From positions 1 through 64,000 of the forward strand of contig JANXAS010000016.1 in NCBI GenBank assembly GCA_025062195.1: a DNA stretch of 64,000 nucleotides. Reading direction: 5' to 3'. Each line of letters opens with the position of its first letter. Position 1 is the first letter of the stretch. Below are positions 1 to 64,000 of this stretch, piece after piece. The DNA comes from Armatimonadota bacterium (GTDB lineage Bacteria; Armatimonadota; Fervidibacteria; Fervidibacterales; Thermosaccharophagaceae). The notes beneath the pieces are model-generated. The model did no database searches. It saw nothing but the letters and a program-made list of their open reading frames with translations, and had not been told where the DNA came from. A program made the position numbers and the translations under genes.

Positions 1-2643
1 CTCCTGCCCTCCATCAACATTCAGCGCCTCGCCAGTGATGTAAGAGGACTCTTCGGAGGCTAAGAAGACAACGGCGTTGCAAACATCATCATAGGTGCAG
101 CCTCTTTTGAGCGGGACTTGCTCCTCGTATTTGCGCCTGACTTCTTCGGGTGTTATCCCCCATCGCTTTGAATATTGCTCATATAGGCTTCTCACCCACA
201 GAGGGGAGTCAAGCAAGTTACCTGGGCATACAGCGTTCACTCGCACACCATATGGTGCAAGTTCAAGCGCCAAACTTTGCGTTAGCCCGATGCCACCAAA
301 CTTGCTTGAGGCATATGCTGAGTTCCTATAGCTTCCCTTCTTTCCGCTCTTTGAGTTGATCTGGATGATAACGCCGCTCCTTTGCTCAATCATGACCTTG
401 GCAACATGCTTTGCGCATATCATGTATCCGACAAGGTTAACATCAATCACCCTCCTCCAAGCGTCAACATCAAATTCAGTTATAGCGCCGGCGATAAGTA
501 TCCCAGCATTAGCAACAAGTATATCAATGCGCCCAAATTCCTCAAGCGTCTTTTTTACCATCCACTCAACATCACTCTCGTTTGTCACATCAACTTTGAG
601 GCCGAGCGCCCTGACGCCATATCGTTTCTTAATGGCTTCGGCAACAGCAGTTGCGCCTACGGAATTGATATCGGCAACAACAACATGCGCACCCTCCTGA
701 GCGAGGCGCATAGCGATTGCTTCACCGAGACCTTGCCCCGCACCAGTTACGATGGCAACCCTGTCTTTAAGGCGCTTCATTGTGCCCTCGCAGTGACAAA
801 CAAACGGACCTCTTGCAATAAGTTCTGTATCCTCGGCAGGCTCAAGCTTGAGAAAGCGCTTTAGCAGCGCTTCTTCGGCATCCTTTGTCCAATTGCCGTC
901 CTCAGAAAGCTTTGAGGCGACATCAGGGAAGCGCTCCTTCAGTTCGGTCAGCGGTGTGAGCGGGATATCAATGTGCGGGAATATTACGACCTTGCCCGGG
1001 AAGCGCCCTTCCTCAGCAGCTTTGACAGCTTCCCAAACCGCCTTTATCCCGCCAATGGCTGCCACTGAAAAATTCGGGCGAAGTTCGCCCCTTTCCGTTT
1101 TTGAAAGAGCCAACACTAAATCAGCAATGCTTGAGCCGCTGCTCCCAACATACCTTTGACCGTGCATGTATACCCCTGACACATCAATCTTCACATTTGT
1201 GCCCTTCGGCAAGCCGGCAAACAGATTCATGAAGCCGTTCTCTCCAAGCCACCTCTGAGCATCCTCAATTAAACTTGGGACTGGTGCAAGAAGGACAATG
1301 TCGTCAAAACCATGATCACCAACTGCCTTGTAAAGCTCACTGTCAAGCCGCTCCCCCAGTTTCCTCGGGTTGAGCAAGATTAGCTCAATTCCTGCTTCCT
1401 TAGCCTTTCTTGCATATCGCTGGTTGCAATATTCTAAGCGGGATTCATCCACATCTGTTGCAACTATGATTCTTGGTGGTTCCTTTGAATCAATCGCCCG
1501 CAGAAGATGCATTTGCCCCATTGGTCCGCCAACCCCGATGAGATACAATGAGCCACCGCTCTTTAGTTCGCTTCTCCTTCTACCGGTGGTGTATCCCTCC
1601 GAAATGTCATTGCTCGTTGTGCCGACCATGAGAATGCCATCGTAATGTATTCGCCCAACATCAATTACTGCCGGCTTATCCATTGGTGCATTCGCAACGA
1701 TGTTTAGGATTCCACCCCTTGCAAGTTTCCCAAAAACTTTTGAGACGACATCAGCTGAATTGCCAAGCAAGATTATGTCATCAAATCCCTTCCCGTCAGT
1801 CTCAAATTGAACAAGCTCTTCTATATCAAGTTCCTCAATCCTTTTCGTCTCAACAAACGGTATTTCAAGCGCCCTGCAACGCTCCTTGAGCAACAGTCGG
1901 ATAATTCCATTAAGCCCTGTTGCTATCACTTTTCTTGGATGCCTTCGTCGCTCTATACCTTGGCTAATTTCATACTCGTTAAACAGTGCTCCTTCAACCC
2001 CGATGAACCAACACACCCCACCAGCTTTGATTCCGTCTCTGATTGAGATTGAGTAAGAGGCTTCAACACATGCCCACGGCTCAGCCAAGGCAGCTTCAGC
2101 GTAGCCACAATCATCTTTCACCGGGATCAGATAACAACCATCGTCGCCATAGAGCACCTCTTTTCCAATGACACAATATTGCTCGTAGCCACCCGGAAGC
2201 ATATAGCCATACGCCAATCCAACGCCCTTGTAATAAATGTCGGCTTGAATAATGTATCGCTCGCCAACTTTGAATCTGTCTTTTAACTTTTCCCCGACGG
2301 AGATCACCGTCAGCGAAACTTCATGCCCCGGTATTATCGGTTCCTTTGAGAGGTCCCGCCCATAAAGCCTCGGGTGTGAACCCCCAAGGCTGATTATCTT
2401 CACATCGCTGAAGCAAACTCCTACAGCGTCAATGCGCACAAGTAATTCGTTGTCAGAATGCTTTGGGAGCGGCACCTTTTCAGGTTCCCTGTTACGCCCG
2501 AAGTTATCCATGCCAGCACCATGCAATCTCCATGCGAGCATCTTCTCCGGGAGCCTGTGTTTGGCAGACCGATACAGCTCAATGGGATAACCAACGCTTG
2601 TTCCACCTGCGTTCAATTTGCGTTTTCTCACGCCCTCGCGCAT
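1..2643 (-). CDS. MDR-SDR fusion dehydrogenase (sorbose-1-P reductase-like plus sorbitol-6-P dehydrogenase-like), 3' end cut by window
   Basis: One uninterrupted frame of 881 codons runs off the window start. ATG at 2643 follows GGGAGTGAT. Residues about 35-620 form a medium-chain dehydrogenase with Cys77 in GVCFSDVK, the Zn-ligand motif GHE at 106-108 and a long nucleotide-binding part. In that part the Rossmann-like pattern seems to occur twice (LYLIGVGGPMGQMH is one copy). From Met622 a complete short-chain dehydrogenase follows: TGAGQGLG at 633-640, NAG, and catalytic Tyr777 and Lys781 in YASSK. The stretch PGNLLDSPLW and the ending VPLKRGC recall SrlD-type sorbitol-6-phosphate dehydrogenases, and the N-terminal half recalls SorE-type sorbose-1-phosphate reductases. 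By inference the protein interconverts a ketose phosphate, a hexitol phosphate and fructose-6-phosphate with NAD(P). Only a few C-terminal residues are probably missing. The aldolase gene ends 6 bases upstream, so the two are likely co-transcribed. Confidence 0.85.
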   Translation of the reverse strand, partial: MREGVRKRKLNAGGTSVGYPIELYRSAKHRLPEKMLAWRLHGAGMDNFGRNREPEKVPLPKHSDNELLVRIDAVGVCFSDVKIISLGGSHPRLYGRDLSKEPIIPGHEVSLTVISVGEKLKDRFKVGERYIIQADIYYKGVGLAYGYMLPGGYEQYCVIGKEVLYGDDGCYLIPVKDDCGYAEAALAEPWACVEASYSISIRDGIKAGGVCWFIGVEGALFNEYEISQGIERRRHPRKVIATGLNGIIRLLLKERCRALEIPFVETKRIEELDIEELVQFETDGKGFDDIILLGNSADVVSKVFGKLARGGILNIVANAPMDKPAVIDVGRIHYDGILMVGTTSNDISEGYTTGRRRSELKSGGSLYLIGVGGPMGQMHLLRAIDSKEPPRIIVATDVDESRLEYCNQRYARKAKEAGIELILLNPRKLGERLDSELYKAVGDHGFDDIVLLAPVPSLIEDAQRWLGENGFMNLFAGLPKGTNVKIDVSGVYMHGQRYVGSSGSSIADLVLALSKTERGELRPNFSVAAIGGIKAVWEAVKAAEEGRFPGKVVIFPHIDIPLTPLTELKERFPDVASKLSEDGNWTKDAEEALLKRFLKLEPAEDTELIARGPFVCHCEGTMKRLKDRVAIVTGAGQGLGEAIAMRLAQEGAHVVVADINSVGATAVAEAIKKRYGVRALGLKVDVTNESDVEWMVKKTLEEFGRIDILVANAGILIAGAITEFDVDAWRRVIDVNLVGYMICAKHVAKVMIEQRSGVIIQINSKSGKKGSYRNSAYASSKFGGIGLTQSLALELAPYGVRVNAVCPGNLLDSPLWVRSLYEQYSKRWGITPEEVRRKYEEQVPLKRGCTYDDVCNAVVFLASEESSYITGEALNVDGGQE

Positions 2644-2649
2644 GAGGCA

Positions 2650-3444
2650 TCACTCCCGTTTAAATATGAGTCTCTGGCGATACTTCTCGTCGGGGCGAGT
2701 GTAGATGCGCCTAATTTGCTCATCGCTCAAGAAGCGCGGTCCACCGAGCATACACGCTCCAAGCAGTATTTTGGCTATCTTGTCCCACATGACAGTTATC
2801 GTCTCCACTTCCTTCGGCGTTGAGCCAAGCGCTATGAGACCGTGATTCTCAAGAAGGATTGATTTTGGTGGCTCTCCGTGAACTTCGATGTGTTCATGAA
2901 CACCCTTATGTATCGCTTTGGCGAGTTCAGCACCCGGCTCGGCATACTCAACATAAACTGGTGCTATACCGCAGCACACAATCGCCTCGGGAAACATGTG
3001 CCCTGAAAGGACTTCTTTGCTGCGCACCGAACACAGGATGGAGTTGAGGGAGATTGGGTGGGTATGCCCGACGAAGTTCACCCCCGGCAGCTGAAGCAAC
3101 AGGGCATGAAACATTGTTTCCACTGATGGTCGGTATGGGCATGATGGGTCAACTTTGGCTTCGTTCAAGCGTTGCTCAATTTCATCGTCCGTCAGACGGT
3201 CAAACTTGAGCATCTCAAGGACGGGCTCAAAGTAAACTTCAACAAAGCCCCTGCCAGTGATATCGGAGAGCGAGAAGCCGCTCGCCTTCACAAAGAAAGT
3301 TCGTTCGTCAATCTTTGCCGATGTGTTGCCCTCGCCGAGCACAACATATTCCCTGCTTGGCTCACCGAGCGAGCGTGACATATTTACAAGTTGCTCAAGC
3401 ACGGCTCTTTTGTGCTGTGCGCGCTCCACCTTAATCTCGCCCAT
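2650..3444 (-). CDS. class II aldolase/adducin family protein
   Basis: This 264-residue protein matches zinc-dependent class II aldolases (fuculose-, rhamnulose- and ribulose-phosphate aldolases and epimerases). Visible zinc ligands are His127 and His129 in GHTHP and His201 in ENHG, with an acidic residue in PSVETMFHA (Glu109). The family cleaves or rearranges ketose 1-phosphates to dihydroxyacetone phosphate and an aldehyde. Exact substrate cannot be read from sequence. An upstream GTG would give three more residues, but that GTG is part of the GAGGTGAG ribosome site, so the ATG at 3444 is preferred. It is followed after 6 bases by the MDR-SDR fusion gene, which suggests a shared sugar-phosphate pathway. 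Confidence 0.88.
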   Translation of the reverse strand: MGEIKVERAQHKRAVLEQLVNMSRSLGEPSREYVVLGEGNTSAKIDERTFFVKASGFSLSDITGRGFVEVYFEPVLEMLKFDRLTDDEIEQRLNEAKVDPSCPYRPSVETMFHALLLQLPGVNFVGHTHPISLNSILCSVRSKEVLSGHMFPEAIVCCGIAPVYVEYAEPGAELAKAIHKGVHEHIEVHGEPPKSILLENHGLIALGSTPKEVETITVMWDKIAKILLGACMLGGPRFLSDEQIRRIYTRPDEKYRQRLIFKRE

Positions 3445-3453
3445 TTGGCTCAC

Positions 3454-3901
3454 CTCAAGAAAGTAAAGGATTCCTCTGCCGCTTTATCCTTAATGTAGCT
3501 CAAAAGGTTTGCTCTGTGTTGATGTTGGACTTCAGGCAACAAGAACGCCTTGAACGAAGCTAAAGCATTTCCTAATGCCATTGGCGAATAGGCTTTAGCT
3601 CCAACGCTTTGAAGTTTGAAGAAGGTTATGCAGATTGAGCTGTCACTACAACTCATCATATTGCGGGTGGAGCAAGTGGCGTGCTTTCATTTGATGATGG
3701 TGTTGCGCAGTCAGTTGAATGTGACGGTGTTTGTTATGCTGCGTGCAAAAGGTTGGTTTCGTCTGAGCCAGAGGGAGGCAGTGGTTTGAGGCTGTTGCTG
3801 TCTATACCTAACGGGAGTTGTTATCAACCACAATGGCTCTATGGCTTGTGCGAATCTACAGCGGTGTCAAATCAAACACTTTGTCAATGAGGTGAGAGGG
3901 A
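3454..3901. other. intergenic region between divergent genes
   Basis: This gap separates the leftward aldolase gene from the rightward isomerase gene, so it should hold promoters for both. Short open frames here have no family resemblance or ribosome sites. No tRNA, hairpin or convincing promoter hexamer pair was seen. A GAGGTGAG ribosome site lies at its right edge for the next gene. Confidence 0.5.
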
Positions 3902-4723
3902 ATGGTGCGGTTTGCAATATGCAACGAGATGTTTCAGGGGTGGGAGATTGAGAAGGTGTTTAAGTTTGCCTCAGAAGTTGGATACAGCGGCGTTGAGATT
4001 GCGCCGTTCGCGCTCGCTGAGGATGTGCGAACTATAACGAAAGCGCAGCGAAGGCAAATTAGAGCCAGTGCAGAGGTTGCTGGGGTTGAGGTTGTGGGAT
4101 TGCACTGGCTTCTCGTCAAGCCCGAAGGGTTGCACATCCACCACCCAGATGAGAGCGTGCGTCAAAGAACAGAAGATTATCTTAGGGCGCTCATAGAATT
4201 TTGTGCCGATATAGGCGGGCGAATTATGGTCTTTGGTTCTCCAAGGCAACGCAAGTTTCTTGAAGGCGAGAGCCAAGATGAAGCGTGGGAGCGCGCCATT
4301 CGCACATTCTTAAACATTATGCCGGACGCGGAGAGAAACAAGGTGACAATATGCATTGAGCCGCTATCGCCAGAGGAGACAGATTTCATTAACACCGTCA
4401 CTGAAGCAATCAGGTTAGTTGAAGCGATATCGCATCCCAATTTCCAACTCATGGTTGATGTGAAGGCAATGCTCAGTGAGGGACGCCCGCTTGACCAAAT
4501 CATACTTGAAGCAGCTCCATACCTTAAGCATGTGCATGCAAATGATGCCAACAGGCTTGGTCCGGGGATGGGTGAAACAGATTATAAGCCCATTGTTAAC
4601 GCCCTAAGGAAGATAGGCTATGACGGTTTTGTTTCCGTTGAGGCATTTGATTTCACCCCGGGAGCCGAGACAATAGCCAGAAGCTCAATTGTATACTTGC
4701 GTGAGGTGTTCCTTGGGCAATGA
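3902..4723 (+). CDS. sugar phosphate isomerase/epimerase (xylose isomerase-like TIM barrel)
   Basis: The 273-residue protein has the AP-endonuclease-2/xylose isomerase-like barrel pattern. Metal ligands are visible: Glu153 (CIEPLSP), Asp186 (LMVDVKAM), His212 (HVHANDANR) and Glu247 (SVEAFDF). These enzymes isomerise or epimerise free or phosphorylated sugars, or act on sugar-derived intermediates, but the substrate is not predictable here. The start follows GAGGTGAGAGGGA. The stop codon overlaps the start of queE by four bases (ATGA), so the two are translationally coupled. This is odd, because queE belongs to deazaguanine synthesis. It could instead be a hydroxypyruvate isomerase-like enzyme. 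Confidence 0.85.
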   Translation: MVRFAICNEMFQGWEIEKVFKFASEVGYSGVEIAPFALAEDVRTITKAQRRQIRASAEVAGVEVVGLHWLLVKPEGLHIHHPDESVRQRTEDYLRALIEFCADIGGRIMVFGSPRQRKFLEGESQDEAWERAIRTFLNIMPDAERNKVTICIEPLSPEETDFINTVTEAIRLVEAISHPNFQLMVDVKAMLSEGRPLDQIILEAAPYLKHVHANDANRLGPGMGETDYKPIVNALRKIGYDGFVSVEAFDFTPGAETIARSSIVYLREVFLGQ

Positions 4724-5505
4724 TTCACAAGCCGAGAGCATGTAATGATGCCATTGGCGATGCGGTTGAAGCCTTTGTGAGCATACAGGGTGAGGGAATA
4801 TTCGTTGGCGTCCCAATGGCTTTTTTCAGGCTCGCAAGATGCAACAGGCGTTGCCCATACTGCGATACAGCCTATTCTTGGGAGACACCAAATTGCGTTG
4901 CTATTAAAAAACCGTTCTCGCACGAAGTTGTTCTGTCCATTCAAAATCCGGTGAGTGCAAGCCTGCTTGTGGGAGCATTCATGAAGATGCTGGGGCGGCA
5001 CGATTTAATTCATTGGGCTTGCATTACTGGTGGCGAACCATTGCTTCAGCCCGAATTCTGCAATGCAATCGCCGCGGAGCTAAAAGCGGTTGGCATGCGC
5101 ATACTCCTTGAGACACAGGGCGACTTGTATGAGCCGCTAAAAATAGTGCTCCCATTAGTTGACGCTGTCTCTGCCGACGCTAAGCTACCCTCGGTCACCG
5201 GTGAGCCGCTGAGCTGGGATGACTTAAAACGCACATTGAGTTTGTGTGTGAGTGCCGGTCGCACCGTTTATGTTAAACTTGTTGTCACGCTGAGCATAGA
5301 ACCGGGTGAGGTTGAGAGGGTTTCAAAGCTCATTGCAAGCATTAGCGACAAGATACCATTTGTGCTGCAGCCTGTAACGCCATCTGGCAGTGTCAAAGAA
5401 GTGCCAAGCGAGTGCTTGCTTTGGCAGCTTGCGTGCATAGCCGCTCAGCAATTGAGCGATGTGCGAATTATACCGCAGGTTCATCGCATGCTCAAATTGC
5501 CTTAA
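4720..5505 (+). CDS. queE: 7-carboxy-7-deazaguanine synthase, radical SAM
   Basis: QueE contracts 6-carboxytetrahydropterin to 7-carboxy-7-deazaguanine in queuosine/archaeosine precursor synthesis. The radical SAM cluster motif is Cys41-x3-Cys45-x2-Cys48 (CNRRCPYC), preceded by the QueE signature SIQGEG at 21-26 and followed by TGGEPLLQ for SAM binding. At 261 residues it is slightly longer than usual. It starts inside the stop codon of the isomerase gene, with no separate promoter. The partner genes queD and queC are not in the window. Confidence 0.9.
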   Translation: MIHKPRACNDAIGDAVEAFVSIQGEGIFVGVPMAFFRLARCNRRCPYCDTAYSWETPNCVAIKKPFSHEVVLSIQNPVSASLLVGAFMKMLGRHDLIHWACITGGEPLLQPEFCNAIAAELKAVGMRILLETQGDLYEPLKIVLPLVDAVSADAKLPSVTGEPLSWDDLKRTLSLCVSAGRTVYVKLVVTLSIEPGEVERVSKLIASISDKIPFVLQPVTPSGSVKEVPSECLLWQLACIAAQQLSDVRIIPQVHRMLKLP

Positions 5506-6002
5506 CCTAAATCTAACAAGAGTTGCACAATCGTGCATAAGGGTCAATGACGGATTGAAGCGAGCTCGCTGCAAGATGCAGAGAGGCAGTTTTTGTTGTG
5601 TAAATGATAGTCCGCCAAAAACTTTGCACAACTCAATGGTGCGAATGGCTTAGCAGCTACTCCTGCATCCAAACGCTTAACTGCAATCGTAACTTGTTGC
5701 TGGACCAACGCTTAGAGCGCAAACGCAAAACCTACAGGGGGGAGATTTAGCTACAAAACCGTCATTTAAAGTGGAGACGCTGAAGTCCTTCCTACCGATC
5801 CTTATTGCTCTGCGCTGTTCGCTATGCTCGCACCATCATGACTTTCATGACTGTGCAGCTGCTAATTTAGCTGTGCTTTTCTTCACAACCTTTTCTCGGG
5901 TGGCGCTTCAATTTTACTGACTTGTTTGTTTAGAGCATAATGAGAAATAGAGCTGGCGGGATTGAGCGAATGCTCTTAACCGGATAAGCGGGTGCTTATG
6001 GT
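5506..6002 (+). other. intergenic region, no gene recognised
   Basis: About 500 bases follow queE. Small frames lack ribosome sites and homology. A short direct repeat TCATGACT/TCATGACT lies near 5838-5853. No T-run terminator, riboswitch or tRNA fold could be made out by eye. Confidence 0.45.
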
Positions 6003-6797
6003 ATGGTTGCACTAAAATGCCCAAGGTGTGGCACTGTCACTTATGAGGGTCATTTTTCATTCCCGAAATGTCATATTTGCCATGAGGACTTGACCAAGTG
6101 CCGTTATTGCAGGCACTATCAGGGTGATGGCAAAGCTTGCGGCGCATTGGCTGGCAAGCCCATTATCTATGGTGATGATGTCCGTCAATGCGGCAGCTAT
6201 CAATCAAAGCTTAAGGTGGCTGTATCACCATCGCAATTCTCAACGAAGTCAAATGTTGCAGCGTGCATCTTAACGAGCGCAATGATGGGTATCATTGTCG
6301 CCGTCCTTAGTATGTTGCCTCACACAAACCACGACCATACCGAAACCATAGCTGTAAGATGCAGAAGGAATGTGAGGCAAAGTGATATCCTCGTCACCAC
6401 CCTCACTATACCGAGGCGTTTGCGAACATCGTCGGCTAACATAAGTTTGCTCATCCCGAAAGGAGTGCTAAACTCTTTTTCGCTCCTTAGCATATCGCCA
6501 ACACCCACCTTCCGAATGGAAAATGAACAGAGAATAGTTTACTCATACAGGGGACTTATGCCAACGATGGAGCCTTTTACAGTGCGCCTAACATTGCGCC
6601 CGCTCAAGAATGGCATTCATAGCTTGCGCTTTGAAGTGATTGAGGAAGACGAGTATGGAAACTTGGCGAGGAGGGAAGTGCTCACATGGAACATCAATGT
6701 GATGGGAGATGATAGCGGCAAGAAGACGATAAAACAACATCTGTTCATAATAGCGTTGTCTGGAAGTATGATGCCATGTAATGCGAGCATTAAATGA
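6003..6797 (+). CDS. zinc-ribbon membrane protein of unknown function
   Basis: The 264-residue protein is not a family I recognise. The first 65 residues are rich in cysteine pairs: Cys6/Cys9, Cys23/Cys26, Cys33/Cys36, then Cys46 and Cys63. This suggests two zinc ribbons or a rubredoxin-like knuckle. A single hydrophobic segment follows at about 84-107. The C-terminal 150 residues look like a beta-rich domain. The probable topology is a cytoplasmic zinc domain, a membrane anchor and an exported domain, possibly for sensing or assembly. The start has no strong ribosome site. The BON-like gene follows after 12 bases. Confidence 0.6.
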   Translation: MVALKCPRCGTVTYEGHFSFPKCHICHEDLTKCRYCRHYQGDGKACGALAGKPIIYGDDVRQCGSYQSKLKVAVSPSQFSTKSNVAACILTSAMMGIIVAVLSMLPHTNHDHTETIAVRCRRNVRQSDILVTTLTIPRRLRTSSANISLLIPKGVLNSFSLLSISPTPTFRMENEQRIVYSYRGLMPTMEPFTVRLTLRPLKNGIHSLRFEVIEEDEYGNLARREVLTWNINVMGDDSGKKTIKQHLFIIALSGSMMPCNASIK

Positions 6798-6809
6798 GGT
6801 GATGAAGCC

Positions 6810-7076
6810 ATGCGCATGCGTGAACCACATAAGGCAGGTGTTCAAGAACTCGTAATGAAGATACGCCGCGAATTCAACAAAGCCAACTTGGATATCTCAC
6901 GACTTGAAGTGATTAACTACGGTGGGACAATTAACCTTTACGGGTGGGTAGTGAGGGCGAAGGGTGACAAGTCACAAGAGAGTGTCAGAGACAGGTTCAA
7001 CAGGGTCGTTGATATTGTGCGCAGAATGCCTGGCGTCAGGGATGTGGTCAGCTATGTGCGCATAAGGGAAGTATAA
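6810..7076 (+). CDS. small BON-like domain protein
   Basis: This 88-residue protein starts after a good GAGGTGATGAAGCC site. Its pattern is helix, strand, helix, strand: residues 15-25 helical, VINYGGTINLYGWVV strand-turn-strand, a helix around DRFNRVVDIVRRM, and PGVRDVVSYVRIREV at the end. This is how BON domains read (compare GVVTLSG...A..V.GV..V.N.). BON proteins bind phospholipid or act as periplasmic scaffolds, but this one has no signal peptide. It is probably co-transcribed with the zinc-ribbon gene before it. Confidence 0.6.
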   Translation: MRMREPHKAGVQELVMKIRREFNKANLDISRLEVINYGGTINLYGWVVRAKGDKSQESVRDRFNRVVDIVRRMPGVRDVVSYVRIREV

Positions 7077-7255
7077 AGCTTTGTCACGCTGGCTGATGGA
7101 TTCATTCCACCACCCTCTTAGCTGCCCAATAGGGAAGCCACTCTGGCTGCCTCAACCGAAGTGTGTTTAATGGTGTCCAAAGATTATGGCATTTAAGTTT
7201 GGTTGTCCCCGAAGAGATAGGTGCAGGCATTCACTTAAGGAGCGAGAATTGCGCA

Positions 7256-7960
7256 ATGGGCAATGTGGTTACCGTTGATGAAGAATTGATTGCAGATAGG
7301 ACGAACACCGTCAAAAGCCGAGATAGCTGCTTTCGGTCAAGTTTTCAAAATTTGAATTCATTGGCGTATGAGTGCATCAAGCGCCTAATTGATGTTGTTG
7401 GCTCACTGTTGCTGCTGTTTATTAGCATGCCGTTTATGATTCTTATCGGTATCCTCATAATGCTTGACTCACCAGGACCGATTCTCTTTCGGCAACCTCG
7501 CTACGGTAAGGGTGGCAAAGTGTTTATACTTTACAAGTTTCGGACAATGCATGTTGGCGCCGAGAAGTTAAGAGCATCGCTCTGGGCTATGAGCGATATG
7601 AGGGGTGGGTTTAAGCTCCGCAATGACCCGAGGGTAACTCTGCTCGGCAAATTCCTGCGGACATATAGCTTGGATGAGCTGCCGCAACTCTTCAATGTCT
7701 TTAAGGGTGAGATGAGCTTAGTTGGACCTCGTCCTCATCCTCTTGATGAATTTGACCCATCAAACCCAGACCACAGGGAGATACTCAGCGTAAAGCCCGG
7801 CTTGACATGCCTTTGGCAGGTGAGCGGGCGCAACCTCCTGAGTTTTGAAGATTGGGTGAAACTTGACCTGCAATATGTGCGCAATCGCTCTCTGTTGCTT
7901 GACCTCGCTATACTTGGAAAGACTATACCAACTGTCATAACCGCCTATGGCGCATTCTAA
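7256..7960 (+). CDS. bacterial sugar transferase (polyprenyl-phosphate sugar-1-phosphate transferase)
   Basis: This is a WcaJ/PglC-type monotopic phosphoglycosyl transferase, which starts exopolysaccharide or glycan synthesis by moving a sugar-1-phosphate onto undecaprenyl phosphate at the membrane. Evidence is the hydrophobic re-entrant segment after KRLIDVVGS, YKFRTM, the block SLDELPQLFNVFKGEMSLVG, PRPHP, and KPGLTCLWQVSGRN. The frame is open from a GTG at 7163, but no ribosome site precedes it. ATG 7256 has an AAGGAG upstream, though at a long 13-base spacing, so the start is uncertain. No long N-terminal multi-pass domain is present, so this is the short form. Confidence 0.88.
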   Translation: MGNVVTVDEELIADRTNTVKSRDSCFRSSFQNLNSLAYECIKRLIDVVGSLLLLFISMPFMILIGILIMLDSPGPILFRQPRYGKGGKVFILYKFRTMHVGAEKLRASLWAMSDMRGGFKLRNDPRVTLLGKFLRTYSLDELPQLFNVFKGEMSLVGPRPHPLDEFDPSNPDHREILSVKPGLTCLWQVSGRNLLSFEDWVKLDLQYVRNRSLLLDLAILGKTIPTVITAYGAF

Positions 7961-7973
7961 TGGCGGTGAACTA

Positions 7974-7993
7974 CTGCCGGATGAATCCGGCAG
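7974..7993. terminator. perfect 9-bp stem-loop between convergent genes
   Basis: CTGCCGGAT and ATCCGGCAG are perfect inverted copies around a two-base centre. They sit between the stop codons of two convergent genes (7960 and 7999). No T-run follows on either strand, so this may be a bidirectional terminator-like stem or simply an mRNA 3' end stabiliser. Confidence 0.5.
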
Positions 7994-7998
7994 CCCAC

Positions 7999-9066
7999 CT
8001 ACCAGTTGCTCACCATCGGCTTCAGGATAACACCAAGCGCTGCATCAGGGTTTTCAATCAGCAAATCGCAAGCCATCGCAGCCTCGCTGAGGGGAAATTC
8101 GTGCGTGATCAACCGACGCACATTCAATTTGCCTTCCAAGATCAGCCTTAAAATGAGGCGCATGTTTGTGCGCGTATCCCAACGGACGAACACGGATGGA
8201 TAATTGTCGCCTCTCTCCCAAGCCTCATCGTGATATCCGGGACCTGTCCGTGATGATGCTCTTATGTCCATGTTCCCGAATGGCACAGGGAAGTTGAGGC
8301 GTGCATTACAACCCCCAACGACAACGATGCGTCCCATCCTGTGTGTATCTGGGGCAACCTTCATCATGCGCAGCAGCATATCAAATGCGTCGGTTGCATC
8401 GCCGCCGAATGCAATGATGCCGCAATCTATCCCGAAGCCATCCGTGAACTTAAATGAAACATCAATTGGGTCTTGTTGGAGCAGGTTGACAACCTCATCC
8501 GCCCCCAGCTCCTTGGCTAAATTGAGCCTCATGTTGAGCTTGTCAAAAGCTATCACAAAAGCTCCGGAGAGTTTTGCGAGTTGGCAAGCCACCTGACCAA
8601 TTATGCCCAACCCAACTACAGCCACATACTCACCAATTTGAAGTTCAGCCCTCCTTATTGCCTGAAGGGCTGTCGCTGCAAGATGAACGAAAGAGGCTTC
8701 TTCATAACTGACCCCATCTGGAATCGGGACGCAAAGGTTCTTTGGGACAAGTGCGTGCGTTGCATGCAATGCATATCCACTGCCCATACAGGCTACTCTC
8801 ATACCAATTTCAAATTCATCACACATAGCTCCCTTTGCTATAACCACACCGGCATTGCTGTATCCAAACGGCTGTATTTCTCCACATGGTTTTGGGCTTC
8901 GCCTCCTTGCGAGCAGAGTTCCCATCTCAGTCCCGGGGCTTATAAGAGAGGCATGAACTTCAACGAGAACCTCACCGCAACCGACACTTGGTATATCCCC
9001 CTCATCAATCACGACGCGCCCATCACCAGTCATTGCTGCAAATTTCCTTTTTGCCGGGATAGACAT
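7999..9066 (-). CDS. zinc-type (MDR) alcohol dehydrogenase family protein
   Basis: The 355-residue MDR protein has LISPGTEMG near residues 41-49, the signature of the MDR branch that lacks the usual catalytic-Cys motif. It also has a Rossmann fingerprint VVGLGIIGQVA and a C-terminal substrate domain. It probably oxidises or reduces a sugar or polyol with NAD(P). The frame extends 37 codons upstream, into the preceding gene. However, GGAGGTGGAG ends a few bases before the ATG at 9066, so that start is chosen. It overlaps the 3' end of the YfhO-like gene by 37 bases and is likely translated from the same mRNA. The MDR at 26061 is of the same general type. Confidence 0.82.
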   Translation of the reverse strand: MSIPAKRKFAAMTGDGRVVIDEGDIPSVGCGEVLVEVHASLISPGTEMGTLLARRRSPKPCGEIQPFGYSNAGVVIAKGAMCDEFEIGMRVACMGSGYALHATHALVPKNLCVPIPDGVSYEEASFVHLAATALQAIRRAELQIGEYVAVVGLGIIGQVACQLAKLSGAFVIAFDKLNMRLNLAKELGADEVVNLLQQDPIDVSFKFTDGFGIDCGIIAFGGDATDAFDMLLRMMKVAPDTHRMGRIVVVGGCNARLNFPVPFGNMDIRASSRTGPGYHDEAWERGDNYPSVFVRWDTRTNMRLILRLILEGKLNVRRLITHEFPLSEAAMACDLLIENPDAALGVILKPMVSNW

Positions 9067-11471
9067 CTTCTCCACCTCCATCCTATGGTGTTTGCCACAA
9101 TGAGAGCTGTGAGCAGCAACGCTGCAAACATACTCAAGTGCAATCCAAATGAGTAAGCCATAGGCAAATAAGCCCAAGTAACTCTCTTTGTCCCGTGCTT
9201 AATGTATACAACTCTCGCAGCTGTGTGAGGGTAAAGCGTCGTCCACTCTGCCCCTCTTCCATCAACATATACATGCCAGCCGCACCATGCTGAATCAAGG
9301 ATGCAGTGAAATAGAGGTTCTCTTTGTGAGCGCGGCAGCTCGCATATGACTACATTTGGATTCGGATGGCTAACCACCCTCGCGCTCTGATGCTGTCTTG
9401 GTGGGTTAGGGAAGAGCATCCCGAGCAACTCTGGCTGTTCAGATGTGACAAATGCCCTTGGCAATGCTCTATCCAGAGTAAGCAATTCAGCTTTGACATC
9501 GCATATGAGCGCTTCGTGGAGCGGTTTATCCGAACGCCATTTTGTTGGGGTGATCTTCACGATGTAACGCACAGCAAGCCAACGCATCACATCTTCGTTA
9601 TTTCCATGGTTTCTTAACCACTGAAGACATGACAGCGGTTTCAATGGGTCATAGCCCTGTGCGCTCAATAACTCAAAGTGCATGTGCGTGTTTGGCACAA
9701 GCGAGTTTAGCAATCCCTTCAGGTGATGTTCTATTTTGTCCTTTGGTGGATAGCTCGTGTAGCTTACGAAAGCGAACCAACATCTCTCTATATCTCTCTG
9801 CGAGATAGTAAAGCGCTCCTGATGGCGCTCAATTTGCTCCGATAGTTTTGCAGGTAACCGGACCTTTGATATGGGTATCTCACTCACAAACGGGTTTATG
9901 CCATCAATTGCTATGAGCAGCTCAATAGCAAGCATTGTCGGTAATGTCCAGGGCAAGGTCAATTGTAGCGCTTTTGCGAAACTGCTTTTGCTCTCCACCC
10001 CTTGGTGGTGCACCAACATAACCAAAGTGACCGATATGGATAGCGCAAGAAGGAAGCAAGCCACAATGAACAAGGCGTATGAGGACATCAGCATAGCAGC
10101 TTTCATCGCTGTATTAAGCTCGCTCAACGGAATGACGAGTTTTCCTGCTTCCACAGAGGCATCAAAGATGATTTCAAACGCCCTCTTAAGCGGCGGCATT
10201 TTCAGCATCCCGATGGAGATAACAAGAAGGACTGCGGCGCAAACCATCACGCAGCGCCTGAATGCTGATGGTTTGGCAATTTTGCCCGAAGTAACATCTT
10301 TAATCAGCTGCTCAGCGCCATATGCAGCCAACAGCGATATCGCTATGATCGCCCAAATTGAGAACCTTGCAGGTGCCCTTATTATTGAGAAAAGCGCAAC
10401 ATGCTCATACAGCCATGAGTAAAGCGGCATGAAGCGCCCAAGCGAGAGAAGACATCCGAGAGCTATCATTGAGATGAGCATCAATCTTGTGGCATTGCTG
10501 CACCCTCTAAGTGCACCATAGATAGCAAAAGCTGTTGCAACCGAACCAACATGAATTGCCACATCCCAGTAGTTACCGACGCCCCAATAGAAACCCTTCG
10601 CTGGGTGACCAAATAAGTTTGGTATGAAAAGGTTGGGCAGCTGCCATATCGGTATTGAGAGGAGCGTTGCCTCTTCAAATGGCACATTGATATGTGCGGA
10701 GCGTTGAAGTAGTTCAAACTGCGGCAGCCATTGAGCGCATGTTAAAGTGCAGGCGATGATGAGCGACGCAGCCATCAGTGAGGTGCGATTTAGTGTGCCC
10801 GCAATCGGATGCGTTTTAACGCTCCTCAAGCATCCCCAAAGGATGACAAAGACGGTGCACAAAGCCCATAGCTGTGCATGCCCGCAAAGGGATGAAATAG
10901 CAAGCACGAGTGCCAGCAGCGCCGATGAGGTAAAGCTGCTTTGGCGCACCAAAATTTCCGTTGCAAGCAACATTGCTGGAAACCATGAAACAGTGTAGTG
11001 CAAGCTCGGGAATTGAACATGCCCTATGACGAAGCTGCTCATGGCATATGCAAGTGCGCCAATGGATGAGGCAACTGGGGAGCACCCAAGGTAGGTGAGC
11101 AACGCGTAAGTAAACCATCCACAGAGCAGTGTGTGTATGACTGCACCAAATGTGATGAGGACATGCGCTGGGATGAATATGACAAGCCAGTTGAAAGGGT
11201 AAAAGAGCGCTGATTGCCCGTTGGCTAAGAACGGCATGCCGCAGTATGCATATGGGTTCCAGAGAGGTATATAGCCGCTTGCAAGCGTTCTCGCTGTGAA
11301 CTCACGCCATGGTATGAACTGGAGAATGATGTCGCCGTAAAACAAAAACTTGCCGCCAAATGCATCTCGTAAAGGCAGGAGCAGAAACAGCGTCACGATA
11401 AGTATCCCAATTATATGGTCACGGCGCACACAAATCGGCTTCAGTCTTACGATGCCATCGGTTGCACACAT
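9030..11471 (-). CDS. YfhO-like multi-pass membrane protein
   Basis: The 813-residue protein has about a dozen membrane segments, the first at residues 22-42. YfhO-family features are visible: DIILQFIPWREF, GYIPLWNPYAYCGMPF, and a large soluble C-terminal part ending in a last pair of membrane helices. The family is thought to act in cell-envelope glycosylation, resembling GT-C lipid-linked sugar transferases. The aromatic WNP motif in the first external loop is typical. The start is not backed by a strong ribosome site. The 3' end overlaps the MDR gene. Confidence 0.82.
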   Translation of the reverse strand: MCATDGIVRLKPICVRRDHIIGILIVTLFLLLPLRDAFGGKFLFYGDIILQFIPWREFTARTLASGYIPLWNPYAYCGMPFLANGQSALFYPFNWLVIFIPAHVLITFGAVIHTLLCGWFTYALLTYLGCSPVASSIGALAYAMSSFVIGHVQFPSLHYTVSWFPAMLLATEILVRQSSFTSSALLALVLAISSLCGHAQLWALCTVFVILWGCLRSVKTHPIAGTLNRTSLMAASLIIACTLTCAQWLPQFELLQRSAHINVPFEEATLLSIPIWQLPNLFIPNLFGHPAKGFYWGVGNYWDVAIHVGSVATAFAIYGALRGCSNATRLMLISMIALGCLLSLGRFMPLYSWLYEHVALFSIIRAPARFSIWAIIAISLLAAYGAEQLIKDVTSGKIAKPSAFRRCVMVCAAVLLVISIGMLKMPPLKRAFEIIFDASVEAGKLVIPLSELNTAMKAAMLMSSYALFIVACFLLALSISVTLVMLVHHQGVESKSSFAKALQLTLPWTLPTMLAIELLIAIDGINPFVSEIPISKVRLPAKLSEQIERHQERFTISQRDIERCWFAFVSYTSYPPKDKIEHHLKGLLNSLVPNTHMHFELLSAQGYDPLKPLSCLQWLRNHGNNEDVMRWLAVRYIVKITPTKWRSDKPLHEALICDVKAELLTLDRALPRAFVTSEQPELLGMLFPNPPRQHQSARVVSHPNPNVVICELPRSQREPLFHCILDSAWCGWHVYVDGRGAEWTTLYPHTAARVVYIKHGTKRVTWAYLPMAYSFGLHLSMFAALLLTALIVANTIGWRWRRCLSRQKGNLQQ

Positions 11472-11555
11472 GCCGATTGGTTAACTCCCGCAAGGAAATC
11501 TGCGTTTTATGGTGTTGTCCAGCTGTGCCGTGCGCATTTTAAGCCATCGTAATCA

Positions 11556-13058
11556 TCACTGTCTTAGCCATTCAGTTGGCGCATAGTCATCTGTGAAGAT
11601 TGGCAGGTTTGACAGGTCAAGTTTGCGCTCATACAGGTCCATTGCCCTTTCAACGAAAAGCGGTATATGAACGCGCTTTCCGGCAAGCAACCTTGCTTTG
11701 GCGACTATGTCGTTGGGCTTCAGCTTCGTTTCGGCTTTCGTTGCTATGAGAATGATGTTGCGCTCGCTGTATAACCAAGGGCGCTTTCGGTATTCTACGG
11801 GAAAGATGTAAACCGAAGCGAAGACAGAGCTGATCGTTTTAATGAACGAGAGCGAAGATCTTGAGTTCCTGCCTTCAAGCTGTCCGATCAAGTTATATGC
11901 CAGTATGCCATTATCGGTCAAGCGTTCCTTCACGAGTTCAAAGAACTCCTTTGTCGCAAGATGGAATGGCACGCTCAGCCCATACCTTGTTGCAGTGTAT
12001 GCATCCATCATGATGAGGTCGTATCTTTTATTTGAACGCCTGAGGAAAAGACGCCCGTCATCAATGAAGACTTTGAGGCGCTTGTCCTCCTTGAAACCGA
12101 AGAACTTTACAGCCACATCCTTTACATCGGGATCAATCTCAACGACATCAATTTCCACATCTTGGTAATCTCGCCAGAAGCGCATCGGGACAGTTCCGCC
12201 GCCAAGCCCAACCATTAGGACTCGCTTTATGTCTTGGTTGAAGATGAACGAGAGGTGGAAATAATCGGTGTATGGAAAGACTGCCCTGTCTGGGTCTGCC
12301 AAGTCAATGGCGCTTTGATAGGTCGGACCAAAGCGCAATATGCGCACGCTGCCAACCTGCTCAACGATAATGTGGTGATATGCCGAATCCTTCTCATACA
12401 ATATCTTGCATGGTGCCGATGTGAGCAAGCAGATGAGAAGCAGAATTGTGGCTGCTGGCAACTTGAGCTTTATGGCTCTCCTTTGAAGTGCATCATGTGC
12501 TGCGGCGAGCATGGCTGTAAGCAGCATTGTGAGCGCCAGCAGTTTCAATATCACACTTACAGGCATCATCGGTATAAGGATGAAACCGGCTGATAGAGTT
12601 CCTACAAGGCTGCCCATAGTTGAGACTGCATACACTCTTCCAGCCACTCGTCCTGCAAAGTCAGGTGACTCCGTTAACAGCCTGATGGCATACGGGCTAA
12701 CCATGCCGAAGAGTATGCATGATGGAAGGAAAAGTATGAATGCCGCAAGCAGAGGACCGAGTTGACCGGCAATGTATCTATCGGAGATCCATAGGCAGAG
12801 TTGTCGTCCAAACAAGTTTATAAGCCCTATAGCGGGCGTGTTGAACAGGGCGATAAGCATCAGTCCAATTGCTTTTGGGTATCGGTCCGCAAACATGCCA
12901 CCGATGTAGCTTCCAAGAGCCCATCCGAGAAGGAAAACAGAAATGAGGCTTGACCAGACATTCACACCGCTGCCAAAGCCGGGCGCCATAATTCTTGAGC
13001 CGACGATCTCAAGTGCCATGCCAACGCCACCGGCAATGAAGGCAACGAGGTATAGCAT
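11556..13058 (-). CDS. membrane-fused spermidine-synthase-like protein
   Basis: The N-terminal 210 residues contain seven or so hydrophobic helices (GGVGMALEIVGSRIMAPGFG, then LISVFLLGWALGSYIGG). The C-terminal half is a SpeE-like methyltransferase fold with VLMVGLGGGTVPMRFW, VVEIDPDV and DLIMMDAY. These fused proteins occur in many bacteria. The soluble part binds decarboxylated SAM or SAM, but polyamine synthesis is proven for few members. ATG at 13058 follows GGGGAGTGA. A TTG two codons upstream is less likely. No polyamine genes are nearby. Confidence 0.83.
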   Translation of the reverse strand: MLYLVAFIAGGVGMALEIVGSRIMAPGFGSGVNVWSSLISVFLLGWALGSYIGGMFADRYPKAIGLMLIALFNTPAIGLINLFGRQLCLWISDRYIAGQLGPLLAAFILFLPSCILFGMVSPYAIRLLTESPDFAGRVAGRVYAVSTMGSLVGTLSAGFILIPMMPVSVILKLLALTMLLTAMLAAAHDALQRRAIKLKLPAATILLLICLLTSAPCKILYEKDSAYHHIIVEQVGSVRILRFGPTYQSAIDLADPDRAVFPYTDYFHLSFIFNQDIKRVLMVGLGGGTVPMRFWRDYQDVEIDVVEIDPDVKDVAVKFFGFKEDKRLKVFIDDGRLFLRRSNKRYDLIMMDAYTATRYGLSVPFHLATKEFFELVKERLTDNGILAYNLIGQLEGRNSRSSLSFIKTISSVFASVYIFPVEYRKRPWLYSERNIILIATKAETKLKPNDIVAKARLLAGKRVHIPLFVERAMDLYERKLDLSNLPIFTDDYAPTEWLRQ

Positions 13059-13462
13059 TTGCAATCACTCCCCAGCGAAAGATGCCGTGAGTTGGTTAAC
13101 AACTACGCCGTTAAAATTTGACGGCAATTTAAAAGCGCTGTAGCGAACGCCAATACAGCTGTGTGCAAACCCACCGCATGAAAGCCGTTAAACTGTGCCC
13201 ACAAATTTACATTAGCCTACAGCCGATGATAACGAAGTTAAGTTAAGTATAGCTATCGGTCTTCACTAACACAGAAACCTTATTGTGCGATTCTGACTGG
13301 CTCGAAAACTGCGCCACTTTATAACCAATAACATTTTGGGTAAGCGGTGACGGCTGTCATTGACAGGTTTAACTTATTTTACATGATGCACAAAATGGAT
13401 GTGAAGCTGTCCCTTTTGTTTGGAGCAAGCTGGGCAAGGTTAGGAAAGGGGGGTGTAAAGAC
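13059..13462. other. intergenic region between divergent genes
   Basis: The region should carry promoters for the leftward SpeE-like gene and the rightward peptidase gene. A small inverted pair GCCGT/ACGGC lies near 13109-13127. A GGAAAGGGGGGTG ribosome site sits just before 13463. No RNA gene was seen. Confidence 0.45.
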
Positions 13463-14533
13463 ATGCGTTCAGAGTCACTTGAGTTCCTTCGGGCATTACT
13501 TGAGACACCCAGTCCATCAGGTTATGAGGAGCCAGTTCAAGGGATAGTGATGGAGTGGGCTTCAAAGTATGCTGAGGATGTCCAAAAGGATGTGCATGGC
13601 AATGTCATAGCCAAACTTAATCCATCAGGTTATCCGAGGGTCATGCTTGCCGGGCACTGTGACCAAATTGGCTTGATGGTTCAGCACATAGATGAAAGCG
13701 GCTACCTTTATGTGAGCACAATAGGTGGCTTTGATGTAGCGGTGCTCATAGGTCAAAGGGTTGTTGTGTGGTCTAAGAAGGGCGACAAGCTTGCGCCAGT
13801 GCATGGTGTTATAGCGAGGAAGCCAATACACCTGTTGCCGCAAGCTGAGCGCGAGAGGCTGCCGAGGATTAGCGAGCTTTGGATTGACATTGGCGCAAGG
13901 AGCAAGCGGGAGGCTGAGAGGTTCGTTTCAATTGGTGACCCTGTTACATTTGAGCTCAAGTTTCAGTTGCTGCGCAACAATGCGTTTTGTGCCTGTGGCT
14001 TGGACGACAAGGTTGGCACTTGGGTGGTCATGGAAACGCTGAGGATTCTTTCCGGGAAAAAATTTGATGCGGCGGTGTTTGCGGTCTCAACAGTCCAAGA
14101 GGAGTTGGGCTTAAGGGGTGCTCGCACGAGTGCCTTCGGAATAGAACCGCATGTGGGAATTGCGGTTGATGTCACATTTGCAAGCGACCATCCAGAGGTT
14201 GATAGGAAGCAAATCGGCGAGATAAGGCTTCACAGGGGACCCGTTATATACAGGGGTCCGAACATTAATCCGAAGGTGTTTGAGATGCTCGTAAATGTTG
14301 CGAGGCGCAAAGGTATACCGTATCAGCTTGCAGGAGCAGCAAGGGCAACTGGCACAGATGCAAATGCAATTCAGGTGACGAGGGCTGGTGTTGCTACGGG
14401 TTTGATAAGCATTCCAAACCGATATATGCATAGCCCTGTTGAGGTTGCTTCGCTCAGCGACCTTGAGAATGCAGCGAGATTGCTCGCCTCATTTGTTCAG
14501 GAGATAAGGCGCGACATTAACTTCATACCTTGA
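13463..14533 (+). CDS. M42 family metallopeptidase (glutamyl aminopeptidase/endoglucanase-like)
   Basis: This cytoplasmic aminopeptidase of the M42 tetrahedral family has 356 residues. Metal-binding and catalytic positions are visible: His65 and Asp67 in AGHCDQIG, the Asp in GLDDKVG, the Glu pair in VQEELGLRG, and the final His in RYMHSPVE. Family members trim N-terminal residues from peptides produced by proteasome-like or tricorn-like degradation. The start follows a strong GGGGGGTG site. The gene stands alone on its transcript, as far as spacing shows. Confidence 0.92.
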   Translation: MRSESLEFLRALLETPSPSGYEEPVQGIVMEWASKYAEDVQKDVHGNVIAKLNPSGYPRVMLAGHCDQIGLMVQHIDESGYLYVSTIGGFDVAVLIGQRVVVWSKKGDKLAPVHGVIARKPIHLLPQAERERLPRISELWIDIGARSKREAERFVSIGDPVTFELKFQLLRNNAFCACGLDDKVGTWVVMETLRILSGKKFDAAVFAVSTVQEELGLRGARTSAFGIEPHVGIAVDVTFASDHPEVDRKQIGEIRLHRGPVIYRGPNINPKVFEMLVNVARRKGIPYQLAGAARATGTDANAIQVTRAGVATGLISIPNRYMHSPVEVASLSDLENAARLLASFVQEIRRDINFIP

Positions 14534-14730
14534 TGGTTTGATGTTGATGGCACAACTGGCGGGGCTAAAAAGCGCTCTCAGTTAACTTTAACGGCGATGA
14601 GCACAATACCACATTGACTGATAGACATAAACATGTTAAAATTAGATGCAGCTGATTGCGGGCATTTAAGAGGAAGCATAGCAATGCGTATTTGACTTGG
14701 GAAGCAATTAAACATGGGAGGCGATGGTGA

Positions 14731-15066
14731 ATGCGTGGAGCTGTGATCGCCATGGTGGTCGGGATAATTTGTGTGGTGGCGGGTGTAGTGCTCATAATCG
14801 TGTGTTGGGAGCAATTCAAGACGATGTTTTGGGGTGCGCTTGGTCCAGTTGTCCTGCTCGGTGGTTTGCTACTTGCTGCCATAGGGTGGAGCGAATATGA
14901 GGCGGCAAAGCAGTGGCAGGAAGCTATGACTGCTGCAGCCCAACCGAAGCCTGAAGCAAAGCCTGCCGAGGCACAGCCATCCCCTGAAGCCCCAAAGGAA
15001 ACGCAGCCACAACCTGAGCAGCCAGCTAAAGAGTTAAGTGAGGGGCAGGGAGTAGAGGAAATATAG
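14731..15066 (+). CDS. small two-helix membrane protein with Pro/Glu/Gln-rich tail
   Basis: This 111-residue protein has no recognised family. Two hydrophobic helices span about residues 3-26 and 36-55 (VAMVVGIICVV-like, and VVLLGGLLLAAIGW). A low-complexity tail follows with repeated PKPEAKPAEAQPSPEAP-like runs. GGAGGCGATGGTGA precedes the ATG. An open frame on the opposite strand is longer but is a by-product of the repetitive tail. Confidence 0.6.
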   Translation: MRGAVIAMVVGIICVVAGVVLIIVCWEQFKTMFWGALGPVVLLGGLLLAAIGWSEYEAAKQWQEAMTAAAQPKPEAKPAEAQPSPEAPKETQPQPEQPAKELSEGQGVEEI

Positions 15067-15228
15067 TGTTTAGCTTCGGGCGTAGTTGATACTTTGTTGG
15101 GAAAGTCAGCAAAGCTCACATGTGGTTGAGTTCGGCTACCCCTGAAAAGCACGAATCATCCACAGGTGGACTTTGAGTGAATACTGACCTATTGATATCA
15201 TTCTGTCAATTAGAAGGCAATAGGGTAG

Positions 15229-16536
15229 GTGGCACTTAAAGTGGACGCTGCTCATGCAGTGAACGCAGGGCATACTGTCTCCCCGGTTGAGGTTGCAGCT
15301 CATCTTGTCCTGCAGCTTTCTGTCATACTCATCGCCGCTAAACTCTTCGCCGAAGTTTTTGAAAGATGGCTCAAGCAACCGCCCGTTCTGGGCGAGCTCG
15401 TTGCCGGAATGCTCATCGGACCTTACGCGCTCGGCAAGTTTCTTCCCGGAATAACTGGAGCACTCTTTGTGCCAGCTAAAGGTATAGTGCCAGTCTCAAA
15501 CGAGCTTTGGAGTGTGGCTCAGATTGGCGCTGTCATACTGCTCTTCCTCATCGGTTTGGAGACAGACCTTGCGTTGTTTTTGCGTTATGCCGGAAAAGCA
15601 ATGCTTGTGGCGATCGGTGGTGTGATGTTTCCTTTCGCCTTTGCGAATGCGCTCACTGTGTGGCTCGGTTATGCTGATAGCTACTTTCATCCATCGGCGC
15701 TATTCATGGGGGCTGTCTCAACTGCGACATCCGTAGGGATAACGGCAAGGGTTCTATCAGAACTGAACAGGCTTTCAACTCCGGAGGGCGTGACAATACT
15801 AGCAGCAGCAGTGATTGATGATGTGCTTGGGATAATTGTGCTCGCCATAGTAGGAAGCCTTGCTTCCGTTGGGAGGGTTGAAGCTGAGCAACTCTGCGTC
15901 ATAGCTTTTAAGGCATTTGGAGTTTGGATACTGCTAACAGCAGTCGCCATCGTTATTGCGCCAACGCTCACTCGCATATTCAGGCTGTTCAGTTCCGAGG
16001 GCGCAAGCCTTGTGATCGCCGTTTCACTTTGCTTCCTTGTGGCTTCACTGATGGAATCGGTCGGCTTAGCGATGATCATCGGAGCGTATGCGCTTGGGCT
16101 TGCCTTCTCTCGGACTGAAATTGCAAGGCATCTTGAGGAGGCGGTGAGACAAGTTGCGCATGTATTTGTTCCCGTCTTCTTCACGGTTATGGGTATGATG
16201 GTTGACTTTGGGCGCATGGATGAAGCGTTGGTGTTTGGTATCCTCTTGACGCTCCTTGCCATCATTGGGAAAGTGGGCGGGTGTGGTCTGCCGGCATTTG
16301 TTTCCGGGTTCAACTTGCTTGGCAGTTCAAGGGTTGGCATAGGTATGATGCCGAGGGGCGAAGTTGCGCTTATAGTTGCCGGGGTTGGTTTGGCTAAGGG
16401 TGCAATCAACCTTCAGGAGTTCGGCGTTGCGATAATGATGACATTTGCCACAACATTTCTTGCGCCAATTTTGCTCGTGCCCTTGTTCAGGGCAAAAGGG
16501 AGCGGGTTGCGAGCAAAGCGGGAAAGAGGTGAATGA
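15229..16536 (+). CDS. cation:proton antiporter (CPA2/Kef-type)
   Basis: The 435-residue membrane protein has about 11-12 hydrophobic helices. Hallmarks include QPPVLGELVAGMLIGP, IGLETDL, and the ion-site helices around VIDDVLGIIVLAI, followed by GRGEVALIVA-like MMPRGEVALIVAGVG. It exchanges Na+ or K+ for protons across the inner membrane. It ends after the transporter domain, with no TrkA-N regulatory domain. GTG is the best start in frame. Its stop overlaps the next gene by four bases (ATGA). Confidence 0.9.
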   Translation: MALKVDAAHAVNAGHTVSPVEVAAHLVLQLSVILIAAKLFAEVFERWLKQPPVLGELVAGMLIGPYALGKFLPGITGALFVPAKGIVPVSNELWSVAQIGAVILLFLIGLETDLALFLRYAGKAMLVAIGGVMFPFAFANALTVWLGYADSYFHPSALFMGAVSTATSVGITARVLSELNRLSTPEGVTILAAAVIDDVLGIIVLAIVGSLASVGRVEAEQLCVIAFKAFGVWILLTAVAIVIAPTLTRIFRLFSSEGASLVIAVSLCFLVASLMESVGLAMIIGAYALGLAFSRTEIARHLEEAVRQVAHVFVPVFFTVMGMMVDFGRMDEALVFGILLTLLAIIGKVGGCGLPAFVSGFNLLGSSRVGIGMMPRGEVALIVAGVGLAKGAINLQEFGVAIMMTFATTFLAPILLVPLFRAKGSGLRAKRERGE

Positions 16537-16955
16537 GTTTGCAGGGCGAGATTGAGAGCAAAAAAGTTTTGCTTCCCACATGGCTTGCACAGGTATTTGA
16601 GGAGATGTTGGAGATTGTTCTGCACAAGCATGGCTGCGTGCGTCTGGTTGAGGAACTCGGCGAAGTTGGCGGTATTGAAGTGATTGAGTGGGTGAGCGCT
16701 GAGGGTGATCAGAGGGCGGAGAGTTTGAGCTTAACCATTCGCCAACACGGTAATGTATCATCCTTAGTTGAAGTCAGCTGCACATCTCGGAGGATGTGCG
16801 ATCTGGTTTTTCTTGCGGCGCTTAAATTGGTCAGCGAGTGCATGAGTTCAATCCGCCAATTAGATGAACGGCTTGACGAACTCTTATCAGGGACAATAAC
16901 AGAAGTTGAGGGGAGGGCATCGCTGATTGAGAGCGGGTTGAGCGCCCGAATGTAG
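16533..16955 (+). CDS. hypothetical protein coupled to the antiporter
   Basis: The 140-residue protein is not recognised. It reads as an alpha/beta fold. An N-terminal helix is followed by strands around EVIEWVSAEG, SLSLTIRQ and SLVEVSCTS, then two C-terminal helices (ALKLVSECMSSIRQLDERLDELL). It has no signal peptide or membrane segment. GAGGTGA lies within the end of the antiporter gene and its ATG overlaps that stop codon, so production is tied to the antiporter. Confidence 0.6.
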   Translation: MSLQGEIESKKVLLPTWLAQVFEEMLEIVLHKHGCVRLVEELGEVGGIEVIEWVSAEGDQRAESLSLTIRQHGNVSSLVEVSCTSRRMCDLVFLAALKLVSECMSSIRQLDERLDELLSGTITEVEGRASLIESGLSARM

Positions 16956-17001
16956 TGCGTCAGTTGGATAGCATATGCTGCAAAGCTGGTGGTGATGCCA
17001 C

Positions 17002-17505
17002 ATGCCAAAGGTTAGCGAGATGGTAAACTCATTGCCATGGCTTGATTGTGAGCAGCTGCGCATATGGCGTGATGGTGATGAGCTGTGTATGAGCTACGGC
17101 GGAACAGTTTATAGGCGCATCAAGCCGGTCCGCCTATTCCCGCTCACTGCTAAGGATAGAATGATAAGCATCTTTGATGAGGCTGGCAAAGAGATAGGCA
17201 TCATTAGGGAGATTAAACAGTTAGATGCGAAGTCAAGGGCAGCGCTTGAAAGCGAACTTTCCGAACGATACTTCATGCCGAGGATAACCAAGATCAACGC
17301 CATCAAAATTGAATTCGGGATGATGAAATGGGATGTTGAGACGGATCGTGGCAGGAGACAGTTTCTTGTGCGTGAGCGAAATGATGTGCAGCTACTGTTG
17401 GGCAACAGGGTTTTGATAGTGGATGCGGATGGCAACCCATACGAGATACCAAACTATATGACTTTGGATGCACAAAGCAGAGCATTGCTTGAGGAGCAGC
17501 TTTAA
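17002..17505 (+). CDS. DUF1854-like protein
   Basis: This 167-residue protein resembles DUF1854 domains. Support comes from the strand-rich core VYRRIKPVRLFPLTAKDRMI, the middle element LDAKSRAALESEL, and the C-terminal block VDADGNPYEIPNYMTLDAQSR. The family is found free-standing or at the end of some ABC transporters tied to cyanophycin in other bacteria. No cyanophycin gene is present here. GGTGGTGATGCC gives its ribosome site. Its function is unknown. Confidence 0.7.
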   Translation: MPKVSEMVNSLPWLDCEQLRIWRDGDELCMSYGGTVYRRIKPVRLFPLTAKDRMISIFDEAGKEIGIIREIKQLDAKSRAALESELSERYFMPRITKINAIKIEFGMMKWDVETDRGRRQFLVRERNDVQLLLGNRVLIVDADGNPYEIPNYMTLDAQSRALLEEQL

Positions 17506-17537
17506 TTCACCCTGTGTCCTTTCAGCTGGGGGTGTGG

Positions 17538-18407
17538 ATGAAGATGTTTAATGAGCCGAACGAGGAGAGGGGTTGCATTGTGGCAAGCGAGGAGTGCGAA
17601 GCTAATGAGGCGTCCACTGGGCAGTCGGAGGGTGGGGAAGCGATGGCTGAACAAGCTCCGGCAGCGGAGCGTGAGGAGGAAGGTTGCAAAGTAACAATTG
17701 AGGCAGGCATCACGGGCAAGGTTGAGCATGAGAGGAGGCAAAGGAAGGTTAAGGCACCAGAAGTTGTGGAAGTGCCGCCTGAAAGGGCTAAAGTCGTGCG
17801 CACGATTATTAAGAGGCTGAAGAAGCTTTATCCGAATGCGACGACAGCGCTGCACTGGTCAAACCCGCTTGAGTTGCTCGTTGCTACGATCTTATCAGCC
17901 CAGTGCACAGACGAGAGAGTGAACCAAGTCACGAAAACGCTCTTTCAAAAATATCGCACAGCTGAAGATTACATGAATGCCAACTTGAGGAAGCTGCAGA
18001 TGGAGATTAAGCCGACTGGTTACTATCGCCAGAAGGCGAGGACTTTAAAGGCGCTTGGCAAAGTGCTCGTTGAGAGATATGGTGGGGAAGTGCCCTCAAG
18101 TATGGATGAGCTATTGAAGTTGCCCGGAGTGGCTCGCAAAACTGCGAATGTTCTCCTTGGAACTGCCTTCGGGATACCTTCAGGTATAGTCGTGGATACA
18201 CACATGCAACGCGTTTCAAGGAGGCTCGGTTTGACCGATCAAAAGAGCCCAGAGAAGATAGAACTTGATTTGATGCGCGTTGTCCCAAGACGCCATTGGA
18301 TATTTTTCAGCCATGCAATGATTTGGCACGGCAGGCTAATTTGCCAAGCGCGCAAGCCAAAGTGCGATGAGTGTGCCCTCAATGACATCTGTGAGAAAAG
18401 GATCTGA
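17538..18407 (+). CDS. nth: endonuclease III
   Basis: This base-excision DNA glycosylase/AP lyase removes oxidised pyrimidines. The helix-hairpin-helix LPGVARKTANVLLG carries the catalytic Lys in the ARKTAN segment. The Asp nucleophile partner lies in VVDTHMQRVSRRLGL. The iron-sulfur loop CQARKPKCDECALNDIC gives the C-x6-C-x2-C-x5-C spacing. Residues 1-85 are an unusual acidic, low-complexity N-terminal extension before PERAKVVRTIIKRL. GTG at 17514 is possible, but ATG 17538 follows CTGGGGGTGTGG. Confidence 0.93.
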   Translation: MKMFNEPNEERGCIVASEECEANEASTGQSEGGEAMAEQAPAAEREEEGCKVTIEAGITGKVEHERRQRKVKAPEVVEVPPERAKVVRTIIKRLKKLYPNATTALHWSNPLELLVATILSAQCTDERVNQVTKTLFQKYRTAEDYMNANLRKLQMEIKPTGYYRQKARTLKALGKVLVERYGGEVPSSMDELLKLPGVARKTANVLLGTAFGIPSGIVVDTHMQRVSRRLGLTDQKSPEKIELDLMRVVPRRHWIFFSHAMIWHGRLICQARKPKCDECALNDICEKRI

Positions 18408-18474
18408 GCATTGATAACCCTGCGAATCAATTGGCTGCAGTGGCTTTCAATTGATGAAACCATACTTGAGCATG

Positions 18475-18483
18475 TGATATAAT
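18475..18483 (+). promoter_or_regulatory. candidate extended -10 promoter ahead of rpmH
   Basis: TGATATAAT matches the extended -10 form TGnTATAAT exactly and lies 130 bases upstream of rpmH. No good -35 box is found at 17 bases, which fits extended -10 promoters. It would drive the rpmH-rnpA-yidD-yidC-khpB block. Confidence 0.5.
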
Positions 18484-18612
18484 GCGTTTGGCATTTCTGT
18501 GCTGCCGAATTGAAAATCATTGTTTGTCGCTGATGCGACGGATGGAGTGGTGTGTTTTATCGTGGTCCAGCGGGGTCAGTGCAGGATTGGTATAGGAAGG
18601 GGGTGAGTCTGC

Positions 18613-18750
18613 GTGCCTAAGCGCACATATCAACCGAAAAAGAGGCGCAGGAAGCGAGTGCATGGTTTTCTTGCACGGATGAGCACTGCAGGTGGAAGGA
18701 ATGTCATCAAGCGGCGCAGACGCAAGGGAAGGAAACGCCTTACAGTTTGA
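18613..18750 (+). CDS. rpmH: 50S ribosomal protein L34
   Basis: The 45-residue basic protein starts with GTG after GGAAGGGGGTGAG. Its N-terminal [20 protein letters not shown] and ending [11 protein letters not shown] are diagnostic for L34, part of the large ribosomal subunit. It heads the standard block with rnpA, yidD, yidC and khpB. The gene is easily overlooked because of its size. dnaA, the usual divergent neighbour, is not next to it. Confidence 0.95.
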
Positions 18751-18785
18751 TGTAAAGGGAAGTTAAATCGGCACAGCTGGTTTAT

Positions 18786-19211
18786 ATGGTGATAGTGTTG
18801 CGCCGTATACCGCAAGGCAGCAAACGGGGCGATAATAAGTTTCCGAGAAATGAGAGATTGCACAGACAGAGGGACTTTGAAAGATGCGTTAAAAATGGAA
18901 GAGCGCTAAGGGGCAAACTGCTGGCGGCATACATTTATTGGCATGGTGAGCAGATGAGGCGAGTGGCTTTCTCAGTTGGGAAGGCAGTTGGTGGGGCAGT
19001 AGTGCGCAACCGCATAAAGCGTTGGCTAAGGGAAGCTTACAGGACGAGACGATGGGCGTTAAATTTTGGATTTGATTTGCTCATTGTGGTGCGTCCAACT
19101 TGCGGTTCAGTAAGGCGTGAGGAGATTGATTTAGAGTTTGAGCAATTGCTTTTCCGTGCAGGCGCAGTTGATAAGAGTAAAGTTGCGATGGCGGGTGAAG
19201 GTAAAGCATGA
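18786..19211 (+). CDS. rnpA: ribonuclease P protein component
   Basis: RnpA assists the RNase P RNA in 5' maturation of tRNA. The core runs from [18 protein letters not shown] to [15 protein letters not shown], which is the RNR motif, and the C-terminal DLLIVVRP strand follows. At 141 residues it has a short N-terminal and a C-terminal extra segment. Its stop codon overlaps the ATG of yidD (ATGA), as in many genomes. The start lacks a clear ribosome site, and an internal start near KFPRNERL cannot be ruled out. Confidence 0.92.
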
Positions 19212-19501
19212 TATGTCATGTGCTAATAGCGCTCATACGCCTTTATCAACGGACGCTTTCAACTTGGATGCCGCCTTGCTGTCGTTACACTCCGACTTGC
19301 TCTGAATATGCTATTGAGGCGCTGCGCATGCATGGATTGGTAAAGGGGCTTTGGTTGGCGATGCTTCGCTTGCTGCGTTGCAATCCATTTTTCCATGGCG
19401 GATATGACCCAGTGCCACAGCCAAAAGATGGCAGGGTAATTAGCAAACGGGAGAGGTTTGAAGATAACCATGATTTGGAGAGACCAAAGAGCAAAAGTTG
19501 A
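19208..19501 (+). CDS. yidD: membrane protein insertion efficiency factor YidD
   Basis: The 97-residue protein has the YidD signature: [10 protein letters not shown], then [16 protein letters not shown], then [15 protein letters not shown]. It is a small membrane-associated factor that supports YidC-dependent insertion. It overlaps rnpA by four bases. Its 3' end lies directly before yidC. The C-terminal 20 residues beyond DPVP are charged and variable. Confidence 0.93.
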
Positions 19502-19508
19502 GGTCAAT

Positions 19509-20993
19509 ATGAGCCTGCTCAGGATTGTTCCCCCTCTGCGTTCACTTACTGTGCTGAGCAAAGCTGTGATTGGCTATTTGCTCGCTTGTGTGCTTATTGC
19601 CGTGACAGTAAAAGCTGTGCGTTGCGAATTTGAACACACAGCTCTTGGGAAGCCTTACAGCCCGGAGAGCGCCCTTGATGTGAGTTTGGTGCGCAGCCGA
19701 AGCGAAGCCGAGAAGGAGCTTAAGCGTCTGCATAAATTTGTCCGTGACAAAAGATGCACACTGCCTGAAGCATGGGCACAACTTCGCCGCGGCGCTATCT
19801 ATGAGCTTGTCCTGAAAGAATTCGCAAAGGCTGAAGCCGCATATGAAGCTCTGGTCAGAGAATATGAGGATGCTTCACGCTCTAAGGAGCAGGCTGTGAA
19901 AATGGAAGCCTTATCATGCTCCAACCATGTGGCTACAGCCTGTTTTAGAGCCGCCGAAATTAAAAGGGTATTTTATCGGCGCTCAATTGGGACTGATAGG
20001 GAGGGAAGAATGAGGAAGCAAGCCATCAAGGCATATCAACACCTTGAATGGCTCTCAAGCTATCGTGGTATGCTCGCAAATGCGTATGTTGTGCATCACG
20101 ATGGTGCCGTTAAGATGGAGTTGGCATACGAGGCAGCCTTGCGGCGTCTGGATGAATTTTACCGCGAGTATTTCAGCTACAAGCTGCTTGATGCGCTCGT
20201 TTCAATGACGGGAAGGGATAAGCGTTATAGCTATGGTCTGGCAATCATAATGCTGACGCTGCTCGTAAGGATACTCCTCTTCCCGCTCAACAGGAAAGCA
20301 TACAAGTCAATGCGAATGCTCCAAAGGCTGCAGCCGGAGATACAGAAGTTGCAAAAGAAGTATCGCAAAGACCCACAAAGGCTTAACCGTGAGCTGCTTG
20401 AACTGTATCGCAGGCATAAGGTCAGTCCATTTAGTGGCTGTTTGCCATTGCTCATTCAATTCCCAATACTAATCGCTGTCTACTGGGCTGTAGTTTACTA
20501 CAAGTATCAGTTCCTCCATGCCAGCTTCCTTTGGATACGCAGTCTGGCTCATCCTGATTTCATTCTTTTCGGGCTTTACTTCATAAGCTTGATAGTGAGC
20601 CAGCGCTTGATGACAAAATTATCCCCGCCAACAGACCCGCAGCAGCAACAGACACAGCAGCTTCTCTCATGGCTCTTCCCGTTAATGGTGTTGCTGTTCT
20701 TCTGGTCATTCCCGGCGGCTTTCATCCTTTACTGGCTTGCATTCAATATAGCAATGACTGTTGAGCAGTATTTCATTCAAAGGGGCTTGAAGCGAAGCGA
20801 CGAAACTGGCGGTTACCCAATAAAGCGCCTTGAGCAAGCTCAACGCCCAACTGATGATGCTCTTTCAACAAATGTTATGCACCGCGAGGAAATTGCTGCC
20901 TATAAGAGGATGCAAGCTGAAGCCAGACGAACTAAGCAGCCTAAGATAAGGCGCATATTTAGGGAGGCTCGCATAAGGCGATATTTTAGATAG
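19509..20993 (+). CDS. yidC: YidC/Oxa1 membrane protein insertase with helical N-terminal domain
   Basis: The insertase core starts near YGLAIIMLTLLVRILLFPL, then MRMLQRLQPEIQKLQKKY, the Gly/Pro-containing VSPFSGCLPLLIQFPILIA, and terminal helices near LFPLMVLLFFWSFPAAFILYW. A strictly placed Arg lies in LLVRILLFPL. Unusually, the first 220 or so residues look helical and TPR-like (AEKELKRLHKFV, AEAAYEALVREYEDA, AYEAALRRLDEFYREYF) and lack the beta-sandwich P1 domain of Gram-negative YidC. A basic tail ends the protein. ATG 19509 follows TTGAGGTC. An earlier in-frame ATG overlaps yidD. Confidence 0.9.
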   Translation: MSLLRIVPPLRSLTVLSKAVIGYLLACVLIAVTVKAVRCEFEHTALGKPYSPESALDVSLVRSRSEAEKELKRLHKFVRDKRCTLPEAWAQLRRGAIYELVLKEFAKAEAAYEALVREYEDASRSKEQAVKMEALSCSNHVATACFRAAEIKRVFYRRSIGTDREGRMRKQAIKAYQHLEWLSSYRGMLANAYVVHHDGAVKMELAYEAALRRLDEFYREYFSYKLLDALVSMTGRDKRYSYGLAIIMLTLLVRILLFPLNRKAYKSMRMLQRLQPEIQKLQKKYRKDPQRLNRELLELYRRHKVSPFSGCLPLLIQFPILIAVYWAVVYYKYQFLHASFLWIRSLAHPDFILFGLYFISLIVSQRLMTKLSPPTDPQQQQTQQLLSWLFPLMVLLFFWSFPAAFILYWLAFNIAMTVEQYFIQRGLKRSDETGGYPIKRLEQAQRPTDDALSTNVMHREEIAAYKRMQAEARRTKQPKIRRIFREARIRRYFR

Positions 20994-21086
20994 ATTGGGT
21001 TCATTCAAATTCAGCGAAGGCTCACATAGCTTTACCTTTCCTTTTGTGCGGGAATAGGGTATGACGCTCAACAGGGGGTTGCAAAC

Positions 21087-21854
21087 ATGAAGGCGATAGA
21101 AAAGCGTGCCAGAACAGTTGAAGAGGCAATTGAGGCTGCACTTTGCGAGCTCAATGTCACGAGGGACGAAGTTGAAATTGAGGTCCTTGAGGAGAGCGGC
21201 AGGGGCAGATTTAACATACTCGGCTCTCAACAGGCTCGTGTTAGGGTGACGCTGAAGCCAGAATTGATACTCAAGGGTGTCGTCAAGAACATAGTTGAAC
21301 GGATGGGTGCAACTGTTATAGTTGAGGAGCCTGTGGAGAAGGAAGGTGCATTTTACATAAACATAGGTGGCGCTGATGCTGGGCTTATCATAGGGCGAAA
21401 TGGTGCAACGCTTGATGCTATGCAGGTCATAGTGAGCGAGATAGTTAGGAAGCGCTGCAATTCATCGGTTCTGATTTGGGTGGATGCGGACAGATACAGA
21501 GAGAGACGCTGGGAGCAAGTCAGGAAAATGGCATTGGAGGCAATGCAGCGTGCTAAAGCCGAGAGGCGCCGAATAAGGCTATACAATTTGAAGGCTGCCG
21601 AAAGACGCATTGTCCATTTGACACTTCAGAACAATCCTGATGTCATAACTTACAGCGAGGGCGAAGAGCCAAACAGGGTTTTGGTTATAGCCCCTGCAGA
21701 CCTCGGACCAAGACCAACAAGGAAACCAAGTGAGCGCTCGCAGCGAATGCAACGCAATCAGCAAAGAGAGCACCGTCATGGTGTGTCACGGAATCGTAGC
21801 GCACGCCGCGAGCAGCGCGGCACGGGTATGAACCTACAAGATGATGCTTATTAG
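21087..21854 (+). CDS. khpB: Jag/KhpB RNA-binding protein (KH and R3H domains)
   Basis: The 255-residue protein has the Jag N-terminal domain (ARTVEEAIEAALCELN, GRFNILGSQQARV), then a KH domain with GADAGLIIGRNGATLDAMQ. An R3H domain follows, containing ERRIVHLTLQNNPDVITYSEG. It binds RNA with KhpA and influences cell division and envelope synthesis. A strongly basic, Arg/Gln/Ser-rich tail follows, likely to contact nucleic acid. It sits in its usual place after yidC. Confidence 0.93.
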   Translation: MKAIEKRARTVEEAIEAALCELNVTRDEVEIEVLEESGRGRFNILGSQQARVRVTLKPELILKGVVKNIVERMGATVIVEEPVEKEGAFYINIGGADAGLIIGRNGATLDAMQVIVSEIVRKRCNSSVLIWVDADRYRERRWEQVRKMALEAMQRAKAERRRIRLYNLKAAERRIVHLTLQNNPDVITYSEGEEPNRVLVIAPADLGPRPTRKPSERSQRMQRNQQREHRHGVSRNRSARREQRGTGMNLQDDAY

Positions 21855-21865
21855 CCAACGCAGCC

Positions 21866-23125
21866 ATGGCAAGGTTGAAAATACAAAGCGTAACCGTAGC
21901 ATACGATAGTGTGCCAGTGCTAAGGGATTTCACCCTTGAGATAGGTGAGGGTGAGCTTGTTGGCATCATCGGGCCAAATGGAAGTGGTAAGACGACACTT
22001 CTTCGGACAATTGCTCGCCTATTGAAACCGCTAAAAGGCGCTGTGTTTGTTGGTGAGCTTGACTTAAAAAGCGTGAGCGTTAGAGAGATAGCTCGCAACA
22101 TAGCTGTTGTTCCACAGGAGGATGTTACTCTATTCGCCCTAACAGTTTTTGATGTTGTGGCGATGGGCAGGACAGCATACTGCCCGCCATGGGGTAGCTT
22201 AGGCAAAGATGACATAAATGCAATTGAGGAGGCAATGGCTCAGACCGAAACGGAGAAACTCGCAATGAGAGTGATAACCGAATTGAGTGGTGGCGAGAGG
22301 AAGCGGGTAATGATTGCAAGGGCACTCGCGCAGCGCCCACGAATATTGCTGCTTGATGAGCCGACAGCCAACTTGGACTTAAAATATCAGCTTGAGGTCA
22401 TTGAGCTGATAAGGCGCCTAAACAGGGAACATGGCACAACTGTCATAACGGTGCTACACGACCTCAATTTGGCACCGCTTATAGCTGATAAGCTTGTTCT
22501 GATGAACTCAGGTGGTAAAATACACGCCCTTGGAACACCTGAGGAGGTGATAACGCAGCGCAACATTCAAGAAGCTTATGGGGCGCCGGTTGTTGTTTCT
22601 CGTAATCCGCTAACTGGTAAGCCATCGGTGACGCTTCTTGAACGGCGCATAGTTTTAAAGCCTAACCTTCGCATTCATCTAATTTGTGGCGGTGGGAGCG
22701 CCGGTGAAATACTATCGCTGCTAATTCGCAGTGGGTGCGATGTCTCTGTAGGTGCATTGAACAGGGGTGACTCCGATTGGGAAGCAGCAAGGGCTCTTGG
22801 AGCGACATTGATTGAAGAGGCGCCATTCATGCCCATCTCAGAGAGGGCATACCGTGAGACATGCCGAGCAATATCGCAGTCGGAGGTTGTGCTGATAACG
22901 GATGTGCCATTTGGCTTTGGGAACTTGCTCAACTTGCAAGCTGTAATTGATGCGGCATCGGGGCGAGTCTTCATCATGCGTCCCAAGGAGTTTTCAGGCA
23001 GAGATTTCACCAATGGGGAGGCAACGAGGCTGTTGAGGCAAATCTATTCCACAAAGCAGGTTGTGGAGCTGAATAATATTCAAGAGCTGATCCGCTTGCT
23101 CTCCCCTTCGGACAATCCAACTTAG
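21866..23125 (+). CDS. ABC transporter ATPase, FecE/BtuD type, with extra C-terminal domain
   Basis: The first 250 residues form an ATPase of the iron-siderophore/cobalamin type: Walker A GPNGSGKT at 36-43, signature LSGGERKRV, Walker B ILLLDEPTANLD, and switch His in VLHDLNLAP. Residues about 265-419 add a Rossmann-like domain (RIHLICGGGSAGEILSLLI, VVLITDVPFGFGN). I do not know its function. Similar tails occur on some corrinoid-transport ATPases. No FecCD permease or binding protein is within the window. The ribosome site is weak. The gene follows khpB after 11 bases. Confidence 0.82.
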   Translation: MARLKIQSVTVAYDSVPVLRDFTLEIGEGELVGIIGPNGSGKTTLLRTIARLLKPLKGAVFVGELDLKSVSVREIARNIAVVPQEDVTLFALTVFDVVAMGRTAYCPPWGSLGKDDINAIEEAMAQTETEKLAMRVITELSGGERKRVMIARALAQRPRILLLDEPTANLDLKYQLEVIELIRRLNREHGTTVITVLHDLNLAPLIADKLVLMNSGGKIHALGTPEEVITQRNIQEAYGAPVVVSRNPLTGKPSVTLLERRIVLKPNLRIHLICGGGSAGEILSLLIRSGCDVSVGALNRGDSDWEAARALGATLIEEAPFMPISERAYRETCRAISQSEVVLITDVPFGFGNLLNLQAVIDAASGRVFIMRPKEFSGRDFTNGEATRLLRQIYSTKQVVELNNIQELIRLLSPSDNPT

Positions 23126-23139
23126 GTGACTGATGTTAC

Positions 23140-25080
23140 TCAACGAAACTTTGATAGCACACCAAGCCTTTCTTTGAGCCACTCCTCAATGTTTGTCGGT
23201 GGACGAAGCCAACCAACCTGCATCTTGAGCGCTGGGCTATCGCTGCTCACCTGATAAACATCCTTTGAGGCGTCCATAAATCTCGGGTCGGCAAATTCGC
23301 TGTGCGCATCAAATCCGGTGAAGTCGGCAAATCCCTTAAGGTCGTCAAATAGACGGTGCTTCGGTCTCCAAGGAACACCATAAAGGAAAAGCTTTTGCCC
23401 ATCTGTGGCGAAGTAAAGGTTGCGGTCTATGAGCATACCTTGCTTTGTAGGGTCGAAGACGAGATTTGGATTTGCAGAAACAAACTCGTCAAACGCTTTC
23501 TCCGTCACGAACTTCTTCCTCTCAGCTGGATGCCAGCCAAAGAAAGCGTTGTCATACCAAAGGGCAAGCTGATAGCCACGATTGAAGGCACATATGTTGC
23601 CGACGATGATATTGCCACTGTTGTGGTATGACACCTCACCGAAATCTTCGGTTGTGAGCTTCCTCGGACCTTGCTCACGCATTGCAATTCCATCCTTGTT
23701 ACCAACGCATGTGTTAAATGCGACGATGCAATTTTGGCTTTCGGCAATCTGTATGCCGGCTGTGCTCCAATCTGGGAATTCCACTTCCCCAACGATGCCT
23801 ATTGCATTTCGCAGAAACAAATTGCGAGTCACAGTTATGTCTCGGCTTATCTCAATGAACAAGCCGCTCTTTTCGTTCTCCATAAAGACACACTCTGTGA
23901 TGACAACATTCCTTACATGTATATCCAGCCACAGTCCTGGTCCGCCATTCCTTCGGAAAAGACACCTTCGGAAGATGCCGCCATTTGCCCAAGCGAGCTT
24001 GAACCCACCAGCATCCCATCCTCTGCTAATAGGCTTCCAACAATTCTCTTCCCAAAGGCAATCCTCATTCAGGAAGCCCCTGCCGGACGCTCCACCGCCT
24101 GTATGCCCGCATCGCCTTATGATGCATCTTCGCATTGTCCCGTGAACAAGGATGCCGCTGCCAGACATTTCCTCAATTATGCAATCCTCAACAAGATTGT
24201 TCTCGCCGTGCAGCCAAATTGCGGCGCGCTGAGGGAATGTTGCAGCATGCCGGAAGACAAAGCCACGCACATTTATATACCTATGCCCCTTTGGGTTTGC
24301 CCATGGATTTGTGCCGAACAGCTCGGAGCGAGTTGCAACTTCAACCTGATGCTCATTTGGGTTTGAGCCATTAGCAAGCCACAGGTATAGCGCCTTTGCT
24401 TTCCCATCAACAGCAAACATGCCCGCAAACTTAATCCCCACACCTCTCATAGGAGGGCTTAAGACTGACGACTCTTTTCCCGAGCGTAAGTCCTCTTGGT
24501 ATCTGCGCCAAGCTTTCCGCAGGCTATCAATGTCTGGTGAGGGTAGCGCCATCTTGCCATCAACTAAGACAAGCTCAGCTCTCCCCCAAAGTGGTGCATC
24601 TTCAGGGTGATGCTCAACTGGTGTTCCATCCTTGCGCCAGTTAATGATAAACTTTCGCTCCCAAGGTATGCGATAGATTGGCTCATCACCATCAACCCGC
24701 TGCCAACCCTTCACCACATCTGCGCCGCTTATAACGACAGAGCCAATTGGCTGTGCCCGGAATGTGATTGGTGCACCAGGTTCACCGTCGTTGCGCAGCC
24801 TAATTGATTCTCGGTATATGCCAGCTTTGACGACCACCGTATCACCGGCTTTGGCAATTTGTGCAGCCCTGTTAATTGTCCTGAGCGGGCTCTCTTCAGT
24901 TCCCAAGTTATCGTCTGATGCATTGCGGTGGTGTTGGTCAACCACAATTGTTGCGGCACAAAGACGGCTGCAAGCCGAGATGCAGATCAAGATGGCGATA
25001 AGATATGATAACGCCCACATGAATCTCATCGGTTGCAAAATTGGTCTTAGAGTTTCACGAGTTTCATCTGTTAGCGCCAT
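23140..25080 (-). CDS. secreted right-handed beta-helix protein
   Basis: The 646-residue protein has a likely signal peptide (MRFMWALSYLIAILICISACS), suggesting lipobox-like cleavage near ACSRLCAA. Then comes the pectin-lyase-like lead-in NLGTEESPLRTINRAAQIAKAGDTVVVKAG. Parallel beta-helix rungs follow (NLVEDCIIEEMSGSGILVHG, RCIIRRCGHT, VVITECVFMENEKSGLFIE, NITVT-like turns). Such proteins bind or cleave polysaccharides outside the cell. Its 5' end overlaps guanylate kinase by 17 bases. The start may be as far in as Met18 or Met21. Confidence 0.82.
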   Translation of the reverse strand: MALTDETRETLRPILQPMRFMWALSYLIAILICISACSRLCAATIVVDQHHRNASDDNLGTEESPLRTINRAAQIAKAGDTVVVKAGIYRESIRLRNDGEPGAPITFRAQPIGSVVISGADVVKGWQRVDGDEPIYRIPWERKFIINWRKDGTPVEHHPEDAPLWGRAELVLVDGKMALPSPDIDSLRKAWRRYQEDLRSGKESSVLSPPMRGVGIKFAGMFAVDGKAKALYLWLANGSNPNEHQVEVATRSELFGTNPWANPKGHRYINVRGFVFRHAATFPQRAAIWLHGENNLVEDCIIEEMSGSGILVHGTMRRCIIRRCGHTGGGASGRGFLNEDCLWEENCWKPISRGWDAGGFKLAWANGGIFRRCLFRRNGGPGLWLDIHVRNVVITECVFMENEKSGLFIEISRDITVTRNLFLRNAIGIVGEVEFPDWSTAGIQIAESQNCIVAFNTCVGNKDGIAMREQGPRKLTTEDFGEVSYHNSGNIIVGNICAFNRGYQLALWYDNAFFGWHPAERKKFVTEKAFDEFVSANPNLVFDPTKQGMLIDRNLYFATDGQKLFLYGVPWRPKHRLFDDLKGFADFTGFDAHSEFADPRFMDASKDVYQVSSDSPALKMQVGWLRPPTNIEEWLKERLGVLSKFR

Positions 25081-25681
25081 TGTTGCATCGCACCCCTTTC
25101 TTCCGCCCGGATGGCTTTACCTCTCCAAGAAGTATCCGGCGGAGTTCGCCTGCTGCCCTGTTCAAGTCGTCATTTACGATTTGAAAGTCAAATCTATCCC
25201 TAAAACTTATCTCCCATTTAGCCTTGTTCATGCGCCTTTCAATTTCTTCAGGCGAATCTAAAGCTCGCTTTGTTATGCGCCTTTGCAGCTCTTCCATTGA
25301 TGGTGGCAGGATGAGTATGAGGATGGCGTCCTTACATCTTTCCTTAACTTGCATTGCGCCCTGAACATCAATTTCAAGGACGACATCGTAACCGCTTGCA
25401 AGTTTCTCCTCAACCCACTTTCTCGGAGTCCCATACATATGCCCATAAACATTCGCCCATTCAAGGAACTCTCCATCCTCAATCATGCGCTTGAACTGTT
25501 CATCTGTGACGAAGAAGTAATCTCTGCCATCAACTTCGCCAAGGCGCGGTGGGCGAGTCGTCACCGAAATTGAATAGAGCACATTCGGCAGCGTTGGCAG
25601 GACGAGTTTTAGCAGAGTCCCTTTGCCAACACCGGAAGGTCCGCTCACTACAAAAAGCCTGCCACGGCTCGTTTTGTTCAC
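25064..25681 (-). CDS. gmk: guanylate kinase
   Basis: GMP kinase phosphorylates GMP or dGMP to the diphosphate with ATP. P-loop GPSGVGKGT spans residues 14-22. GMP-binding elements are STTRPPR-like VTTRPPRLGEVDGRDYFFV, EFLEWANVYGHMYGTP, and DVQGA. GTG at 25681 follows GGTGGTGAT at proper spacing. The 205-residue length is normal. It is the first gene of a leftward pair with the beta-helix protein, which is an odd partner. Confidence 0.95.
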   Translation of the reverse strand: MNKTSRGRLFVVSGPSGVGKGTLLKLVLPTLPNVLYSISVTTRPPRLGEVDGRDYFFVTDEQFKRMIEDGEFLEWANVYGHMYGTPRKWVEEKLASGYDVVLEIDVQGAMQVKERCKDAILILILPPSMEELQRRITKRALDSPEEIERRMNKAKWEISFRDRFDFQIVNDDLNRAAGELRRILLGEVKPSGRKKGVRCNNGANR

Positions 25682-26060
25682 GACTCTATCACCACCGCAA
25701 AATAACGGGCACAGGTGGATTTACGCTTTAGCCGACAGTAGTTCACATTAGTCGGCGTTATACATCAGTTGGTATGTTTTGCGAATGCAGACAATGGCCT
25801 CAAAAGCACAAACACCATTCTCTCAAAAATTTGTTCGCGCACAGTTCCCATGCCATTGATTTTAGCCAACCATTGATGATGAAACAATTGAGGTCAAATC
25901 CATTCTTCTGTTTTGTGAGGGCTTAATCCCCCCTCCTTTCTCTTCAACCTAAGGCTGTGCCCGTGCCAAGATAAATACTCAAGGCTTACCACCTGCATCC
26001 GCAAGATGAGTGTCGTAAGTCGCAAATCACCGCCGCGAAATTATCAGGGGGTGCAACGCT
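25682..26060. other. intergenic region between divergent genes
   Basis: It holds the presumed promoters of gmk (leftward) and the MDR gene (rightward). A GGGGGTG ribosome site ends it on the right. No RNA gene or repeat was recognised. Confidence 0.4.
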
Positions 26061-27047
26061 ATGAAATCACAAGCTGTGCTCTTTACAGCCCCATATAAGG
26101 TTGAACTTGGAGAGATTGACCTTCCCGAGATGACGCAAACGAGCATGCTGATCAAGACAATATATTCTGGCTTGAGCGTCGGCACAGAGCGTTGGTGGCT
26201 CATCGGGAAGCGCCCGGAGGGTTTCTTTCCGAGCGTGCCCGGCTATCAAGGTGTTGGAACTGTCATTGAGGTTGGCGATCAAGTGAGGCGTTTCAAAGTT
26301 GGTGATGTTGTCTTCTTCCGAAAGAGCAGGTTGCCGGAGCCGTATGGACGGTCGTGGATGGGCAGCCATTTGGCGCTTGCAGTGTGCGATGAAAATGACC
26401 ATGTCTTTAAAGTCCCGAATGGCTGCGACTTGCGTGAGGCTGCCGTATCAGCATTGCCCGCTGTTAGTTTTATGGGCATAGGAATGGCAAAGCCAAAGCG
26501 CGGTGAATTTGTAGTCGTAATTGGGCAGGGCATGATAGGGCAATGTTCTGCACAGCTTTGCAGGGGCTTGGGATGCTTCGTTGTGACGGCTGACAGGTTG
26601 CCATTGCGTGTTAGATTATCAGCTGAGTATTCATCGGATAGGGCTGTCAATGTGGATGAAGAAAATTTGGCAGATGTTGTCCGACAGCTCAAGCCGGATG
26701 GGGCTGATCTGGTCATTGAAACGAGCGGTGTTGCAGAGCTTGCCGAGTTATGCATTGAGCTAATCCGTGTTAGAGGCAGAGTTTGCTTTCAGGGTTGGTA
26801 TCCCAATTTCATCCCGATACACTTTCACAGGGCGCATGCAAAATGGCTCACTGCATACTTCCCATGCAGCCACACATTGCAAGATCAGCTCCGTTCATTG
26901 CGCCTGTGCAAGCGCGGCAAGCTAAAACTGCTCCCACTCATAACGCATTGCATCTCAGCGAGTGAAGCACCAAAGGTGTATGAGATGGTTCTCAACCATC
27001 CTGAGGAGTTTGTCGGGGTAGTCCTTGATTGGAGCCACATCCAGTGA
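26061..27047 (+). CDS. zinc-type (MDR) dehydrogenase family protein
   Basis: The 328-residue MDR begins with KSQAVLFTAPYKVELGEIDLP and has YSGLSVGTERW at about 36-46, then VPGYQGVGTVIEVG. The nucleotide-binding Rossmann element is VVIGQGMIGQCSAQL. Like the gene at 7999, it belongs to the branch with S-x-GTE and no classical Zn-Cys. A redox role on a sugar, polyol or tetrapyrrole-like substrate is plausible, and no more specific claim is possible. GGGGGTGCAACGCT precedes the ATG. Confidence 0.82.
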   Translation: MKSQAVLFTAPYKVELGEIDLPEMTQTSMLIKTIYSGLSVGTERWWLIGKRPEGFFPSVPGYQGVGTVIEVGDQVRRFKVGDVVFFRKSRLPEPYGRSWMGSHLALAVCDENDHVFKVPNGCDLREAAVSALPAVSFMGIGMAKPKRGEFVVVIGQGMIGQCSAQLCRGLGCFVVTADRLPLRVRLSAEYSSDRAVNVDEENLADVVRQLKPDGADLVIETSGVAELAELCIELIRVRGRVCFQGWYPNFIPIHFHRAHAKWLTAYFPCSHTLQDQLRSLRLCKRGKLKLLPLITHCISASEAPKVYEMVLNHPEEFVGVVLDWSHIQ

Positions 27048-27115
27048 AAGTTGCGGTGCTAATGGCTCATGCGCCATCCAACTCGTAGCACTGATATCCT
27101 GCTCGTGAATTTTTT

Positions 27116-29146
27116 CTACTGCAATATCACTTCAGCGACGGCATAGACTTGCAATGATGGGACAACAAAGTGCACATCTGTGCCCACTTGCCGAAACGGC
27201 AAATCTCTGCTGCTGCCAACTTCGTAAAGGCGAGCTTGCTTAACCTTTCGCCCATTAGGAACTTTCAGGCGCACTGTGAGAGTTTGAACAACCTCAGCAT
27301 GTCCAATGTTTCTTTCGAGTCCGGCGGGCACACGATAGTTGAGCATGTGCAGAACAATTCGCCTATCGTTCGCCCAAGCAGCCGCTTGAACTTTTGACCC
27401 TTCGGGCAAATCAATCGCACGCAACTCATCAACCTTTTGCATTGCCAAGTCGCTCAACTTTGTTGGACGAAGTGGCGGTATCGGTTGACGCCGCTGATAA
27501 GCTTCAGCGATTGGTGCCCAATCGGAACGCTGCAATGGGTCAGGGCTGCGCAGCAGCGGCAACGCTTCCATCCAATTTGGCATCTTTGGTTTGCCCGCAA
27601 CGATGACCAAACGGTAACGACGAAGCAAACTTTCACTTACAGTCTCACCGTTGAGCACATCAATGAGCAAGCCTTTCCACTGCAATGTTTCAAAGACTTG
27701 TTGTGCTTCCAACAGACTTTCCATCATTCCTTCTTTAGGGTCTTGGAAAACGACGATTGCCACATCGCCTGCTGGCAACAACCCTTCAAACAACTGACGG
27801 TGCTTTCGTGCAAAGGTGAAAAACTTTTGTCTTCCGCGATGTGCTGGAAGGTCGTTATCGTTTAGGAAAGGCGAGATGGCTGCCCCGGAACCGACGACAT
27901 GGACAGCAACACCGCCGCCGAAGGCTGCGCCTTCCGCCAATGCCAATAGAGACGACAGTTCGCTATGGGCAAACTCCGGTTTGTAACCCGTAAATGGTGC
28001 TCCGTAAAGGAAATGCGTCCCTCGCTTGCCGCGCATCGCATACGCCAAGCGCAATAGCCATGAATTTGTTTGAACCCAATCCTTTGTGCCATCGGGCAGG
28101 TGAGAATAGAATCCTGTCCATCGCCCCAACTTTTTGTATTCGCCCCAAACGACGCGCACGATGCCAAGCCAGCAATGCTCAATCATGCACAGATCCACAT
28201 TGTCGGTCACTTGCCTTTGGAACGGGACTTCAATGTAGTTGACTGCCAGATATTTTACGCCCAACTTCATCAACTCATCAAAATAACGAAGGTAGCTTTC
28301 AAGCCAAACTCGTTGCGGTGCTCGCTGTGCGAGGTCATAAGTTTTCGGCGACAGATCAAGCCCGAGTGAGCGTGCGAATGCTTGGCAGTTTTGGCAGTAG
28401 CAACGATGCTCCAGAGCATTGTCCATCCAAACACCATCGTAGCCGACTTTCAAAATCCATCGGACGATGGTTTGCTGCCACTGTCGCCAACCTTTGGCGT
28501 TGATGCACATGCTATAGCGAGTGAGCGGCTTGAACTCTTTCCTTTGCCCAAACCGAAAGAGCAGCTTACCCTCATGGTCTCGTTGTGTCCACTCCATTGG
28601 GTCACCTTGCGGACGCTCACCCAAGTCAAATGCCTCTGCGTATTCATCCCAACGGTCATAGAAGCTGAAGAAACCGAGCTGCTTTTCTGGCTCACCAAAC
28701 ATCGTCATCGGCGAAATGTAGGGCACGATGACTTTGACGCCTGCAGCATGGACATCTTTGACGAACTGCTCAATAGCTTTAACGCGCAACTTGAGCTCAT
28801 CGGGCGATAGCAATTGTCTTGGGTCTTCGCTGCGCCTTTGTGGGATAGGTGGGAAGACGACATTCTCGCCACCGAAAGAAAGGACCGGACCGAGGCTATG
28901 GGTGAATGGTGCTTCCTTACCTACGATGAGCACCTCCGGTGGAAATTGACGCAGCCGCTCAAGGAAGCGCTGATAGCGCTCATCGGCAGGGTAAAGTGGT
29001 GCGCCTGCGCCGTTGAGCAAATGGACAGCATCGTAGCTGTAGTCCAAAACGACATCAGGTTGCAAACGGGAGGGCATTTGAGTCTGAGCTTGCCCAAACA
29101 AAAACGCCAAGTGGCAAATTGCGAGCCACAAAGCCGTTCGGCTCAT
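27116..29146 (-). CDS. secreted glycoside-hydrolase-like TIM barrel protein
   Basis: The 676-residue protein has a signal peptide (LWLAICHLAFLFGQAQT). A barrel-like region follows with AAGVKVIVPYISPM, then VGYDGVWMDNALEHRCYCQNC. These resemble the sugar-active site of GH-type barrels (DGVWMDN) and a cysteine-rich spot that may hold metal. GAAFGGGVAVHV, a class I glutamine-amidotransferase-like trimerisation domain and a C-terminal beta-sandwich resemble GH42-type layouts. The substrate is unknown. GGGGGTGA gives the start. It is downstream of the dehydratase gene by 42 bases. Confidence 0.65.
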   Translation of the reverse strand: MSRTALWLAICHLAFLFGQAQTQMPSRLQPDVVLDYSYDAVHLLNGAGAPLYPADERYQRFLERLRQFPPEVLIVGKEAPFTHSLGPVLSFGGENVVFPPIPQRRSEDPRQLLSPDELKLRVKAIEQFVKDVHAAGVKVIVPYISPMTMFGEPEKQLGFFSFYDRWDEYAEAFDLGERPQGDPMEWTQRDHEGKLLFRFGQRKEFKPLTRYSMCINAKGWRQWQQTIVRWILKVGYDGVWMDNALEHRCYCQNCQAFARSLGLDLSPKTYDLAQRAPQRVWLESYLRYFDELMKLGVKYLAVNYIEVPFQRQVTDNVDLCMIEHCWLGIVRVVWGEYKKLGRWTGFYSHLPDGTKDWVQTNSWLLRLAYAMRGKRGTHFLYGAPFTGYKPEFAHSELSSLLALAEGAAFGGGVAVHVVGSGAAISPFLNDNDLPAHRGRQKFFTFARKHRQLFEGLLPAGDVAIVVFQDPKEGMMESLLEAQQVFETLQWKGLLIDVLNGETVSESLLRRYRLVIVAGKPKMPNWMEALPLLRSPDPLQRSDWAPIAEAYQRRQPIPPLRPTKLSDLAMQKVDELRAIDLPEGSKVQAAAWANDRRIVLHMLNYRVPAGLERNIGHAEVVQTLTVRLKVPNGRKVKQARLYEVGSSRDLPFRQVGTDVHFVVPSLQVYAVAEVILQ

Positions 29147-29188
29147 AAAAATTCACCCCCAAGTTTTGAGCCATCGGAAAAGTTTGCT

Positions 29189-30163
29189 TCAAGCTCGCCC
29201 TCCTAAAACAGCGGCATATCGCTCCAGCGGTATGTTTCCACCACTGACAATCCCAACGACCTTCTTACCAAACAGGTGTTCCTTTAACTTGATGGCTGCT
29301 GCCAGCGATGCGGCGCCTGCACCTTCGGCGACCACTTTAGCGTGTTGTGCAAGCAATCTGATGGCATCGCTAATTTCCTCATCACTCAAAAGGATGAAAT
29401 CGTCAAGCACATCCCAAAGGATGCTCGTCGTCAATTCAAATGGGACACGAGTTGCCAGACCTTCATGCTCTGTTTCCATCTTGTGGTATGGCTTCAGGTG
29501 ACGCTCCTTCCACGCATACCAGACTGCAGGCGCGCGCTCCGATTGACAGCCAATTATTTTCACCCTCGGGTTGATGTGCTTGGCAACGATGCCATTGCCA
29601 CAAGCGCTGCTTCCCGCCCCGATTGGCACAATGATGACCTCAACATCTGGCAGGTCTTCAAAAATCTCCAATCCCATAGTCCCAACACCCGCAATTAACT
29701 TTGGTTCGTTTGCGGGGTGAACATAACGAAACCCTTCCTCTCTGGCAACCTGTTCGGCTTTCTCCCTTGCTTCGTCAAAGTCTTTCCCGTGCAATCGCAC
29801 TTCGGCACCCAAATTGTGCATCGCTTGAAGCTTCATCGGGTTGACATCCTTCTTTGGCGCATAAATGACGACACGCACACCAAAGAGCATACCAGCAAAA
29901 GCCAATGACTGGCCGTGATTGCCGGTGCTGGCACTGATGACACCTATGCGCTTTTCTTCGTCGCTCAGTGTTCCAACGAGGTAAACTCCGCCGCGAACTT
30001 TGAATGCTCCAACCGGTTGGAAGTTCTCGCACTTGATGTGGTAATGGCAGCCCAGCATCTGTGATAGTGACCATACATGCACTAATGGTGTTTTGGGCAA
30101 GTAGTTTCGGATGAAGTTGCGCGCTGCCACAATGTCGTCGTAAGTCGGTCGTTGCAACGGCAC
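29189..30163 (-). CDS. threonine/serine dehydratase (PLP-dependent)
   Basis: This fold-type II PLP enzyme of 324 residues deaminates threonine to 2-oxobutanoate or serine to pyruvate. The PLP lysine is Lys55 in CENFQPVGAFKVRGG. SASTGNHGQSLA is the substrate loop and PIGAGSSACGN the phosphate loop. No C-terminal ACT regulatory domain is present, so it is the catabolic short form (TdcB-like). GTG 30163 has GAGGTGAG at six bases. The GTG three codons upstream falls inside that ribosome site. Confidence 0.88.
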   Translation of the reverse strand: MPLQRPTYDDIVAARNFIRNYLPKTPLVHVWSLSQMLGCHYHIKCENFQPVGAFKVRGGVYLVGTLSDEEKRIGVISASTGNHGQSLAFAGMLFGVRVVIYAPKKDVNPMKLQAMHNLGAEVRLHGKDFDEAREKAEQVAREEGFRYVHPANEPKLIAGVGTMGLEIFEDLPDVEVIIVPIGAGSSACGNGIVAKHINPRVKIIGCQSERAPAVWYAWKERHLKPYHKMETEHEGLATRVPFELTTSILWDVLDDFILLSDEEISDAIRLLAQHAKVVAEGAGAASLAAAIKLKEHLFGKKVVGIVSGGNIPLERYAAVLGGRA

Positions 30164-30172
30164 TTTTCTCAC

Positions 30173-30850
30173 CTCTTTGTATCAGCGGCAGGGGTTGCGC
30201 AGTTGGCATTGTTTTGTGGGGCAGGCGATGGTCTGCCCGAAAACACTAAACACCCTTTACTGCAAATTTTGCTGGTGGGCGCTTTTAAAATCATGCTATT
30301 AGCATCAACTCATGGATGACAGCGATTTTTGAGCGTCGTCTTTTGGTGACAGAAAAGGCTTTCACCGGATAAATTTGGCGCATCAGTTTCATCATCAATC
30401 AATGGCATAAGCCAGTGGCATGTTAATCTCGCTCCAACAAATTTTTAGGTAAGAGTGAAACGAGCAATGCAACGGCACATGCTGAAACCCAACATGCAGG
30501 ATGGGCTTTAGCCCCAGCAAAGTTTTTTGGCTTTAAAATTTGTTGGCTGAAACTACTTCCACCTAATGTGTCATTTAAGGTGCGGTCACCATTCAAAAGC
30601 GAATAATGCTGGCGGCTTGAATGGCTACCTCTAAATTCAGCTGCGCAATTTCTATGGCGCTCAAAACGGTCGTCATAAGTAAGCTCTACACTGCAAGCGT
30701 GAATTGGTTTTTAGTAGGACTTACGCAGCTGGCGTTATTTTGTAGGAGCAGGCAACAGCTCGCCCGAAAAGTCATCGCAGAAATTTATTGGTTCGGGCGG
30801 ATTTCATCCGACCCTGCATTCAAATTCCTAACTCCTATTCAGTTTAGTGT
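30173..30850. other. intergenic region with two diverged repeat copies
   Basis: Two related stretches are visible: around 30193-30245 (GTTGCGCAGTTGGC, then GGGCAGGCGATGGTCTGCCC, a stem) and around 30718-30770 (TTACGCAGCTGGCGTT, then GCAGGCAACAGCTCGCCCG). Short frames here have no homology. The stretch ends with a palindrome noted separately. Confidence 0.5.
30795..30813. repeat. palindromic dispersed repeat, copy 1
   Basis: GGGCGGATTTCATCCGACC forms a near-perfect inverted repeat. It is shared with a second copy at 48344-48362, and the same flank (TTCAAAT, then TAACTCC) follows in both. It behaves like a REP-type extragenic palindrome. Confidence 0.55.
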
Positions 30851-31957
30851 TCATGCTGCTTCTAAGTTCTCAAGGAAGCCATCAGGGATGGTTGCCGCGT
30901 AGACTTGGCAGATCCCTGTTTCATCTGAATTGAAGATGATGTAGCGATTGTTAGGAGTGATGTAGGGATGTGTGTGGGTGTATTGTGGGCAGCCGCAGCT
31001 TGCGCGTGAATCACAAATTGGCATGCATCGCTTCGTTTCAACGCTTCCAAGATACAACCAACCGTTGCGGAAGTCATCAACGACGAAGAAACGACCATCC
31101 GCTGATGCGGAGATGTGATTGAACCCGGAGTTTTTGGCGATTGCCTTTGCCCTCTCTTCGCCCAACGCAACAAGGTAAACAGTGCCATCTACAGCCGTAA
31201 GCAAAACTTGCTTCGTATCGCCAACCCAGCACTCATGTCCTGTGATTGGCTCGGTGTGAGGCTTGCCGATCGGTAGAGAGCGAAAATTTTTGCCATCTCT
31301 GTCTACCACATACAGCGTTGCGCCTTCATCTCCCACCGAACGGATGATGTTGCCATCCTCGTCCACGATGCCGCCTCGGTTCCATTGCACTAAGATTTCG
31401 CAACCCTCGGAGGGCTCAAATTGCAAATGGGGGTTGAAGATGTCTTCCTTCTCGTGGAAGATTTCCCATGTGCCACGCTCTAAATCAATCCGATAAAGCC
31501 CATACAAGTTCCCTTGCAGCCTGAATGCGCCTACAAAATAGCGCTCGTCAGGGGATATAGTTTCGCTGATGGGCAATGGACAGTCTGTGAAGGTGAACAC
31601 ATCATCCTGTTCAAGCGTTTTGAGGTTAAGTCGTGCCAAGCAATGTTCATTGCCAACTGGGCGAACAAAATAAAGGCTGTCCAAAAAGGGGGAAGATGCG
31701 AATCCGCCAACGGCTTCGCTAACCATTGCGACTTTTTTGGTTATCAAGTCGCAGACCCACAGTTCCGGCATCTTGTTGTGAGGATAAAAGCTGCGCAGGA
31801 AGGCAATGCGGTTGCCATCAGTGGATGCGTAAATTTGCTCACCATAAATGTCGTGGCTGATTACGGGTGCACTTGTAAGCTGCCAAATTGATGACCCGGA
31901 AACTGGTTCCGTCCCACGATGGATGCTCTCCTCTATCCAGCGAATAACTCTTTTCAT
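30851..31957 (-). CDS. oligogalacturonate lyase-like beta-propeller (PL22 family)
   Basis: The 368-residue protein has no signal peptide and reads as a seven-bladed propeller: GNRIAFLRSFYPHNKMPELWVCDL, GLYRIDLERGTWE, TLYVVDRDGKN. Features expected of PL22 are FNPHLQFEPSEG, GHECWVGD and HTHPYITPNNRYIIFNSD, giving the His/Gln metal- and base-positions. PL22 enzymes cleave unsaturated or saturated digalacturonate to keto-deoxyuronates in the cytoplasm. KDG kinase is in the same window, which is consistent with uronate use. The start follows AAGGTGATGGTGGA. Confidence 0.78.
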   Translation of the reverse strand: MKRVIRWIEESIHRGTEPVSGSSIWQLTSAPVISHDIYGEQIYASTDGNRIAFLRSFYPHNKMPELWVCDLITKKVAMVSEAVGGFASSPFLDSLYFVRPVGNEHCLARLNLKTLEQDDVFTFTDCPLPISETISPDERYFVGAFRLQGNLYGLYRIDLERGTWEIFHEKEDIFNPHLQFEPSEGCEILVQWNRGGIVDEDGNIIRSVGDEGATLYVVDRDGKNFRSLPIGKPHTEPITGHECWVGDTKQVLLTAVDGTVYLVALGEERAKAIAKNSGFNHISASADGRFFVVDDFRNGWLYLGSVETKRCMPICDSRASCGCPQYTHTHPYITPNNRYIIFNSDETGICQVYAATIPDGFLENLEAA

Positions 31958-32022
31958 TCCACCATCACCTTCTGCAAGAATGCGCAGTGTTAATGACGGT
32001 GCTGTATCTTGAGCTGTGCTTC

Positions 32023-32931
32023 TTAGGCATCGTATGGTATTGTGAGGCTTTCAAGCAAAGAGATGAGCTTCTCCTTTGACGCCCTCACTTCTTCATCCAA
32101 GTTTGGTATCCTTCCTATGTCTAATGCGACCATCCCTTCAAAGCCGTGTTTCTTTAGTGCGACAAATACGCCCTCAAAGTCAATGGTGCCTTTGCCGAGC
32201 CCAAGGTGCTCATTCGTTCTTCCGTCGTTGTCCGATAGGTGAACATAGAAAATGCGCTTGCCGAGCTTCTCAACCGACAGCGGAAGTATTTCCTTTTGAG
32301 CGTGCAAGTGACCTGTGTCAAGCACAAAGCCGAGGTTATCATGCCCGACATGGTCAAACAAGCGCATTGCTGCGTCTGTGTTGCTAATCATTTCTCCGAC
32401 CCTTGGCTCAAGACAAAACTTCAGATTGGCATCCTGTGCCATTTGCGCGAGCCTGCGAAATGTATCAACGAGCACATCCCATTGTCTCTCCCATGAAAAT
32501 TCTGGGTGAACCTTCACCTTGAACTGTATTCCAAAGTCAACCATCTGCTTGTATGGTGCTGGACCTTCAAATTCAATTGGCGGTGTGAATGAATCGGTCT
32601 GGATTGTGCTGCACCCAAAGTAGTTGGCAAACTCGCATGCCATCTCAAATAGCGATATTGCATGTTTGCGCTTCTGCTCATCCAAGCTTACTACATCGCT
32701 GAGCACTGGGCAGAAGTTTTCGACCGACAATTCCAAATCATCACATAGCGCCTTGAGTTCACGCTTGCGGTTGTAAATCTCGCGCAAGTTATCCTCTCCA
32801 ACACCCTCAAGCTCAACATATTTGAAGCCCAATGCCTTCATGTCACGGAGGGCTTGCACAGTGTCATCAAACGATGGCGGATAGCCATACTTGCTGATTG
32901 CATAAAGCCAACAGCAACCCACCTTAAACAT
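32023..32931 (-). CDS. sugar phosphate isomerase/epimerase (TIM barrel)
   Basis: The 302-residue protein is a xylose-isomerase-like barrel. Metal-site elements are CLEPRVGEM, FVLDTGHLHAQ, VHLSDNDGR and MVALDIGR. The sequence LGLGKGTIDFEG resembles hydroxypyruvate-isomerase and sugar epimerase loops. The frame opens 14 codons earlier, but GGTGGGGGTGG precedes Met15, so that ATG is chosen. A different family member (3902) is in the same window, so substrates are likely distinct. Confidence 0.83.
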   Translation of the reverse strand: MFKVGCCWLYAISKYGYPPSFDDTVQALRDMKALGFKYVELEGVGEDNLREIYNRKRELKALCDDLELSVENFCPVLSDVVSLDEQKRKHAISLFEMACEFANYFGCSTIQTDSFTPPIEFEGPAPYKQMVDFGIQFKVKVHPEFSWERQWDVLVDTFRRLAQMAQDANLKFCLEPRVGEMISNTDAAMRLFDHVGHDNLGFVLDTGHLHAQKEILPLSVEKLGKRIFYVHLSDNDGRTNEHLGLGKGTIDFEGVFVALKKHGFEGMVALDIGRIPNLDEEVRASKEKLISLLESLTIPYDA

Positions 32932-33209
32932 TGCTTCCACCCCCACCAAGATGGTGTTGCCGGTAACACACATACATTAGTTTGATCAACAATGTCCTCA
33001 TCTTAAATGATACAACTGCAAAGAGCATTGGCGGCTACAAAGGTTTTGTTCGTGGCTAAAGCCACCCTAACTAATGCATCATTTTGGTGTATGCGCTTTG
33101 GTCTGATACATTGCGCTATCACTCAAATAATCCACGCAATATAATCATCTGTGCGCATTGCGTTTTTAAGTATGGATGGCTACCTAAGTTAGAGTTGGAG
33201 GTGGTTGGT

Positions 33210-34250
33210 ATGAGGATGAAGTTGATTGTGAGCATGTTGCTAACCGTGTTTATGCTTCCCCTTGCGCTCCTACAAGCCTCAGCACAGGTCAAGGTTACAA
33301 AAATTAACTATCACGGTTGGCAGAACACATACAAGCTCACCAACGGCGCTATTGAGGTCTATGTCACAAGTGATGTCGGTCCGAGAATCATAGACATCCG
33401 TCCGGTCGGTGGAAACAACATCTTTTATGTGCGCAAAGATGAAGTTGGAAGGAGTGGTGAGAAGGAATTCAAGCTTCGCGGTGGTTGGCGGCTGTGGCTT
33501 GCCCCAGAGGTGTTTGAGATAACTTGGTTTCCGGACAATGTTGCATGCAAGGTTGAGCGCTTAAAGGATGGCACAATGCGCTTCATCGGTCCGAGCGAAC
33601 AAAAAAGTGGCATTCAAAAGGTCGTTGATGTCTTGCTTGATAGCAAGCAACCGTGTGTCAGGGTCACCGCGAGGTTGCGCAATGTTTCAAAGAAGCCAGT
33701 GACATATTCGGCGTGGAGTATGCCGGTTATGCGTCCTGGTGGGAAAGCTATCGCACCGCTTGATGTCGGCAACTTGGACGCCTTTGCCGAGGTGCGCCGA
33801 ATCATACTTTGGAGCTATGCTAATCCAACAGATCAACGCTTCACATTCTTCAACAAGCTTGTCATCGTTGACCACGCTAAAGTGCCGAAGCGAGAGAAGC
33901 TTATTGGGAGGGTGCGCCGGCACAATGATGAAGCAAAGATAGGCGTTGATACAAAGCAAGGTTGGGTGGCATATTACCATCCCGCTGAACGAACTTTATT
34001 CATCAAGCGCTTTCCATATAACCCGAAGGGAACATACCCGGATGGTGGGTGCACAGTTGAGATTTACTCATGCTACGAGTTCATTGAAGTTGAATGCCTA
34101 AGCGAGCTTGCGACTATCCATCCTGGTGGTGAGTTTGCCTTCCCAGTTGACATGTGGGTGTTCACGAAAGTGCCCGACTTGGGCAAGACGGAAAGCGAGA
34201 TAGCTACGACTATTAGAGCCTACTTGAATAGGACGCGCCGAGCAAAGTGA
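33210..34250 (+). CDS. secreted DUF4380-like protein
   Basis: The 346-residue protein starts with a clear signal peptide (LIVSMLLTVFMLPLALLQASAQ). The mature part is a galactose-mutarotase-like beta-sandwich typical of DUF4380: WQNTYKLTNGAIEVYVTSDVGPRIIDIRP, NIFYV, GGWRLWLAPE. The mutarotase superfamily fold suggests carbohydrate binding. GGAGGTGGTTGGT fixes the start, although the frame opens 42 codons earlier. The DUF1080 gene follows after about 60 bases, so the two may work outside the cell together. Confidence 0.8.
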   Translation: MRMKLIVSMLLTVFMLPLALLQASAQVKVTKINYHGWQNTYKLTNGAIEVYVTSDVGPRIIDIRPVGGNNIFYVRKDEVGRSGEKEFKLRGGWRLWLAPEVFEITWFPDNVACKVERLKDGTMRFIGPSEQKSGIQKVVDVLLDSKQPCVRVTARLRNVSKKPVTYSAWSMPVMRPGGKAIAPLDVGNLDAFAEVRRIILWSYANPTDQRFTFFNKLVIVDHAKVPKREKLIGRVRRHNDEAKIGVDTKQGWVAYYHPAERTLFIKRFPYNPKGTYPDGGCTVEIYSCYEFIEVECLSELATIHPGGEFAFPVDMWVFTKVPDLGKTESEIATTIRAYLNRTRRAK

Positions 34251-34311
34251 TAAGCGAATTGGCTCACTAAATGCGCGCCGCAATAAACGACTCAAAGGTG
34301 GTGGGATTGAA

Positions 34312-34956
34312 ATGAAAGGGGAAAAGAGCATCCGATGTGCTGCAATAGCTGTTGCTATCTGCTTTGCCATAGCGCATGCTGCTGTGCAGCCAAAACATGG
34401 AGCAAAGGGTGAGGAGGGTTTTGTGCCATTGTTCAATGGTAAGGATTTAAGCGGTTGGAAAGTAATGGGAGCACAATCTTGGGAGGTCAAAGATGGTGTG
34501 CTCATTTGCCATGGGAAGGGCAGTGGATGGCTGTGCACCGAGAGGGAATATGAGAACTTCGTCTTGCGCCTTGAATACAAAATAAGCAAGGATGGCAATA
34601 GTGGCATATTCATTCGGACGGGCTTAAAAGGACGGCAATCACGAATTGGCATGGAAGTGCAAATACTTGACTCATATGGAAGGAAGCCCACGACTGGGAC
34701 TGCTGGTGCAATTTATGGTGCGGTTGTCCCAACTAAGGAAGCATCAAAGCCGGCTGGCGAATGGAACGAGGTTGAGATAACATGTGATGGACCAAAGGTG
34801 ACCGTCATCTTAAATGGCGAGAAGATCATTGATGTCAACATGGATGAGCACCCATTGCTTAAAGATAGGCTTCGCAAGGGCTATATCGGGCTACAAAATC
34901 ATGGCTCATATGTTGAGTTCCGAAACATACGCATAAAAGAGCTGCCGGGCAAGTGA
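34312..34956 (+). CDS. secreted DUF1080 protein (3-keto-disaccharide hydrolase-like)
   Basis: The 214-residue protein has a signal peptide (AAIAVAICFAIAHAAVQ) and the concanavalin-like DUF1080 fold. Its hallmarks are FVPLFNGKDLSGWKV, WEVKDGVLICHGKGSGWLCT, NFVLRLEYKISKDGNSGIFIR and IGLQNHGSYVEFRNIRIKEL. DUF1080 members cleave 3-keto-glycosides or bind glycans in other phyla. AAGGTGGTGGGATTG precedes the ATG. It shares its orientation with DUF4380. Confidence 0.87.
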   Translation: MKGEKSIRCAAIAVAICFAIAHAAVQPKHGAKGEEGFVPLFNGKDLSGWKVMGAQSWEVKDGVLICHGKGSGWLCTEREYENFVLRLEYKISKDGNSGIFIRTGLKGRQSRIGMEVQILDSYGRKPTTGTAGAIYGAVVPTKEASKPAGEWNEVEITCDGPKVTVILNGEKIIDVNMDEHPLLKDRLRKGYIGLQNHGSYVEFRNIRIKELPGK

Positions 34957-35017
34957 AGGCTTCCGTTAACTACTTCATGTCAACCTGATCAACTTCCGCT
35001 TGCTGAGGGGGTCATCG

Positions 35018-35348
35018 CTCTTTAACACAAAGTTTGTTGGTTCGTGGTAAGGCACGAAGCAAAATGGAGCGGCGTCAAAATGAGCTTGGGGCAGGAATTA
35101 AAATGACATCATACACTACACTTAGCACTGGTTTTACGATGCTTCGCTTCGTGGCTAACTACGAACTGGATAGATTTTTGACGCCACTTCGCCAATGCTT
35201 TGTGGCTAACTACGAACTGGATAGGTTTTTGACGCCACTTTGCTAACGCTTTGTGGCTAACTACGAACTGAATAGGTTTTTGACGCCACTTCGCTAATGC
35301 TTTGTGGCTAACTACGAACTTAAACAACAAAGTTCGTAGTATAGAGAG
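35018..35348. repeat. inverted-repeat element 1, MITE-like, containing a 51-bp tandem array
   Basis: The left end CTCTTTAACACAAAGTTTG, then TTGGTT, matches the outer sequence of the element at 61820. The right end (AACAACAAAGTTCGTAGTAT, then AGAGAG) is a degraded copy. It is non-coding and lies between DUF1080 and the next gene. Frames of 70-92 residues on both strands read through it only because the array unit is a multiple of three. Confidence 0.6.
35151..35320. repeat. 51-bp tandem repeat, about 3.3 copies
   Basis: Units start at 35151, 35202, 35253 and 35304 (the last is partial), each beginning GTGGCTAACTACGAACT. Spacing is exactly 51 bases each time. The copies differ at a few positions (for example CGCCAATGC, TGCTAACGC and CGCTAATGC). 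The core GTGGCTAACTACGAACT is the inner part of the dispersed element family. Confidence 0.85.
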
Positions 35349-35565
35349 GGTTGTTTTTGCTTCATCACCACTGCAATGCAAATTCATTCAAGGTAACGCC
35401 TTAAATAGAAGGTGCTTGTTTGGAAGGGGAGATTCTCTTCGCTGAACAGTGTAAGCCTGAAGTTCTCTTTCAACCTTCAGAAGGTTTGCCTTACTATGCT
35501 TTGTTCTTGCTGGAGGGAATTCAAACCTTTGGGAACATGAAAGAATGAGAAAGGAGTGAGGGCAA

Positions 35566-36702
35566 ATGGCGTGGCGGTGTTTTATTATCCTCAATATTTT
35601 GGCGATTTTTTCGGCTTCAGCCGTGAATCCGGAAAAATTCGGAAAGATTCCCAAAAAACTGGTATACTACGGCTGGGGAATCCGAGATACGATGTTTGTC
35701 CGCCAGAATTGGCGAGAAATGGAGCAAATGCCATTTGAGGGTGTTGGCATCTCTGTCCCAATTGACCGAAAAGCATGGCAGGAGGGCGAAAGACACACAG
35801 GCAATCAACTGGAGTGGAATTTGTTTGGACCAAAAGCATTCCGTTTTGATGATTTTCTTCCAGCAATTGAGGACCTTAAAGCCACAAAATGGCAAAAGTT
35901 TGCCGAAAATTTCTTGCCTGCCTGCATTTGCTCAACGGGACAGGATTTCGGCTTCAATTGGTTTGACGAAAAGCGCTGGAAAACAGTCGTCAACAACTGG
36001 CGCATTTTAGTGACAATTGCAAAGGAGGGTGGGCTGAAGGGCATTATACTTGACCCTGAGCAATATGGCGCTTATTTCTTCCACTATCCAACGATGCGTG
36101 AGCGAGTAGACAAGCTGTTTTCCGAGTATGTGGAAAGAGTTCGGCAATGTGGGCGTGAATTGATGGAGGTAACAAGGCAAATTTTTCCCGACATTACCAT
36201 CCTAATGTTTTGGGCGCATTCGTATCTGCCGATGCATCCTACGGAACGCAAGAAGCCACCCGAACAAAACGCCTATGGCTTACTTCCCGCATTTGTTGAC
36301 GGGATGATGGAGGCAGCGGATGAGCGTGCAAAGTTTGTGGACTTATGCGAGTTTGCTTACGGGTTCAAAGAGCGCCATCAGTTTTTGGAAGCCTATCACA
36401 GCATCGTCAACAAAGCCGCTTCATTTTCGCTATTCCCCGGAATTTATAGGCGAAAAATTCTTGTTGGCTTTGGGCTTTGGTTGGATTACGGTGGGCAGAA
36501 ACGATGGAGTGTGGACGACTTCGGCAAAAACTACTTCTCGCCGGATGAGTTTCGCCGTTCGTTACAAATGGCGCTTGAATTGACTGATGAGTATGTTTGG
36601 ATTTACTCGCAGATGCCTCGCTTCTTCCCGCCGTCAAATTTGCCCGATTCTTATCTTCAAGCCATTAAAGAGGCGAGAAAGATAGTTGGGTTGCAAGAGT
36701 AG
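35566..36702 (+). CDS. secreted protein of unknown function, glycosidase-like
   Basis: The 378-residue protein has an N-terminal hydrophobic signal (CFIILNILAIFSASA). Mature sequence elements are GLKGIILDPEQYGAYFF and FPDITILMFWAHSYLPMHP, with LILDPEQY-like carboxylates typical of barrel enzymes. I cannot assign a family. AAGGAGTGAGGG precedes the ATG. The gene stands 60 bases ahead of the 1317-residue protein, and both use a similar aromatic, charged vocabulary, so they may be one operon. Confidence 0.6.
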   Translation: MAWRCFIILNILAIFSASAVNPEKFGKIPKKLVYYGWGIRDTMFVRQNWREMEQMPFEGVGISVPIDRKAWQEGERHTGNQLEWNLFGPKAFRFDDFLPAIEDLKATKWQKFAENFLPACICSTGQDFGFNWFDEKRWKTVVNNWRILVTIAKEGGLKGIILDPEQYGAYFFHYPTMRERVDKLFSEYVERVRQCGRELMEVTRQIFPDITILMFWAHSYLPMHPTERKKPPEQNAYGLLPAFVDGMMEAADERAKFVDLCEFAYGFKERHQFLEAYHSIVNKAASFSLFPGIYRRKILVGFGLWLDYGGQKRWSVDDFGKNYFSPDEFRRSLQMALELTDEYVWIYSQMPRFFPPSNLPDSYLQAIKEARKIVGLQE

Positions 36703-36764
36703 AACGGAGTTTCTGGCAGGATAATTGTGTCATTTAAAACCACTATTGCTGTTAGGTGGAAGAG

Positions 36765-39700
36765 ATGCGGAAAATAGCCCTGTTCATTATTACTGCAATA
36801 ACAAGCTTGGCTCAAGGCACACCCTTTCAGTTAGTATTAGAAGCCGAAGATTTTGACGGTTTGATTTACTTGCCTTTCCACGCTGTTATTCATCCTTCCT
36901 CACCTGTCTTTGAGTTTTTCACTGATGGCTGGTATGTTCGCGAAGCCAACTGTCGTGGCTACGGGACAGTTTGGGGCAACGGAAAAGTTGCCGCTATTCA
37001 CTCAACATCAAGGGAGCGAACAATGCAAAAGCGCCTTGAGCTTCCTTTACCAACCGGTCGCTACAAAATCACCATCAGAGTTGTTGGGACTACAATGGCT
37101 GAAAAACTTGAGCGTGACAATATCTTGCGGGTTCAAATCGGAGATGCTGAAGTTGACTTTCGTTGGCGAAATGTTGGGCGAAGTTTCCGATGGCTGCCGA
37201 TGAAAGAGTTCACGCTTAAGCGCCCCGCTGACACGGTTAAGGTAACAGCAGCTCAATTTGGCGGTGTGGGTGTTGTCCACCTAAACGAAGCACAGGTGCC
37301 GAGCATTTGGCTTGACACAATTTACTTGACTGACGACCCAACAGAAACAGAACCGCCTTCACCAGAACGGGAAAGGATGGTCAAGTTCGGGGTAGACAAA
37401 TTGCCATTGCCAGAGAAGCGAAAACCACTTTGGCATGAAATTTGGGATTTGCCTTTCCCGTTCAACACTCAGCATGTTCGGTTGCAAAGTTTTGACGGTC
37501 GCAAAAACTTGTTCCCCAACGGAAGTTTTGAGTTGGGCATGCCAAGTGGTTGGGCAGCGACTAATGTGGACTACACTTTTTGCTACATTTTCACGGACGC
37601 CGATTTGGACGAGCAAAAGCCAGTTCATGGGCAGTTTTGCTTGAAAGTTCCCGAGAAAGCTAAGCCATTTTCAAGACCATTCTTGCTTGAAAAAGGTGGG
37701 AAGATATCTTTTTCGCTCTTTTTGCGCAGCGAAAAGATGCAAATAGTGCGTGTCAGTTTGCGCTCAGTCCCAGAATACAAAACGCTTGCAATGATGGATT
37801 GCCAAGTGAACGAAAAATGGCAGCGATTTTCCGTCAGTGGAGATGTGCCATCGGGTTTCGTTGATGTGCGAATAGAAAACAACGAGACGGTTTGGGTTGA
37901 TGGCATCCAGTTGGAGTATGGCTCCGTTTCTCCTTTTGCAACTCGTGGGGAAATTGAAGCGGGGTTTTCAACAGGAAAGTTCGGCAATTTGCTCTTTTGC
38001 GATGTTGGACAAGAGTTGAAGGAAACTGGGAAACAAAACCTGATTTTGTGGTTGCACAATGATGGCGAAAGGGAAAGGCAAGTCTCAGTGCGCTATCGGA
38101 TTGTCAACATTTGGGAGCAGGTGATCGCTGAAGGTAAAACTAAGCCAATAAATGTTAAACCAAAGACAACAATTCGTTTGCCGTTTCCGTTGGTGGTCAC
38201 CAGCGTATGGGGCAAATTTTCAGATGGCAAGGCTCTTGCCAAGCCGAAAAGTTTCGTCATACCGAAAGGTTTGCCTTCCGAAAGGAATACAAGCCCACTT
38301 CATTCGCCCATAGAAATTGGCTTTGGAATTTTCAGTCTTCAATGGGCAGTTGATGGGCGGATGATGCCTGAAGGGGAGTTGGTGTTTGTCGTTTTGCCGC
38401 CCATTGCGCTTAGCCAGTTCTTAGCAAGACACGAAGTGAAGCGAAGTATTGTCAGTAATGCTAAGGGAAATGCCACTTCGCTATCGCCTTGTGGCTCATT
38501 ACAAACTCAATTAGTTCGTCACGAATTGGCGGCAAATATGGATATCCTTGAGCATGCTTATCGTCTTTTCTCGCAGATGGGCTTTCGTTGGCAACTTTAC
38601 TGTAAGTTCTACCCAACATTTCCTGACAGAGTTAACCCCAAAGAAAGTGAATGGAAATGGTTTGATGAGCAGGTTGAGTTAGCTCAAAAGTTTGGGCTTA
38701 AAACATTGCCTTGTCTTTGGGCATCACAACCGCGCCCATTTTTAGCTGACTGGACGAAAGTTCCGGGCGAGACTATGGGCGTAACGCGCAACGCACAAAG
38801 ATACTTCGCTAAAGACCGCCCAGTTTACCCCGACATTTCTAAGTGGCTTGATTATGTGACAACCCTTGTGCATCACTATCGCAATTGGCTTCACTTCTGG
38901 TGCGTTGAGGACGAGACGGAGCTTTACTTTACGCCCTCCGATTTTGCCCCCATCTTCAGTGCAGCTTACAAAGCCATTAAAAGTGTGGACGCAAATTTGC
39001 AGGTTGGCACGAGTATGTGCCCACAGTATCATGAAGAATTGTTAGAATTGCTCAATGGTCAGGTTGATTTCATCGGAGCATCCTCTTGGGGTGCTTCCTA
39101 CTGGGAAGCGCGCAAAATCCGTTGGCTGCAGGAACGATGGGGCAAACCTTGGTTTTGCATTGGTGTTGGTTTGGATGGACAGCCAAGTTTCTATCACACC
39201 TTTCCAAACTCTCGTCCATCTTTGCGTGATGCAGCAATGGCAGCCCAGGAGTTGGTCAAGTTGTTCGTAGTGCAAGACGCAAAAATCATCGGGCACTACA
39301 CCGGTCGCATCCGAAACAACGGGACACATATAACAAGCGATTTTCCGCTCATTGACTACGATGGGACACCTTTGCCTTTTGGCGCAGTTTATGCGAGCAT
39401 CGGGCGATTATTGGCAAATGCCGTCCCAGCGGGCGAAATCCGGCTTGGTGAAGTGGCTGCAGGAAATAGTGGTGTCATTGCTTTTCTATTTGAGCAAGGT
39501 GGGCGAACCCATGCTGTCACTTGGTCAAATTCTCCATCGGGTCTTTATGGGCATAATGTCACTACACCGCAAACTGCACAGTCGCTTGTGCGCACATTAA
39601 CTTTACGCAGCCTACCAAAAGATTCAGTTCGCTTCACCGATTGCTTCGGAAACGAATGGCAATTCATTGAGCGCAATGGTAAAATCGTCAATGTCCAATT

Positions 39701-40718
39701 GAACCCAATGCCTCTTTTCATCTGGAATGAACGGCTTTCAAGGTCGGAGTTTGAACGAATTTTGCGCAACTCATATCTTTCTCCAGACAGGGTTTATGGC
39801 TGCATTGTTGCTTTGCCCAACCGAGAGAATCCCGAACGGTTAGACTTGCTCGTTCGTGGACGATGGCTTGGTGGTGAAAAGCAAAAGCCAGATAGAGTAG
39901 AAGTTGGGACAGCCTTTGGACAGCTGATGACTGAAAACCAATGGCTTTTGCTGGTTCGTGAGCAAACCATCGTTGATTGGCATGGAAATGAGTTTTTCGT
40001 CCGGTTGCCCACTGTGCTAAATCGCCTTATTTTACGCCATCCGTTGGAAAACGCACAGATGTATGCTTGGGTTTTAAGTAAGGGCAAAATCGTTGGCGGA
40101 ATTTTTGACAACCTTTGGCTCGCCATTGCGCCCAAACTTGTGCCTAAGATTGATGGTGACTTGAGTGAGTGGAAAAACTGCTCGCCAGCATGGCTTGATT
40201 ACAGTTTCTCTTGGGCAAGATTTGGGCGATGGTTGGAACAAGTTGAATATGGTGGCGAGTATTTAAAGGAGTTTTTGAGCGATGTAAAGTTCGCCGATGC
40301 AAAAGTTGCATTTTGGTGCAGTTGGGATATAGGCAACTTGTATCTTGCCGCTCGCATATTTGACGACCAACCTAAAGAAGGTGATGAGTTGAGGGTTTTC
40401 GTCAGCCAGCAACCAACAATATCACCATCGCTGTTTGCAACAATACCATTGCGTGAAGGAGAGTGGAGGGAATTTTGTGAGGGTAAATGGCAAGTGGGTT
40501 TGAAGCGCGTCATTATAAGCAAGTGTTCCAACGGTTGGAGAGTTGAAGCAAATTTGAACTTGAATTATGTTAAGCCCTCGCTGAAACTGCAAAATGGCAT
40601 TGTCATCGGTTTTGACCTTCGTTACCAGGATGCCGATACCGAAGCGGGCAAAACTGTAATATCAACTCTTCGTTGGGCAGGTGCATCCAATTCAGGTTGC
40701 CTTTGGCTCAGCAAATAA
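36765..40718 (+). CDS. large secreted multidomain carbohydrate-active protein
   Basis: The 1317-residue protein has a signal peptide (IALFIITAITSLAQG). In order I see a carbohydrate-binding-like sandwich at about 20-185 and a CenC-type CBM at about 248-400 (NLFPNGSFELGMPSGWAA). A linker comes next, and then a barrel-like catalytic region at about 590-850 with WLHFWCVEDETELYF. A late region of unknown type is followed by a CBM9-like end after PKIDGDLSEW (about 1128 onwards). The catalytic class is not certain. GTG at 36756 is possible, but ATG 36765 has AGGTGGA. A repeat-derived in-frame insert lies at residues about 551-581. Confidence 0.68.
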   Translation: MRKIALFIITAITSLAQGTPFQLVLEAEDFDGLIYLPFHAVIHPSSPVFEFFTDGWYVREANCRGYGTVWGNGKVAAIHSTSRERTMQKRLELPLPTGRYKITIRVVGTTMAEKLERDNILRVQIGDAEVDFRWRNVGRSFRWLPMKEFTLKRPADTVKVTAAQFGGVGVVHLNEAQVPSIWLDTIYLTDDPTETEPPSPERERMVKFGVDKLPLPEKRKPLWHEIWDLPFPFNTQHVRLQSFDGRKNLFPNGSFELGMPSGWAATNVDYTFCYIFTDADLDEQKPVHGQFCLKVPEKAKPFSRPFLLEKGGKISFSLFLRSEKMQIVRVSLRSVPEYKTLAMMDCQVNEKWQRFSVSGDVPSGFVDVRIENNETVWVDGIQLEYGSVSPFATRGEIEAGFSTGKFGNLLFCDVGQELKETGKQNLILWLHNDGERERQVSVRYRIVNIWEQVIAEGKTKPINVKPKTTIRLPFPLVVTSVWGKFSDGKALAKPKSFVIPKGLPSERNTSPLHSPIEIGFGIFSLQWAVDGRMMPEGELVFVVLPPIALSQFLARHEVKRSIVSNAKGNATSLSPCGSLQTQLVRHELAANMDILEHAYRLFSQMGFRWQLYCKFYPTFPDRVNPKESEWKWFDEQVELAQKFGLKTLPCLWASQPRPFLADWTKVPGETMGVTRNAQRYFAKDRPVYPDISKWLDYVTTLVHHYRNWLHFWCVEDETELYFTPSDFAPIFSAAYKAIKSVDANLQVGTSMCPQYHEELLELLNGQVDFIGASSWGASYWEARKIRWLQERWGKPWFCIGVGLDGQPSFYHTFPNSRPSLRDAAMAAQELVKLFVVQDAKIIGHYTGRIRNNGTHITSDFPLIDYDGTPLPFGAVYASIGRLLANAVPAGEIRLGEVAAGNSGVIAFLFEQGGRTHAVTWSNSPSGLYGHNVTTPQTAQSLVRTLTLRSLPKDSVRFTDCFGNEWQFIERNGKIVNVQLNPMPLFIWNERLSRSEFERILRNSYLSPDRVYGCIVALPNRENPERLDLLVRGRWLGGEKQKPDRVEVGTAFGQLMTENQWLLLVREQTIVDWHGNEFFVRLPTVLNRLILRHPLENAQMYAWVLSKGKIVGGIFDNLWLAIAPKLVPKIDGDLSEWKNCSPAWLDYSFSWARFGRWLEQVEYGGEYLKEFLSDVKFADAKVAFWCSWDIGNLYLAARIFDDQPKEGDELRVFVSQQPTISPSLFATIPLREGEWREFCEGKWQVGLKRVIISKCSNGWRVEANLNLNYVKPSLKLQNGIVIGFDLRYQDADTEAGKTVISTLRWAGASNSGCLWLSK
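38416..38507 (+). repeat. in-frame copy of the dispersed repeat inside a coding sequence
   Basis: Left arm 38416-38447 and right arm 38475-38507 are imperfect inverted copies. The right arm (GCCACTTCGCTATCGCCTTG, then TGGCTCATTACAAACT) matches the 51-bp array unit and the family core. It codes about 31 residues, near SQFLARHEVKRSIVSNA, with no homology expected for that region. The reading frame is kept. Confidence 0.6.
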
Positions 40719-40788
40719 ACATCCCGTGGTAGTGGGAAATTAGTAGTAATGAAGGAGAGGATTAATGTTCAGCGAAGGAGGCTGTCCG

Positions 40789-41056
40789 ATGGCAAAAGAG
40801 AACAATAAGATGAATTATCAATGCCAAAAATGTGAAAGCTCAAAGACATTTCGCAACGGTCAAAACCGATATGGAAGCCCAAAATATCACTGTAAGGGCT
40901 GTGAGTTTACAGAGTTCTCCGCCCAAAGGTCTGCTACAGTGAAGAAGAAAAAGGATGAATCCTAAAAGGCTATCGGGAGCGGAATAGCATGAGAGTAATC
41001 TTTCGTCTTTTTGGAGTCTCAAGCCAGACTTTAGTCAAATGGCTTAAAAAGTCCTG
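40789..41056 (+). pseudogene. IS1-like transposase remnant (InsA-type)
   Basis: The first 59 codons give a Zn-finger (CQKCESSKTFRNGQNRYGS, then CKGC), and AAGGAGG precedes the ATG. After a stop, a second frame carries YRERNSMRVIFRLFGVSSQT, then LVKWLKK, the helix-turn-helix of IS1 InsA-type proteins. Frame changes between the parts and the DDE-type second half is missing. It is a dead fragment. Ends of the insertion were not found. Confidence 0.7.
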
Positions 41057-41078
41057 AATCTTCCAATCTTCCTTATTG

Positions 41079-41158
41079 GGAGGGCGAGGTCAATTCTCAT
41101 CACTTGGGGGCAAGACTAATTCTCATCACTCGGAGGGCGAGGCTAATTCTTATAACCC
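41079..41158. repeat. three degenerate 26/27-bp tandem units
   Basis: Units at 41079, 41106 and 41132 share the pattern GGAGGGCGAGGCTAATTCTC. It lies between the transposase remnant and repeat element 2. The unit also resembles a GGAGGGCGAGG motif at 41211 and 55431. Confidence 0.6.
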
Positions 41159-41164
41159 GGAGCC

Positions 41165-41573
41165 GAGCCGAAAACTTTGTTTGTTAGGTTCGTAGTTAGC
41201 CACGAAGCTGGGAGGGCGAGGCTCTGCCGAGCCAAAAACTTTGTTGTTTAAGTTTGTAGTTAGCCACGAGCGTTAGCGAAGCGGTGTCAAAAATGTGGTT
41301 AAGTTTGTAGTTAGCCACGAAGCTATAGCGAAGTGGCGTCAAAAATTGTCCCATGTTCCGTGTTTCATTTTTGACGGCACTATGCTTCGCTTCGTGCCTT
41401 ACTACGAACTACCTTGACGGTAATGCTCGTGTTAACCACAAAGCGAAGTGGCGTTAGGTTGGTGCAATGTGCGAGTTATCATTTTACTTGCAATTTGCAC
41501 TCACATTGATGGCACTTCGCCTTGCTTTGTGGCTTACTAAGAACCAAAAACCAACAAACTTTTGAATAAAGAG
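41165..41573. repeat. inverted-repeat element 2, compound MITE-like
   Basis: The right end AACCAACAAACTTTTGAATA, then AAGAG at 41549-41573, matches the right end of the element at 61820 in 23 of 25 positions. Inside, GTAGTTAGCCACGA occurs three times (near 41193, 41259 and 41311), plus the reverse type TGCCTTACTACGAAC near 41396-41410. The element is nested or rearranged. The next gene's ribosome site AGAGAGGTGA begins at its outer edge. Confidence 0.6.
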
Positions 41574-41585
41574 AGGTGAACGGTG

Positions 41586-42839
41586 ATGCAACTAACACAA
41601 ATGATTTGGCGTAGCATAATTTTATCAATTATCGTCTCCATATATCAATCAGCTATTGCACTTTGGGGAGTGATGCCGGTTGTCCCAATAGAACGACTTT
41701 TGGAGAATGTCGGGCGCTATGTTCGGGAAAATCCGAAGGATGCTCACGGTCATTATATCCTTGCACGCCTTTACAGTCTTGCTTTCGCTCGTGGAGTAAA
41801 AGCTGGAGTGGAGTGTTCCCTTTCCCGCAAAGACAAACTTCCAGTAATTCACAGTCCATTTTTTCCTCGCCGCCCAGAAGGAGCAGGCGAACCTGACAAA
41901 GAGGCGCTAAACCATCTTGCCAAATCCATTCGTCACTACCGCATGGCACTGCAATTGGAGCCAGAAAAAGCAATTTATTGGCTCGGTTTAGGGTGGGTTC
42001 TTGAGGAGGGCATGAAAGTTGCCGAAAAGTTACCAGCTCCATTCCTTAAAAAGCCAAAAATCGTTTCCAAAGAGGAATGGCGCAAGGAAGCTCTAAATTC
42101 TTATCGGAGAGCATTTTGGCTCCGCACAAAGAGAAAGACCGAAGAAAGAGAATTCTTTACCGATTATTATAGTTTCAAGTCAATTGCCCAAGAGGCAGGT
42201 GAGGCTATCATAAGGTTGCAAAAAGGGCGTAGATTGACGAGAGCGGAACGACGAGAACTTGCCGAGGTGGATAAAACCGTTGCCGAACTTAAGGCAATAC
42301 CTCGCCCCATTACACCCATTATTTTCCCTTTGCATCATCCGTTGCCACTTTCAGAGTTGGTTTCGTCACACTCTGTCACTTTTGACTTAGATGGTGATGG
42401 TATCAAGGAAAGATGGCAATGGGTCACGAAAAAGGCGTGCTTTTTAGTTTGGGATGGTGAAAGAACTGGTCAAATCAAATCCGGATTGCAGCTTTTTGGC
42501 TCGGTTACTTGGTGGATGTTTTGGCGAAATGGCTATGAGGCATTGGCAGCTTTGGATGATGACGGAAATGGGTGGCTTGAAGGGAAGGAATTGGACGGTA
42601 TTTTCATCTGGCATGACCGGAACAGCAACGGCGTCTCAGAAAATGGCGAAGTTTTCCCGACAGAGAAGTTAGGCATTATTCGCATCGCTGTCAGGGCAAT
42701 GAACCAAGATGGCACTGTGCTTTTTAACATGCGAGGAGTTCAGCTAAATAATGGCAAATTCTTGCCAACATACGATTGGATATCACGCCCATATGTAGGG
42801 ATAACTTTGAAGGCGATAAGACGAAAAGGAACGATGTAA
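41586..42839 (+). CDS. secreted TPR-like protein with DxDxDG (EF-hand/dockerin-like) loops
   Basis: The 417-residue protein has a signal segment (IILSIIVSIYQSAIA), a TPR-like part (ENPKDAHGHYILARLYSLA, HYRMALQLEPEKAIYWLGLGW), and a C-terminal calcium-type region with loops DLDGDGIKERW (about 266-276), LDDDGNGWLEGKE (about 324) and DRNSNGVSENGE (about 344). Calcium-binding loops on an exported protein suggest a scaffold or surface role. Function is unknown. AGAGAGGTGAACGGTG precedes the ATG. A GTG one codon earlier is alternative. Confidence 0.6.
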   Translation: MQLTQMIWRSIILSIIVSIYQSAIALWGVMPVVPIERLLENVGRYVRENPKDAHGHYILARLYSLAFARGVKAGVECSLSRKDKLPVIHSPFFPRRPEGAGEPDKEALNHLAKSIRHYRMALQLEPEKAIYWLGLGWVLEEGMKVAEKLPAPFLKKPKIVSKEEWRKEALNSYRRAFWLRTKRKTEEREFFTDYYSFKSIAQEAGEAIIRLQKGRRLTRAERRELAEVDKTVAELKAIPRPITPIIFPLHHPLPLSELVSSHSVTFDLDGDGIKERWQWVTKKACFLVWDGERTGQIKSGLQLFGSVTWWMFWRNGYEALAALDDDGNGWLEGKELDGIFIWHDRNSNGVSENGEVFPTEKLGIIRIAVRAMNQDGTVLFNMRGVQLNNGKFLPTYDWISRPYVGITLKAIRRKGTM

Positions 42840-43041
42840 AAAGTGCTCTTTTCTCGGGAGAGTTTTGGTGACAAAGCAACGCAGGTTTAAAGTCCACAAA
42901 ATCGTTTCTGAAATGCCCATCTTATGGGGCTGCTAACAAGATTTGTAGCAAGTGGTGTGAAATAAAAAGAAGTGTGGGCAATTGCGCATTAATAAACGAG
43001 TCGCTAACATGGGAAGCGTGTGCTGAGATTTGCATTAAGGG

Positions 43042-45128
43042 GTGGTGGTAGATGGGTTTCATCGCCTATTTTCCCAAAATTTTTGGAATTTATTGGAGGG
43101 GACAATTAAAGCTTGGTGTGAAAGTGATGGCAAGGGATTGCTCATTGTGCCGTCGGCAATGTTGCGCAGTTGGCTGAAAAATTCGGCGGCATTCACGGCG
43201 ATTCCGTTATCACTTTGGAACGGTTTGCTGAGCGGCTCGCTCAAAAGTGTGCTAAATCTCTTTCTCGCCTCGCTCGTCCATTGGAGTTGCGTCTTGCTGC
43301 TTGGGATGCTTTTCATGCATACAAATTGCCCGAACAATGGTGCTTAAGCGGTATCGTTGATGCCTTCCTTAACGCTGTTGAAGAGTTGGAGTTGCACGGA
43401 TTGGAACCTGAAGGTGTCGCGAATGCTTTGCCAGATGACCATAACATTAAGCATTTGACCAAGCTTTGGCAGCATTGGCGAATGGTTTTGCACGAGCGCA
43501 ACCTGTGGACAGTCGGCGATGTGTTACAGGAAGGCAAAAAGCTGCAGAAGTTTTGCGCTCTGAGTTGCCTTCCGAGATTATCGCCTATGGCTTTACGGCT
43601 TTGACCGAGCTGAGATGGCAGTTTTTAAGAGCGCTGCAAGACAACGACGTCAAAACCTTGGAATTTTTTGTCCCAGCATCTGTTGACAACGAACAAGCCT
43701 ACAGCTACACCCATGAGTTCCTTAAATTGCTTGGATTACATGGGGCAAAAATCCGTCAAATTCAAAGCGATGGATTGCCTGACGAACTTAACGCTGCCAC
43801 CTGCTCCGCTTTTCTCCGGCAAGAAGAGCAAGAAATAAGGCAATTAACTTACCGAATTGTTTGCATCGCAGCAGCAGGCAAAGAGCAGGAAGTTGAGATG
43901 GTAACTCGTGTTTTGACGCAGTGGCGGCGCGAAGGTAAGTTGCAGCGCTACAGTGATGCGTTGCTTGTGCACGCTCACTTGACAATTATTTGTCCGCGTT
44001 AGAGGCTGTGAGTGCTCGTTATGGCATCACCTTCGTTTTGCTGACGGAAAGCAGTCAACCAGCTTATGGTTTGCAGCGTTTGCTCAACACCTTGGCAGAA
44101 GCTCGCCGACAAGGTTTGAATGGCGAGTTGTTGTGGCAAATTTTACCCTCACCTTACTTGCAAGTTGATAGCAAGCCACTGATGCCAGCTGAACGCCATA
44201 AGGAGACGCTTCAACGCATCCGACAAAGTATTAAGGAAACTGGTTCTGAAAAGTGGGTGCAACCTTTGGAGATTGTCCGGGAATTTCCCCAAAAGTTTCG
44301 GGATTTTTGAGTGCGGCAAATGAATTGCCATTGAAGGCAGCTGCCTGTGAACACGCAAAAGTGTGGCGAAAGTTGTTGGACAATTTTATTTCACCCGTTG
44401 ATGATGACGAGCGGGAGAGTGAAGCCTTACAACGAGTCCGTAAGACGCTGATTAGTTTGGCATCGTGGTCAACAAATTTGAGCTTGAGCGAGGTAGCAAA
44501 GTTGCTCATTGACGAATGCCGTTTCCACATTGGTGATTTTGGCGACGCAGTGAAAGTGGCTCCAGTTACCGATGGGCGCGGAATTTGGTCACCAGTTGTG
44601 GTGATTTTTAGGCTAAATGATGACGGGTTCCCGCAAGCCCCATCACAGTTTGAGTTGTTGACCGATGAGCACCGCAAAAAGTTGCAACAATCTTTTAAGT
44701 TGCTGACCCCGTTGAAGCTGCGCTCACGCTTAATCCTTTCCGAACGAATGCTTTTCATAGAAGCAATTGGCGCTGCAGCGGAGCGCTTGGTGCTGAGCTA
44801 TCGGCGCACTGATGTTGAGGGCAAGCCGCAAGCACCTTCCGTATTTTTGAGCGCTGTTGAAAATGCTTTGCGCTCATCGGGTTGGCAATGGCGATACGAA
44901 GAGCGCGATTTGGGCGATGTATTGCCACGCAGCCTCTGCGAATCAATTGACCAACGGGATGCAGAGAGGAAATTTTTGACAAGCATATCAGATGCTGATT
45001 TCACTGTGCAACCATTTAAGTTTGATGACGGTTGTAGCCATTGCGATTTCAAAGCAATGTGCCGGCACAGCAAGTTGAGGTTGACAGAACGAAGGCTGCA
45101 AATAAGCGAGGGTGAAAGTCAAGGGTAA
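43042..45128 (+). pseudogene. addB: decayed addB-like gene (ATP-dependent nuclease subunit B)
   Basis: Four fragments in shifted frames read as one AddB/RexB-type protein: LLIVPSAMLR near 43140; QLAEKFGGIHGDSVITLERF; EIIAYGFTALTELRWQFLRAL; DNYLSALEAVSARYGITFVL; then a long final frame from 44253 with RGIWSPVVVIFRLNDDGFP and the terminal iron-sulfur cysteines CSHCDFKAMC. Frame shifts occur near 43160, 43550, 43975 and 44290. The nuclease motif between ERDLGDVLP and the cysteines looks short or deleted. AddB pairs with AddA in double-strand-break repair. Confidence 0.7.
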
Positions 45129-45131
45129 AGG

Positions 45132-48100
45132 ATGGTGTTGGCGATGGTCTTTCCTTGGTTGTGTGATGAGAATGGTAAGCCGTTGGACGAGTGGCAAAGG
45201 AATCTGGCGGAATCAGATGATGCGCACTTGCTAATAAATGCATGCCCAGGTTCGGGCAAAACACGCGTTTTGGTCGCGCATTACTTACACCTTTTGATGA
45301 CTAAAGCCGAGTGGGATGTTGGTGCAGTTGTCGCCATCACCTTCACCAAAAAAGCAGCAGCAGAGATGAAGGAACGAATCGGTAAGGTTTTGCAGCATAT
45401 CGCTCACGAAGTGAAAGAAGCATGGCGTCGAAGGGCACGCCAACTATTAGACCATCTGCCCGAGGCACCCATCGGGACAATACACAGTTTTTGTGCGAGG
45501 TTGCTTCGCCGGTTTGCTATTGAAGCAAACCTTGCCCCCTCCTTTCAAGTTCTTGGCGATTTGCAAGCGTCAATTTTGCGCCGACAAGTGTGTGAGCGTT
45601 AGCTCTTGGAGAGCATCACTCAATCGCAGGTCAATGAGATTAAACAAATTGCCGACACAATCGTCGCATACTATGGGTTTGGGAGGGCAGTTGAAATCTT
45701 GACAGAATTGCTCAAATTTCGGGCGCTAATTGAGTATTGCCGGGGCAATTGCGAGCCGATTTTATGCCGATTTGATAAACTGACGGAAACAGAAGAAGCG
45801 TTGGAGCAATGCTGCGACGAAGTTATCAAGGCTTATGATGCCGCAAAGCGAGAAATTAACGGGCTTGACTTTGACGATTTGCTTTTGCGGACATGGTGGC
45901 TGTTGAGGGACGATGAAGAAATCCGCAAAATGGTGCGAAGACAGCGTCGGCGAATCTTGGTTGACGAATTGCAAGACACTAACCGAGTGCAAGTTGAAAT
46001 TTTGCGCCTGCTTTGCGGTTGGGACGAACCTGAAAGCAATGTGAAGTTTTTTCGGTGTCGGTGACAGCCAACAATCCATTTACTCATTTCGTAACGCAGA
46101 TGTGAGCGTCTTCAACGAACTTTGGGAGCATGCTCAAAAAACTTGCGGTTGGCGTGCAGAGCAGCTAAGCGTTAATTACCGAAGCATTAAGCCGTTGGTG
46201 GATTTGGCAAACCACACTTTTGAGCATATCTTCGTAGCCAGTGGAAAGGATGATGTGCTGTTGCAACGAGTCCAAACCCAACTGCAAAAGATGACTGCAA
46301 ACCGAGAGAAAACAAGTGATGAGCCATATGTTGAGCTCGCCATTTTCCGCCCGAAAAATGCCCAAAGCAAGTGGCAGCGGTTGCGAGTTGAAGCTGATTG
46401 GATAGCACAACGCATACTTGAGTTGACTAAAAACGGCGTTAAGCAAAACGAGATTGCCGTTTTGCTCCGTGAATTGGTCAACGCAAGCGTTTACGAAGAC
46501 GCGTTGCGCCGTAATGGCATCCCATATCTCATCATTGCAGGCTACGGCTTCTTTGGAACGATGGAAGCCCGTGATTTGCTGACTTTTTGCAAATCATCGC
46601 CGAACCCGATGATGAAATTGCGTGGATGGCTTGGCTCAAGTCGCCAATGATTGGCGTCAGAGATGAGACGCTATTTTGGCTGAAGCAGGGCAAGTTGGAG
46701 CAATTGTCACAAGAAGAACGAGCAAAGTTTGAGCGGGCAGAAAATTTGCGGAATGAAGCGTTAAAGAAGGCTGACCGCATCAGCGTTAGAGAATTGCTTG
46801 AATGGATTTTGCGAGAAACCCGTTACGATGTCCTTATCGCAGCGTTTCCGCAGGAAAAACAACGGATGGTGAACATCAAAAATTTTTGCGAATGGCTCAA
46901 GAAATGAGCGATGAGTTGAAGTTGACAGTTCGTGGGTTGGTGCGATATGCGACGGCATTGATGGAAGGCGCCGAACGCATCGGCGAACCACCACTTGCAG
47001 GTGCTACAACTGACGCTGTGCAAGTCATGACCATCCACGCAGCGAAAGGACTTGAGTTCCCTGTCGTCATAGTCCCTATGCTTGGGGAAGTGAGCGCACC
47101 AAGAGGGTCGGGTGAAGTTTTGGTTGCTACCCCTGAGTGTGGAATTGCCGTCAGACGCTACAATGAAGTGGGTGAAAGCTTTAATCGTAACGCCCCAGAA
47201 ATGGCAATCTTTAGGAAAGTTGATAACTTCCGACAGATTCGTGAGCGTGCTGAATCGAAGCGTTTGCTTTTCGTCGCTTGGAGGAGAGCGAAAGACCGAT
47301 TGATTTAGTCAGTGCAACGGGCGAAAATCAAACACAGAAATGGCAAAGCAAACCGCAGAGGAGCGATTGGCAAAACTGGCTTCAACTCATCATTGACACC
47401 CTCCAAGTCCCCATTGACGGAATGCAAACGGACTTTGAAGTTGCCGGTGGTGTGAAAATTCGGTTGTGGCGTAACCCATCCGTTGCTGGTAAGAGGGTGT
47501 CAAGGAAAGACAAACTCTCAAACTCTGTTAGGAGTCAAATGGATTGAATGCGTTGAGCCTGTCCCCGATTTGCCATTTCTCAATTTGACTTACCGCTGGC
47601 GCAACCTTCCACCGTTCGTTTGAGCGCAACTGATTTGCTTTGGTGCGAAGAACCCCAAATGCGGCGAATAATGTTAAAGGAAGATGTTGATGCAGCAATA
47701 GAGTTAGGCTTGGTCATCCACGCTTTGTTGCGTTACAAAGCTCTTGAACCTGACAAGCAAAAACTTTTGTGGATTGCGCAAATGGTCGGTGCCGATGCCG
47801 AACGGGTTCTTGAGCGCGCCAATGACTTACGAGTGCTTTTGCAGCGTGCCGCAAATTCTTCGGCGTGGTAAGAGGCGCAACAAGCCAAAAGGCGTTGGCA
47901 CGAGTTGGATTTCCATTGCCGCTTGAAAGCGCAATCAGAAGATGAACCAGAAATTGAGTTGATCGGGCGGTGGGACTTGATCGCCGGAACTCAGGATGGC
48001 TGGCTTATGGTGGACTTCAAAACCGATGCGGTTGCATCTCGTGAAGACACTCAAAGCAGATTTGAAAAGGCTTACCGTTGGCAATGGCTCGCCTACGCCT

Positions 48101-48273
48101 TTGCAGCCCATCGGGTTTTCAATGTGCCAAAAGTGAGAGCCGTTTTTGTCTTCGTCGCATTGAGTTAACCGAAAGAATTGGAGTTGCAGTTTGCAGAAAA
48201 CGATTGGGAGCGTTTGGAAGTGCAATTGCACAGACGAGCCATTTATGCGCTCGCTCGTAAAAGTGCCCACTGA
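45132..48273 (+). pseudogene. addA: decayed addA-like gene (UvrD-type helicase/nuclease)
   Basis: The N-terminus is clear: INACPGSGKTRVLVAHYLHL (Walker A), then VAITFTKKAAAEMKERI and GTIHSFCARLLRR. A TAG stops it at 45600, and then the same frame resumes. A T6 run at 46047-46052 breaks GVGDSQQSIYSFRNAD. Further shifts lie near 46590, 46890 and 47290, and in-frame stops near 47545, 47870 and 48166. Late parts still show VMTIHAAKGLEFPVVIVPML and the nuclease GRWDLIAG, then MVDFKTD. At least eight lesions are visible. It begins 3 bases after the addB remnant. Confidence 0.75.
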
Positions 48274-48343
48274 ATTTGCTTTTGCGGCTGCAACATCACA
48301 CAGAGCAAGGTGTAGGTGCATGCGAAACTTGCCCGATATTTTC

Positions 48344-48362
48344 TGGCGGATTTCATCCGCCC
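48344..48362. repeat. palindromic dispersed repeat, copy 2
   Basis: TGGCGGATTTCATCCGCCCC is nearly self-complementary and shares its flank (TTCAAATGCATAACTCC) with the copy at 30795. It sits between addA and ogg. A further piece resembling CGTAGTTGACCAC, near 48414-48430, recalls the larger element family. Confidence 0.55.
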
Positions 48363-48464
48363 CACTTCAAATGCATAACTCCCTTTGGTATGACGCCGTC
48401 CCGTTTCGCATTTCGTAGTTGACCACAAACCTCGTGTCACCGCGATGTTTGCATTACCTTTTAA

Positions 48465-49121
48465 TCACTTCAATATCTCTCCAGTGCGATATGACCACAA
48501 AAGCAGGTCAAGTTCATCAACAGTTAGCCCAATACGCTGTGAGAATGCCTTTGCCCTTTCCTCAGCTTCAATATATCTTCCTCTTGTGTTTGGCGGCTTA
48601 TCATTCCCAAGCACGCCCAACTCAAACAGACAACGCACAACATGCCTGTCAAGGATGGCATATCCCTTGAACCCTATGTTGCGCAGGAAGTGTGAAGCCT
48701 CCTTGTATCCGATGCCTTTTATGTCCCGATTGAGGGCAAGGAAGTCGCGCCGCCCGTGATGGTCATCAAGCGAGCTTATTACCTCTTTCAACTTGAAGTT
48801 AAATTCCCTGCGCAGATATTCCCGCGTGTGAAAGATGTATTTTGCCCTTGTGCTTGCAAACCTGTGAAAGTGCATCCTGCCGGCAAGCTCTGCAGCATCA
48901 GCGTGCATCAGTATTGGTCTTATCGCTTCAACGCATCTCATTGCTCCACGAGCCGAGTAGCCAGCTGCACAGATACAAAACACCAGCTCCTCAAATAGCG
49001 CTTTATCATCGGCATGCTTATAGAATTCAGCGAACTGCTTTAGGCGCTCAGCGATATGCATTTTCCGCTCATCGTAGAGTTCCAAAAGCTTATAAATCGT
49101 CAAAGTATTTCTTGAGCTCAT
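48465..49121 (-). CDS. ogg: 8-oxoguanine DNA glycosylase/AP lyase (Ogg2 type)
   Basis: The 218-residue HhH-GPD protein removes 8-oxoguanine and cuts the abasic site. The helix-hairpin-helix DIKGIGYKEASHFLRNIG has the catalytic Lys140, and Asp158 sits in ILDRHVV. There is no iron-sulfur cluster, which separates it from endonuclease III at 17538. Its ribosome site is GGTGGTGAACTAA. The gene is in the opposite orientation to the preceding decayed addA. Confidence 0.88.
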   Translation of the reverse strand: MSSRNTLTIYKLLELYDERKMHIAERLKQFAEFYKHADDKALFEELVFCICAAGYSARGAMRCVEAIRPILMHADAAELAGRMHFHRFASTRAKYIFHTREYLRREFNFKLKEVISSLDDHHGRRDFLALNRDIKGIGYKEASHFLRNIGFKGYAILDRHVVRCLFELGVLGNDKPPNTRGRYIEAEERAKAFSQRIGLTVDELDLLLWSYRTGEILK

Positions 49122-49523
49122 TTAGTTCACCACCCAGCTCAACTGTTTGCAACTGGCTCAATTGAAAGGGTATATCTTGTGCTGTTTTTGATTTTTCATC
49201 AAAGCATCGGGAATGCAACATTGCGCTTAGTTCGCTATGATGGATTAATGCGAGAATCAATACCATTTCAAAAACTACAGCAACATCCAGCCTCTACAGC
49301 GTCGTGGCTTGTCCACGACGGTCTTTTCCGCCACAGGTCTTACAATGAGCGACATTAAAAGGTTAGAGTTTTTGTCGTTTCGTGATACAAACGGAGGTAT
49401 CACGTATTTCCGGAAGTTCCAACGGGCAGGTTGCACATGTTACTTTAATTTCTTGGAACGGCATAAGCCAGAAGCATTGCAGCCAGCTCTCTGTGAGGTT
49501 TTCGAGAAGGGCAGGGATTGATT
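49122..49523. other. intergenic region between divergent genes
   Basis: It lies between ogg and the DUF72 gene and should hold their promoters. A strong hairpin at 49300-49320 is listed separately. Short frames are not supported. No RNA gene was seen. Confidence 0.4.
49300..49320. repeat. 8-bp perfect stem-loop
   Basis: CGTCGTGG, loop CTTGT, CCACGACG. The gene pair is divergent, so it is not at a gene end. A TCTTTTCC run follows on the plus strand but is interrupted. It may be a REP-like palindrome or a structured leader element. Confidence 0.5.
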
Positions 49524-50249
49524 ATGCCGAAGCTGTTTATTGGGACATCAGGATGGGTTTACCAGCATTGGCGCGGTTTATTCTACCCATCGGATTTGCC
49601 ACAAGCTAAGTGGCTTTCGTTCTACTCGCAACACTTTGGCACTGTTGAAGTTAACAATTCCTTCTACCGCCTGCCATCAAAGGCTGCTTTTGAATGTTGG
49701 TGTAAGCAGACGCCGAATGACTTTATCTTCTCCGTGAAGGGAAACAGGTTCATCACACATATGCGAAAGCTTAGGTCAGTTGAGGAACCATTGCAGAGAT
49801 TCTTTGATGCCGTTTGTGGATTGGGCGAGAAACTCAAGGTTATACTTTGGCAGCTGCCACCAATGTTAAAAGCTGACCCTGACAGGCTGCGCTCGTTCCT
49901 GCGCATGTTACCAAGCGAGTATAGACACACGGTTGAATTCAGGCACCTAAGCTGGTGGTCTGACAAAGCAACTCTAAAGGTGCTTGAGGAATTTGGATGC
50001 GCATTTTGCATACCGAGTGCTCCTATGCTTCCAAAATACATCATCGTAACGGCTGACTTCAGCTACATACGCATGCATGGTTGGAACCAACTCTATTCCG
50101 GTTGCTATCCAATTGAAGAGTTGCAATGGTGGGCTGAGCGCATCCGTGAGATAACGCGCAGCAATGTAGATGTGTTCGTTTACTTCAACAATGATGTGCA
50201 CGCCTATGCCGTCAGGAATGCCGAGGAGCTCATCCAACTCCTTCAATAG
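49524..50249 (+). CDS. DUF72 (YecE-like) protein
   Basis: The 241-residue protein begins LFIGTSGWVYQHWRGLFYP, the classical DUF72 start. VEVNNSFYRLPS, FSVKGNRFITHMRKL, and YTVEFRHLSW-type HTVEFRHLSWW follow, and then YIRMHGWNQLYSG and DVFVYFNNDVHAYAV. The fold is a TIM barrel with nuclease-like or radical-SAM-like resemblance. Function is unproven. TTG at 49518 is possible, but ATG two codons later is favoured. Confidence 0.9.
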   Translation: MPKLFIGTSGWVYQHWRGLFYPSDLPQAKWLSFYSQHFGTVEVNNSFYRLPSKAAFECWCKQTPNDFIFSVKGNRFITHMRKLRSVEEPLQRFFDAVCGLGEKLKVILWQLPPMLKADPDRLRSFLRMLPSEYRHTVEFRHLSWWSDKATLKVLEEFGCAFCIPSAPMLPKYIIVTADFSYIRMHGWNQLYSGCYPIEELQWWAERIREITRSNVDVFVYFNNDVHAYAVRNAEELIQLLQ

Positions 50250-50413
50250 TTGCACAGTCAGCGCTATTTTGCGTGTGGCGGATGACAATCCACCGAAAAA
50301 ACAGCCGCCAAAAATGAGCGATGCGCGCGGCTTAACAGCGCCCCTACATCCAACTGCCCAGCTCTATCCTTTCTTAATCCAACCACAACACAGTGTGCAA
50401 TCCAAGGCGCTAA

Positions 50414-51781
50414 TTACTGCGCACCCTCTGCAGCAAACGGTCGCACAGTCAAAGCGAATGTGGCAGTCTGCCCCCTGCGCCACAGGTTTCGTATGCCACA
50501 GTGGAATTGAAATTCAAAGAAGCCGATGCCGTAGAGTCTGTCGTCCTGAAGCCACCAAAAAGCACCGGGCTGCTTTTCCATTGTGATAAGCACTCCGGCG
50601 CCTTCTCTTGTTATCCATCCGACTGGTTCAAGCGTGTTGCTTGTGAAGAATACAGGGCTTGGTCCTTGTGGTGGTTTTTCGGGGAAGGGTTTTAGGTCTG
50701 GCTTGCCTCCGGCTATGATGAACCACCTTCCCGGATCAGCGACACTCGCTGTCGGTATCCACGCCTCAATCAATACCGATTCAACTTTGATATCTTTGAG
50801 CGCCGTTAGTTCGTAAGTTACTTCAAGCGCCTCATTCGTCTGAGTTATTGTTTGAACCCATTGAATTGAATCTCCTGCTGGCGACTTTGCTGTGCCGCTT
50901 ATTGTGATCACACCATCCCTCTCCTCTCGCTTAACATCAACTGGCTGCATGTCAACTTGCCTAAAAAGTGGTGGCCAACCCCATCCTGGTGGCGCCACTC
51001 GGAAGCCAAAATTGATAAAGCAAAGTTGCCCCCTAAATGAAAACCTCACGATAGCCCCATTTGGCGCTATGTCGGCTTGATATAGGCGTTGTGCTGGCGG
51101 CTTCGGTGGCGTGGGTTGTTTTGGCAACTCAGGCTGTTTGGGCTGCTCTGGCTGTTTAGGCGGCTCTGGCTGCTTAGGCTGTTCTGGTAGCTTTGGCTGT
51201 TCCGGTTGAATGGGTAATTGTGTTGGTGGCTTCACTTCGGGTTGCGTCACTTTGACTTGTGAACGGCGCAGCTCCCTTACAACCCAAAACAGTGTCGGGT
51301 CTAACCTCACAGCGAGTTCAAATGCTGCATCGGCATGATACTCCATCCCGAGTTCCATGTAAGCTTTACCAAGCCATGCATAGTATGCACCGACTGACGG
51401 CGCAGCACCTACAGCCCTTGTCAGGTAACAAAGTGCTTCCCATGTCTCACCGGTCAGCCAATATGCCTGTGCGGTCATCCAAAGCAACTCCGATTCGTAT
51501 GGGCGCTGGCTTAAAGCCGACAACATAACCTTCAGGCGTTCGTTGAGTTTACCAGCAGCTTGATATAGTTTGAGTGCTTCAAGCTTGAGAATGTGCGAAT
51601 GCCAAATATGTTCCTGTTGCTTTGCAGCCTCGTGCAACAAAGTTACAGCTTCATTCAACTTCCCATCGGCTGCTAATTGCCTTGCCTCTTCAATGGGCTT
51701 TTCAAGCTGCGCCTGCAAGTTACCAAGAGCCATAAGAAGGATCAAGGTCAATGGCGTCATATAGCTGCTCGTCTTCAGCAT
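50414..51781 (-). CDS. secreted TPR protein with Pro/Gln-rich linker
   Basis: The 455-residue protein has a signal peptide (LTLILLMALGNLQAQ). TPR-like helices at about 30-175 follow (AADGKLNEAVTLLHEAA, YYAWLGKAYMELGMEYHADAAFELAV). A linker at about 185-240 is built from repeated KQPE and PEQPK units. A C-terminal beta-sandwich follows (VTYELTALKDIKVESVLIEAW). An exported assembly or binding role is plausible. No family is assigned. GAGGTGATGCAAC gives the start. Confidence 0.65.
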   Translation of the reverse strand: MLKTSSYMTPLTLILLMALGNLQAQLEKPIEEARQLAADGKLNEAVTLLHEAAKQQEHIWHSHILKLEALKLYQAAGKLNERLKVMLSALSQRPYESELLWMTAQAYWLTGETWEALCYLTRAVGAAPSVGAYYAWLGKAYMELGMEYHADAAFELAVRLDPTLFWVVRELRRSQVKVTQPEVKPPTQLPIQPEQPKLPEQPKQPEPPKQPEQPKQPELPKQPTPPKPPAQRLYQADIAPNGAIVRFSFRGQLCFINFGFRVAPPGWGWPPLFRQVDMQPVDVKREERDGVITISGTAKSPAGDSIQWVQTITQTNEALEVTYELTALKDIKVESVLIEAWIPTASVADPGRWFIIAGGKPDLKPFPEKPPQGPSPVFFTSNTLEPVGWITREGAGVLITMEKQPGAFWWLQDDRLYGIGFFEFQFHCGIRNLWRRGQTATFALTVRPFAAEGAQ

Positions 51782-51897
51782 GTTGCATCACCTCGCTGAT
51801 AAACGGTTTTCAAACCCAACACAATTGACAAGCCCCTCGCAATTAAGTTGCCCGGGCAAATGCAATTGCTACATTGGTTAGGGCAGACGCAATTCAT

Positions 51898-52980
51898 TCA
51901 CCTTTCAATTTTCACCGTTGTGCCGAGTATGATGCTCTCATGAATTGCTTTCGCTATCCTCGTCGCCTCAAGTCCATCCTCGCCGGTGGCAAATACACCT
52001 TTCAATTCATGAATGCTTACCCCATCGAGGATAAGGCTGACGGTTTGGATAAAGTCTGCAATTGATGCTATACCGTATCCCTCCCAGACTTCGCGTCCGA
52101 GTGAATCATATCGGTAGCGTAAGAAAGCTGGGTTATGCGTTTGCTGTTGCGGTAAGTCCATCTCAGAGCAAGTTCTTGTTCCTCTGTCCTGAGCGTCACA
52201 TTCAGCCACTCCGAGTGTGCCAACGAGACGCAACCCCTGATTGACACTCGCCTCAAATCCATCCGGCAATATCCAAGAAGTTTGGAAGCAAACAGTGGCG
52301 CCATTCTCAAAGCGAACCATCGCCGTTATTGAGTCATAAGTGTCTATACCTATGCTTGAGAGCTTGCCCTTGGCACCTTTCGCCCACACCTCAACAGCAT
52401 CGCTGTTAAGTAGCCATCGCACAAGGTCATAATAGTGAATCCCTAAAAACCAAGCTGGTGAGCTTGCATGCGCCCATGCTCTGAGCCAATCCCTTGGGAC
52501 TTCAATCCTGTCTTCCATGTAGGCATAGCCGTATTGAATCTCCCCAAACTCGCCTGCATCTAATTTCCGCTTCAGGGCTTGATGGTATTCATCGTATCGC
52601 TTGTGAAAGTCAACACACAGCAAAACACCGTTCCTCTTTGCGGCTTCAATCATTTGAAGGCAACCTTCAACAGTGATATCAAGCGGCTTCTCACAGAGCA
52701 CATGGACCTTTGAATTAGCGCACTCAATGACTATCTCGCGGTGCAGGTGGTCCGGGGTGACAACGCTCACAGCGTCAAGTTTCTCTCGCTCAAGCATTTC
52801 ACGATAATCCGTATACGGCTTGAAGCGAAACTCGCGCAGCCTTGCCTCAAGCAAATCTTCGTTGAGATCGCAACCTGAAACAAGCTCTGCAATTCCCAGC
52901 CATGTCATCTGGCGATAACAGCGAAGGTGATTTATACCGAACCTACCAAGACCGATCACGCCAACCCTTGGACGCGCCAT
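51898..52980 (-). CDS. Gfo/Idh/MocA family oxidoreductase
   Basis: The 360-residue protein has the Rossmann opening RVGVIGLGRFGINHLRCY, the catalytic Lys in VLCEKPLDIT, and an AxxxxxKRY-like DFHKRYDEYHQALK. The family oxidises or isomerises sugars with NAD(P). The frame opens eleven codons upstream, but GGGGGGTGGAG sits ahead of Met12, so 52980 is chosen. The M20 gene lies 17 bases upstream on the same strand, so these two are probably an operon. Confidence 0.9.
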   Translation of the reverse strand: MARPRVGVIGLGRFGINHLRCYRQMTWLGIAELVSGCDLNEDLLEARLREFRFKPYTDYREMLEREKLDAVSVVTPDHLHREIVIECANSKVHVLCEKPLDITVEGCLQMIEAAKRNGVLLCVDFHKRYDEYHQALKRKLDAGEFGEIQYGYAYMEDRIEVPRDWLRAWAHASSPAWFLGIHYYDLVRWLLNSDAVEVWAKGAKGKLSSIGIDTYDSITAMVRFENGATVCFQTSWILPDGFEASVNQGLRLVGTLGVAECDAQDRGTRTCSEMDLPQQQTHNPAFLRYRYDSLGREVWEGYGIASIADFIQTVSLILDGVSIHELKGVFATGEDGLEATRIAKAIHESIILGTTVKIER

Positions 52981-52997
52981 CAAACTCCACCCCCCTT

Positions 52998-54281
52998 TTA
53001 GACACCACACCAAAGGATTATTCCGAGAGCCAAAACCTTAGCGCCATTAAGTATCTCAGAGACGGCAATGCTTTCACAAGCTGAATGAGCCATTGATGCC
53101 TCACCAGCACCAAATACAATTGTGGGTATGCCGGCAAGCTTCGCATAGAGGCGCGCATCACAACTTATGTTCCAACCAGTCACCTTTGATGGGAGCCCAA
53201 ATGCGCTCGCCGCTCTATGGAAGGTTGTGGGGAGAGAATGTTGTGGCGGTATTTCATACGCATCGTTGTGCAACTTTGGGAAGGTCAGTTCAAAGTGTTC
53301 CCTCAGCCACTCATCATCCGATGATAGGATTGCCTGACGCAATTCTGCCTTCACCAACTCAATTGTTTTATTCGGAAGGAAGCCAACGCCCCCTTCAATG
53401 ACACATTCATCGGGCACCATTGATGGCCATGTTCCACCCCGTATAATGCCGATGCAAAGCTGCACCGGGTGCTCGTAATCCTCAAATAGCGGATAGCCCC
53501 TGCTTTCCTCAATTAGTCTCCCTTCATACTCAAGCAGGCGCTTTATCACTTCAACCATCTTTTCAATGGCGTTAACACCCTCATGTCTCCTTCCCATGTG
53601 AACTGATTTGCCGAATGTTCTTATGCGAAACCATAATGCACCCCTGTTTGCGCAATAGACATTGAAGTTGGTTGATTCAAGGATAACTGCGCCATCCGCT
53701 TTACAACCTTGCCTGATGAGGGCAAGCGCACCATTTCCGCCAACCTCCTCCTCAATCACAACCTGTAGTTCCAAGTCACCGCAAAGCTTTATGCCGAGCT
53801 CCTCAAGCGCCCTAACCGCAAGCAGCATCATGACAATCTGCCCCTTTGCGTCCACAGCACCTCTGCCATAAACGCGCTGCCCGTCATAGCGCGGCTTAAA
53901 TGCTTCCTTCCAAACACCCTCCGGTATGACATCCGAATGAGTTTGGACAATTAAGCTTCTACCACCACCCTGCCCTGCAACCTTTGCCACGATGTTAAAC
54001 CGCCCATCATACGGCTTTTCATCGTCGCTGTGAGAATACTCGGGATCGTAGATGATGTCGTTCGGGATGTTAGATGGCTTTGGGTTTAAACCGATGTGCT
54101 CCATCAGCTCCATAACACGAATTTGCATTTCAGTCTCTTCGCCCTGTATGCTCTTTAGACTGATTAACTCGGTGAGCCATACTATTGCTTCTTCTCTGCG
54201 TGACTCAATCAGCTTGTCCAACGATTCGCACAATTCCTTAAGCCAACCCATTTCGTCAACATTGGGTGGAACAAAATGCAT
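52998..54281 (-). CDS. M20 family deacylase/peptidase (ArgE/DapE type)
   Basis: The 427-residue protein shows the M20 metal site: His115 and Asp117 in QTHSDV, Asp144 in GRGAVDAKGQI, and the Glu pair (Glu178/179) in VVIEEEVGGNG. FRIRTFGKSVHMG and the dimerisation domain follow. These enzymes split N-acetyl or N-succinyl amino acids or dipeptides. No arginine- or lysine-pathway genes are adjacent, so substrate is open. CAGGTGATGCACT precedes the ATG. Confidence 0.9.
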   Translation of the reverse strand: MHFVPPNVDEMGWLKELCESLDKLIESRREEAIVWLTELISLKSIQGEETEMQIRVMELMEHIGLNPKPSNIPNDIIYDPEYSHSDDEKPYDGRFNIVAKVAGQGGGRSLIVQTHSDVIPEGVWKEAFKPRYDGQRVYGRGAVDAKGQIVMMLLAVRALEELGIKLCGDLELQVVIEEEVGGNGALALIRQGCKADGAVILESTNFNVYCANRGALWFRIRTFGKSVHMGRRHEGVNAIEKMVEVIKRLLEYEGRLIEESRGYPLFEDYEHPVQLCIGIIRGGTWPSMVPDECVIEGGVGFLPNKTIELVKAELRQAILSSDDEWLREHFELTFPKLHNDAYEIPPQHSLPTTFHRAASAFGLPSKVTGWNISCDARLYAKLAGIPTIVFGAGEASMAHSACESIAVSEILNGAKVLALGIILWCGV

Positions 54282-54607
54282 AGTGCATCACCTGTGGTGC
54301 TTACAACTCTTATTTTTATCAATCAGCTCATAAATCAGAGGCGCTGTGCCATGTCCACAATTTCTATGTTGGGTTAGTATCCGTAAAGCGTTAATAGCGA
54401 ATATGCAAACACTATGCGATGGGTGCCACATCGCTCAGGGAAAAAGTTTGGCTTAAGCTAACCGCACAGCAACTGAGCAGTTGCGATGTGCGTCAAAGTT
54501 AGTGCGCACAGGAAAAGCATCAGTTGCATGCAATGTGTTTAGGGATCAAACTTCAATTTATGGCGCACGCAGCGCACCAAGTATCTAAAATGGGGGTGAG
54601 GTGACCT
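54282..54607. other. intergenic region between divergent genes
   Basis: It separates the leftward M20 gene from the rightward redoxin gene and is expected to hold both promoters. No repeat, hairpin or RNA gene is evident. GGGGGTGAGGTG at its right edge serves the redoxin gene. Confidence 0.4.
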
Positions 54608-55210
54608 ATGCGAGTGTGTATGCTCTCAGTTATAGCCGTTGCCGCATGCGTATTTCTGCTGCCTTTGCACTGTCTATCTGCTGAGGGTGAGCAGGAGCAA
54701 AAGCCGGTTGCTAAGGTTGGCGAGCAGGCGCCTGATATTGAACTAAAGTCGGTTGACGGGAAGCAAGTCAAGCTATCCGAAGTGCTGCGCGACGAGAAGA
54801 CGAAGGTCGTTTTGATTAACTTCCTTGCTGTGGGTTGTCCATATAGTCAGAAGCTTGAACCATTCATCTGCCGGTTGTTTGATGAGCGCCAGAAGGACGG
54901 TCTTGTCGTGATCGGTATCGCAAAGGAGTTTGGCAATCCAGAGGCTGTGAAAGCTTATATGGAACGCATGAAGGTCAAATATGTTGTGCTCCTGGACGAA
55001 GGATTGAAGGTCTTCAGGCAGGTTTACGGTGCTCCAAACACTCCAACACTATTCATAATCAACAAGCAGGGCAAGCTGCTTGGCAAATACATCGGTTTGC
55101 TCGGAGAGAGTGACGAGGAGTATTACAAGTTCTTGAACGATGCCGTCACAGCAGCGATTGATGGTAAGGAGCTTCCTCCAGCCCCAGAGAAGATTCGCGG
55201 CAAAGGGTGA
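54608..55210 (+). CDS. secreted redoxin (AhpC/TSA-thioredoxin-like) with single active-site Cys
   Basis: The 200-residue protein has a signal peptide (VIAVAACVFLLPLHCLSA) and a redoxin fold: APDIELKSVDGKQVKLSEVL, VVLINFLAVGCPYSQKL, GAPNTPTLFIINKQGKLLGKYIG. The usual thioredoxin CxxC is CPYS here, with Cys77 present and Ser80 in the second place. Cys88 lies nearby and could be the partner. A periplasmic peroxidase or reductase role is likely. GGGGGTGAGGTGACC is the ribosome site. Confidence 0.82.
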   Translation: MRVCMLSVIAVAACVFLLPLHCLSAEGEQEQKPVAKVGEQAPDIELKSVDGKQVKLSEVLRDEKTKVVLINFLAVGCPYSQKLEPFICRLFDERQKDGLVVIGIAKEFGNPEAVKAYMERMKVKYVVLLDEGLKVFRQVYGAPNTPTLFIINKQGKLLGKYIGLLGESDEEYYKFLNDAVTAAIDGKELPPAPEKIRGKG

Positions 55211-55223
55211 AGAGTGTAACCCA

Positions 55224-55242
55224 TGCCCTTGGTCTAAGGGCA
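55224..55242 (+). terminator. 7-bp stem-loop after the redoxin gene
   Basis: TGCCCTT, loop GGTCT, AAGGGCA starts 14 bases after the stop codon. No U-run follows, so the terminator role is unproven. Confidence 0.4.
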
Positions 55243-55572
55243 AAGTGAATTCGCATTTCAATTTGGATGCGCTGCGTGCGCCAATTATGTGAATGAGAGG
55301 ACCGCAACATAAGGTGGATAATAAGGTGCTCCTCTTTAGGCATATTTTGTGCCCTGCTCTTTACTAAAAAGGCTTACAGGCGCTTTTGAGAATCAAAAGC
55401 TCCTCAACCAACAATATCGTTTCAAGTTCGGAGGGCGAGGTTACTACCGAGACGAAAATTTGCATGCCATGTAGGGAGATGTGTCCCTTCTATTATCCAC
55501 ACCGCTCAAGTGAGTTGTCGTCGGCTAAGATTGGCAGCCCCCTACATCGTCTGCTATGTATTGGCGTGCGTT
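55243..55572. other. intergenic region with repeat fragments
   Basis: It contains CTGCTCTTTACTAAAAAGGC and a nearby CTCAACCAACAATATCG, resembling the outer parts of the element family. GGAGGGCGAGGTTACTACC is like the tandem units at 41079. No gene is visible. Confidence 0.45.
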
Positions 55573-56136
55573 CTATTGCAATCCTCCAAAGCCAGGAGTA
55601 ACGATTCCGCCTCCAGGTCCCCAAGGCGAGATAACACCACCACCGCCACCTGTTGGCATCCTCTTCAACGGCTTGCCATACACATAAGACCGTATGAAGA
55701 CCTCGGCATTCTGGAACCCGAGAGCTTGTGAAAGTTCCCTCTCCCATTTCTTCATGTCAACACGCCACCATATAACTTCCCTTGCAACTGGTATGTTCAC
55801 CTTGATTTTGAAGTTAGTAGCCGCAAAGTTAAGCTCGGCTGGCACTAAGACACATTCCTCTCCCTTCGTTGGTGCACCGAGCGTATAAGTCATTGATTTA
55901 AGCACACGCAAAATTTGCTCCTGACTTTGGTCGGTTGATTGCTCCTTGGAGAAATTGCCACGCCACTCAGTTCCAACACACTCAGCGGCAGCTGCTCTAT
56001 CACCGTTGCGCAGGGCTTCAAGGAATTGAGCAACCCTCTTCTGGGGCGTCTCAACAGCTGCAAAGTAATAAATCACAGCTATTACAATACCAATTGCGAC
56101 AGCACCCCAAAAGTAACGCGCCAAAACAATTGTCAT
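55573..56136 (-). CDS. membrane-anchored hypothetical protein with Gly-rich tail
   Basis: The 187-residue protein has one N-terminal membrane helix (FWGAVAIGIVIAVIYYFA). A region like periplasmic NTF2-type domains follows (RVAQFLEALRNGDRAAAAECV; a WWRVDMKKWERELS segment). The end is low-complexity Gly/Pro (GGGGVISPWGPGGGIVTPGFGG). GGAGGTGATAAGAA is an ideal ribosome site. The gene is 51 bases downstream of the next member of the RNase E/G operon. Confidence 0.6.
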   Translation of the reverse strand: MTIVLARYFWGAVAIGIVIAVIYYFAAVETPQKRVAQFLEALRNGDRAAAAECVGTEWRGNFSKEQSTDQSQEQILRVLKSMTYTLGAPTKGEECVLVPAELNFAATNFKIKVNIPVAREVIWWRVDMKKWERELSQALGFQNAEVFIRSYVYGKPLKRMPTGGGGGVISPWGPGGGIVTPGFGGLQ

Positions 56137-56187
56137 TTCTTATCACCTCCATCGGTTCTCCCAACGCTGACTTTCACTCTGCGCTTT

Positions 56188-56859
56188 TTACTGGCTTGCT
56201 TTTGTCACTTGAAGTTGCTCAACCTTTGCTTTTCTGCACCGCTCAACCTCAATTGCCACCACTGACATTGGAACACCGAGCAAGCTTGCCAACCTTTCAA
56301 TCACTCTGTCTATCTCTCTCTTGATCAAATCAATGTTTGCACCCTCTTTGCATTCCTCCTCTTCGGCGAACTCAGCGATTTGCGCGGCTGCTTCAAGAAT
56401 GAAACGAGCCCTCGTTGATTCATACTGGCGATGTGTCATTCGGTGAAATTGTTGCGAAAGCCTTTGCCAAAGCTCTCTCCAAGTCTTCTCGGCAGCCACA
56501 CCAGTAATAGCTGTCATTGCGCGCTGCTGTTCAAGCCGTTGTCTTACTACCATCATCTCCTTGTAGCGCTCATAGTCCTCCCAATTGCGCCCCTGAATAA
56601 TTTTGCTTTGGATATCCTCCCCCAGAAGTTGCTGCAGAATTTTATCAAGCAAGTTCTTGGTCGTTGGGGCAGTAACATGCGGCATTAATGGTGCATGTTC
56701 GTATGGGCATCCAAGGATGAACTCGTTGCCATCAAAGCCGAGTGGCACAAGCGCGTCAATGGCTTGCCATACAGCTGGTGTTGGAGATTGCAACTGCTGC
56801 ACTAACATGCGCTTCACTCTTTGCCAAATAGCAGTTGGGTCTGCCTGCCTGCTCATCAT
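56188..56859 (-). CDS. hypothetical protein with DnaA domain-I-like N-terminus
   Basis: The 223-residue protein begins PTAIWQRVKRMLVQQLQSPT, followed by VWQAIDALVPLGFDGNEFIL and a hydrophobic helix LLDKILQQLLG. This resembles the KH-like domain I of DnaA, with its leading Trp and the pattern of NEFIL ending strands. The rest is helical. A conserved-looking WEDYERYKEMMVVRQRLEQ and a charged C-terminus are seen. Its ATG overlaps the stop codon of the RNase E/G gene (ATGA). I cannot give a function. Confidence 0.55.
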   Translation of the reverse strand: MMSRQADPTAIWQRVKRMLVQQLQSPTPAVWQAIDALVPLGFDGNEFILGCPYEHAPLMPHVTAPTTKNLLDKILQQLLGEDIQSKIIQGRNWEDYERYKEMMVVRQRLEQQRAMTAITGVAAEKTWRELWQRLSQQFHRMTHRQYESTRARFILEAAAQIAEFAEEEECKEGANIDLIKREIDRVIERLASLLGVPMSVVAIEVERCRKAKVEQLQVTKASQ

Positions 56860-58622
56860 CTTGCTTCACCTCCTTCTGTTTTGAGTTTTAACGCGTCAAT
56901 CTCATTTTTCGCTACAGGTTCAACTGATGGCATCCAAGTTGCCTCTGCAAACCACCTGCCAACTCTTTCCAGCTTGAAAGAGATGCGAGGGGTCTCTACA
57001 CCAATGCCCTCCGGGAGGCGCACAAGCTTGTTTTTGAAGAGGGCAAACTTCGGAGCCTCTGAGGGATACAACTCATCGCCAGCACGAAGGTCAAATTGCT
57101 CCCCCTCTTTTGGCTCCGCCTCAAGATATGGTTTGAGCGCATCCTCACCAAACGCTATCTCAAACTGATCCCTACGCAGTGAGCGCGAGGCAAATAGCCA
57201 TATTTTCCTTTGGGCGATTGACTCAAGTCTCTCCAATTCCTCCTCACCGGCTTGCAAGAGTGGCGCAATCACCTTCGGGTGAGCGCAGACAACTGCATCC
57301 ACATCCGCTGGGCGAAGGCTTGATTCAAGGAGCAACTCCCTCCACAACTTTAGCGCTATAGTAAGCGCCGATGGCACTTTACCGTTGCCACAATGCTCGC
57401 ATGGCTCCATAAGAAGTTCCTCAAGGCTGAGACCATGCCTTTGTCTGGTCAACTCAACTACGCCAGTTGGGCTAAGCGTCATGATCCTCGTCTCAACCTC
57501 ATCCAGTGAAAGCTCACGCTGTAGACGCTCCTGCAGCCTAACCCAACTGTGAGAGCTCGGCATATCAACGAAGTCAACAATTATAAGACCGCTTATGTTC
57601 CGTATGCGAAGCTGCCTTGCCAGCTCCTCTGCAGCTTCCATGTTTACATGCAATGCTATCTCACGGGGGTCTCCAACTAACATATGCCCCGTGTTTACAT
57701 CCACGCTTGTAAGAGCTTCCGTCGTCTCAATTACAATGTAGCCACCGCTGGGCAACTTAACGACTTTTGAAAGGGCTGTTTCAACTTGCTTGGACACACC
57801 ATAAGCATCAAACAGTGGCGTAGGTGAGTCATACAGCTTTATGCGAGATGCAACATACGGCAAGTGTTGCATTGCTACAGCAAGCAGGCGTTCATAGTGT
57901 TCCGGCGAGTCTATGATGATTTCGCTCACTTTGTGCGCCATTGAGAAAAGAGAGCGCTCAATCAGGCTCGGGCTGCGATAGAGCAGCGATGGCGCCGAAG
58001 TTGACTTATACCTGAAAACAATGTCATGCCATATCTTCACAAGCTCCCTTATGTCGTTCGCTATCTCGTTTTCATTCCTTTCGGCAGCCTCCGGAAAAAC
58101 ATGCACACCGCAATCAAGAGGGCGATACTTCTCAACTATCCTAAGCAGCCTTTCTCTCACCCTCACATTCGTTATTGTGTGGGACACGGAGGAGTGATCG
58201 GCGCCTTGAGCTATTAGTCCGGTGAATCTGCCGCGAAGCGATATGCGCGTAGTTAGCCTGGGGCATTTTTGCCCCCTCGGCTCGTGCACAACTTGAACAA
58301 GTATCGACTGCCCCGGTCTTAAGGAGTCTATCTGAATTCGTGCAAGGCGGCTTACAGTTTCAACACCGATTGAATTCGGGGCTAAATCGCCCGCCTGAAG
58401 AAAACCATACACTCCTTCCTCAAGCTTCACGAAAGCCGCATCTATCGCCGGAGCAAGCCTTTCAACAACACCTTTATAAATGTTGCCCGTGAGTTTGTGA
58501 GCACCCTCAACTTCAAGCTTCTCAAGTCTTCCCGAAATGGTCAGAGCCACCCAAACCTGTCCCATGCATACGCTTATTAGCAACAGCCCTTCGCCTACAC
58601 GCATGCCATCATCATCAGCCAT
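56856..58622 (-). CDS. rng: ribonuclease E/G
   Basis: The 588-residue endoribonuclease cuts single-stranded RNA. The S1 RNA-binding part is at about 40-130 (NIYKGVVERLAPAIDAAFVKL, GYGFLQAGDL-like). Catalytic Mg ligands are Asp308 in LTSVDVNTG and Asp350 in LIIVDFVDM. The zinc-link cysteines are Cys408 and Cys411 (PCEHCGNG). A C-terminal region of about 170 residues follows, and it may bind partners. CAATTGGGGGTGACAG gives the start. Confidence 0.92.
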   Translation of the reverse strand: MADDDGMRVGEGLLLISVCMGQVWVALTISGRLEKLEVEGAHKLTGNIYKGVVERLAPAIDAAFVKLEEGVYGFLQAGDLAPNSIGVETVSRLARIQIDSLRPGQSILVQVVHEPRGQKCPRLTTRISLRGRFTGLIAQGADHSSVSHTITNVRVRERLLRIVEKYRPLDCGVHVFPEAAERNENEIANDIRELVKIWHDIVFRYKSTSAPSLLYRSPSLIERSLFSMAHKVSEIIIDSPEHYERLLAVAMQHLPYVASRIKLYDSPTPLFDAYGVSKQVETALSKVVKLPSGGYIVIETTEALTSVDVNTGHMLVGDPREIALHVNMEAAEELARQLRIRNISGLIIVDFVDMPSSHSWVRLQERLQRELSLDEVETRIMTLSPTGVVELTRQRHGLSLEELLMEPCEHCGNGKVPSALTIALKLWRELLLESSLRPADVDAVVCAHPKVIAPLLQAGEEELERLESIAQRKIWLFASRSLRRDQFEIAFGEDALKPYLEAEPKEGEQFDLRAGDELYPSEAPKFALFKNKLVRLPEGIGVETPRISFKLERVGRWFAEATWMPSVEPVAKNEIDALKLKTEGGEAR

Positions 58623-58943
58623 CTAAGCTGTCACCCCCAATTGCTCGTCAACTCGGCGGCACACCTGCGCAGGCTAATTTAGCAGGATGTCTTCATGGTT
58701 GTTTGACATGTCTGTAATCGCTGAGTTTTCATTCGTTGAGAGTGATGCTGTGTTTACCATTCATTATCTACCATGTGGTTAGGCATGCTGTTGCCAAAAA
58801 GCTGTTGGGGAAGGCGATGACAAACCATAAACGATGATAGGGGCGCATCAAATGTGCTCAAGTAAAGTAAGCCATCGTCCGCTTATACTTCTTCACCGCT
58901 CATGGTGTTCATGGAGCCATAAAGAACCTCTTTCACAAAGCTT
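58623..58943. other. intergenic region
   Basis: This 320-base gap follows the NuoG/GltD-like gene and precedes the RNase E/G gene on the minus strand. It should hold the promoter of the RNase E/G operon. GGGGGTGA lies next to its ATG. No RNA gene or repeat was recognised. Confidence 0.45.
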
Positions 58944-61163
58944 CTATTGCCTTTGCGAGGACCTCAAAGCGGCTTCCAATTTCCTGATGGGCATCGGTGT
59001 CATTTGGAAGCGCATATCACATTGCAGGCACCTTGCGGCTTCGGCTATTGCTTCCTCAGGTGTAAAGCCGAGTTCAACCTCATCAAAGTTTTCTCTTCTC
59101 ACATCCGGATGAAGCATTGCTGGCTTAACACGATTGAGATACGCAAACCCGTCAACCCTTCCCATCCACAAGCTGCGCTTTTCTATGAAGCCCTCATCCG
59201 TGAGCCTCTCATCAATGTCGCCGTCGCCACCCAAGAACTTGTCAATTGATGATGCAGCTAACCTGCCATGAGCTATTGCCTCAATCACCGATGAAGGTCC
59301 AAGCACTATGTCACCGCCTGCAAAGACTCCTTCTATGCTTGTTGCGAGCGTCTTATCATCAACGGCGATCAAGCCGCGCCTTGTTAGCTCAACTCCAAAC
59401 CCTTTTGGTATCTCGGGGGCTTGCCCAATCGCAACAATGAGCGAATCAAAACGGAGCATGAATTCCGAGCCTTCAATCGGTATCGGTCTTGGGCGACCAG
59501 TCTCATCCGGTGCGCCAAGCCTCATCCTGATAAGTTCAATATTAACCGAGTCATCATTTCCAATTATGCGCTTTGGAGCAACAAGTGGTTCAATTCTAAC
59601 ACCCTCTTCAAGTGCAGCTTCAATTTCCTCATCAAGCGCTGGCATCTCATCCCTTGTTCGTCGGTAAAGTATGGTCACATTATCAGCGCCAAGCCTTAGC
59701 GCCACTCTTGAAGCATCAATTGCTACATTGCCTCCACCTATTACTCCAACGCTCTCGCCGAGGGAGACCTGCTCGCCCATGTTCACTCGCTTCAGCAATG
59801 TCAACCCATCAATCACTCTGTAATGCTCCTCGCCATCAATGCCGAGCTTGATTGCCTTCTGAGTCCCAATTGCTATAAAGATGGAGCTGAAGCCTTGAGC
59901 GAACAGCCACTCAATGCTTTCCACTTTCGCTCGCGTGCGCAATTCAATGCCCAATGAGAGTATCTCATTCACCTCTTCGTCCAACACCTCTTTTGGCAGC
60001 CTGTAGTGTGGTATGCCGTAGCGCATCATTCCGCCTGGTTCGTCATTCTCGTCAAATACGGTGATGCTGTATCCGAGCTTTCTCAGGTAGTATGCGGCAG
60101 TCAATCCGGCAGGTCCGGCACCGATAACGGCGATGCGCTTCTCCTTTTTCGGCTTGAATGTTGAGCGCTCCTTCCATGTTGGCTTTGCATAGTCGGCAAC
60201 AAAACGCTTTAGAAGCCTTATAGCAATAGGCTTATTAAGTTCTTGTCTTCGGCACGCATCCTCACATGGATGCATGCATACTCTTCCAAGCACCTTAGGA
60301 AACGGCACCCTTTCACGATTGACAGAGAGAGCCTCTTCAAACTTGCCCTCGGCTATCAGACGGATATATCTTGGCACATCAATGCCAGCTGGACACGCAT
60401 ACTTGCATGGCACAAGGACTTGTTCCCTTGGCTTATCATCAAAGCTGACTTTGTCAAGCAACGCCCCCGACGGGCACACCTCAACACAAGTGCAGCAAAA
60501 CTTGCACCCCGAATCCTCAAGGCTCATACCGGGTGGTGGTCCGGTGAATGAATTGCGACCACGAAATATAAACCCGATTGCACCTATCCCCCTTGCCTCT
60601 TGGCACGCCTTTATGCAGCGCTCGCAAAGTATGCATTTGTTCCGGTCAATCAAGATCAGCGGCTCATCTTCGGCTGGCTTAAAACCACGGTGAGCATACT
60701 TTGGTTTTGGTAAGCCCTCAGGTAGACCAACATCATCAACGATGAAGCGGAGCTCGCACGCCTCCCATTTGTAGCAACAGCGCTGCTCAACTGGGATGTC
60801 GTATTCACACGACCTTAAATTGCATGTGTTCCTTTTGTCGCACAGCAGGCATTCAGTGCATGGATAATCGCTGAGCAAAAGCCAAAGGACATGCTGCCTC
60901 ATGCTCTTCACAGCCGGTGTGCTTGTGTGCACAACCATGCCATCCGAGCAAGGCAGCGTGCATGATGTGTGGAAACCCTTCATCCCCTCAACTTCAACGG
61001 TGCACATTCTGCATGCGCCAGTCGGGGAGAGCTTTGGATGGTAGCAAAGTGTCGGGATATGCAATCCAGCTTGCCTTGCAGCGAGCAAGACCGTCGTTCC
61101 TTCTGGGACTTTGATTTGCACGCCATCAATTGTCACATTAAGCCACTTGCTCACCTTAACCAT
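58944..61163 (-). CDS. iron-sulfur FAD oxidoreductase (NuoG-type head plus GltD-like domain)
   Basis: The 739-residue protein has a NuoG-type [2Fe-2S] N-terminus with Cys40, 51, 54 and 68 (LCYHPKLSPTGACRMC). Further cysteine-rich [4Fe-4S] parts follow (CTECLLCDKRNTC, CILCERCIKACQ, CKFCCTCVEVCPSGAL). A GltD/NfnB-like NAD(P)H-FAD part then has IAVIGAGPAGLTAAYYL, MMRYGIPHYRLPKEVL and VGVIGGGNVAID, and a C-terminal tail ends in AARCLQC. The first Met three codons upstream is part of a GAGGTG site. It pairs with NuoE, 27 bases upstream. Confidence 0.87.
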   Translation of the reverse strand: MVKVSKWLNVTIDGVQIKVPEGTTVLLAARQAGLHIPTLCYHPKLSPTGACRMCTVEVEGMKGFHTSCTLPCSDGMVVHTSTPAVKSMRQHVLWLLLSDYPCTECLLCDKRNTCNLRSCEYDIPVEQRCCYKWEACELRFIVDDVGLPEGLPKPKYAHRGFKPAEDEPLILIDRNKCILCERCIKACQEARGIGAIGFIFRGRNSFTGPPPGMSLEDSGCKFCCTCVEVCPSGALLDKVSFDDKPREQVLVPCKYACPAGIDVPRYIRLIAEGKFEEALSVNRERVPFPKVLGRVCMHPCEDACRRQELNKPIAIRLLKRFVADYAKPTWKERSTFKPKKEKRIAVIGAGPAGLTAAYYLRKLGYSITVFDENDEPGGMMRYGIPHYRLPKEVLDEEVNEILSLGIELRTRAKVESIEWLFAQGFSSIFIAIGTQKAIKLGIDGEEHYRVIDGLTLLKRVNMGEQVSLGESVGVIGGGNVAIDASRVALRLGADNVTILYRRTRDEMPALDEEIEAALEEGVRIEPLVAPKRIIGNDDSVNIELIRMRLGAPDETGRPRPIPIEGSEFMLRFDSLIVAIGQAPEIPKGFGVELTRRGLIAVDDKTLATSIEGVFAGGDIVLGPSSVIEAIAHGRLAASSIDKFLGGDGDIDERLTDEGFIEKRSLWMGRVDGFAYLNRVKPAMLHPDVRRENFDEVELGFTPEEAIAEAARCLQCDMRFQMTPMPIRKLEAALRSSQRQ

Positions 61164-61190
61164 TGCTAACACACCTCAATTTATCCTGCG

Positions 61191-61697
61191 CTATTTAGCA
61201 TCCTTTGTCACATGTTCGCCTTTTCCAACATCATTAGCTGCGTGTTCTCTGAGCAGCTTCTCAACCTTTGAAATGGTTTGGCGACCATGAACTTGATCGT
61301 CAATTGCCACAACTGGTGCCATGCCACAACACCCTAAGCATGCTACCCTCTCAAGCGTGAATGTGCCATCCTTTGTTGTCTCACCAGCGCTCACACCGAG
61401 CACCTGCGAGACATAATTGAAGATGTCTTGCCCGCCCATCACATGGCATGCTGTTCCAAGACAGACTTTTATCACATGCTTTCCCCTCGGCGTTAGCCTG
61501 AACTGCGCATAGAATGTGAGCACCTCGTAAACTTCAACTTCAAAAATATCCAACTCCCTTGCCACCGCTTTGATTGCTTCCTTAGGGACATATCCAAGTT
61601 CGGATTGTATCTCTTGGAGCAACGGTATCAGACTGCTCCTTTCCCTGCCGTGCCTTTCAATCAGCGCATCAATGTCAAAGGCTTCTTTGACCATCAT
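61191..61697 (-). CDS. NuoE-like [2Fe-2S] protein
   Basis: The 168-residue protein is the NuoE/HydA-type thioredoxin-like [2Fe-2S] subunit. Its ligands are Cys79 and Cys84 in CLGTAC, and Cys120 and Cys124 in CLGCCG. The N-terminal helical lead-in is LIPLLQEIQSELGYVPKEAI. NuoE works with an FMN-binding NuoF, which is absent here. The frame opens 20 codons earlier, but GGAGTGGGT lies next to this ATG. The gene is upstream of the NuoG/GltD-like gene. Confidence 0.9.
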   Translation of the reverse strand: MMVKEAFDIDALIERHGRERSSLIPLLQEIQSELGYVPKEAIKAVARELDIFEVEVYEVLTFYAQFRLTPRGKHVIKVCLGTACHVMGGQDIFNYVSQVLGVSAGETTKDGTFTLERVACLGCCGMAPVVAIDDQVHGRQTISKVEKLLREHAANDVGKGEHVTKDAK

Positions 61698-61757
61698 ACC
61701 CACTCCATTCTTTTTGGTGACACTGCCAACCATGATGGCGCAAAAGGACCCTGACAT

Positions 61758-62216
61758 TGAATTTAGAGGCGCTGTTAAGCTCTCCGCATCGCCGGTTGTT
61801 GTAATTGTTTTTTGGCACGCTCTTTACCATAAACTTTGTTGGTTAGGTTCGTAGTTAGCCACGAAGGGTCAGCGGAGTGGTGTTAAATCGGTGCGCGGTG
61901 CGATGTGCGGGGGGCAGTGTTGTTATCTTTCTTCGCAGTCTTACTTTGCACCTCGCACTCCGCACCCAATTACGGCACTCCGCTTCGCTCGGTGCCTTAC
62001 TACGAACCAACAAAATTTTGAGTAAAGAGTGTTTGGGCAGAACTCCACCTGCTGCTATCTTTGTATTGGTTGCAAAGTCCAAGCAACAGGCACAATTTGC
62101 CACCATGGCAGTTGCCCGATAAAATGGTTTGCAACTTGGTTGCCGACCACTTTGGTTTTTGCGCGCTGCTATAATGTCGTTGGGTTGTCCTTCTTAACCT
62201 GTGAGGTGTTCCTGCT
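61758..62216. other. intergenic region with MITE-like element
   Basis: It lies between the NuoE gene and the KDG kinase gene. Most of it is the element listed separately (61820-62029). A GAGGTG ribosome site precedes 62217. Confidence 0.5.
61820..62029. repeat. inverted-repeat element 3, MITE-like, with terminal inverted repeats
   Basis: Outer ends of 25 bases are inverted: CTCTTTACCATAAACTTTG, then TTGGTT on the left, and AACCAACAAAATTTTGAGTA, then AAGAG on the right. Inner parts GTTCGTAGTTAGCCACGAAG and GGTGCCTTACTACGAAC are also inverted. The total length is 210 bases and no transposase is inside. The middle is GC-rich, with GCGCGGTGCGATGTGCG. This is the best-preserved copy. Confidence 0.75.
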
Positions 62217-63176
62217 ATGGCGACTTTCATCGGGCTTGGCGAGGGGTTAGTCAGGCTCTCTCCACCAGACCATCAACGCATAGAGCAAGCTAACATGTTT
62301 GAGGTCCAAATTGGCGGTGCTGAGTTAAATGTGTGCGTTGCACTATCACGCCTTGGCATTGAAGCAGCGTGGATATCAAAGCTAACAAACAACCCGATTG
62401 GCAGGTTGATAACCAATCGCGCACGCCAGTATGGTGTTGATGTCTCAAGGGTTGTTTGGACTGATGCTGGGCGAGTTGGTCTCTACTTCTTTGAGCTTGG
62501 CTCCACTCCGAGAGCCAATGCTGTCATCTACGATAGGGCTCATTCGGCTATCAACACATTGAATGCTGATGAACTTGACTGGGAATTCATTTCAAGGGCG
62601 AAGGTGATGCATTTGACCGGCATCACACCGGCACTGAGTAGTAGCGCAAGGCAACTCGTTAAGGAGATTGTAGCTCGCCTAAAAGGTTTGGATGTGCTCT
62701 TAAGCTTTGATGTGAATTATCGGGGCAGACTCTGGACGGTGGAGGAGGCTCGCCGAACGCTGCTTGAGCTTCTCCCAAGCGTTGATTTTCTCTTTGTGAC
62801 GCTTGAGGATGCAAAAGCCGTCATCGGGTTGAATGGAACTCCAGAAGAGATTGTCAAGCAGTTGCGCAAGGAGTTTGCAAGAGTTGTTGCCATGCTCACA
62901 TTCTCCGAGGGTGGAGCAATGGCATGCCATGATGGCTCAACAGTTTATTATCAACCGCCTTACGAGTTAACCGTAGTTGACCGACTGGGGGCAGGTGACG
63001 CTTTTGTTGCTGGTGCCATTTACGGTTGGCTAAATGGCGCTTCATGGGAGAAGTGTTTGGCTAATGCTGTGGCGATGGCTGCGTTCAAGTGCACCATACC
63101 TGGTGACTTTGCGATCGTTGAAATAAGCGAGCTTGAAACGCTGCTAAGCAAATCGGCAATAGCTGTGAGAAGATGA
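62217..63176 (+). CDS. kdgK: 2-keto-3-deoxygluconate kinase (PfkB family)
   Basis: The 319-residue kinase has VQIGGAELNVCVALSRLG (residues 30-47), FDVNYRGRLW (164-173), and the catalytic DRLGAGDAF at 255-263 with Asp261 as the base. The NYR signature is typical for KDG kinases. It phosphorylates 2-keto-3-deoxy-sugars to the 6-phosphate in uronate or glucose catabolism. Other PfkB sugar kinases cannot be fully excluded. GAGGTGTTCCTGCT is the ribosome site. The next gene follows after 16 bases. Confidence 0.85.
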   Translation: MATFIGLGEGLVRLSPPDHQRIEQANMFEVQIGGAELNVCVALSRLGIEAAWISKLTNNPIGRLITNRARQYGVDVSRVVWTDAGRVGLYFFELGSTPRANAVIYDRAHSAINTLNADELDWEFISRAKVMHLTGITPALSSSARQLVKEIVARLKGLDVLLSFDVNYRGRLWTVEEARRTLLELLPSVDFLFVTLEDAKAVIGLNGTPEEIVKQLRKEFARVVAMLTFSEGGAMACHDGSTVYYQPPYELTVVDRLGAGDAFVAGAIYGWLNGASWEKCLANAVAMAAFKCTIPGDFAIVEISELETLLSKSAIAVRR

Positions 63177-63192
63177 GAGGGGTGAAAATAAG

Positions 63193-64000
63193 ATGCGAAT
63201 TGAAGTCCGCCCAGAGCCGGTGTTGAAGCCGAAGCTTGTCCCTCGCCGTCCACCCGATGACTTCCTTGACCTGCTTTCAAAGCATGACTCAGAACTTGAT
63301 TCGCTGATTGGGCAGATTGAAAATCATCCGCTGTTTCATCGACTTGTTATGGTTGGCGTTGTGCGCAAGGTGTGCTTTAGAAGCATCACCGCAGCTAAGC
63401 AGCTGAACGAGAGTGCTGTTGAGTGGCTGAACAATTTCATTAAAAGGCACGGCATAGATAAGCACCTGAATTGGCAGGCTGATCTCTTCTCGCACGATGC
63501 ACTAAGCCGTGTTGAAGAGCTTGCAAGGAAGTATTCTTTGCCAGTGCCGGAGCTAAGAAAGGCTTTGAAGCGCATAAGGCTAACAATTATGGGTGAACAA
63601 AGGGAAAGGAAACGAAGAGCTGATGAGAAGGGTGAGAAGACACTTCTTGAGCCAACTTTGATCTACGCTAACTTGTCCAAGGAGATCGCGCAGATACAGG
63701 AGTTTGTTGAGAAGTATAAGGTTACGGAACGAGACTTCACCAGCTTTTACGAGGGCGAGATGAGTGTTGATGAGCTGTGCATGCGATATGGCTGTTCGGT
63801 GCCGGAGGCGAAAATTTTGCTTGATTGTATAAACCGAGTTCAAGTCCACGAGATATTTATAGACAGCGCAAAAACAACAGTCAAACCATTGCCGGAGAGG
63901 GCGGGCGATGTCTCCTTTGAAGTTGTGGCGTATGTCTCTGCAAGTAGTGATGGGACACTCTCAATTCAATTTCGTGACGAGCAACTTTACGCTGCAAGGT
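63193..64000 (+). CDS. hypothetical protein, 3' end cut by window
   Basis: The frame runs to the window edge for 269 codons. It begins MRIEVRPEPVLKPKLVPRRP. The body is helical, with LPVPELRKALKRIRLTIMGEQRERKRR, EFVEKYKVTERDFTSFYEGEMS and LCMRYGCSVPEAKILLDCINRV, suggesting helix-turn-helix-like units. No family can be named. GAGGGGTGAAAATAAG precedes the ATG. It shares the kdgK operon by spacing. Confidence 0.6.
   Translation, partial: MRIEVRPEPVLKPKLVPRRPPDDFLDLLSKHDSELDSLIGQIENHPLFHRLVMVGVVRKVCFRSITAAKQLNESAVEWLNNFIKRHGIDKHLNWQADLFSHDALSRVEELARKYSLPVPELRKALKRIRLTIMGEQRERKRRADEKGEKTLLEPTLIYANLSKEIAQIQEFVEKYKVTERDFTSFYEGEMSVDELCMRYGCSVPEAKILLDCINRVQVHEIFIDSAKTTVKPLPERAGDVSFEVVAYVSASSDGTLSIQFRDEQLYAAR

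Follow-up and report, generated by a model that had tools for sequence, protein, structure and literature searches.

In an Armatimonadota bacterium, a palindromic repeat of the intergenic DNA forms an in-frame segment of the gene for P0001, a large protein predicted to be secreted, and comparison with orthologues supports the interpretation that it was inserted there. The element (positions 38416-38507) has degenerated but retains its full length; it consists of two GTAG-tagged hairpins placed head to head, a REP/REPIN-like layout. In-frame insertions of repeats recur in at least two further genes, P0002 and P0003. Positions in and around P0001 (Table 1) refer to the window, meaning the whole stretch of 64,000 nucleotides that was analysed; the contig carrying P0001 measures 64.7 kb, with the element deep inside it, and the genome is a draft assembly of 170 contigs that is about 97% complete.

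Table 1. Host genes, in-frame repeats and neighbouring intergenic repeats. Positions are those of the window unless a contig is named.
Feature	Position	Strand	Remarks
Host ORF P0001	36756-40718	+	1320 codons from GTG; ATG at 36765 gives 1317 aa
Second P0001-specific gain	38199-38324	+	about 39 residues (within 482-523), none in either orthologue
Repeat of a second intergenic family in P0001	38211-38286	+	core 38226-38253, GGCAAGGCTCTTGCCAAGCCGAAAA; consensus GAGGGCGAGGCTACTGCCGAGCCAAAA
Family-1 element (two GTAG hairpins, REPIN-like), A to B	38416-38507	+	in frame in P0001
Left arm, A-type unit (GTTCTTAGCAAGACACGAAG...)	38417-38454	+	79% identity to A consensus
Right arm, B-type unit	38470-38506	-	84% identity to B consensus
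Intergenic family-1 cluster, upstream	35040-35319		includes tandem array of 51-nt period
Further family-1 units near the 3' side of P0001	41188-41290 and 41427-41544
Highest-scoring intergenic family-1 element in the window, shortly after the end of the P0001 ORF	41303-41409	-	128 bits
Intergenic family-1 element with long spacer	61847-62007	-
P0002, DUF6259 protein, 1274 aa	C79 (L089) 1096-4920	-	two in-frame repeat inserts; 64-kb contig
P0003, Sortilin/BNR	C162 (L191) 6260-7819	-	three strong family-1 units in frame, near-consensus

The reading frame of P0001 runs without a stop through all of its codons, those of the element included, as the initial annotation had held. Its N-terminus resembles a signal peptide when judged by eye, and the product is predicted to be a large secreted protein; a Pfam search with P0001 found no family and a search of solved structures found no match.

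The repeat to which the element belongs (family 1) is composed of units in which GTTCGTAG(T)(T/A)A precedes an imperfect hairpin, GCCAC-GAA-GC-GATA-GC-GAA-GTGGC in the B type, and GTC(A) comes after it. The consensus B unit (GTTCGTAGTTA, this hairpin, GTCA) and the A-type unit both fold with 5-bp stems and leave GTAG unpaired. A and B units stand head to head, GTAG outermost, around a spacer of approximately 7-nt repeats (GGGACAn) that often measures 22-45 nt and is longer in some pairs. In intergenic elements the number of these 7-nt repeats varies, for example at L024:89-209 and L014:418-533, so that the spacer resembles a small internal tandem repeat; B-type units also make up the tandem array at 35145-35320, with a period of 51 nt. 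Genome-wide, the element has at least 150 strong matches; 150 was the scoring limit of the search, and every match scored has an E value of 4e-7 or better. Related units are present in G003 and G004 of the same order and in G217-G219 of the same phylum; the repeat arms are 81-92% identical in these other families, which suggests recent spread or shared binning errors.

Models built without the copy in the window recover the element in P0001. A 39-nt unit HMM, trained exclusively on copies from beyond the window, matches 38417-38447 on the forward strand (22.1 bits, E 1e-5) and 38470-38506 on the reverse strand (25.8 bits, E 7e-7), against a top score of 4.7 bits away from repeat loci in the window, and a covariance model for the entire element (107 nt), built with this copy left out, aligns end to end over 38417-38506 (49.2 bits, E 1.1e-10). 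These searches confirm the coordinates given in the initial annotation, and its statement that the arms match the intergenic repeat. Its description of the arms as inverted copies holds in so far as they are homologous inverted units, but they are only 71% alike and no longer form a good palindrome, with a folding z-score of -0.86, where the consensus element reaches -8.7. The copy measures 92 nt, compared to 107 nt for the modelled element, and is degenerate at the GTAG tag (TTAG and GTAA). It ranks third from the bottom by score among the 57 full elements of a 1.5-Mb sample, and is thus old or fast-drifted. An Rfam search of the window returned no match.

Family-1 copies inside genes are strongly depleted. 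In a sample representing about 51% of the genome (1.76 Mb, with 1,040 predicted genes that are 150 aa or longer), 339 of the 351 units (97%) are intergenic although about 79% of the sample is coding; four units overlap gene ends and eight lie inside genes, namely two in P0001, three in the gene on contig C162 (P0003) and three near predicted starts. The last three, just inside the predicted starts on C130, C101 and C97, were treated as probable start mis-calls. At least one open frame exists in 35 of 56 intact elements, and only 14% of all frames are open, so a gene hit at random would in most cases be disrupted. The right arm of the P0001 copy carries TCA in place of the consensus stop TAA in the frame used (judged by eye), which keeps that frame open.

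A RAYT as the mover of family 1 was rejected because the Y1 (RAYT-type) transposase family, PF01797, has no match in this genome, about 97% complete; G001 of the same order has a single match. We identified no parent transposon for the element. Beside the repeat cluster at 41181-41544, the segment 40765-41060 holds a remnant similar to the IS1 InsA zinc ribbon (PF03811, 20 bits, below the cut-off).

The closest orthologue of P0001 in the phylum is a full-length protein of G251 (L053, the same protein as L110, whose record is titled Armatimonadota bacterium CSMAG_1302), to which it is about 37% identical on either side of its inserts; a second and more distant one (L111, 22-25% identical) comes from a TA06 bin. 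Between the same conserved blocks (...V.P and RHE/HD) P0001 has 39 residues, where both orthologues have exactly 7. The net gain of 32 residues (554-585; 96 nt) falls together with the 92-nt element, which together with up to 4 extra nucleotides accounts for it, the boundaries being good to a few residues only because the orthologues are distant. The site is the junction of two conserved blocks (...VFVVLP and RHELAAN...). The initial annotation was therefore close with about 31 added residues, and the alignment of orthologues that it proposed finds that proteins without the element (L053/L110 and L111) are also without the residues. Its idea of a mobile element turned into coding sequence gains support from an intact and conserved frame that holds the element, and from two further genes with the same kind of event, one of them with an empty site at the DNA level.

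Orthologue gaps were judged in the part of the P0001 alignment around the element, where a second P0001-specific gain is the only other large one. It contains a repeat of a second intergenic family, which a held-out HMM detects in the window with 24.8 bits (E 1.7e-6). When the whole gene was cut into 120-nt tiles and compared with the intergenic DNA of the genome, an unbiased scan that uses no prior model, matches were obtained only at 38416-38507 and at the second repeat; these two places are the two segments that the orthologues lack.

The empty site belongs to P0003, whose three family-1 units score 49, 37 and 36 bits. Its relative in G004 (L193) is 92% identical in DNA; protein identity is 97% up to the site and 89% beyond it. 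The net gain of P0003 over G004 is 165 nt, exactly the length of the element from its first GTT to its last AAC. At this site 11 of 11 orthologues have 3 residues compared to 58 in P0003, which makes the insertion the derived state. The single empty site in G004 gives no clear target-site duplication, and its flanks differ at several bases; it reads GTTAAC, the bases of the ends of the element, a match that may be coincidence. Contig C162 is only 7.9 kb long and highly identical to the genome of another family, which leaves room for horizontal transfer or mis-binning.

P0002 carries a family-1 copy (L089 3495-3576, 30.1 bits, E 3.9e-6) and a member of a third repeat family, of which at least 26 other copies exist. 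Its inserts, of 27 and about 65 residues, are both missing from 18 informative orthologues; L163 is only partial. As in P0001, a consensus stop has been replaced in the frame used (TAG to CCG, by eye). The closest orthologue, in G001, is 84% identical over the conserved C-terminal block, and against it the gene has a dN of 0.10-0.21 with saturated dS in the two main conserved blocks, so the family is under purifying selection. AlphaFold2 modelled a 741-residue fragment of P0002 from 17 sequences with a mean pLDDT of 77.6; values below 50 are found at 432-458 and 528-590, which are the inserts, at the chain ends and at 667-676. Both inserts are predicted to be low-confidence loops, their low pLDDT being partly due to their absence from the other aligned sequences. 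The same program, run on a P0001 fragment with three sequences, gave an uninformative pLDDT of 39.6.

In a tile scan of 445 genes, only three had tiles matching at least four intergenic regions. Genes with many intergenic tile matches were also considered as repeat carriers, and proved to be pilin-like (FTLIELLVV) paralogues. These paralogues (FTLIELLVVIAIIAILAAILFPVF...), with a conserved C-terminal DGH motif, form a large family here, for example at C115:54420-55073, C99:3430-4158 and C88:495-1220. Altogether, three repeat families are found in three unrelated host genes, with insert-free orthologues for each. The family-1 element runs A to B in P0001 and B to A in P0002 and P0003, and hence no common peptide has been spread among them. 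There is an apparent, though tentative, bias toward large exported proteins among the hosts.

We consider it very probable that 38416-38507 is an old non-autonomous palindromic repeat, inserted in frame, whose 32 added residues form a near-harmless loop, and tolerated loop passengers are the best reading of the inserts as a group. The comparisons establish what the element is, that it is an insertion relative to the orthologues, that its frame is open and that such events recur in two other genes of the genome. The repeat entered P0001 at the junction of two conserved blocks, where a net gain of 96 nt keeps the frame; the gene would still be read through, and the extra residues would most likely form a loop on the protein surface and cause little damage. 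We infer that the protein is made with this loop and that the loop is near-neutral; its placement is suggested by analogy with the P0002 model. The copies presumably spread by transposition, with an enzyme acting in trans, as the most economical mechanism, and those in genes seem to persist only where the insertion preserves the frame and falls in a loop that tolerates it.

The added residues might instead have gained a function, for example as a substrate-binding or processing loop, and been kept by positive selection. All three hosts resemble large proteins of the cell exterior, and two of the three carry a pair of inserts; the copy in P0001 has diverged to about 80% of the consensus and lost its palindrome while its frame stayed open. 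However, the P0001 peptide is unrelated to those of P0002 and P0003, which are read in another orientation and frame, codon usage in both P0001 and P0002 is less coding-like within the inserts than outside them, the P0002 inserts are predicted as low-confidence loops, and the inserts are common to no second species; we therefore regard recruitment as improbable. Along the same lines, it is a tentative and rather unlikely proposition that in this lineage palindromic repeats time and again supply new surface loops to large secreted proteins of the carbohydrate-active type, with some loops recruited and several unrelated repeat families contributing.

That P0001 is a decaying pseudogene whose frame is open by accident would agree with two insertions in one gene and with a copy among the most diverged of the full-length ones, but is very unlikely in view of 1320 stop-free codons, the identity to a full-length orthologue that flanks the inserts, coding-like codon usage outside them and a net gain that is a multiple of three at every alignable site. 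An assembly or binning artefact, in which the repeat wrongly joined two contigs inside an ORF, is brought to mind by element copies that sit at contig ends and by the short C162, where the identity of P0003 to the genome of another family falls from 97% to 89%; it is extremely unlikely for P0001, whose copy is degenerate, unique and far from the contig ends and has on its two sides, in one frame, the halves of a single orthologous protein, and P0002 also lies on a long contig. Although multidomain proteins of this type do vary in linker length, chance resemblance of an ordinary linker to the intergenic repeat has a practically negligible probability, ruled out as it is by the held-out covariance model over the whole element and the gene-wide tiles, by the rarity of such genes (3 of the 445 scanned) and by the agreement between matches and orthologue gaps in each of the three genes.

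The preferred reading, that of tolerated in-frame passengers, has precedents. In the accounts of Ogata et al. (2000, 2002) given in PMC10969869 and PMC3733652, the Rickettsia palindromic elements (RPEs) are short palindromes of about 150 bp that occur in frame within genes unrelated to one another; almost half of the elements, belonging to three families, are located in ORFs. The present repeats are likewise short dispersed palindromes, in frame in unrelated genes, where they add a few tens of residues, and as with protein-coding RPEs, the inserts of P0001, P0002 and P0003 are missing from orthologues. In contrast to RPEs, they belong to another phylum, appear to differ in sequence, are intergenic for about 97% of family-1 units, and occur as three inserts in two orientations and frames with no common peptide; the likeness is one of the way of working. 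GTAG-tagged REPs are also mostly intergenic, some being intragenic and coding for 20-30 residues, sometimes two per gene, with DNA-repair genes stressed as hosts (Di Nocera et al. 2013, PMC3733652). They are recognised by an unpaired GTAG, a stem of 5-13 bp and head-to-head dimers 20-100 bp apart, and a RAYT gene often, not always, accompanies the published families (PMC3733652). Family 1 shares with them the GTAG tag beside an imperfect hairpin and a short 3' tail, and with their REPIN/BIME-like dimers the head-to-head pairing with GTAG outside, the high copy number and the mostly intergenic location. It differs from RAYT-linked families in that no Y1/RAYT gene was found in its own genome, so the name REP denotes layout here, and the hosts are predicted exported proteins rather than DNA-repair proteins. 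Bacterial MITEs, too, can make in-frame fusions (reviewed in PMC10969869); family 1 resembles them in being small, non-autonomous and present in many copies with inverted-repeat termini, but no target-site duplication was recognisable at the G004 empty site and no parent transposon was found.

Armatimonadota are not mentioned in the main text of Di Nocera et al. (2013, PMC3733652), and none of the papers searched links repetitive extragenic palindromes to Armatimonadetes; palindromes lying in frame within genes are known in kind, and in Armatimonadota they are apparently new. Mobile palindromes in frame have been described chiefly in Rickettsia and certain REP-rich bacteria, and represent a rarely documented route to new protein segments. 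The empty site in a near-identical relative, together with insert-free orthologues, provides unusually good comparative evidence, and the system allows a direct approach to the question of whether inserts of this kind are simply passengers or supply the material from which new parts of proteins can arise.

What the first reader, a model, noticed from the sequence alone, without database searches (positions are those of the whole stretch)
56188..58622. DnaA-domain-I-like protein coupled to RNase E/G
The hypothetical protein overlaps the RNase E/G gene by ATGA and begins with a pattern like DnaA domain I (IWQRVKRML..VWQAIDAL..NEFIL). This could link RNA decay to a DnaA-partner binding surface, and it is not a pairing I know.
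Basis: inference. Interest (0 to 1): 0.5.

Follow-up and report, generated by a model that had tools for sequence, protein, structure and literature searches.

The report
Armatimonad DnaA-domain-I-like adaptor protein
The unnamed gene overlapping an RNA-cutting enzyme gene makes a small protein whose front half really is built like the docking domain of the replication starter DnaA; it is a nearly universal gene of its bacterial phylum, in one branch it is fused to a chaperone-recruiting J domain, and its pairing with the RNA enzyme is a local arrangement rather than a fixed partnership.

Summary
The ORF, its coordinates, the ATGA overlap with RNase E/G and the quoted motif are real. The DnaA-domain-I idea, made by eye, holds. 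The family profile matches DnaA domain I and the DnaX/tau C-terminal domain (hhalign 98.3% and 97.8%; 60 shuffles each far lower). The AlphaFold model's top match is DnaA domain I (Z 11.8, 2.3 A, 82 of 82 residues). The family is near-universal in its phylum, Armatimonadota (270 of 291 genomes); Pfam and NCBIfam scans of 56 members found no model of its own. In three families (11 of 11 genomes) it carries an N-terminal J domain; the five fused rows in the tree form one group. RNase E/G lies within 1 kb in 5 of 5 genomes of the window's order, but in 6 of 53 sampled genomes with both genes; three f15 genomes keep the gene and show no RNase E/G. An RNA-decay link is not supported. Best reading: a phylum-core docking adaptor built on a replication-protein module, which one lineage coupled to Hsp70. 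The partner is unknown; a replication role is inferred.

The parts
56188..56859 (-). Gene of the DnaA-domain-I-like protein (223 aa, stop included)
   Evidence: family profile matches 270 of 291 phylum genomes
56590..56850 (-). N-terminal DnaA-domain-I/tau-C-terminal-like domain, residues 4-90 (helix-helix-strand-strand-helix-helix-strand)
   Evidence: AlphaFold model, mean pLDDT 93.1; 4tps_B Z 11.8, 82 of 82 residues; hhalign
56824..56826 (-). Trp12, invariant in 56 of 56 family rows; aligns with the helix-1 Trp of DnaA domain I
56440..56583 (-). Long connecting helix, residues 93-140
   Evidence: Predicted structure
56194..56421 (-). C-terminal helical domain, residues 147-222, with conserved Arg/Lys 150, 181, 185, 189
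   Evidence: weak structural likeness to the DnaG helical subdomain
56867..56873 (-). Shine-Dalgarno GGAGGTG inside the RNase E/G 3' end
   Evidence: Sequence
56856..58622 (-). RNase E/G (588 aa), overlaps the gene by 4 bases (56856-56859)
   Evidence: PF10150 1.7e-73, TIGR00757 2.7e-105

Best explanation
A two-domain, phylum-core adaptor protein of Armatimonadota. Shown by computation: an N-terminal domain homologous to DnaA domain I and to the DnaX/tau C-terminal domain, a long helix, a helical C-terminal domain with conserved basic residues (both predicted), near-universal presence in the phylum, and in three families a direct N-terminal fusion to a J domain with HPD. Inferred: the N-terminal domain docks, as it does in DnaA and tau, onto a partner protein (most likely DnaA itself through the helix-1 face, or a replisome protein), and the C-terminal domain makes the second contact. 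In the J-fused clade the docking part delivers DnaK (Hsp70) to that partner; elsewhere the same adaptor works without its own J domain. Co-transcription with RNase E/G in the window is an operon arrangement kept or regained in two lineages, not the basis of the function.
For: Homology: hhalign against DnaA domain I 98.3% and against DnaX C-terminus 97.8%, shuffled and reversed controls far below. In whole genomes the family HMM also hits places that searches identify as DnaA N-termini (G010, E 1.1e-8; also G013, G026, G039, G049, G059) and DnaX C-termini (G013, G049, G059). Its N-terminal part hits 22 of 29 DnaA and 7 of 10 DnaX domains at E<1e-3, and 0 of 4 DciA and 0 of 24 DnaG. Fold. Core gene: 270 of 291 genomes, 188 of 194 of good quality. 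J fusion: PF00226 at 1.7e-20 to 9.6e-23 in 5 of 5 scanned; 11 of 11 genomes of f10, f20, f28; the 5 fused rows in the tree form one group, 100/99. Trp12 invariant; E. coli DnaA Trp6 is critical for domain I dimerisation (PMC5448010, passages read). No need for RNase E/G: f15.
Against: No partner or phenotype is known. The Asn47/Phe49 face of DnaA is not conserved, and the helix-1 Trp also appears in an Armatimonad DnaX C-terminal domain, so it may be structural. Ribosomal proteins, RbfA and Era, which bind RNA, appear lower in the fold lists. Foldseek itself gives no match at E<=0.001. Neighbours are rarely replication genes; RecO next door in 3 loci is the only such hint seen. DciA, a helicase loader, is present separately (56 of 61), so that role is not vacant. 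The J domain was seen in only three families. Six of 194 good-quality genomes have no match, so the gene is not strictly universal.
Confidence: 0.4

Rival explanations
1. RNA-metabolism factor: the KH-like N-terminal domain and basic C-terminal domain bind RNA, and the protein is a partner or regulator of RNase E/G, expressed from the same operon.
For: Overlapping genes in the window; RNase E/G next door in 5 of 5 genomes of the order; RNase E/G is the most frequent family among the upstream neighbours scanned (6 of 49 proteins, 5 of them from this one order); recurrence in Fimbriimonadaceae; ribosomal proteins, RbfA and Era among lower fold matches; conserved Arg/Lys in the C-terminal domain.
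Against: All three f15 genomes (97% complete) keep the gene and show no RNase E/G match. Linkage within 1 kb in 6 of 53 sampled genomes with both genes. Sequence profiles point to DnaA and DnaX; DnaA domain I stands above the best ribosomal chain in the fold list (Z 11.8 against 8.5).
Confidence: 0.2
2. General Hsp70 co-chaperone: the protein is a client-binding module for DnaK (nascent chains, aggregates), and the DnaA-I-like domain is merely a reused fold.
For: J domains fused in frame in 11 of 11 genomes of three families, with the HPD motif in the 10 where that part is held.
Against: The motif search found no fusion in the other 51 sampled loci or the 53 named loci. A separate J-domain gene was seen near the gene only in L042. 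The fused rows form one group, so the ancestral role need not involve DnaK.
Confidence: 0.2
3. A free-standing tau-domain-like replisome subunit that contacts DNA polymerase III alpha.
For: One DnaX gamma/tau model is matched by 15 of 56 members at E<=1 (best 8.1e-10). Of ten members scanned singly, six hit DnaX models, mostly at the C-terminal end. PF20964 hits 6 of 56 at E<=1, best 6e-6.
Against: 47 of 61 genomes have a PF20964 match at E<=1 (30 over the cut-off), mainly on DnaX-length frames, so DnaX often keeps its own C-terminal domain; but four of five f13 genomes show none, and the model also misses E. coli and B. subtilis among its controls, so this says little. The window protein itself is nearer to DnaA domain I (E 5.2e-5 against 4.5 for DnaX).
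Confidence: 0.15

Closest known systems
DnaA domain I (PF11638; 4tps, 2wp0, 2e0g)
   Same: Fold over the whole domain, profile similarity over 80 columns, helix-1 Trp
   Different: No AAA+ or DNA-binding domain follows; followed by a long helix and a helical domain; partner-face residues not conserved; PF11638 cut-off not reached (best 17.5 of 24.6 bits)
DnaX/tau C-terminal domain (PF20964; 5fkv, 2aya)
   Same: Profile 97.8%; single-sequence hits down to 8.1e-10 against whole-DnaX models
   Different: Free-standing and N-terminal; no AAA+ clamp-loader part
DciA (PF05258)
   Same: Related fold in the structure lists (7ykm, 8a3v)
   Different: No profile similarity (0.2%); DciA encoded elsewhere in 56 of 61 genomes
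J-domain proteins (PF00226)
   Same: N-terminal J domain in f10, f20, f28
   Different: No match in the window protein; no zinc-finger or C-terminal client domains of DnaJ type reported by Pfam in the five fusions scanned
DnaG RNA polymerase domain, helical part (5guj, 4e2k, 5vaz)
   Same: C-terminal domain superposes (5guj Z 8.3, 1.9 A, 68 residues; three DnaG entries for the second model)
   Different: Profile only 16-23%; helical bundles match by chance

Membership tests
DnaA domain I superfamily | Fold of solved DnaA domain I | tested here: met
   Z 11.8, rmsd 2.3, 82 of 82 residues; second model Z 11.4, 81 of 82
DnaA domain I superfamily | Sequence-profile similarity | tested here: met
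   PDB profile search ranks DnaA first and second (E 0.0098 and 0.28)
DnaA domain I superfamily | PF11638 curated cut-off by single sequence | tested here: not met
   Best member 17.5 bits against 24.6; window protein no hit
DnaA domain I superfamily | Helix-1 Trp (E. coli Trp6 dimerisation residue) | tested here: met
   Trp12 in 56 of 56 rows, aligned
DnaA domain I superfamily | Partner-face residues (B. subtilis Asn47, Phe49) | tested here: not met
   Family consensus has other, unconserved residues there
DnaA (initiator) | AAA+ and DNA-binding domains | tested here: not met
   223 aa, no such Pfam match
DnaX (gamma/tau) | AAA+ clamp-loader part | tested here: not met
   No match for the window protein; in relatives only positions past 437 of the DnaX models match
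DciA | PF05258 domain | tested here: not met
   hhalign 0.2% (4 DciA rows); window protein no hit; separate DciA present
J-domain protein | PF00226 with HPD | tested here: not met
   Not in the window protein; met in f10, f20, f28
DnaG helical part | Profile and fold similarity of the C-terminal domain | tested here: inconclusive
RNase E/G partner | Conserved linkage and co-occurrence | tested here: not met
   Within 1 kb in 6 of 53 genomes with both; f15 shows no RNase E/G
DnaA/DnaK partner | Physical interaction | not testable with these tools
   Needs experiment

The most novel reading that the evidence does not exclude
Armatimonadota carry a dedicated replication-control adaptor assembled from initiator-type and primase-type modules (DnaA-domain-I-like head, DnaG-helical-part-like tail) that heterodimerises with DnaA or the replisome; in one lineage it became a J protein that sends Hsp70 specifically to the replication machinery, a way of controlling initiation or fork restart that I do not know from elsewhere.
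Probability: 0.15. Interest if true: 0.8.

Novelty: new variant of a known kind. Interest (0 to 1): 0.52.

Why it matters
A near-universal gene of a whole phylum has no model of its own in the Pfam and NCBIfam copies scanned. It extends the DnaA-domain-I/tau superfamily with a free-standing member and gives a natural J-domain fusion, which makes a link between Hsp70 and a replication-type docking domain testable. It also shows that the RNase E/G pairing is probably an operon effect that should not be over-read.

Tried and rejected
RNA-decay coupling: weakened by patchy linkage and by the absence of RNase E/G matches in f15. Replacement of the helicase loader DciA: rejected, DciA is present in 56 of 61. 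Replacement of a lost tau C-terminus: not supported, but weakly tested, because PF20964 misses many true DnaX (nothing in four of five f13 genomes, nor in the E. coli and B. subtilis controls). Long N-terminal extensions in other members (such as L041, L073, L079, L080, L081, L082): no similarity to one another by blastp and an ATG just before the domain, so read as open frames, not domains. C-terminal domain as a DnaG module: left open. The 109-row profile scores 21.5-21.6 against a maximum of 19.8 in 26 background clusters, the 56-row profile 23.8 against 18.8 in 60 shuffles; but PF10410 hits no family member, and the tool warns about helical bundles. PHROGs: only scattered weak hits, best 0.0018. 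Fold-list absences show nothing.

Rows dropped: for I used 29 of 30 DnaA loci (L108, a short frame, left out) and 24 of 30 DnaG loci (L188, L203, L205, L207, L208, L210 left out). The DnaA, DnaX, DciA and DnaG loci are only the best-scoring ones given. Gene neighbours come from a simple longest-frame caller of my own.

Literature: no paper found that holds 'DnaA domain I' with 'Armatimonad', 'DnaA domain I' with 'tau subunit' and 'domain V', or 'J-domain' with 'DnaA N-terminal domain'. Searches gave listings only. Of the papers, 12 passages of PMC5448010 and one passage of PMC5109545 were read. Presence outside the phylum was not properly tested: the genome-wide scans use short patterns (one search found none; one search found 53 loci, titled as Armatimonad, Chthonomonas or Fimbriimonad material or as plain 'bacterium', and one record titled Methanoregulaceae).

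Full report
What is there. The window carries, on the minus strand, RNase E/G (56856-58622, 588 aa) followed by a 223-aa ORF (56188-56859) that overlaps it by ATGA and has a GGAGGTG site inside the RNase gene, 7 nt before its ATG. The RNase is typical (PF10150 1.7e-73; TIGR00757 above its cut-off). The 223-aa protein alone has no Pfam match above the noise (best E 0.087) and no NCBIfam match at E<=1.

Distribution. A BLAST search with the protein matched 56 of 61 relatives, one match each, except that one genome gave two pieces of one frame. A profile of those 56 rows (A1) found 270 of 291 genomes of the phylum, 188 of 194 of good quality. Some genomes give further, weaker matches. In 20 genomes searched again with a loose limit, many of these fall on places that name as DnaA or DnaX; for genomes outside those two calls, and for a few very weak matches, I did not identify them. 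I saw no second full-length family member. Six good-quality genomes have no match; five are printed (G018, G029, G056, G169, G170), the last two being 1.5 Mb genomes of one genus.

The N-terminal domain. Profile-profile comparison with DnaA domains I from the same genomes (29 rows) gave 98.3%, score 73.4, over 80 columns; the 60 column-shuffled controls reached at most 18.3 and the reversed profile 16.6. Against DnaX C-termini (10 rows) it gave 97.8%, score 68.0 (shuffle maximum 13.9), and against DciA (4 rows) 0.2%. As a positive control, DnaA domain I against the DnaX C-terminus gave 98.2%. The family HMM, run on whole genomes, picks out DnaA N-termini (best 1.1e-8, G010) and DnaX C-termini (best identified 1.6e-4, G013). 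An HMM of Armatimonad DnaA domains I hits 28 of 56 family members at E<1e-3 (scaled to 3000 proteins), the window protein among them (5.2e-5); the DnaX HMM hits 20 of 56 but not the window protein (4.5). PF11638 reaches only 17.5 and 17.2 bits in two members, under its cut-off of 24.6. One DnaX gamma/tau model of NCBIfam hits 15 of 56 members at E<=1, best 8.1e-10. Of ten members that I picked and scanned singly, six hit DnaX models, at or near the C-terminal end (for one long model, positions 513-621 of 841). In the PDB by sequence profile, DnaA domain I ranks first (E 0.0098) and DnaA again second (0.28).

Structure. AlphaFold2 with 54 sequences gave mean pLDDT 93.1, pTM 0.61 for the window protein and 91.0, 0.53 for a Fimbriimonad relative; the moderate pTM leaves the placing of the two halves open. 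Foldseek ranks B. subtilis DnaA domain I first for both (E 4.4e-3 and 1.2e-2; nothing reaches 0.001), with tau and DciA below. VIA-align gives 4tps_B Z 11.8, rmsd 2.3 over 82 of 82 residues, and H. pylori DnaA domain I Z 9.1; ribosomal chains follow at 8.5 and lower. Trp12 is invariant (56 of 56) and aligns with the helix-1 Trp of DnaA, which in E. coli (Trp6) is critical for dimerisation (PMC5448010, passages read). That Trp also occurs in an Armatimonad DnaX C-terminal domain (sequence printed), so it may be a core residue. The Asn47/Phe49 region of DnaA is not conserved.

The C-terminal domain. A 48-residue helix leads to a helical domain with Arg or Lys at 150 (50 of 56), 181 (53), 185 (56) and 189 (53). 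Its best natural structural match is the DnaG RNA polymerase domain helical part: 5guj Z 8.3, 1.9 A, 68 residues, below a designed protein at 9.4; for the second model 5guj 8.2, 4e2k 7.4 and 5vaz 7.0, with designed proteins and XPR1 at similar Z. Profiles give 16-23%, slightly above controls, and PF10410 finds no family member. This is a lead, not a result.

The J-domain fusion. In families f20 (8 genomes), f10 (2) and f28 (1) the same reading frame begins with a J domain, joined by a short linker to the DnaA-like domain. PF00226 scores 1.7e-20 to 9.6e-23 in 5 of 5 proteins scanned. A motif search that requires HPD shows it in 10 of these 11 genomes. In the eleventh (G224) tblastn with a fused protein aligns from residue 38, at the edge of the sequence held, so the J part is there but cut. 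In the family tree the five fused rows included form one group at 100/99, which fits one origin but does not prove it. The motif search found no fusion in the other 51 of the 56 sampled loci nor in the 53 named loci; the rest of the 270 genomes were not looked at for it. A fusion is evidence that the adaptor can work with DnaK; that it does so in unfused lineages is inference.

The RNase E/G pairing. It is directly upstream in 5 of 5 genomes of the window's order and about 0.64 kb upstream in G051. Among 53 named loci (flanks up to 8 kb, some cut by contig ends, and a few the same genomes as unnamed ones, such as L115 and G051) 16 hold RNase E/G, 14 of them upstream on the same strand, 54 bp to 5.5 kb away, and 4 within about 105 bp. 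In the tree the linked rows lie in two separate places, the window's order and f13; the label test alone cannot count origins because most rows carry no label. Of the 53 sampled genomes with both genes 6 have them within 1 kb. RNase E/G is the commonest family among the upstream neighbours scanned (6 of 49 proteins, from 30 of 56 loci), but five of these six come from one order; RecO is next door in 3 loci, and xylose-isomerase-like proteins occur on both sides. All three f15 genomes, each 97% complete, have the gene but no RNase E/G match. The pairing is therefore real and recurrent but not needed.

Interpretation. I favour a docking adaptor whose DnaA/tau-type head binds a protein, probably in replication, and which one lineage joined to Hsp70. 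Shown by computation: homology, predicted fold, distribution, fusion, linkage. Inferred: the partner, the role in replication and the action with DnaK. Confidence in the mechanism is 0.4; my confidence that the N-terminal domain belongs to the DnaA-I/tau superfamily is about 0.95.

Noticed in passing
G017, G030, G043 (f15): Three related genomes at 97% completeness have no RNase E/G match (PF10150), an apparent lineage loss.
   Followed up: partly
L054, L057, L063 (upstream of the gene): RecO gene directly upstream of the family gene on the same strand.
   Followed up: no
L042 2385-3530: A separate gene with a DnaJ-like motif lies close to the unfused family gene in one f7 genome.
   Followed up: no
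G169, G170: Two 1.5 Mb genomes of one genus in f13, 97% complete, show no match to the family: small genomes that may have lost it.
   Followed up: no
window 55573-56136 (-): 187-aa ORF, by eye with an N-terminal membrane helix, follows the gene on the same strand; its relation to the gene was not examined.
   Followed up: no
window 58944-61757 (-): By eye, a 742-aa iron-sulphur plus GltD-type oxidoreductase and a NuoE-like protein upstream of RNase E/G; not searched.
   Followed up: no
L061, L065, L068, L035, L037, L038, L031, L032: A xylose-isomerase-like TIM-barrel gene sits near the family gene on the same strand in three families.
   Followed up: partly
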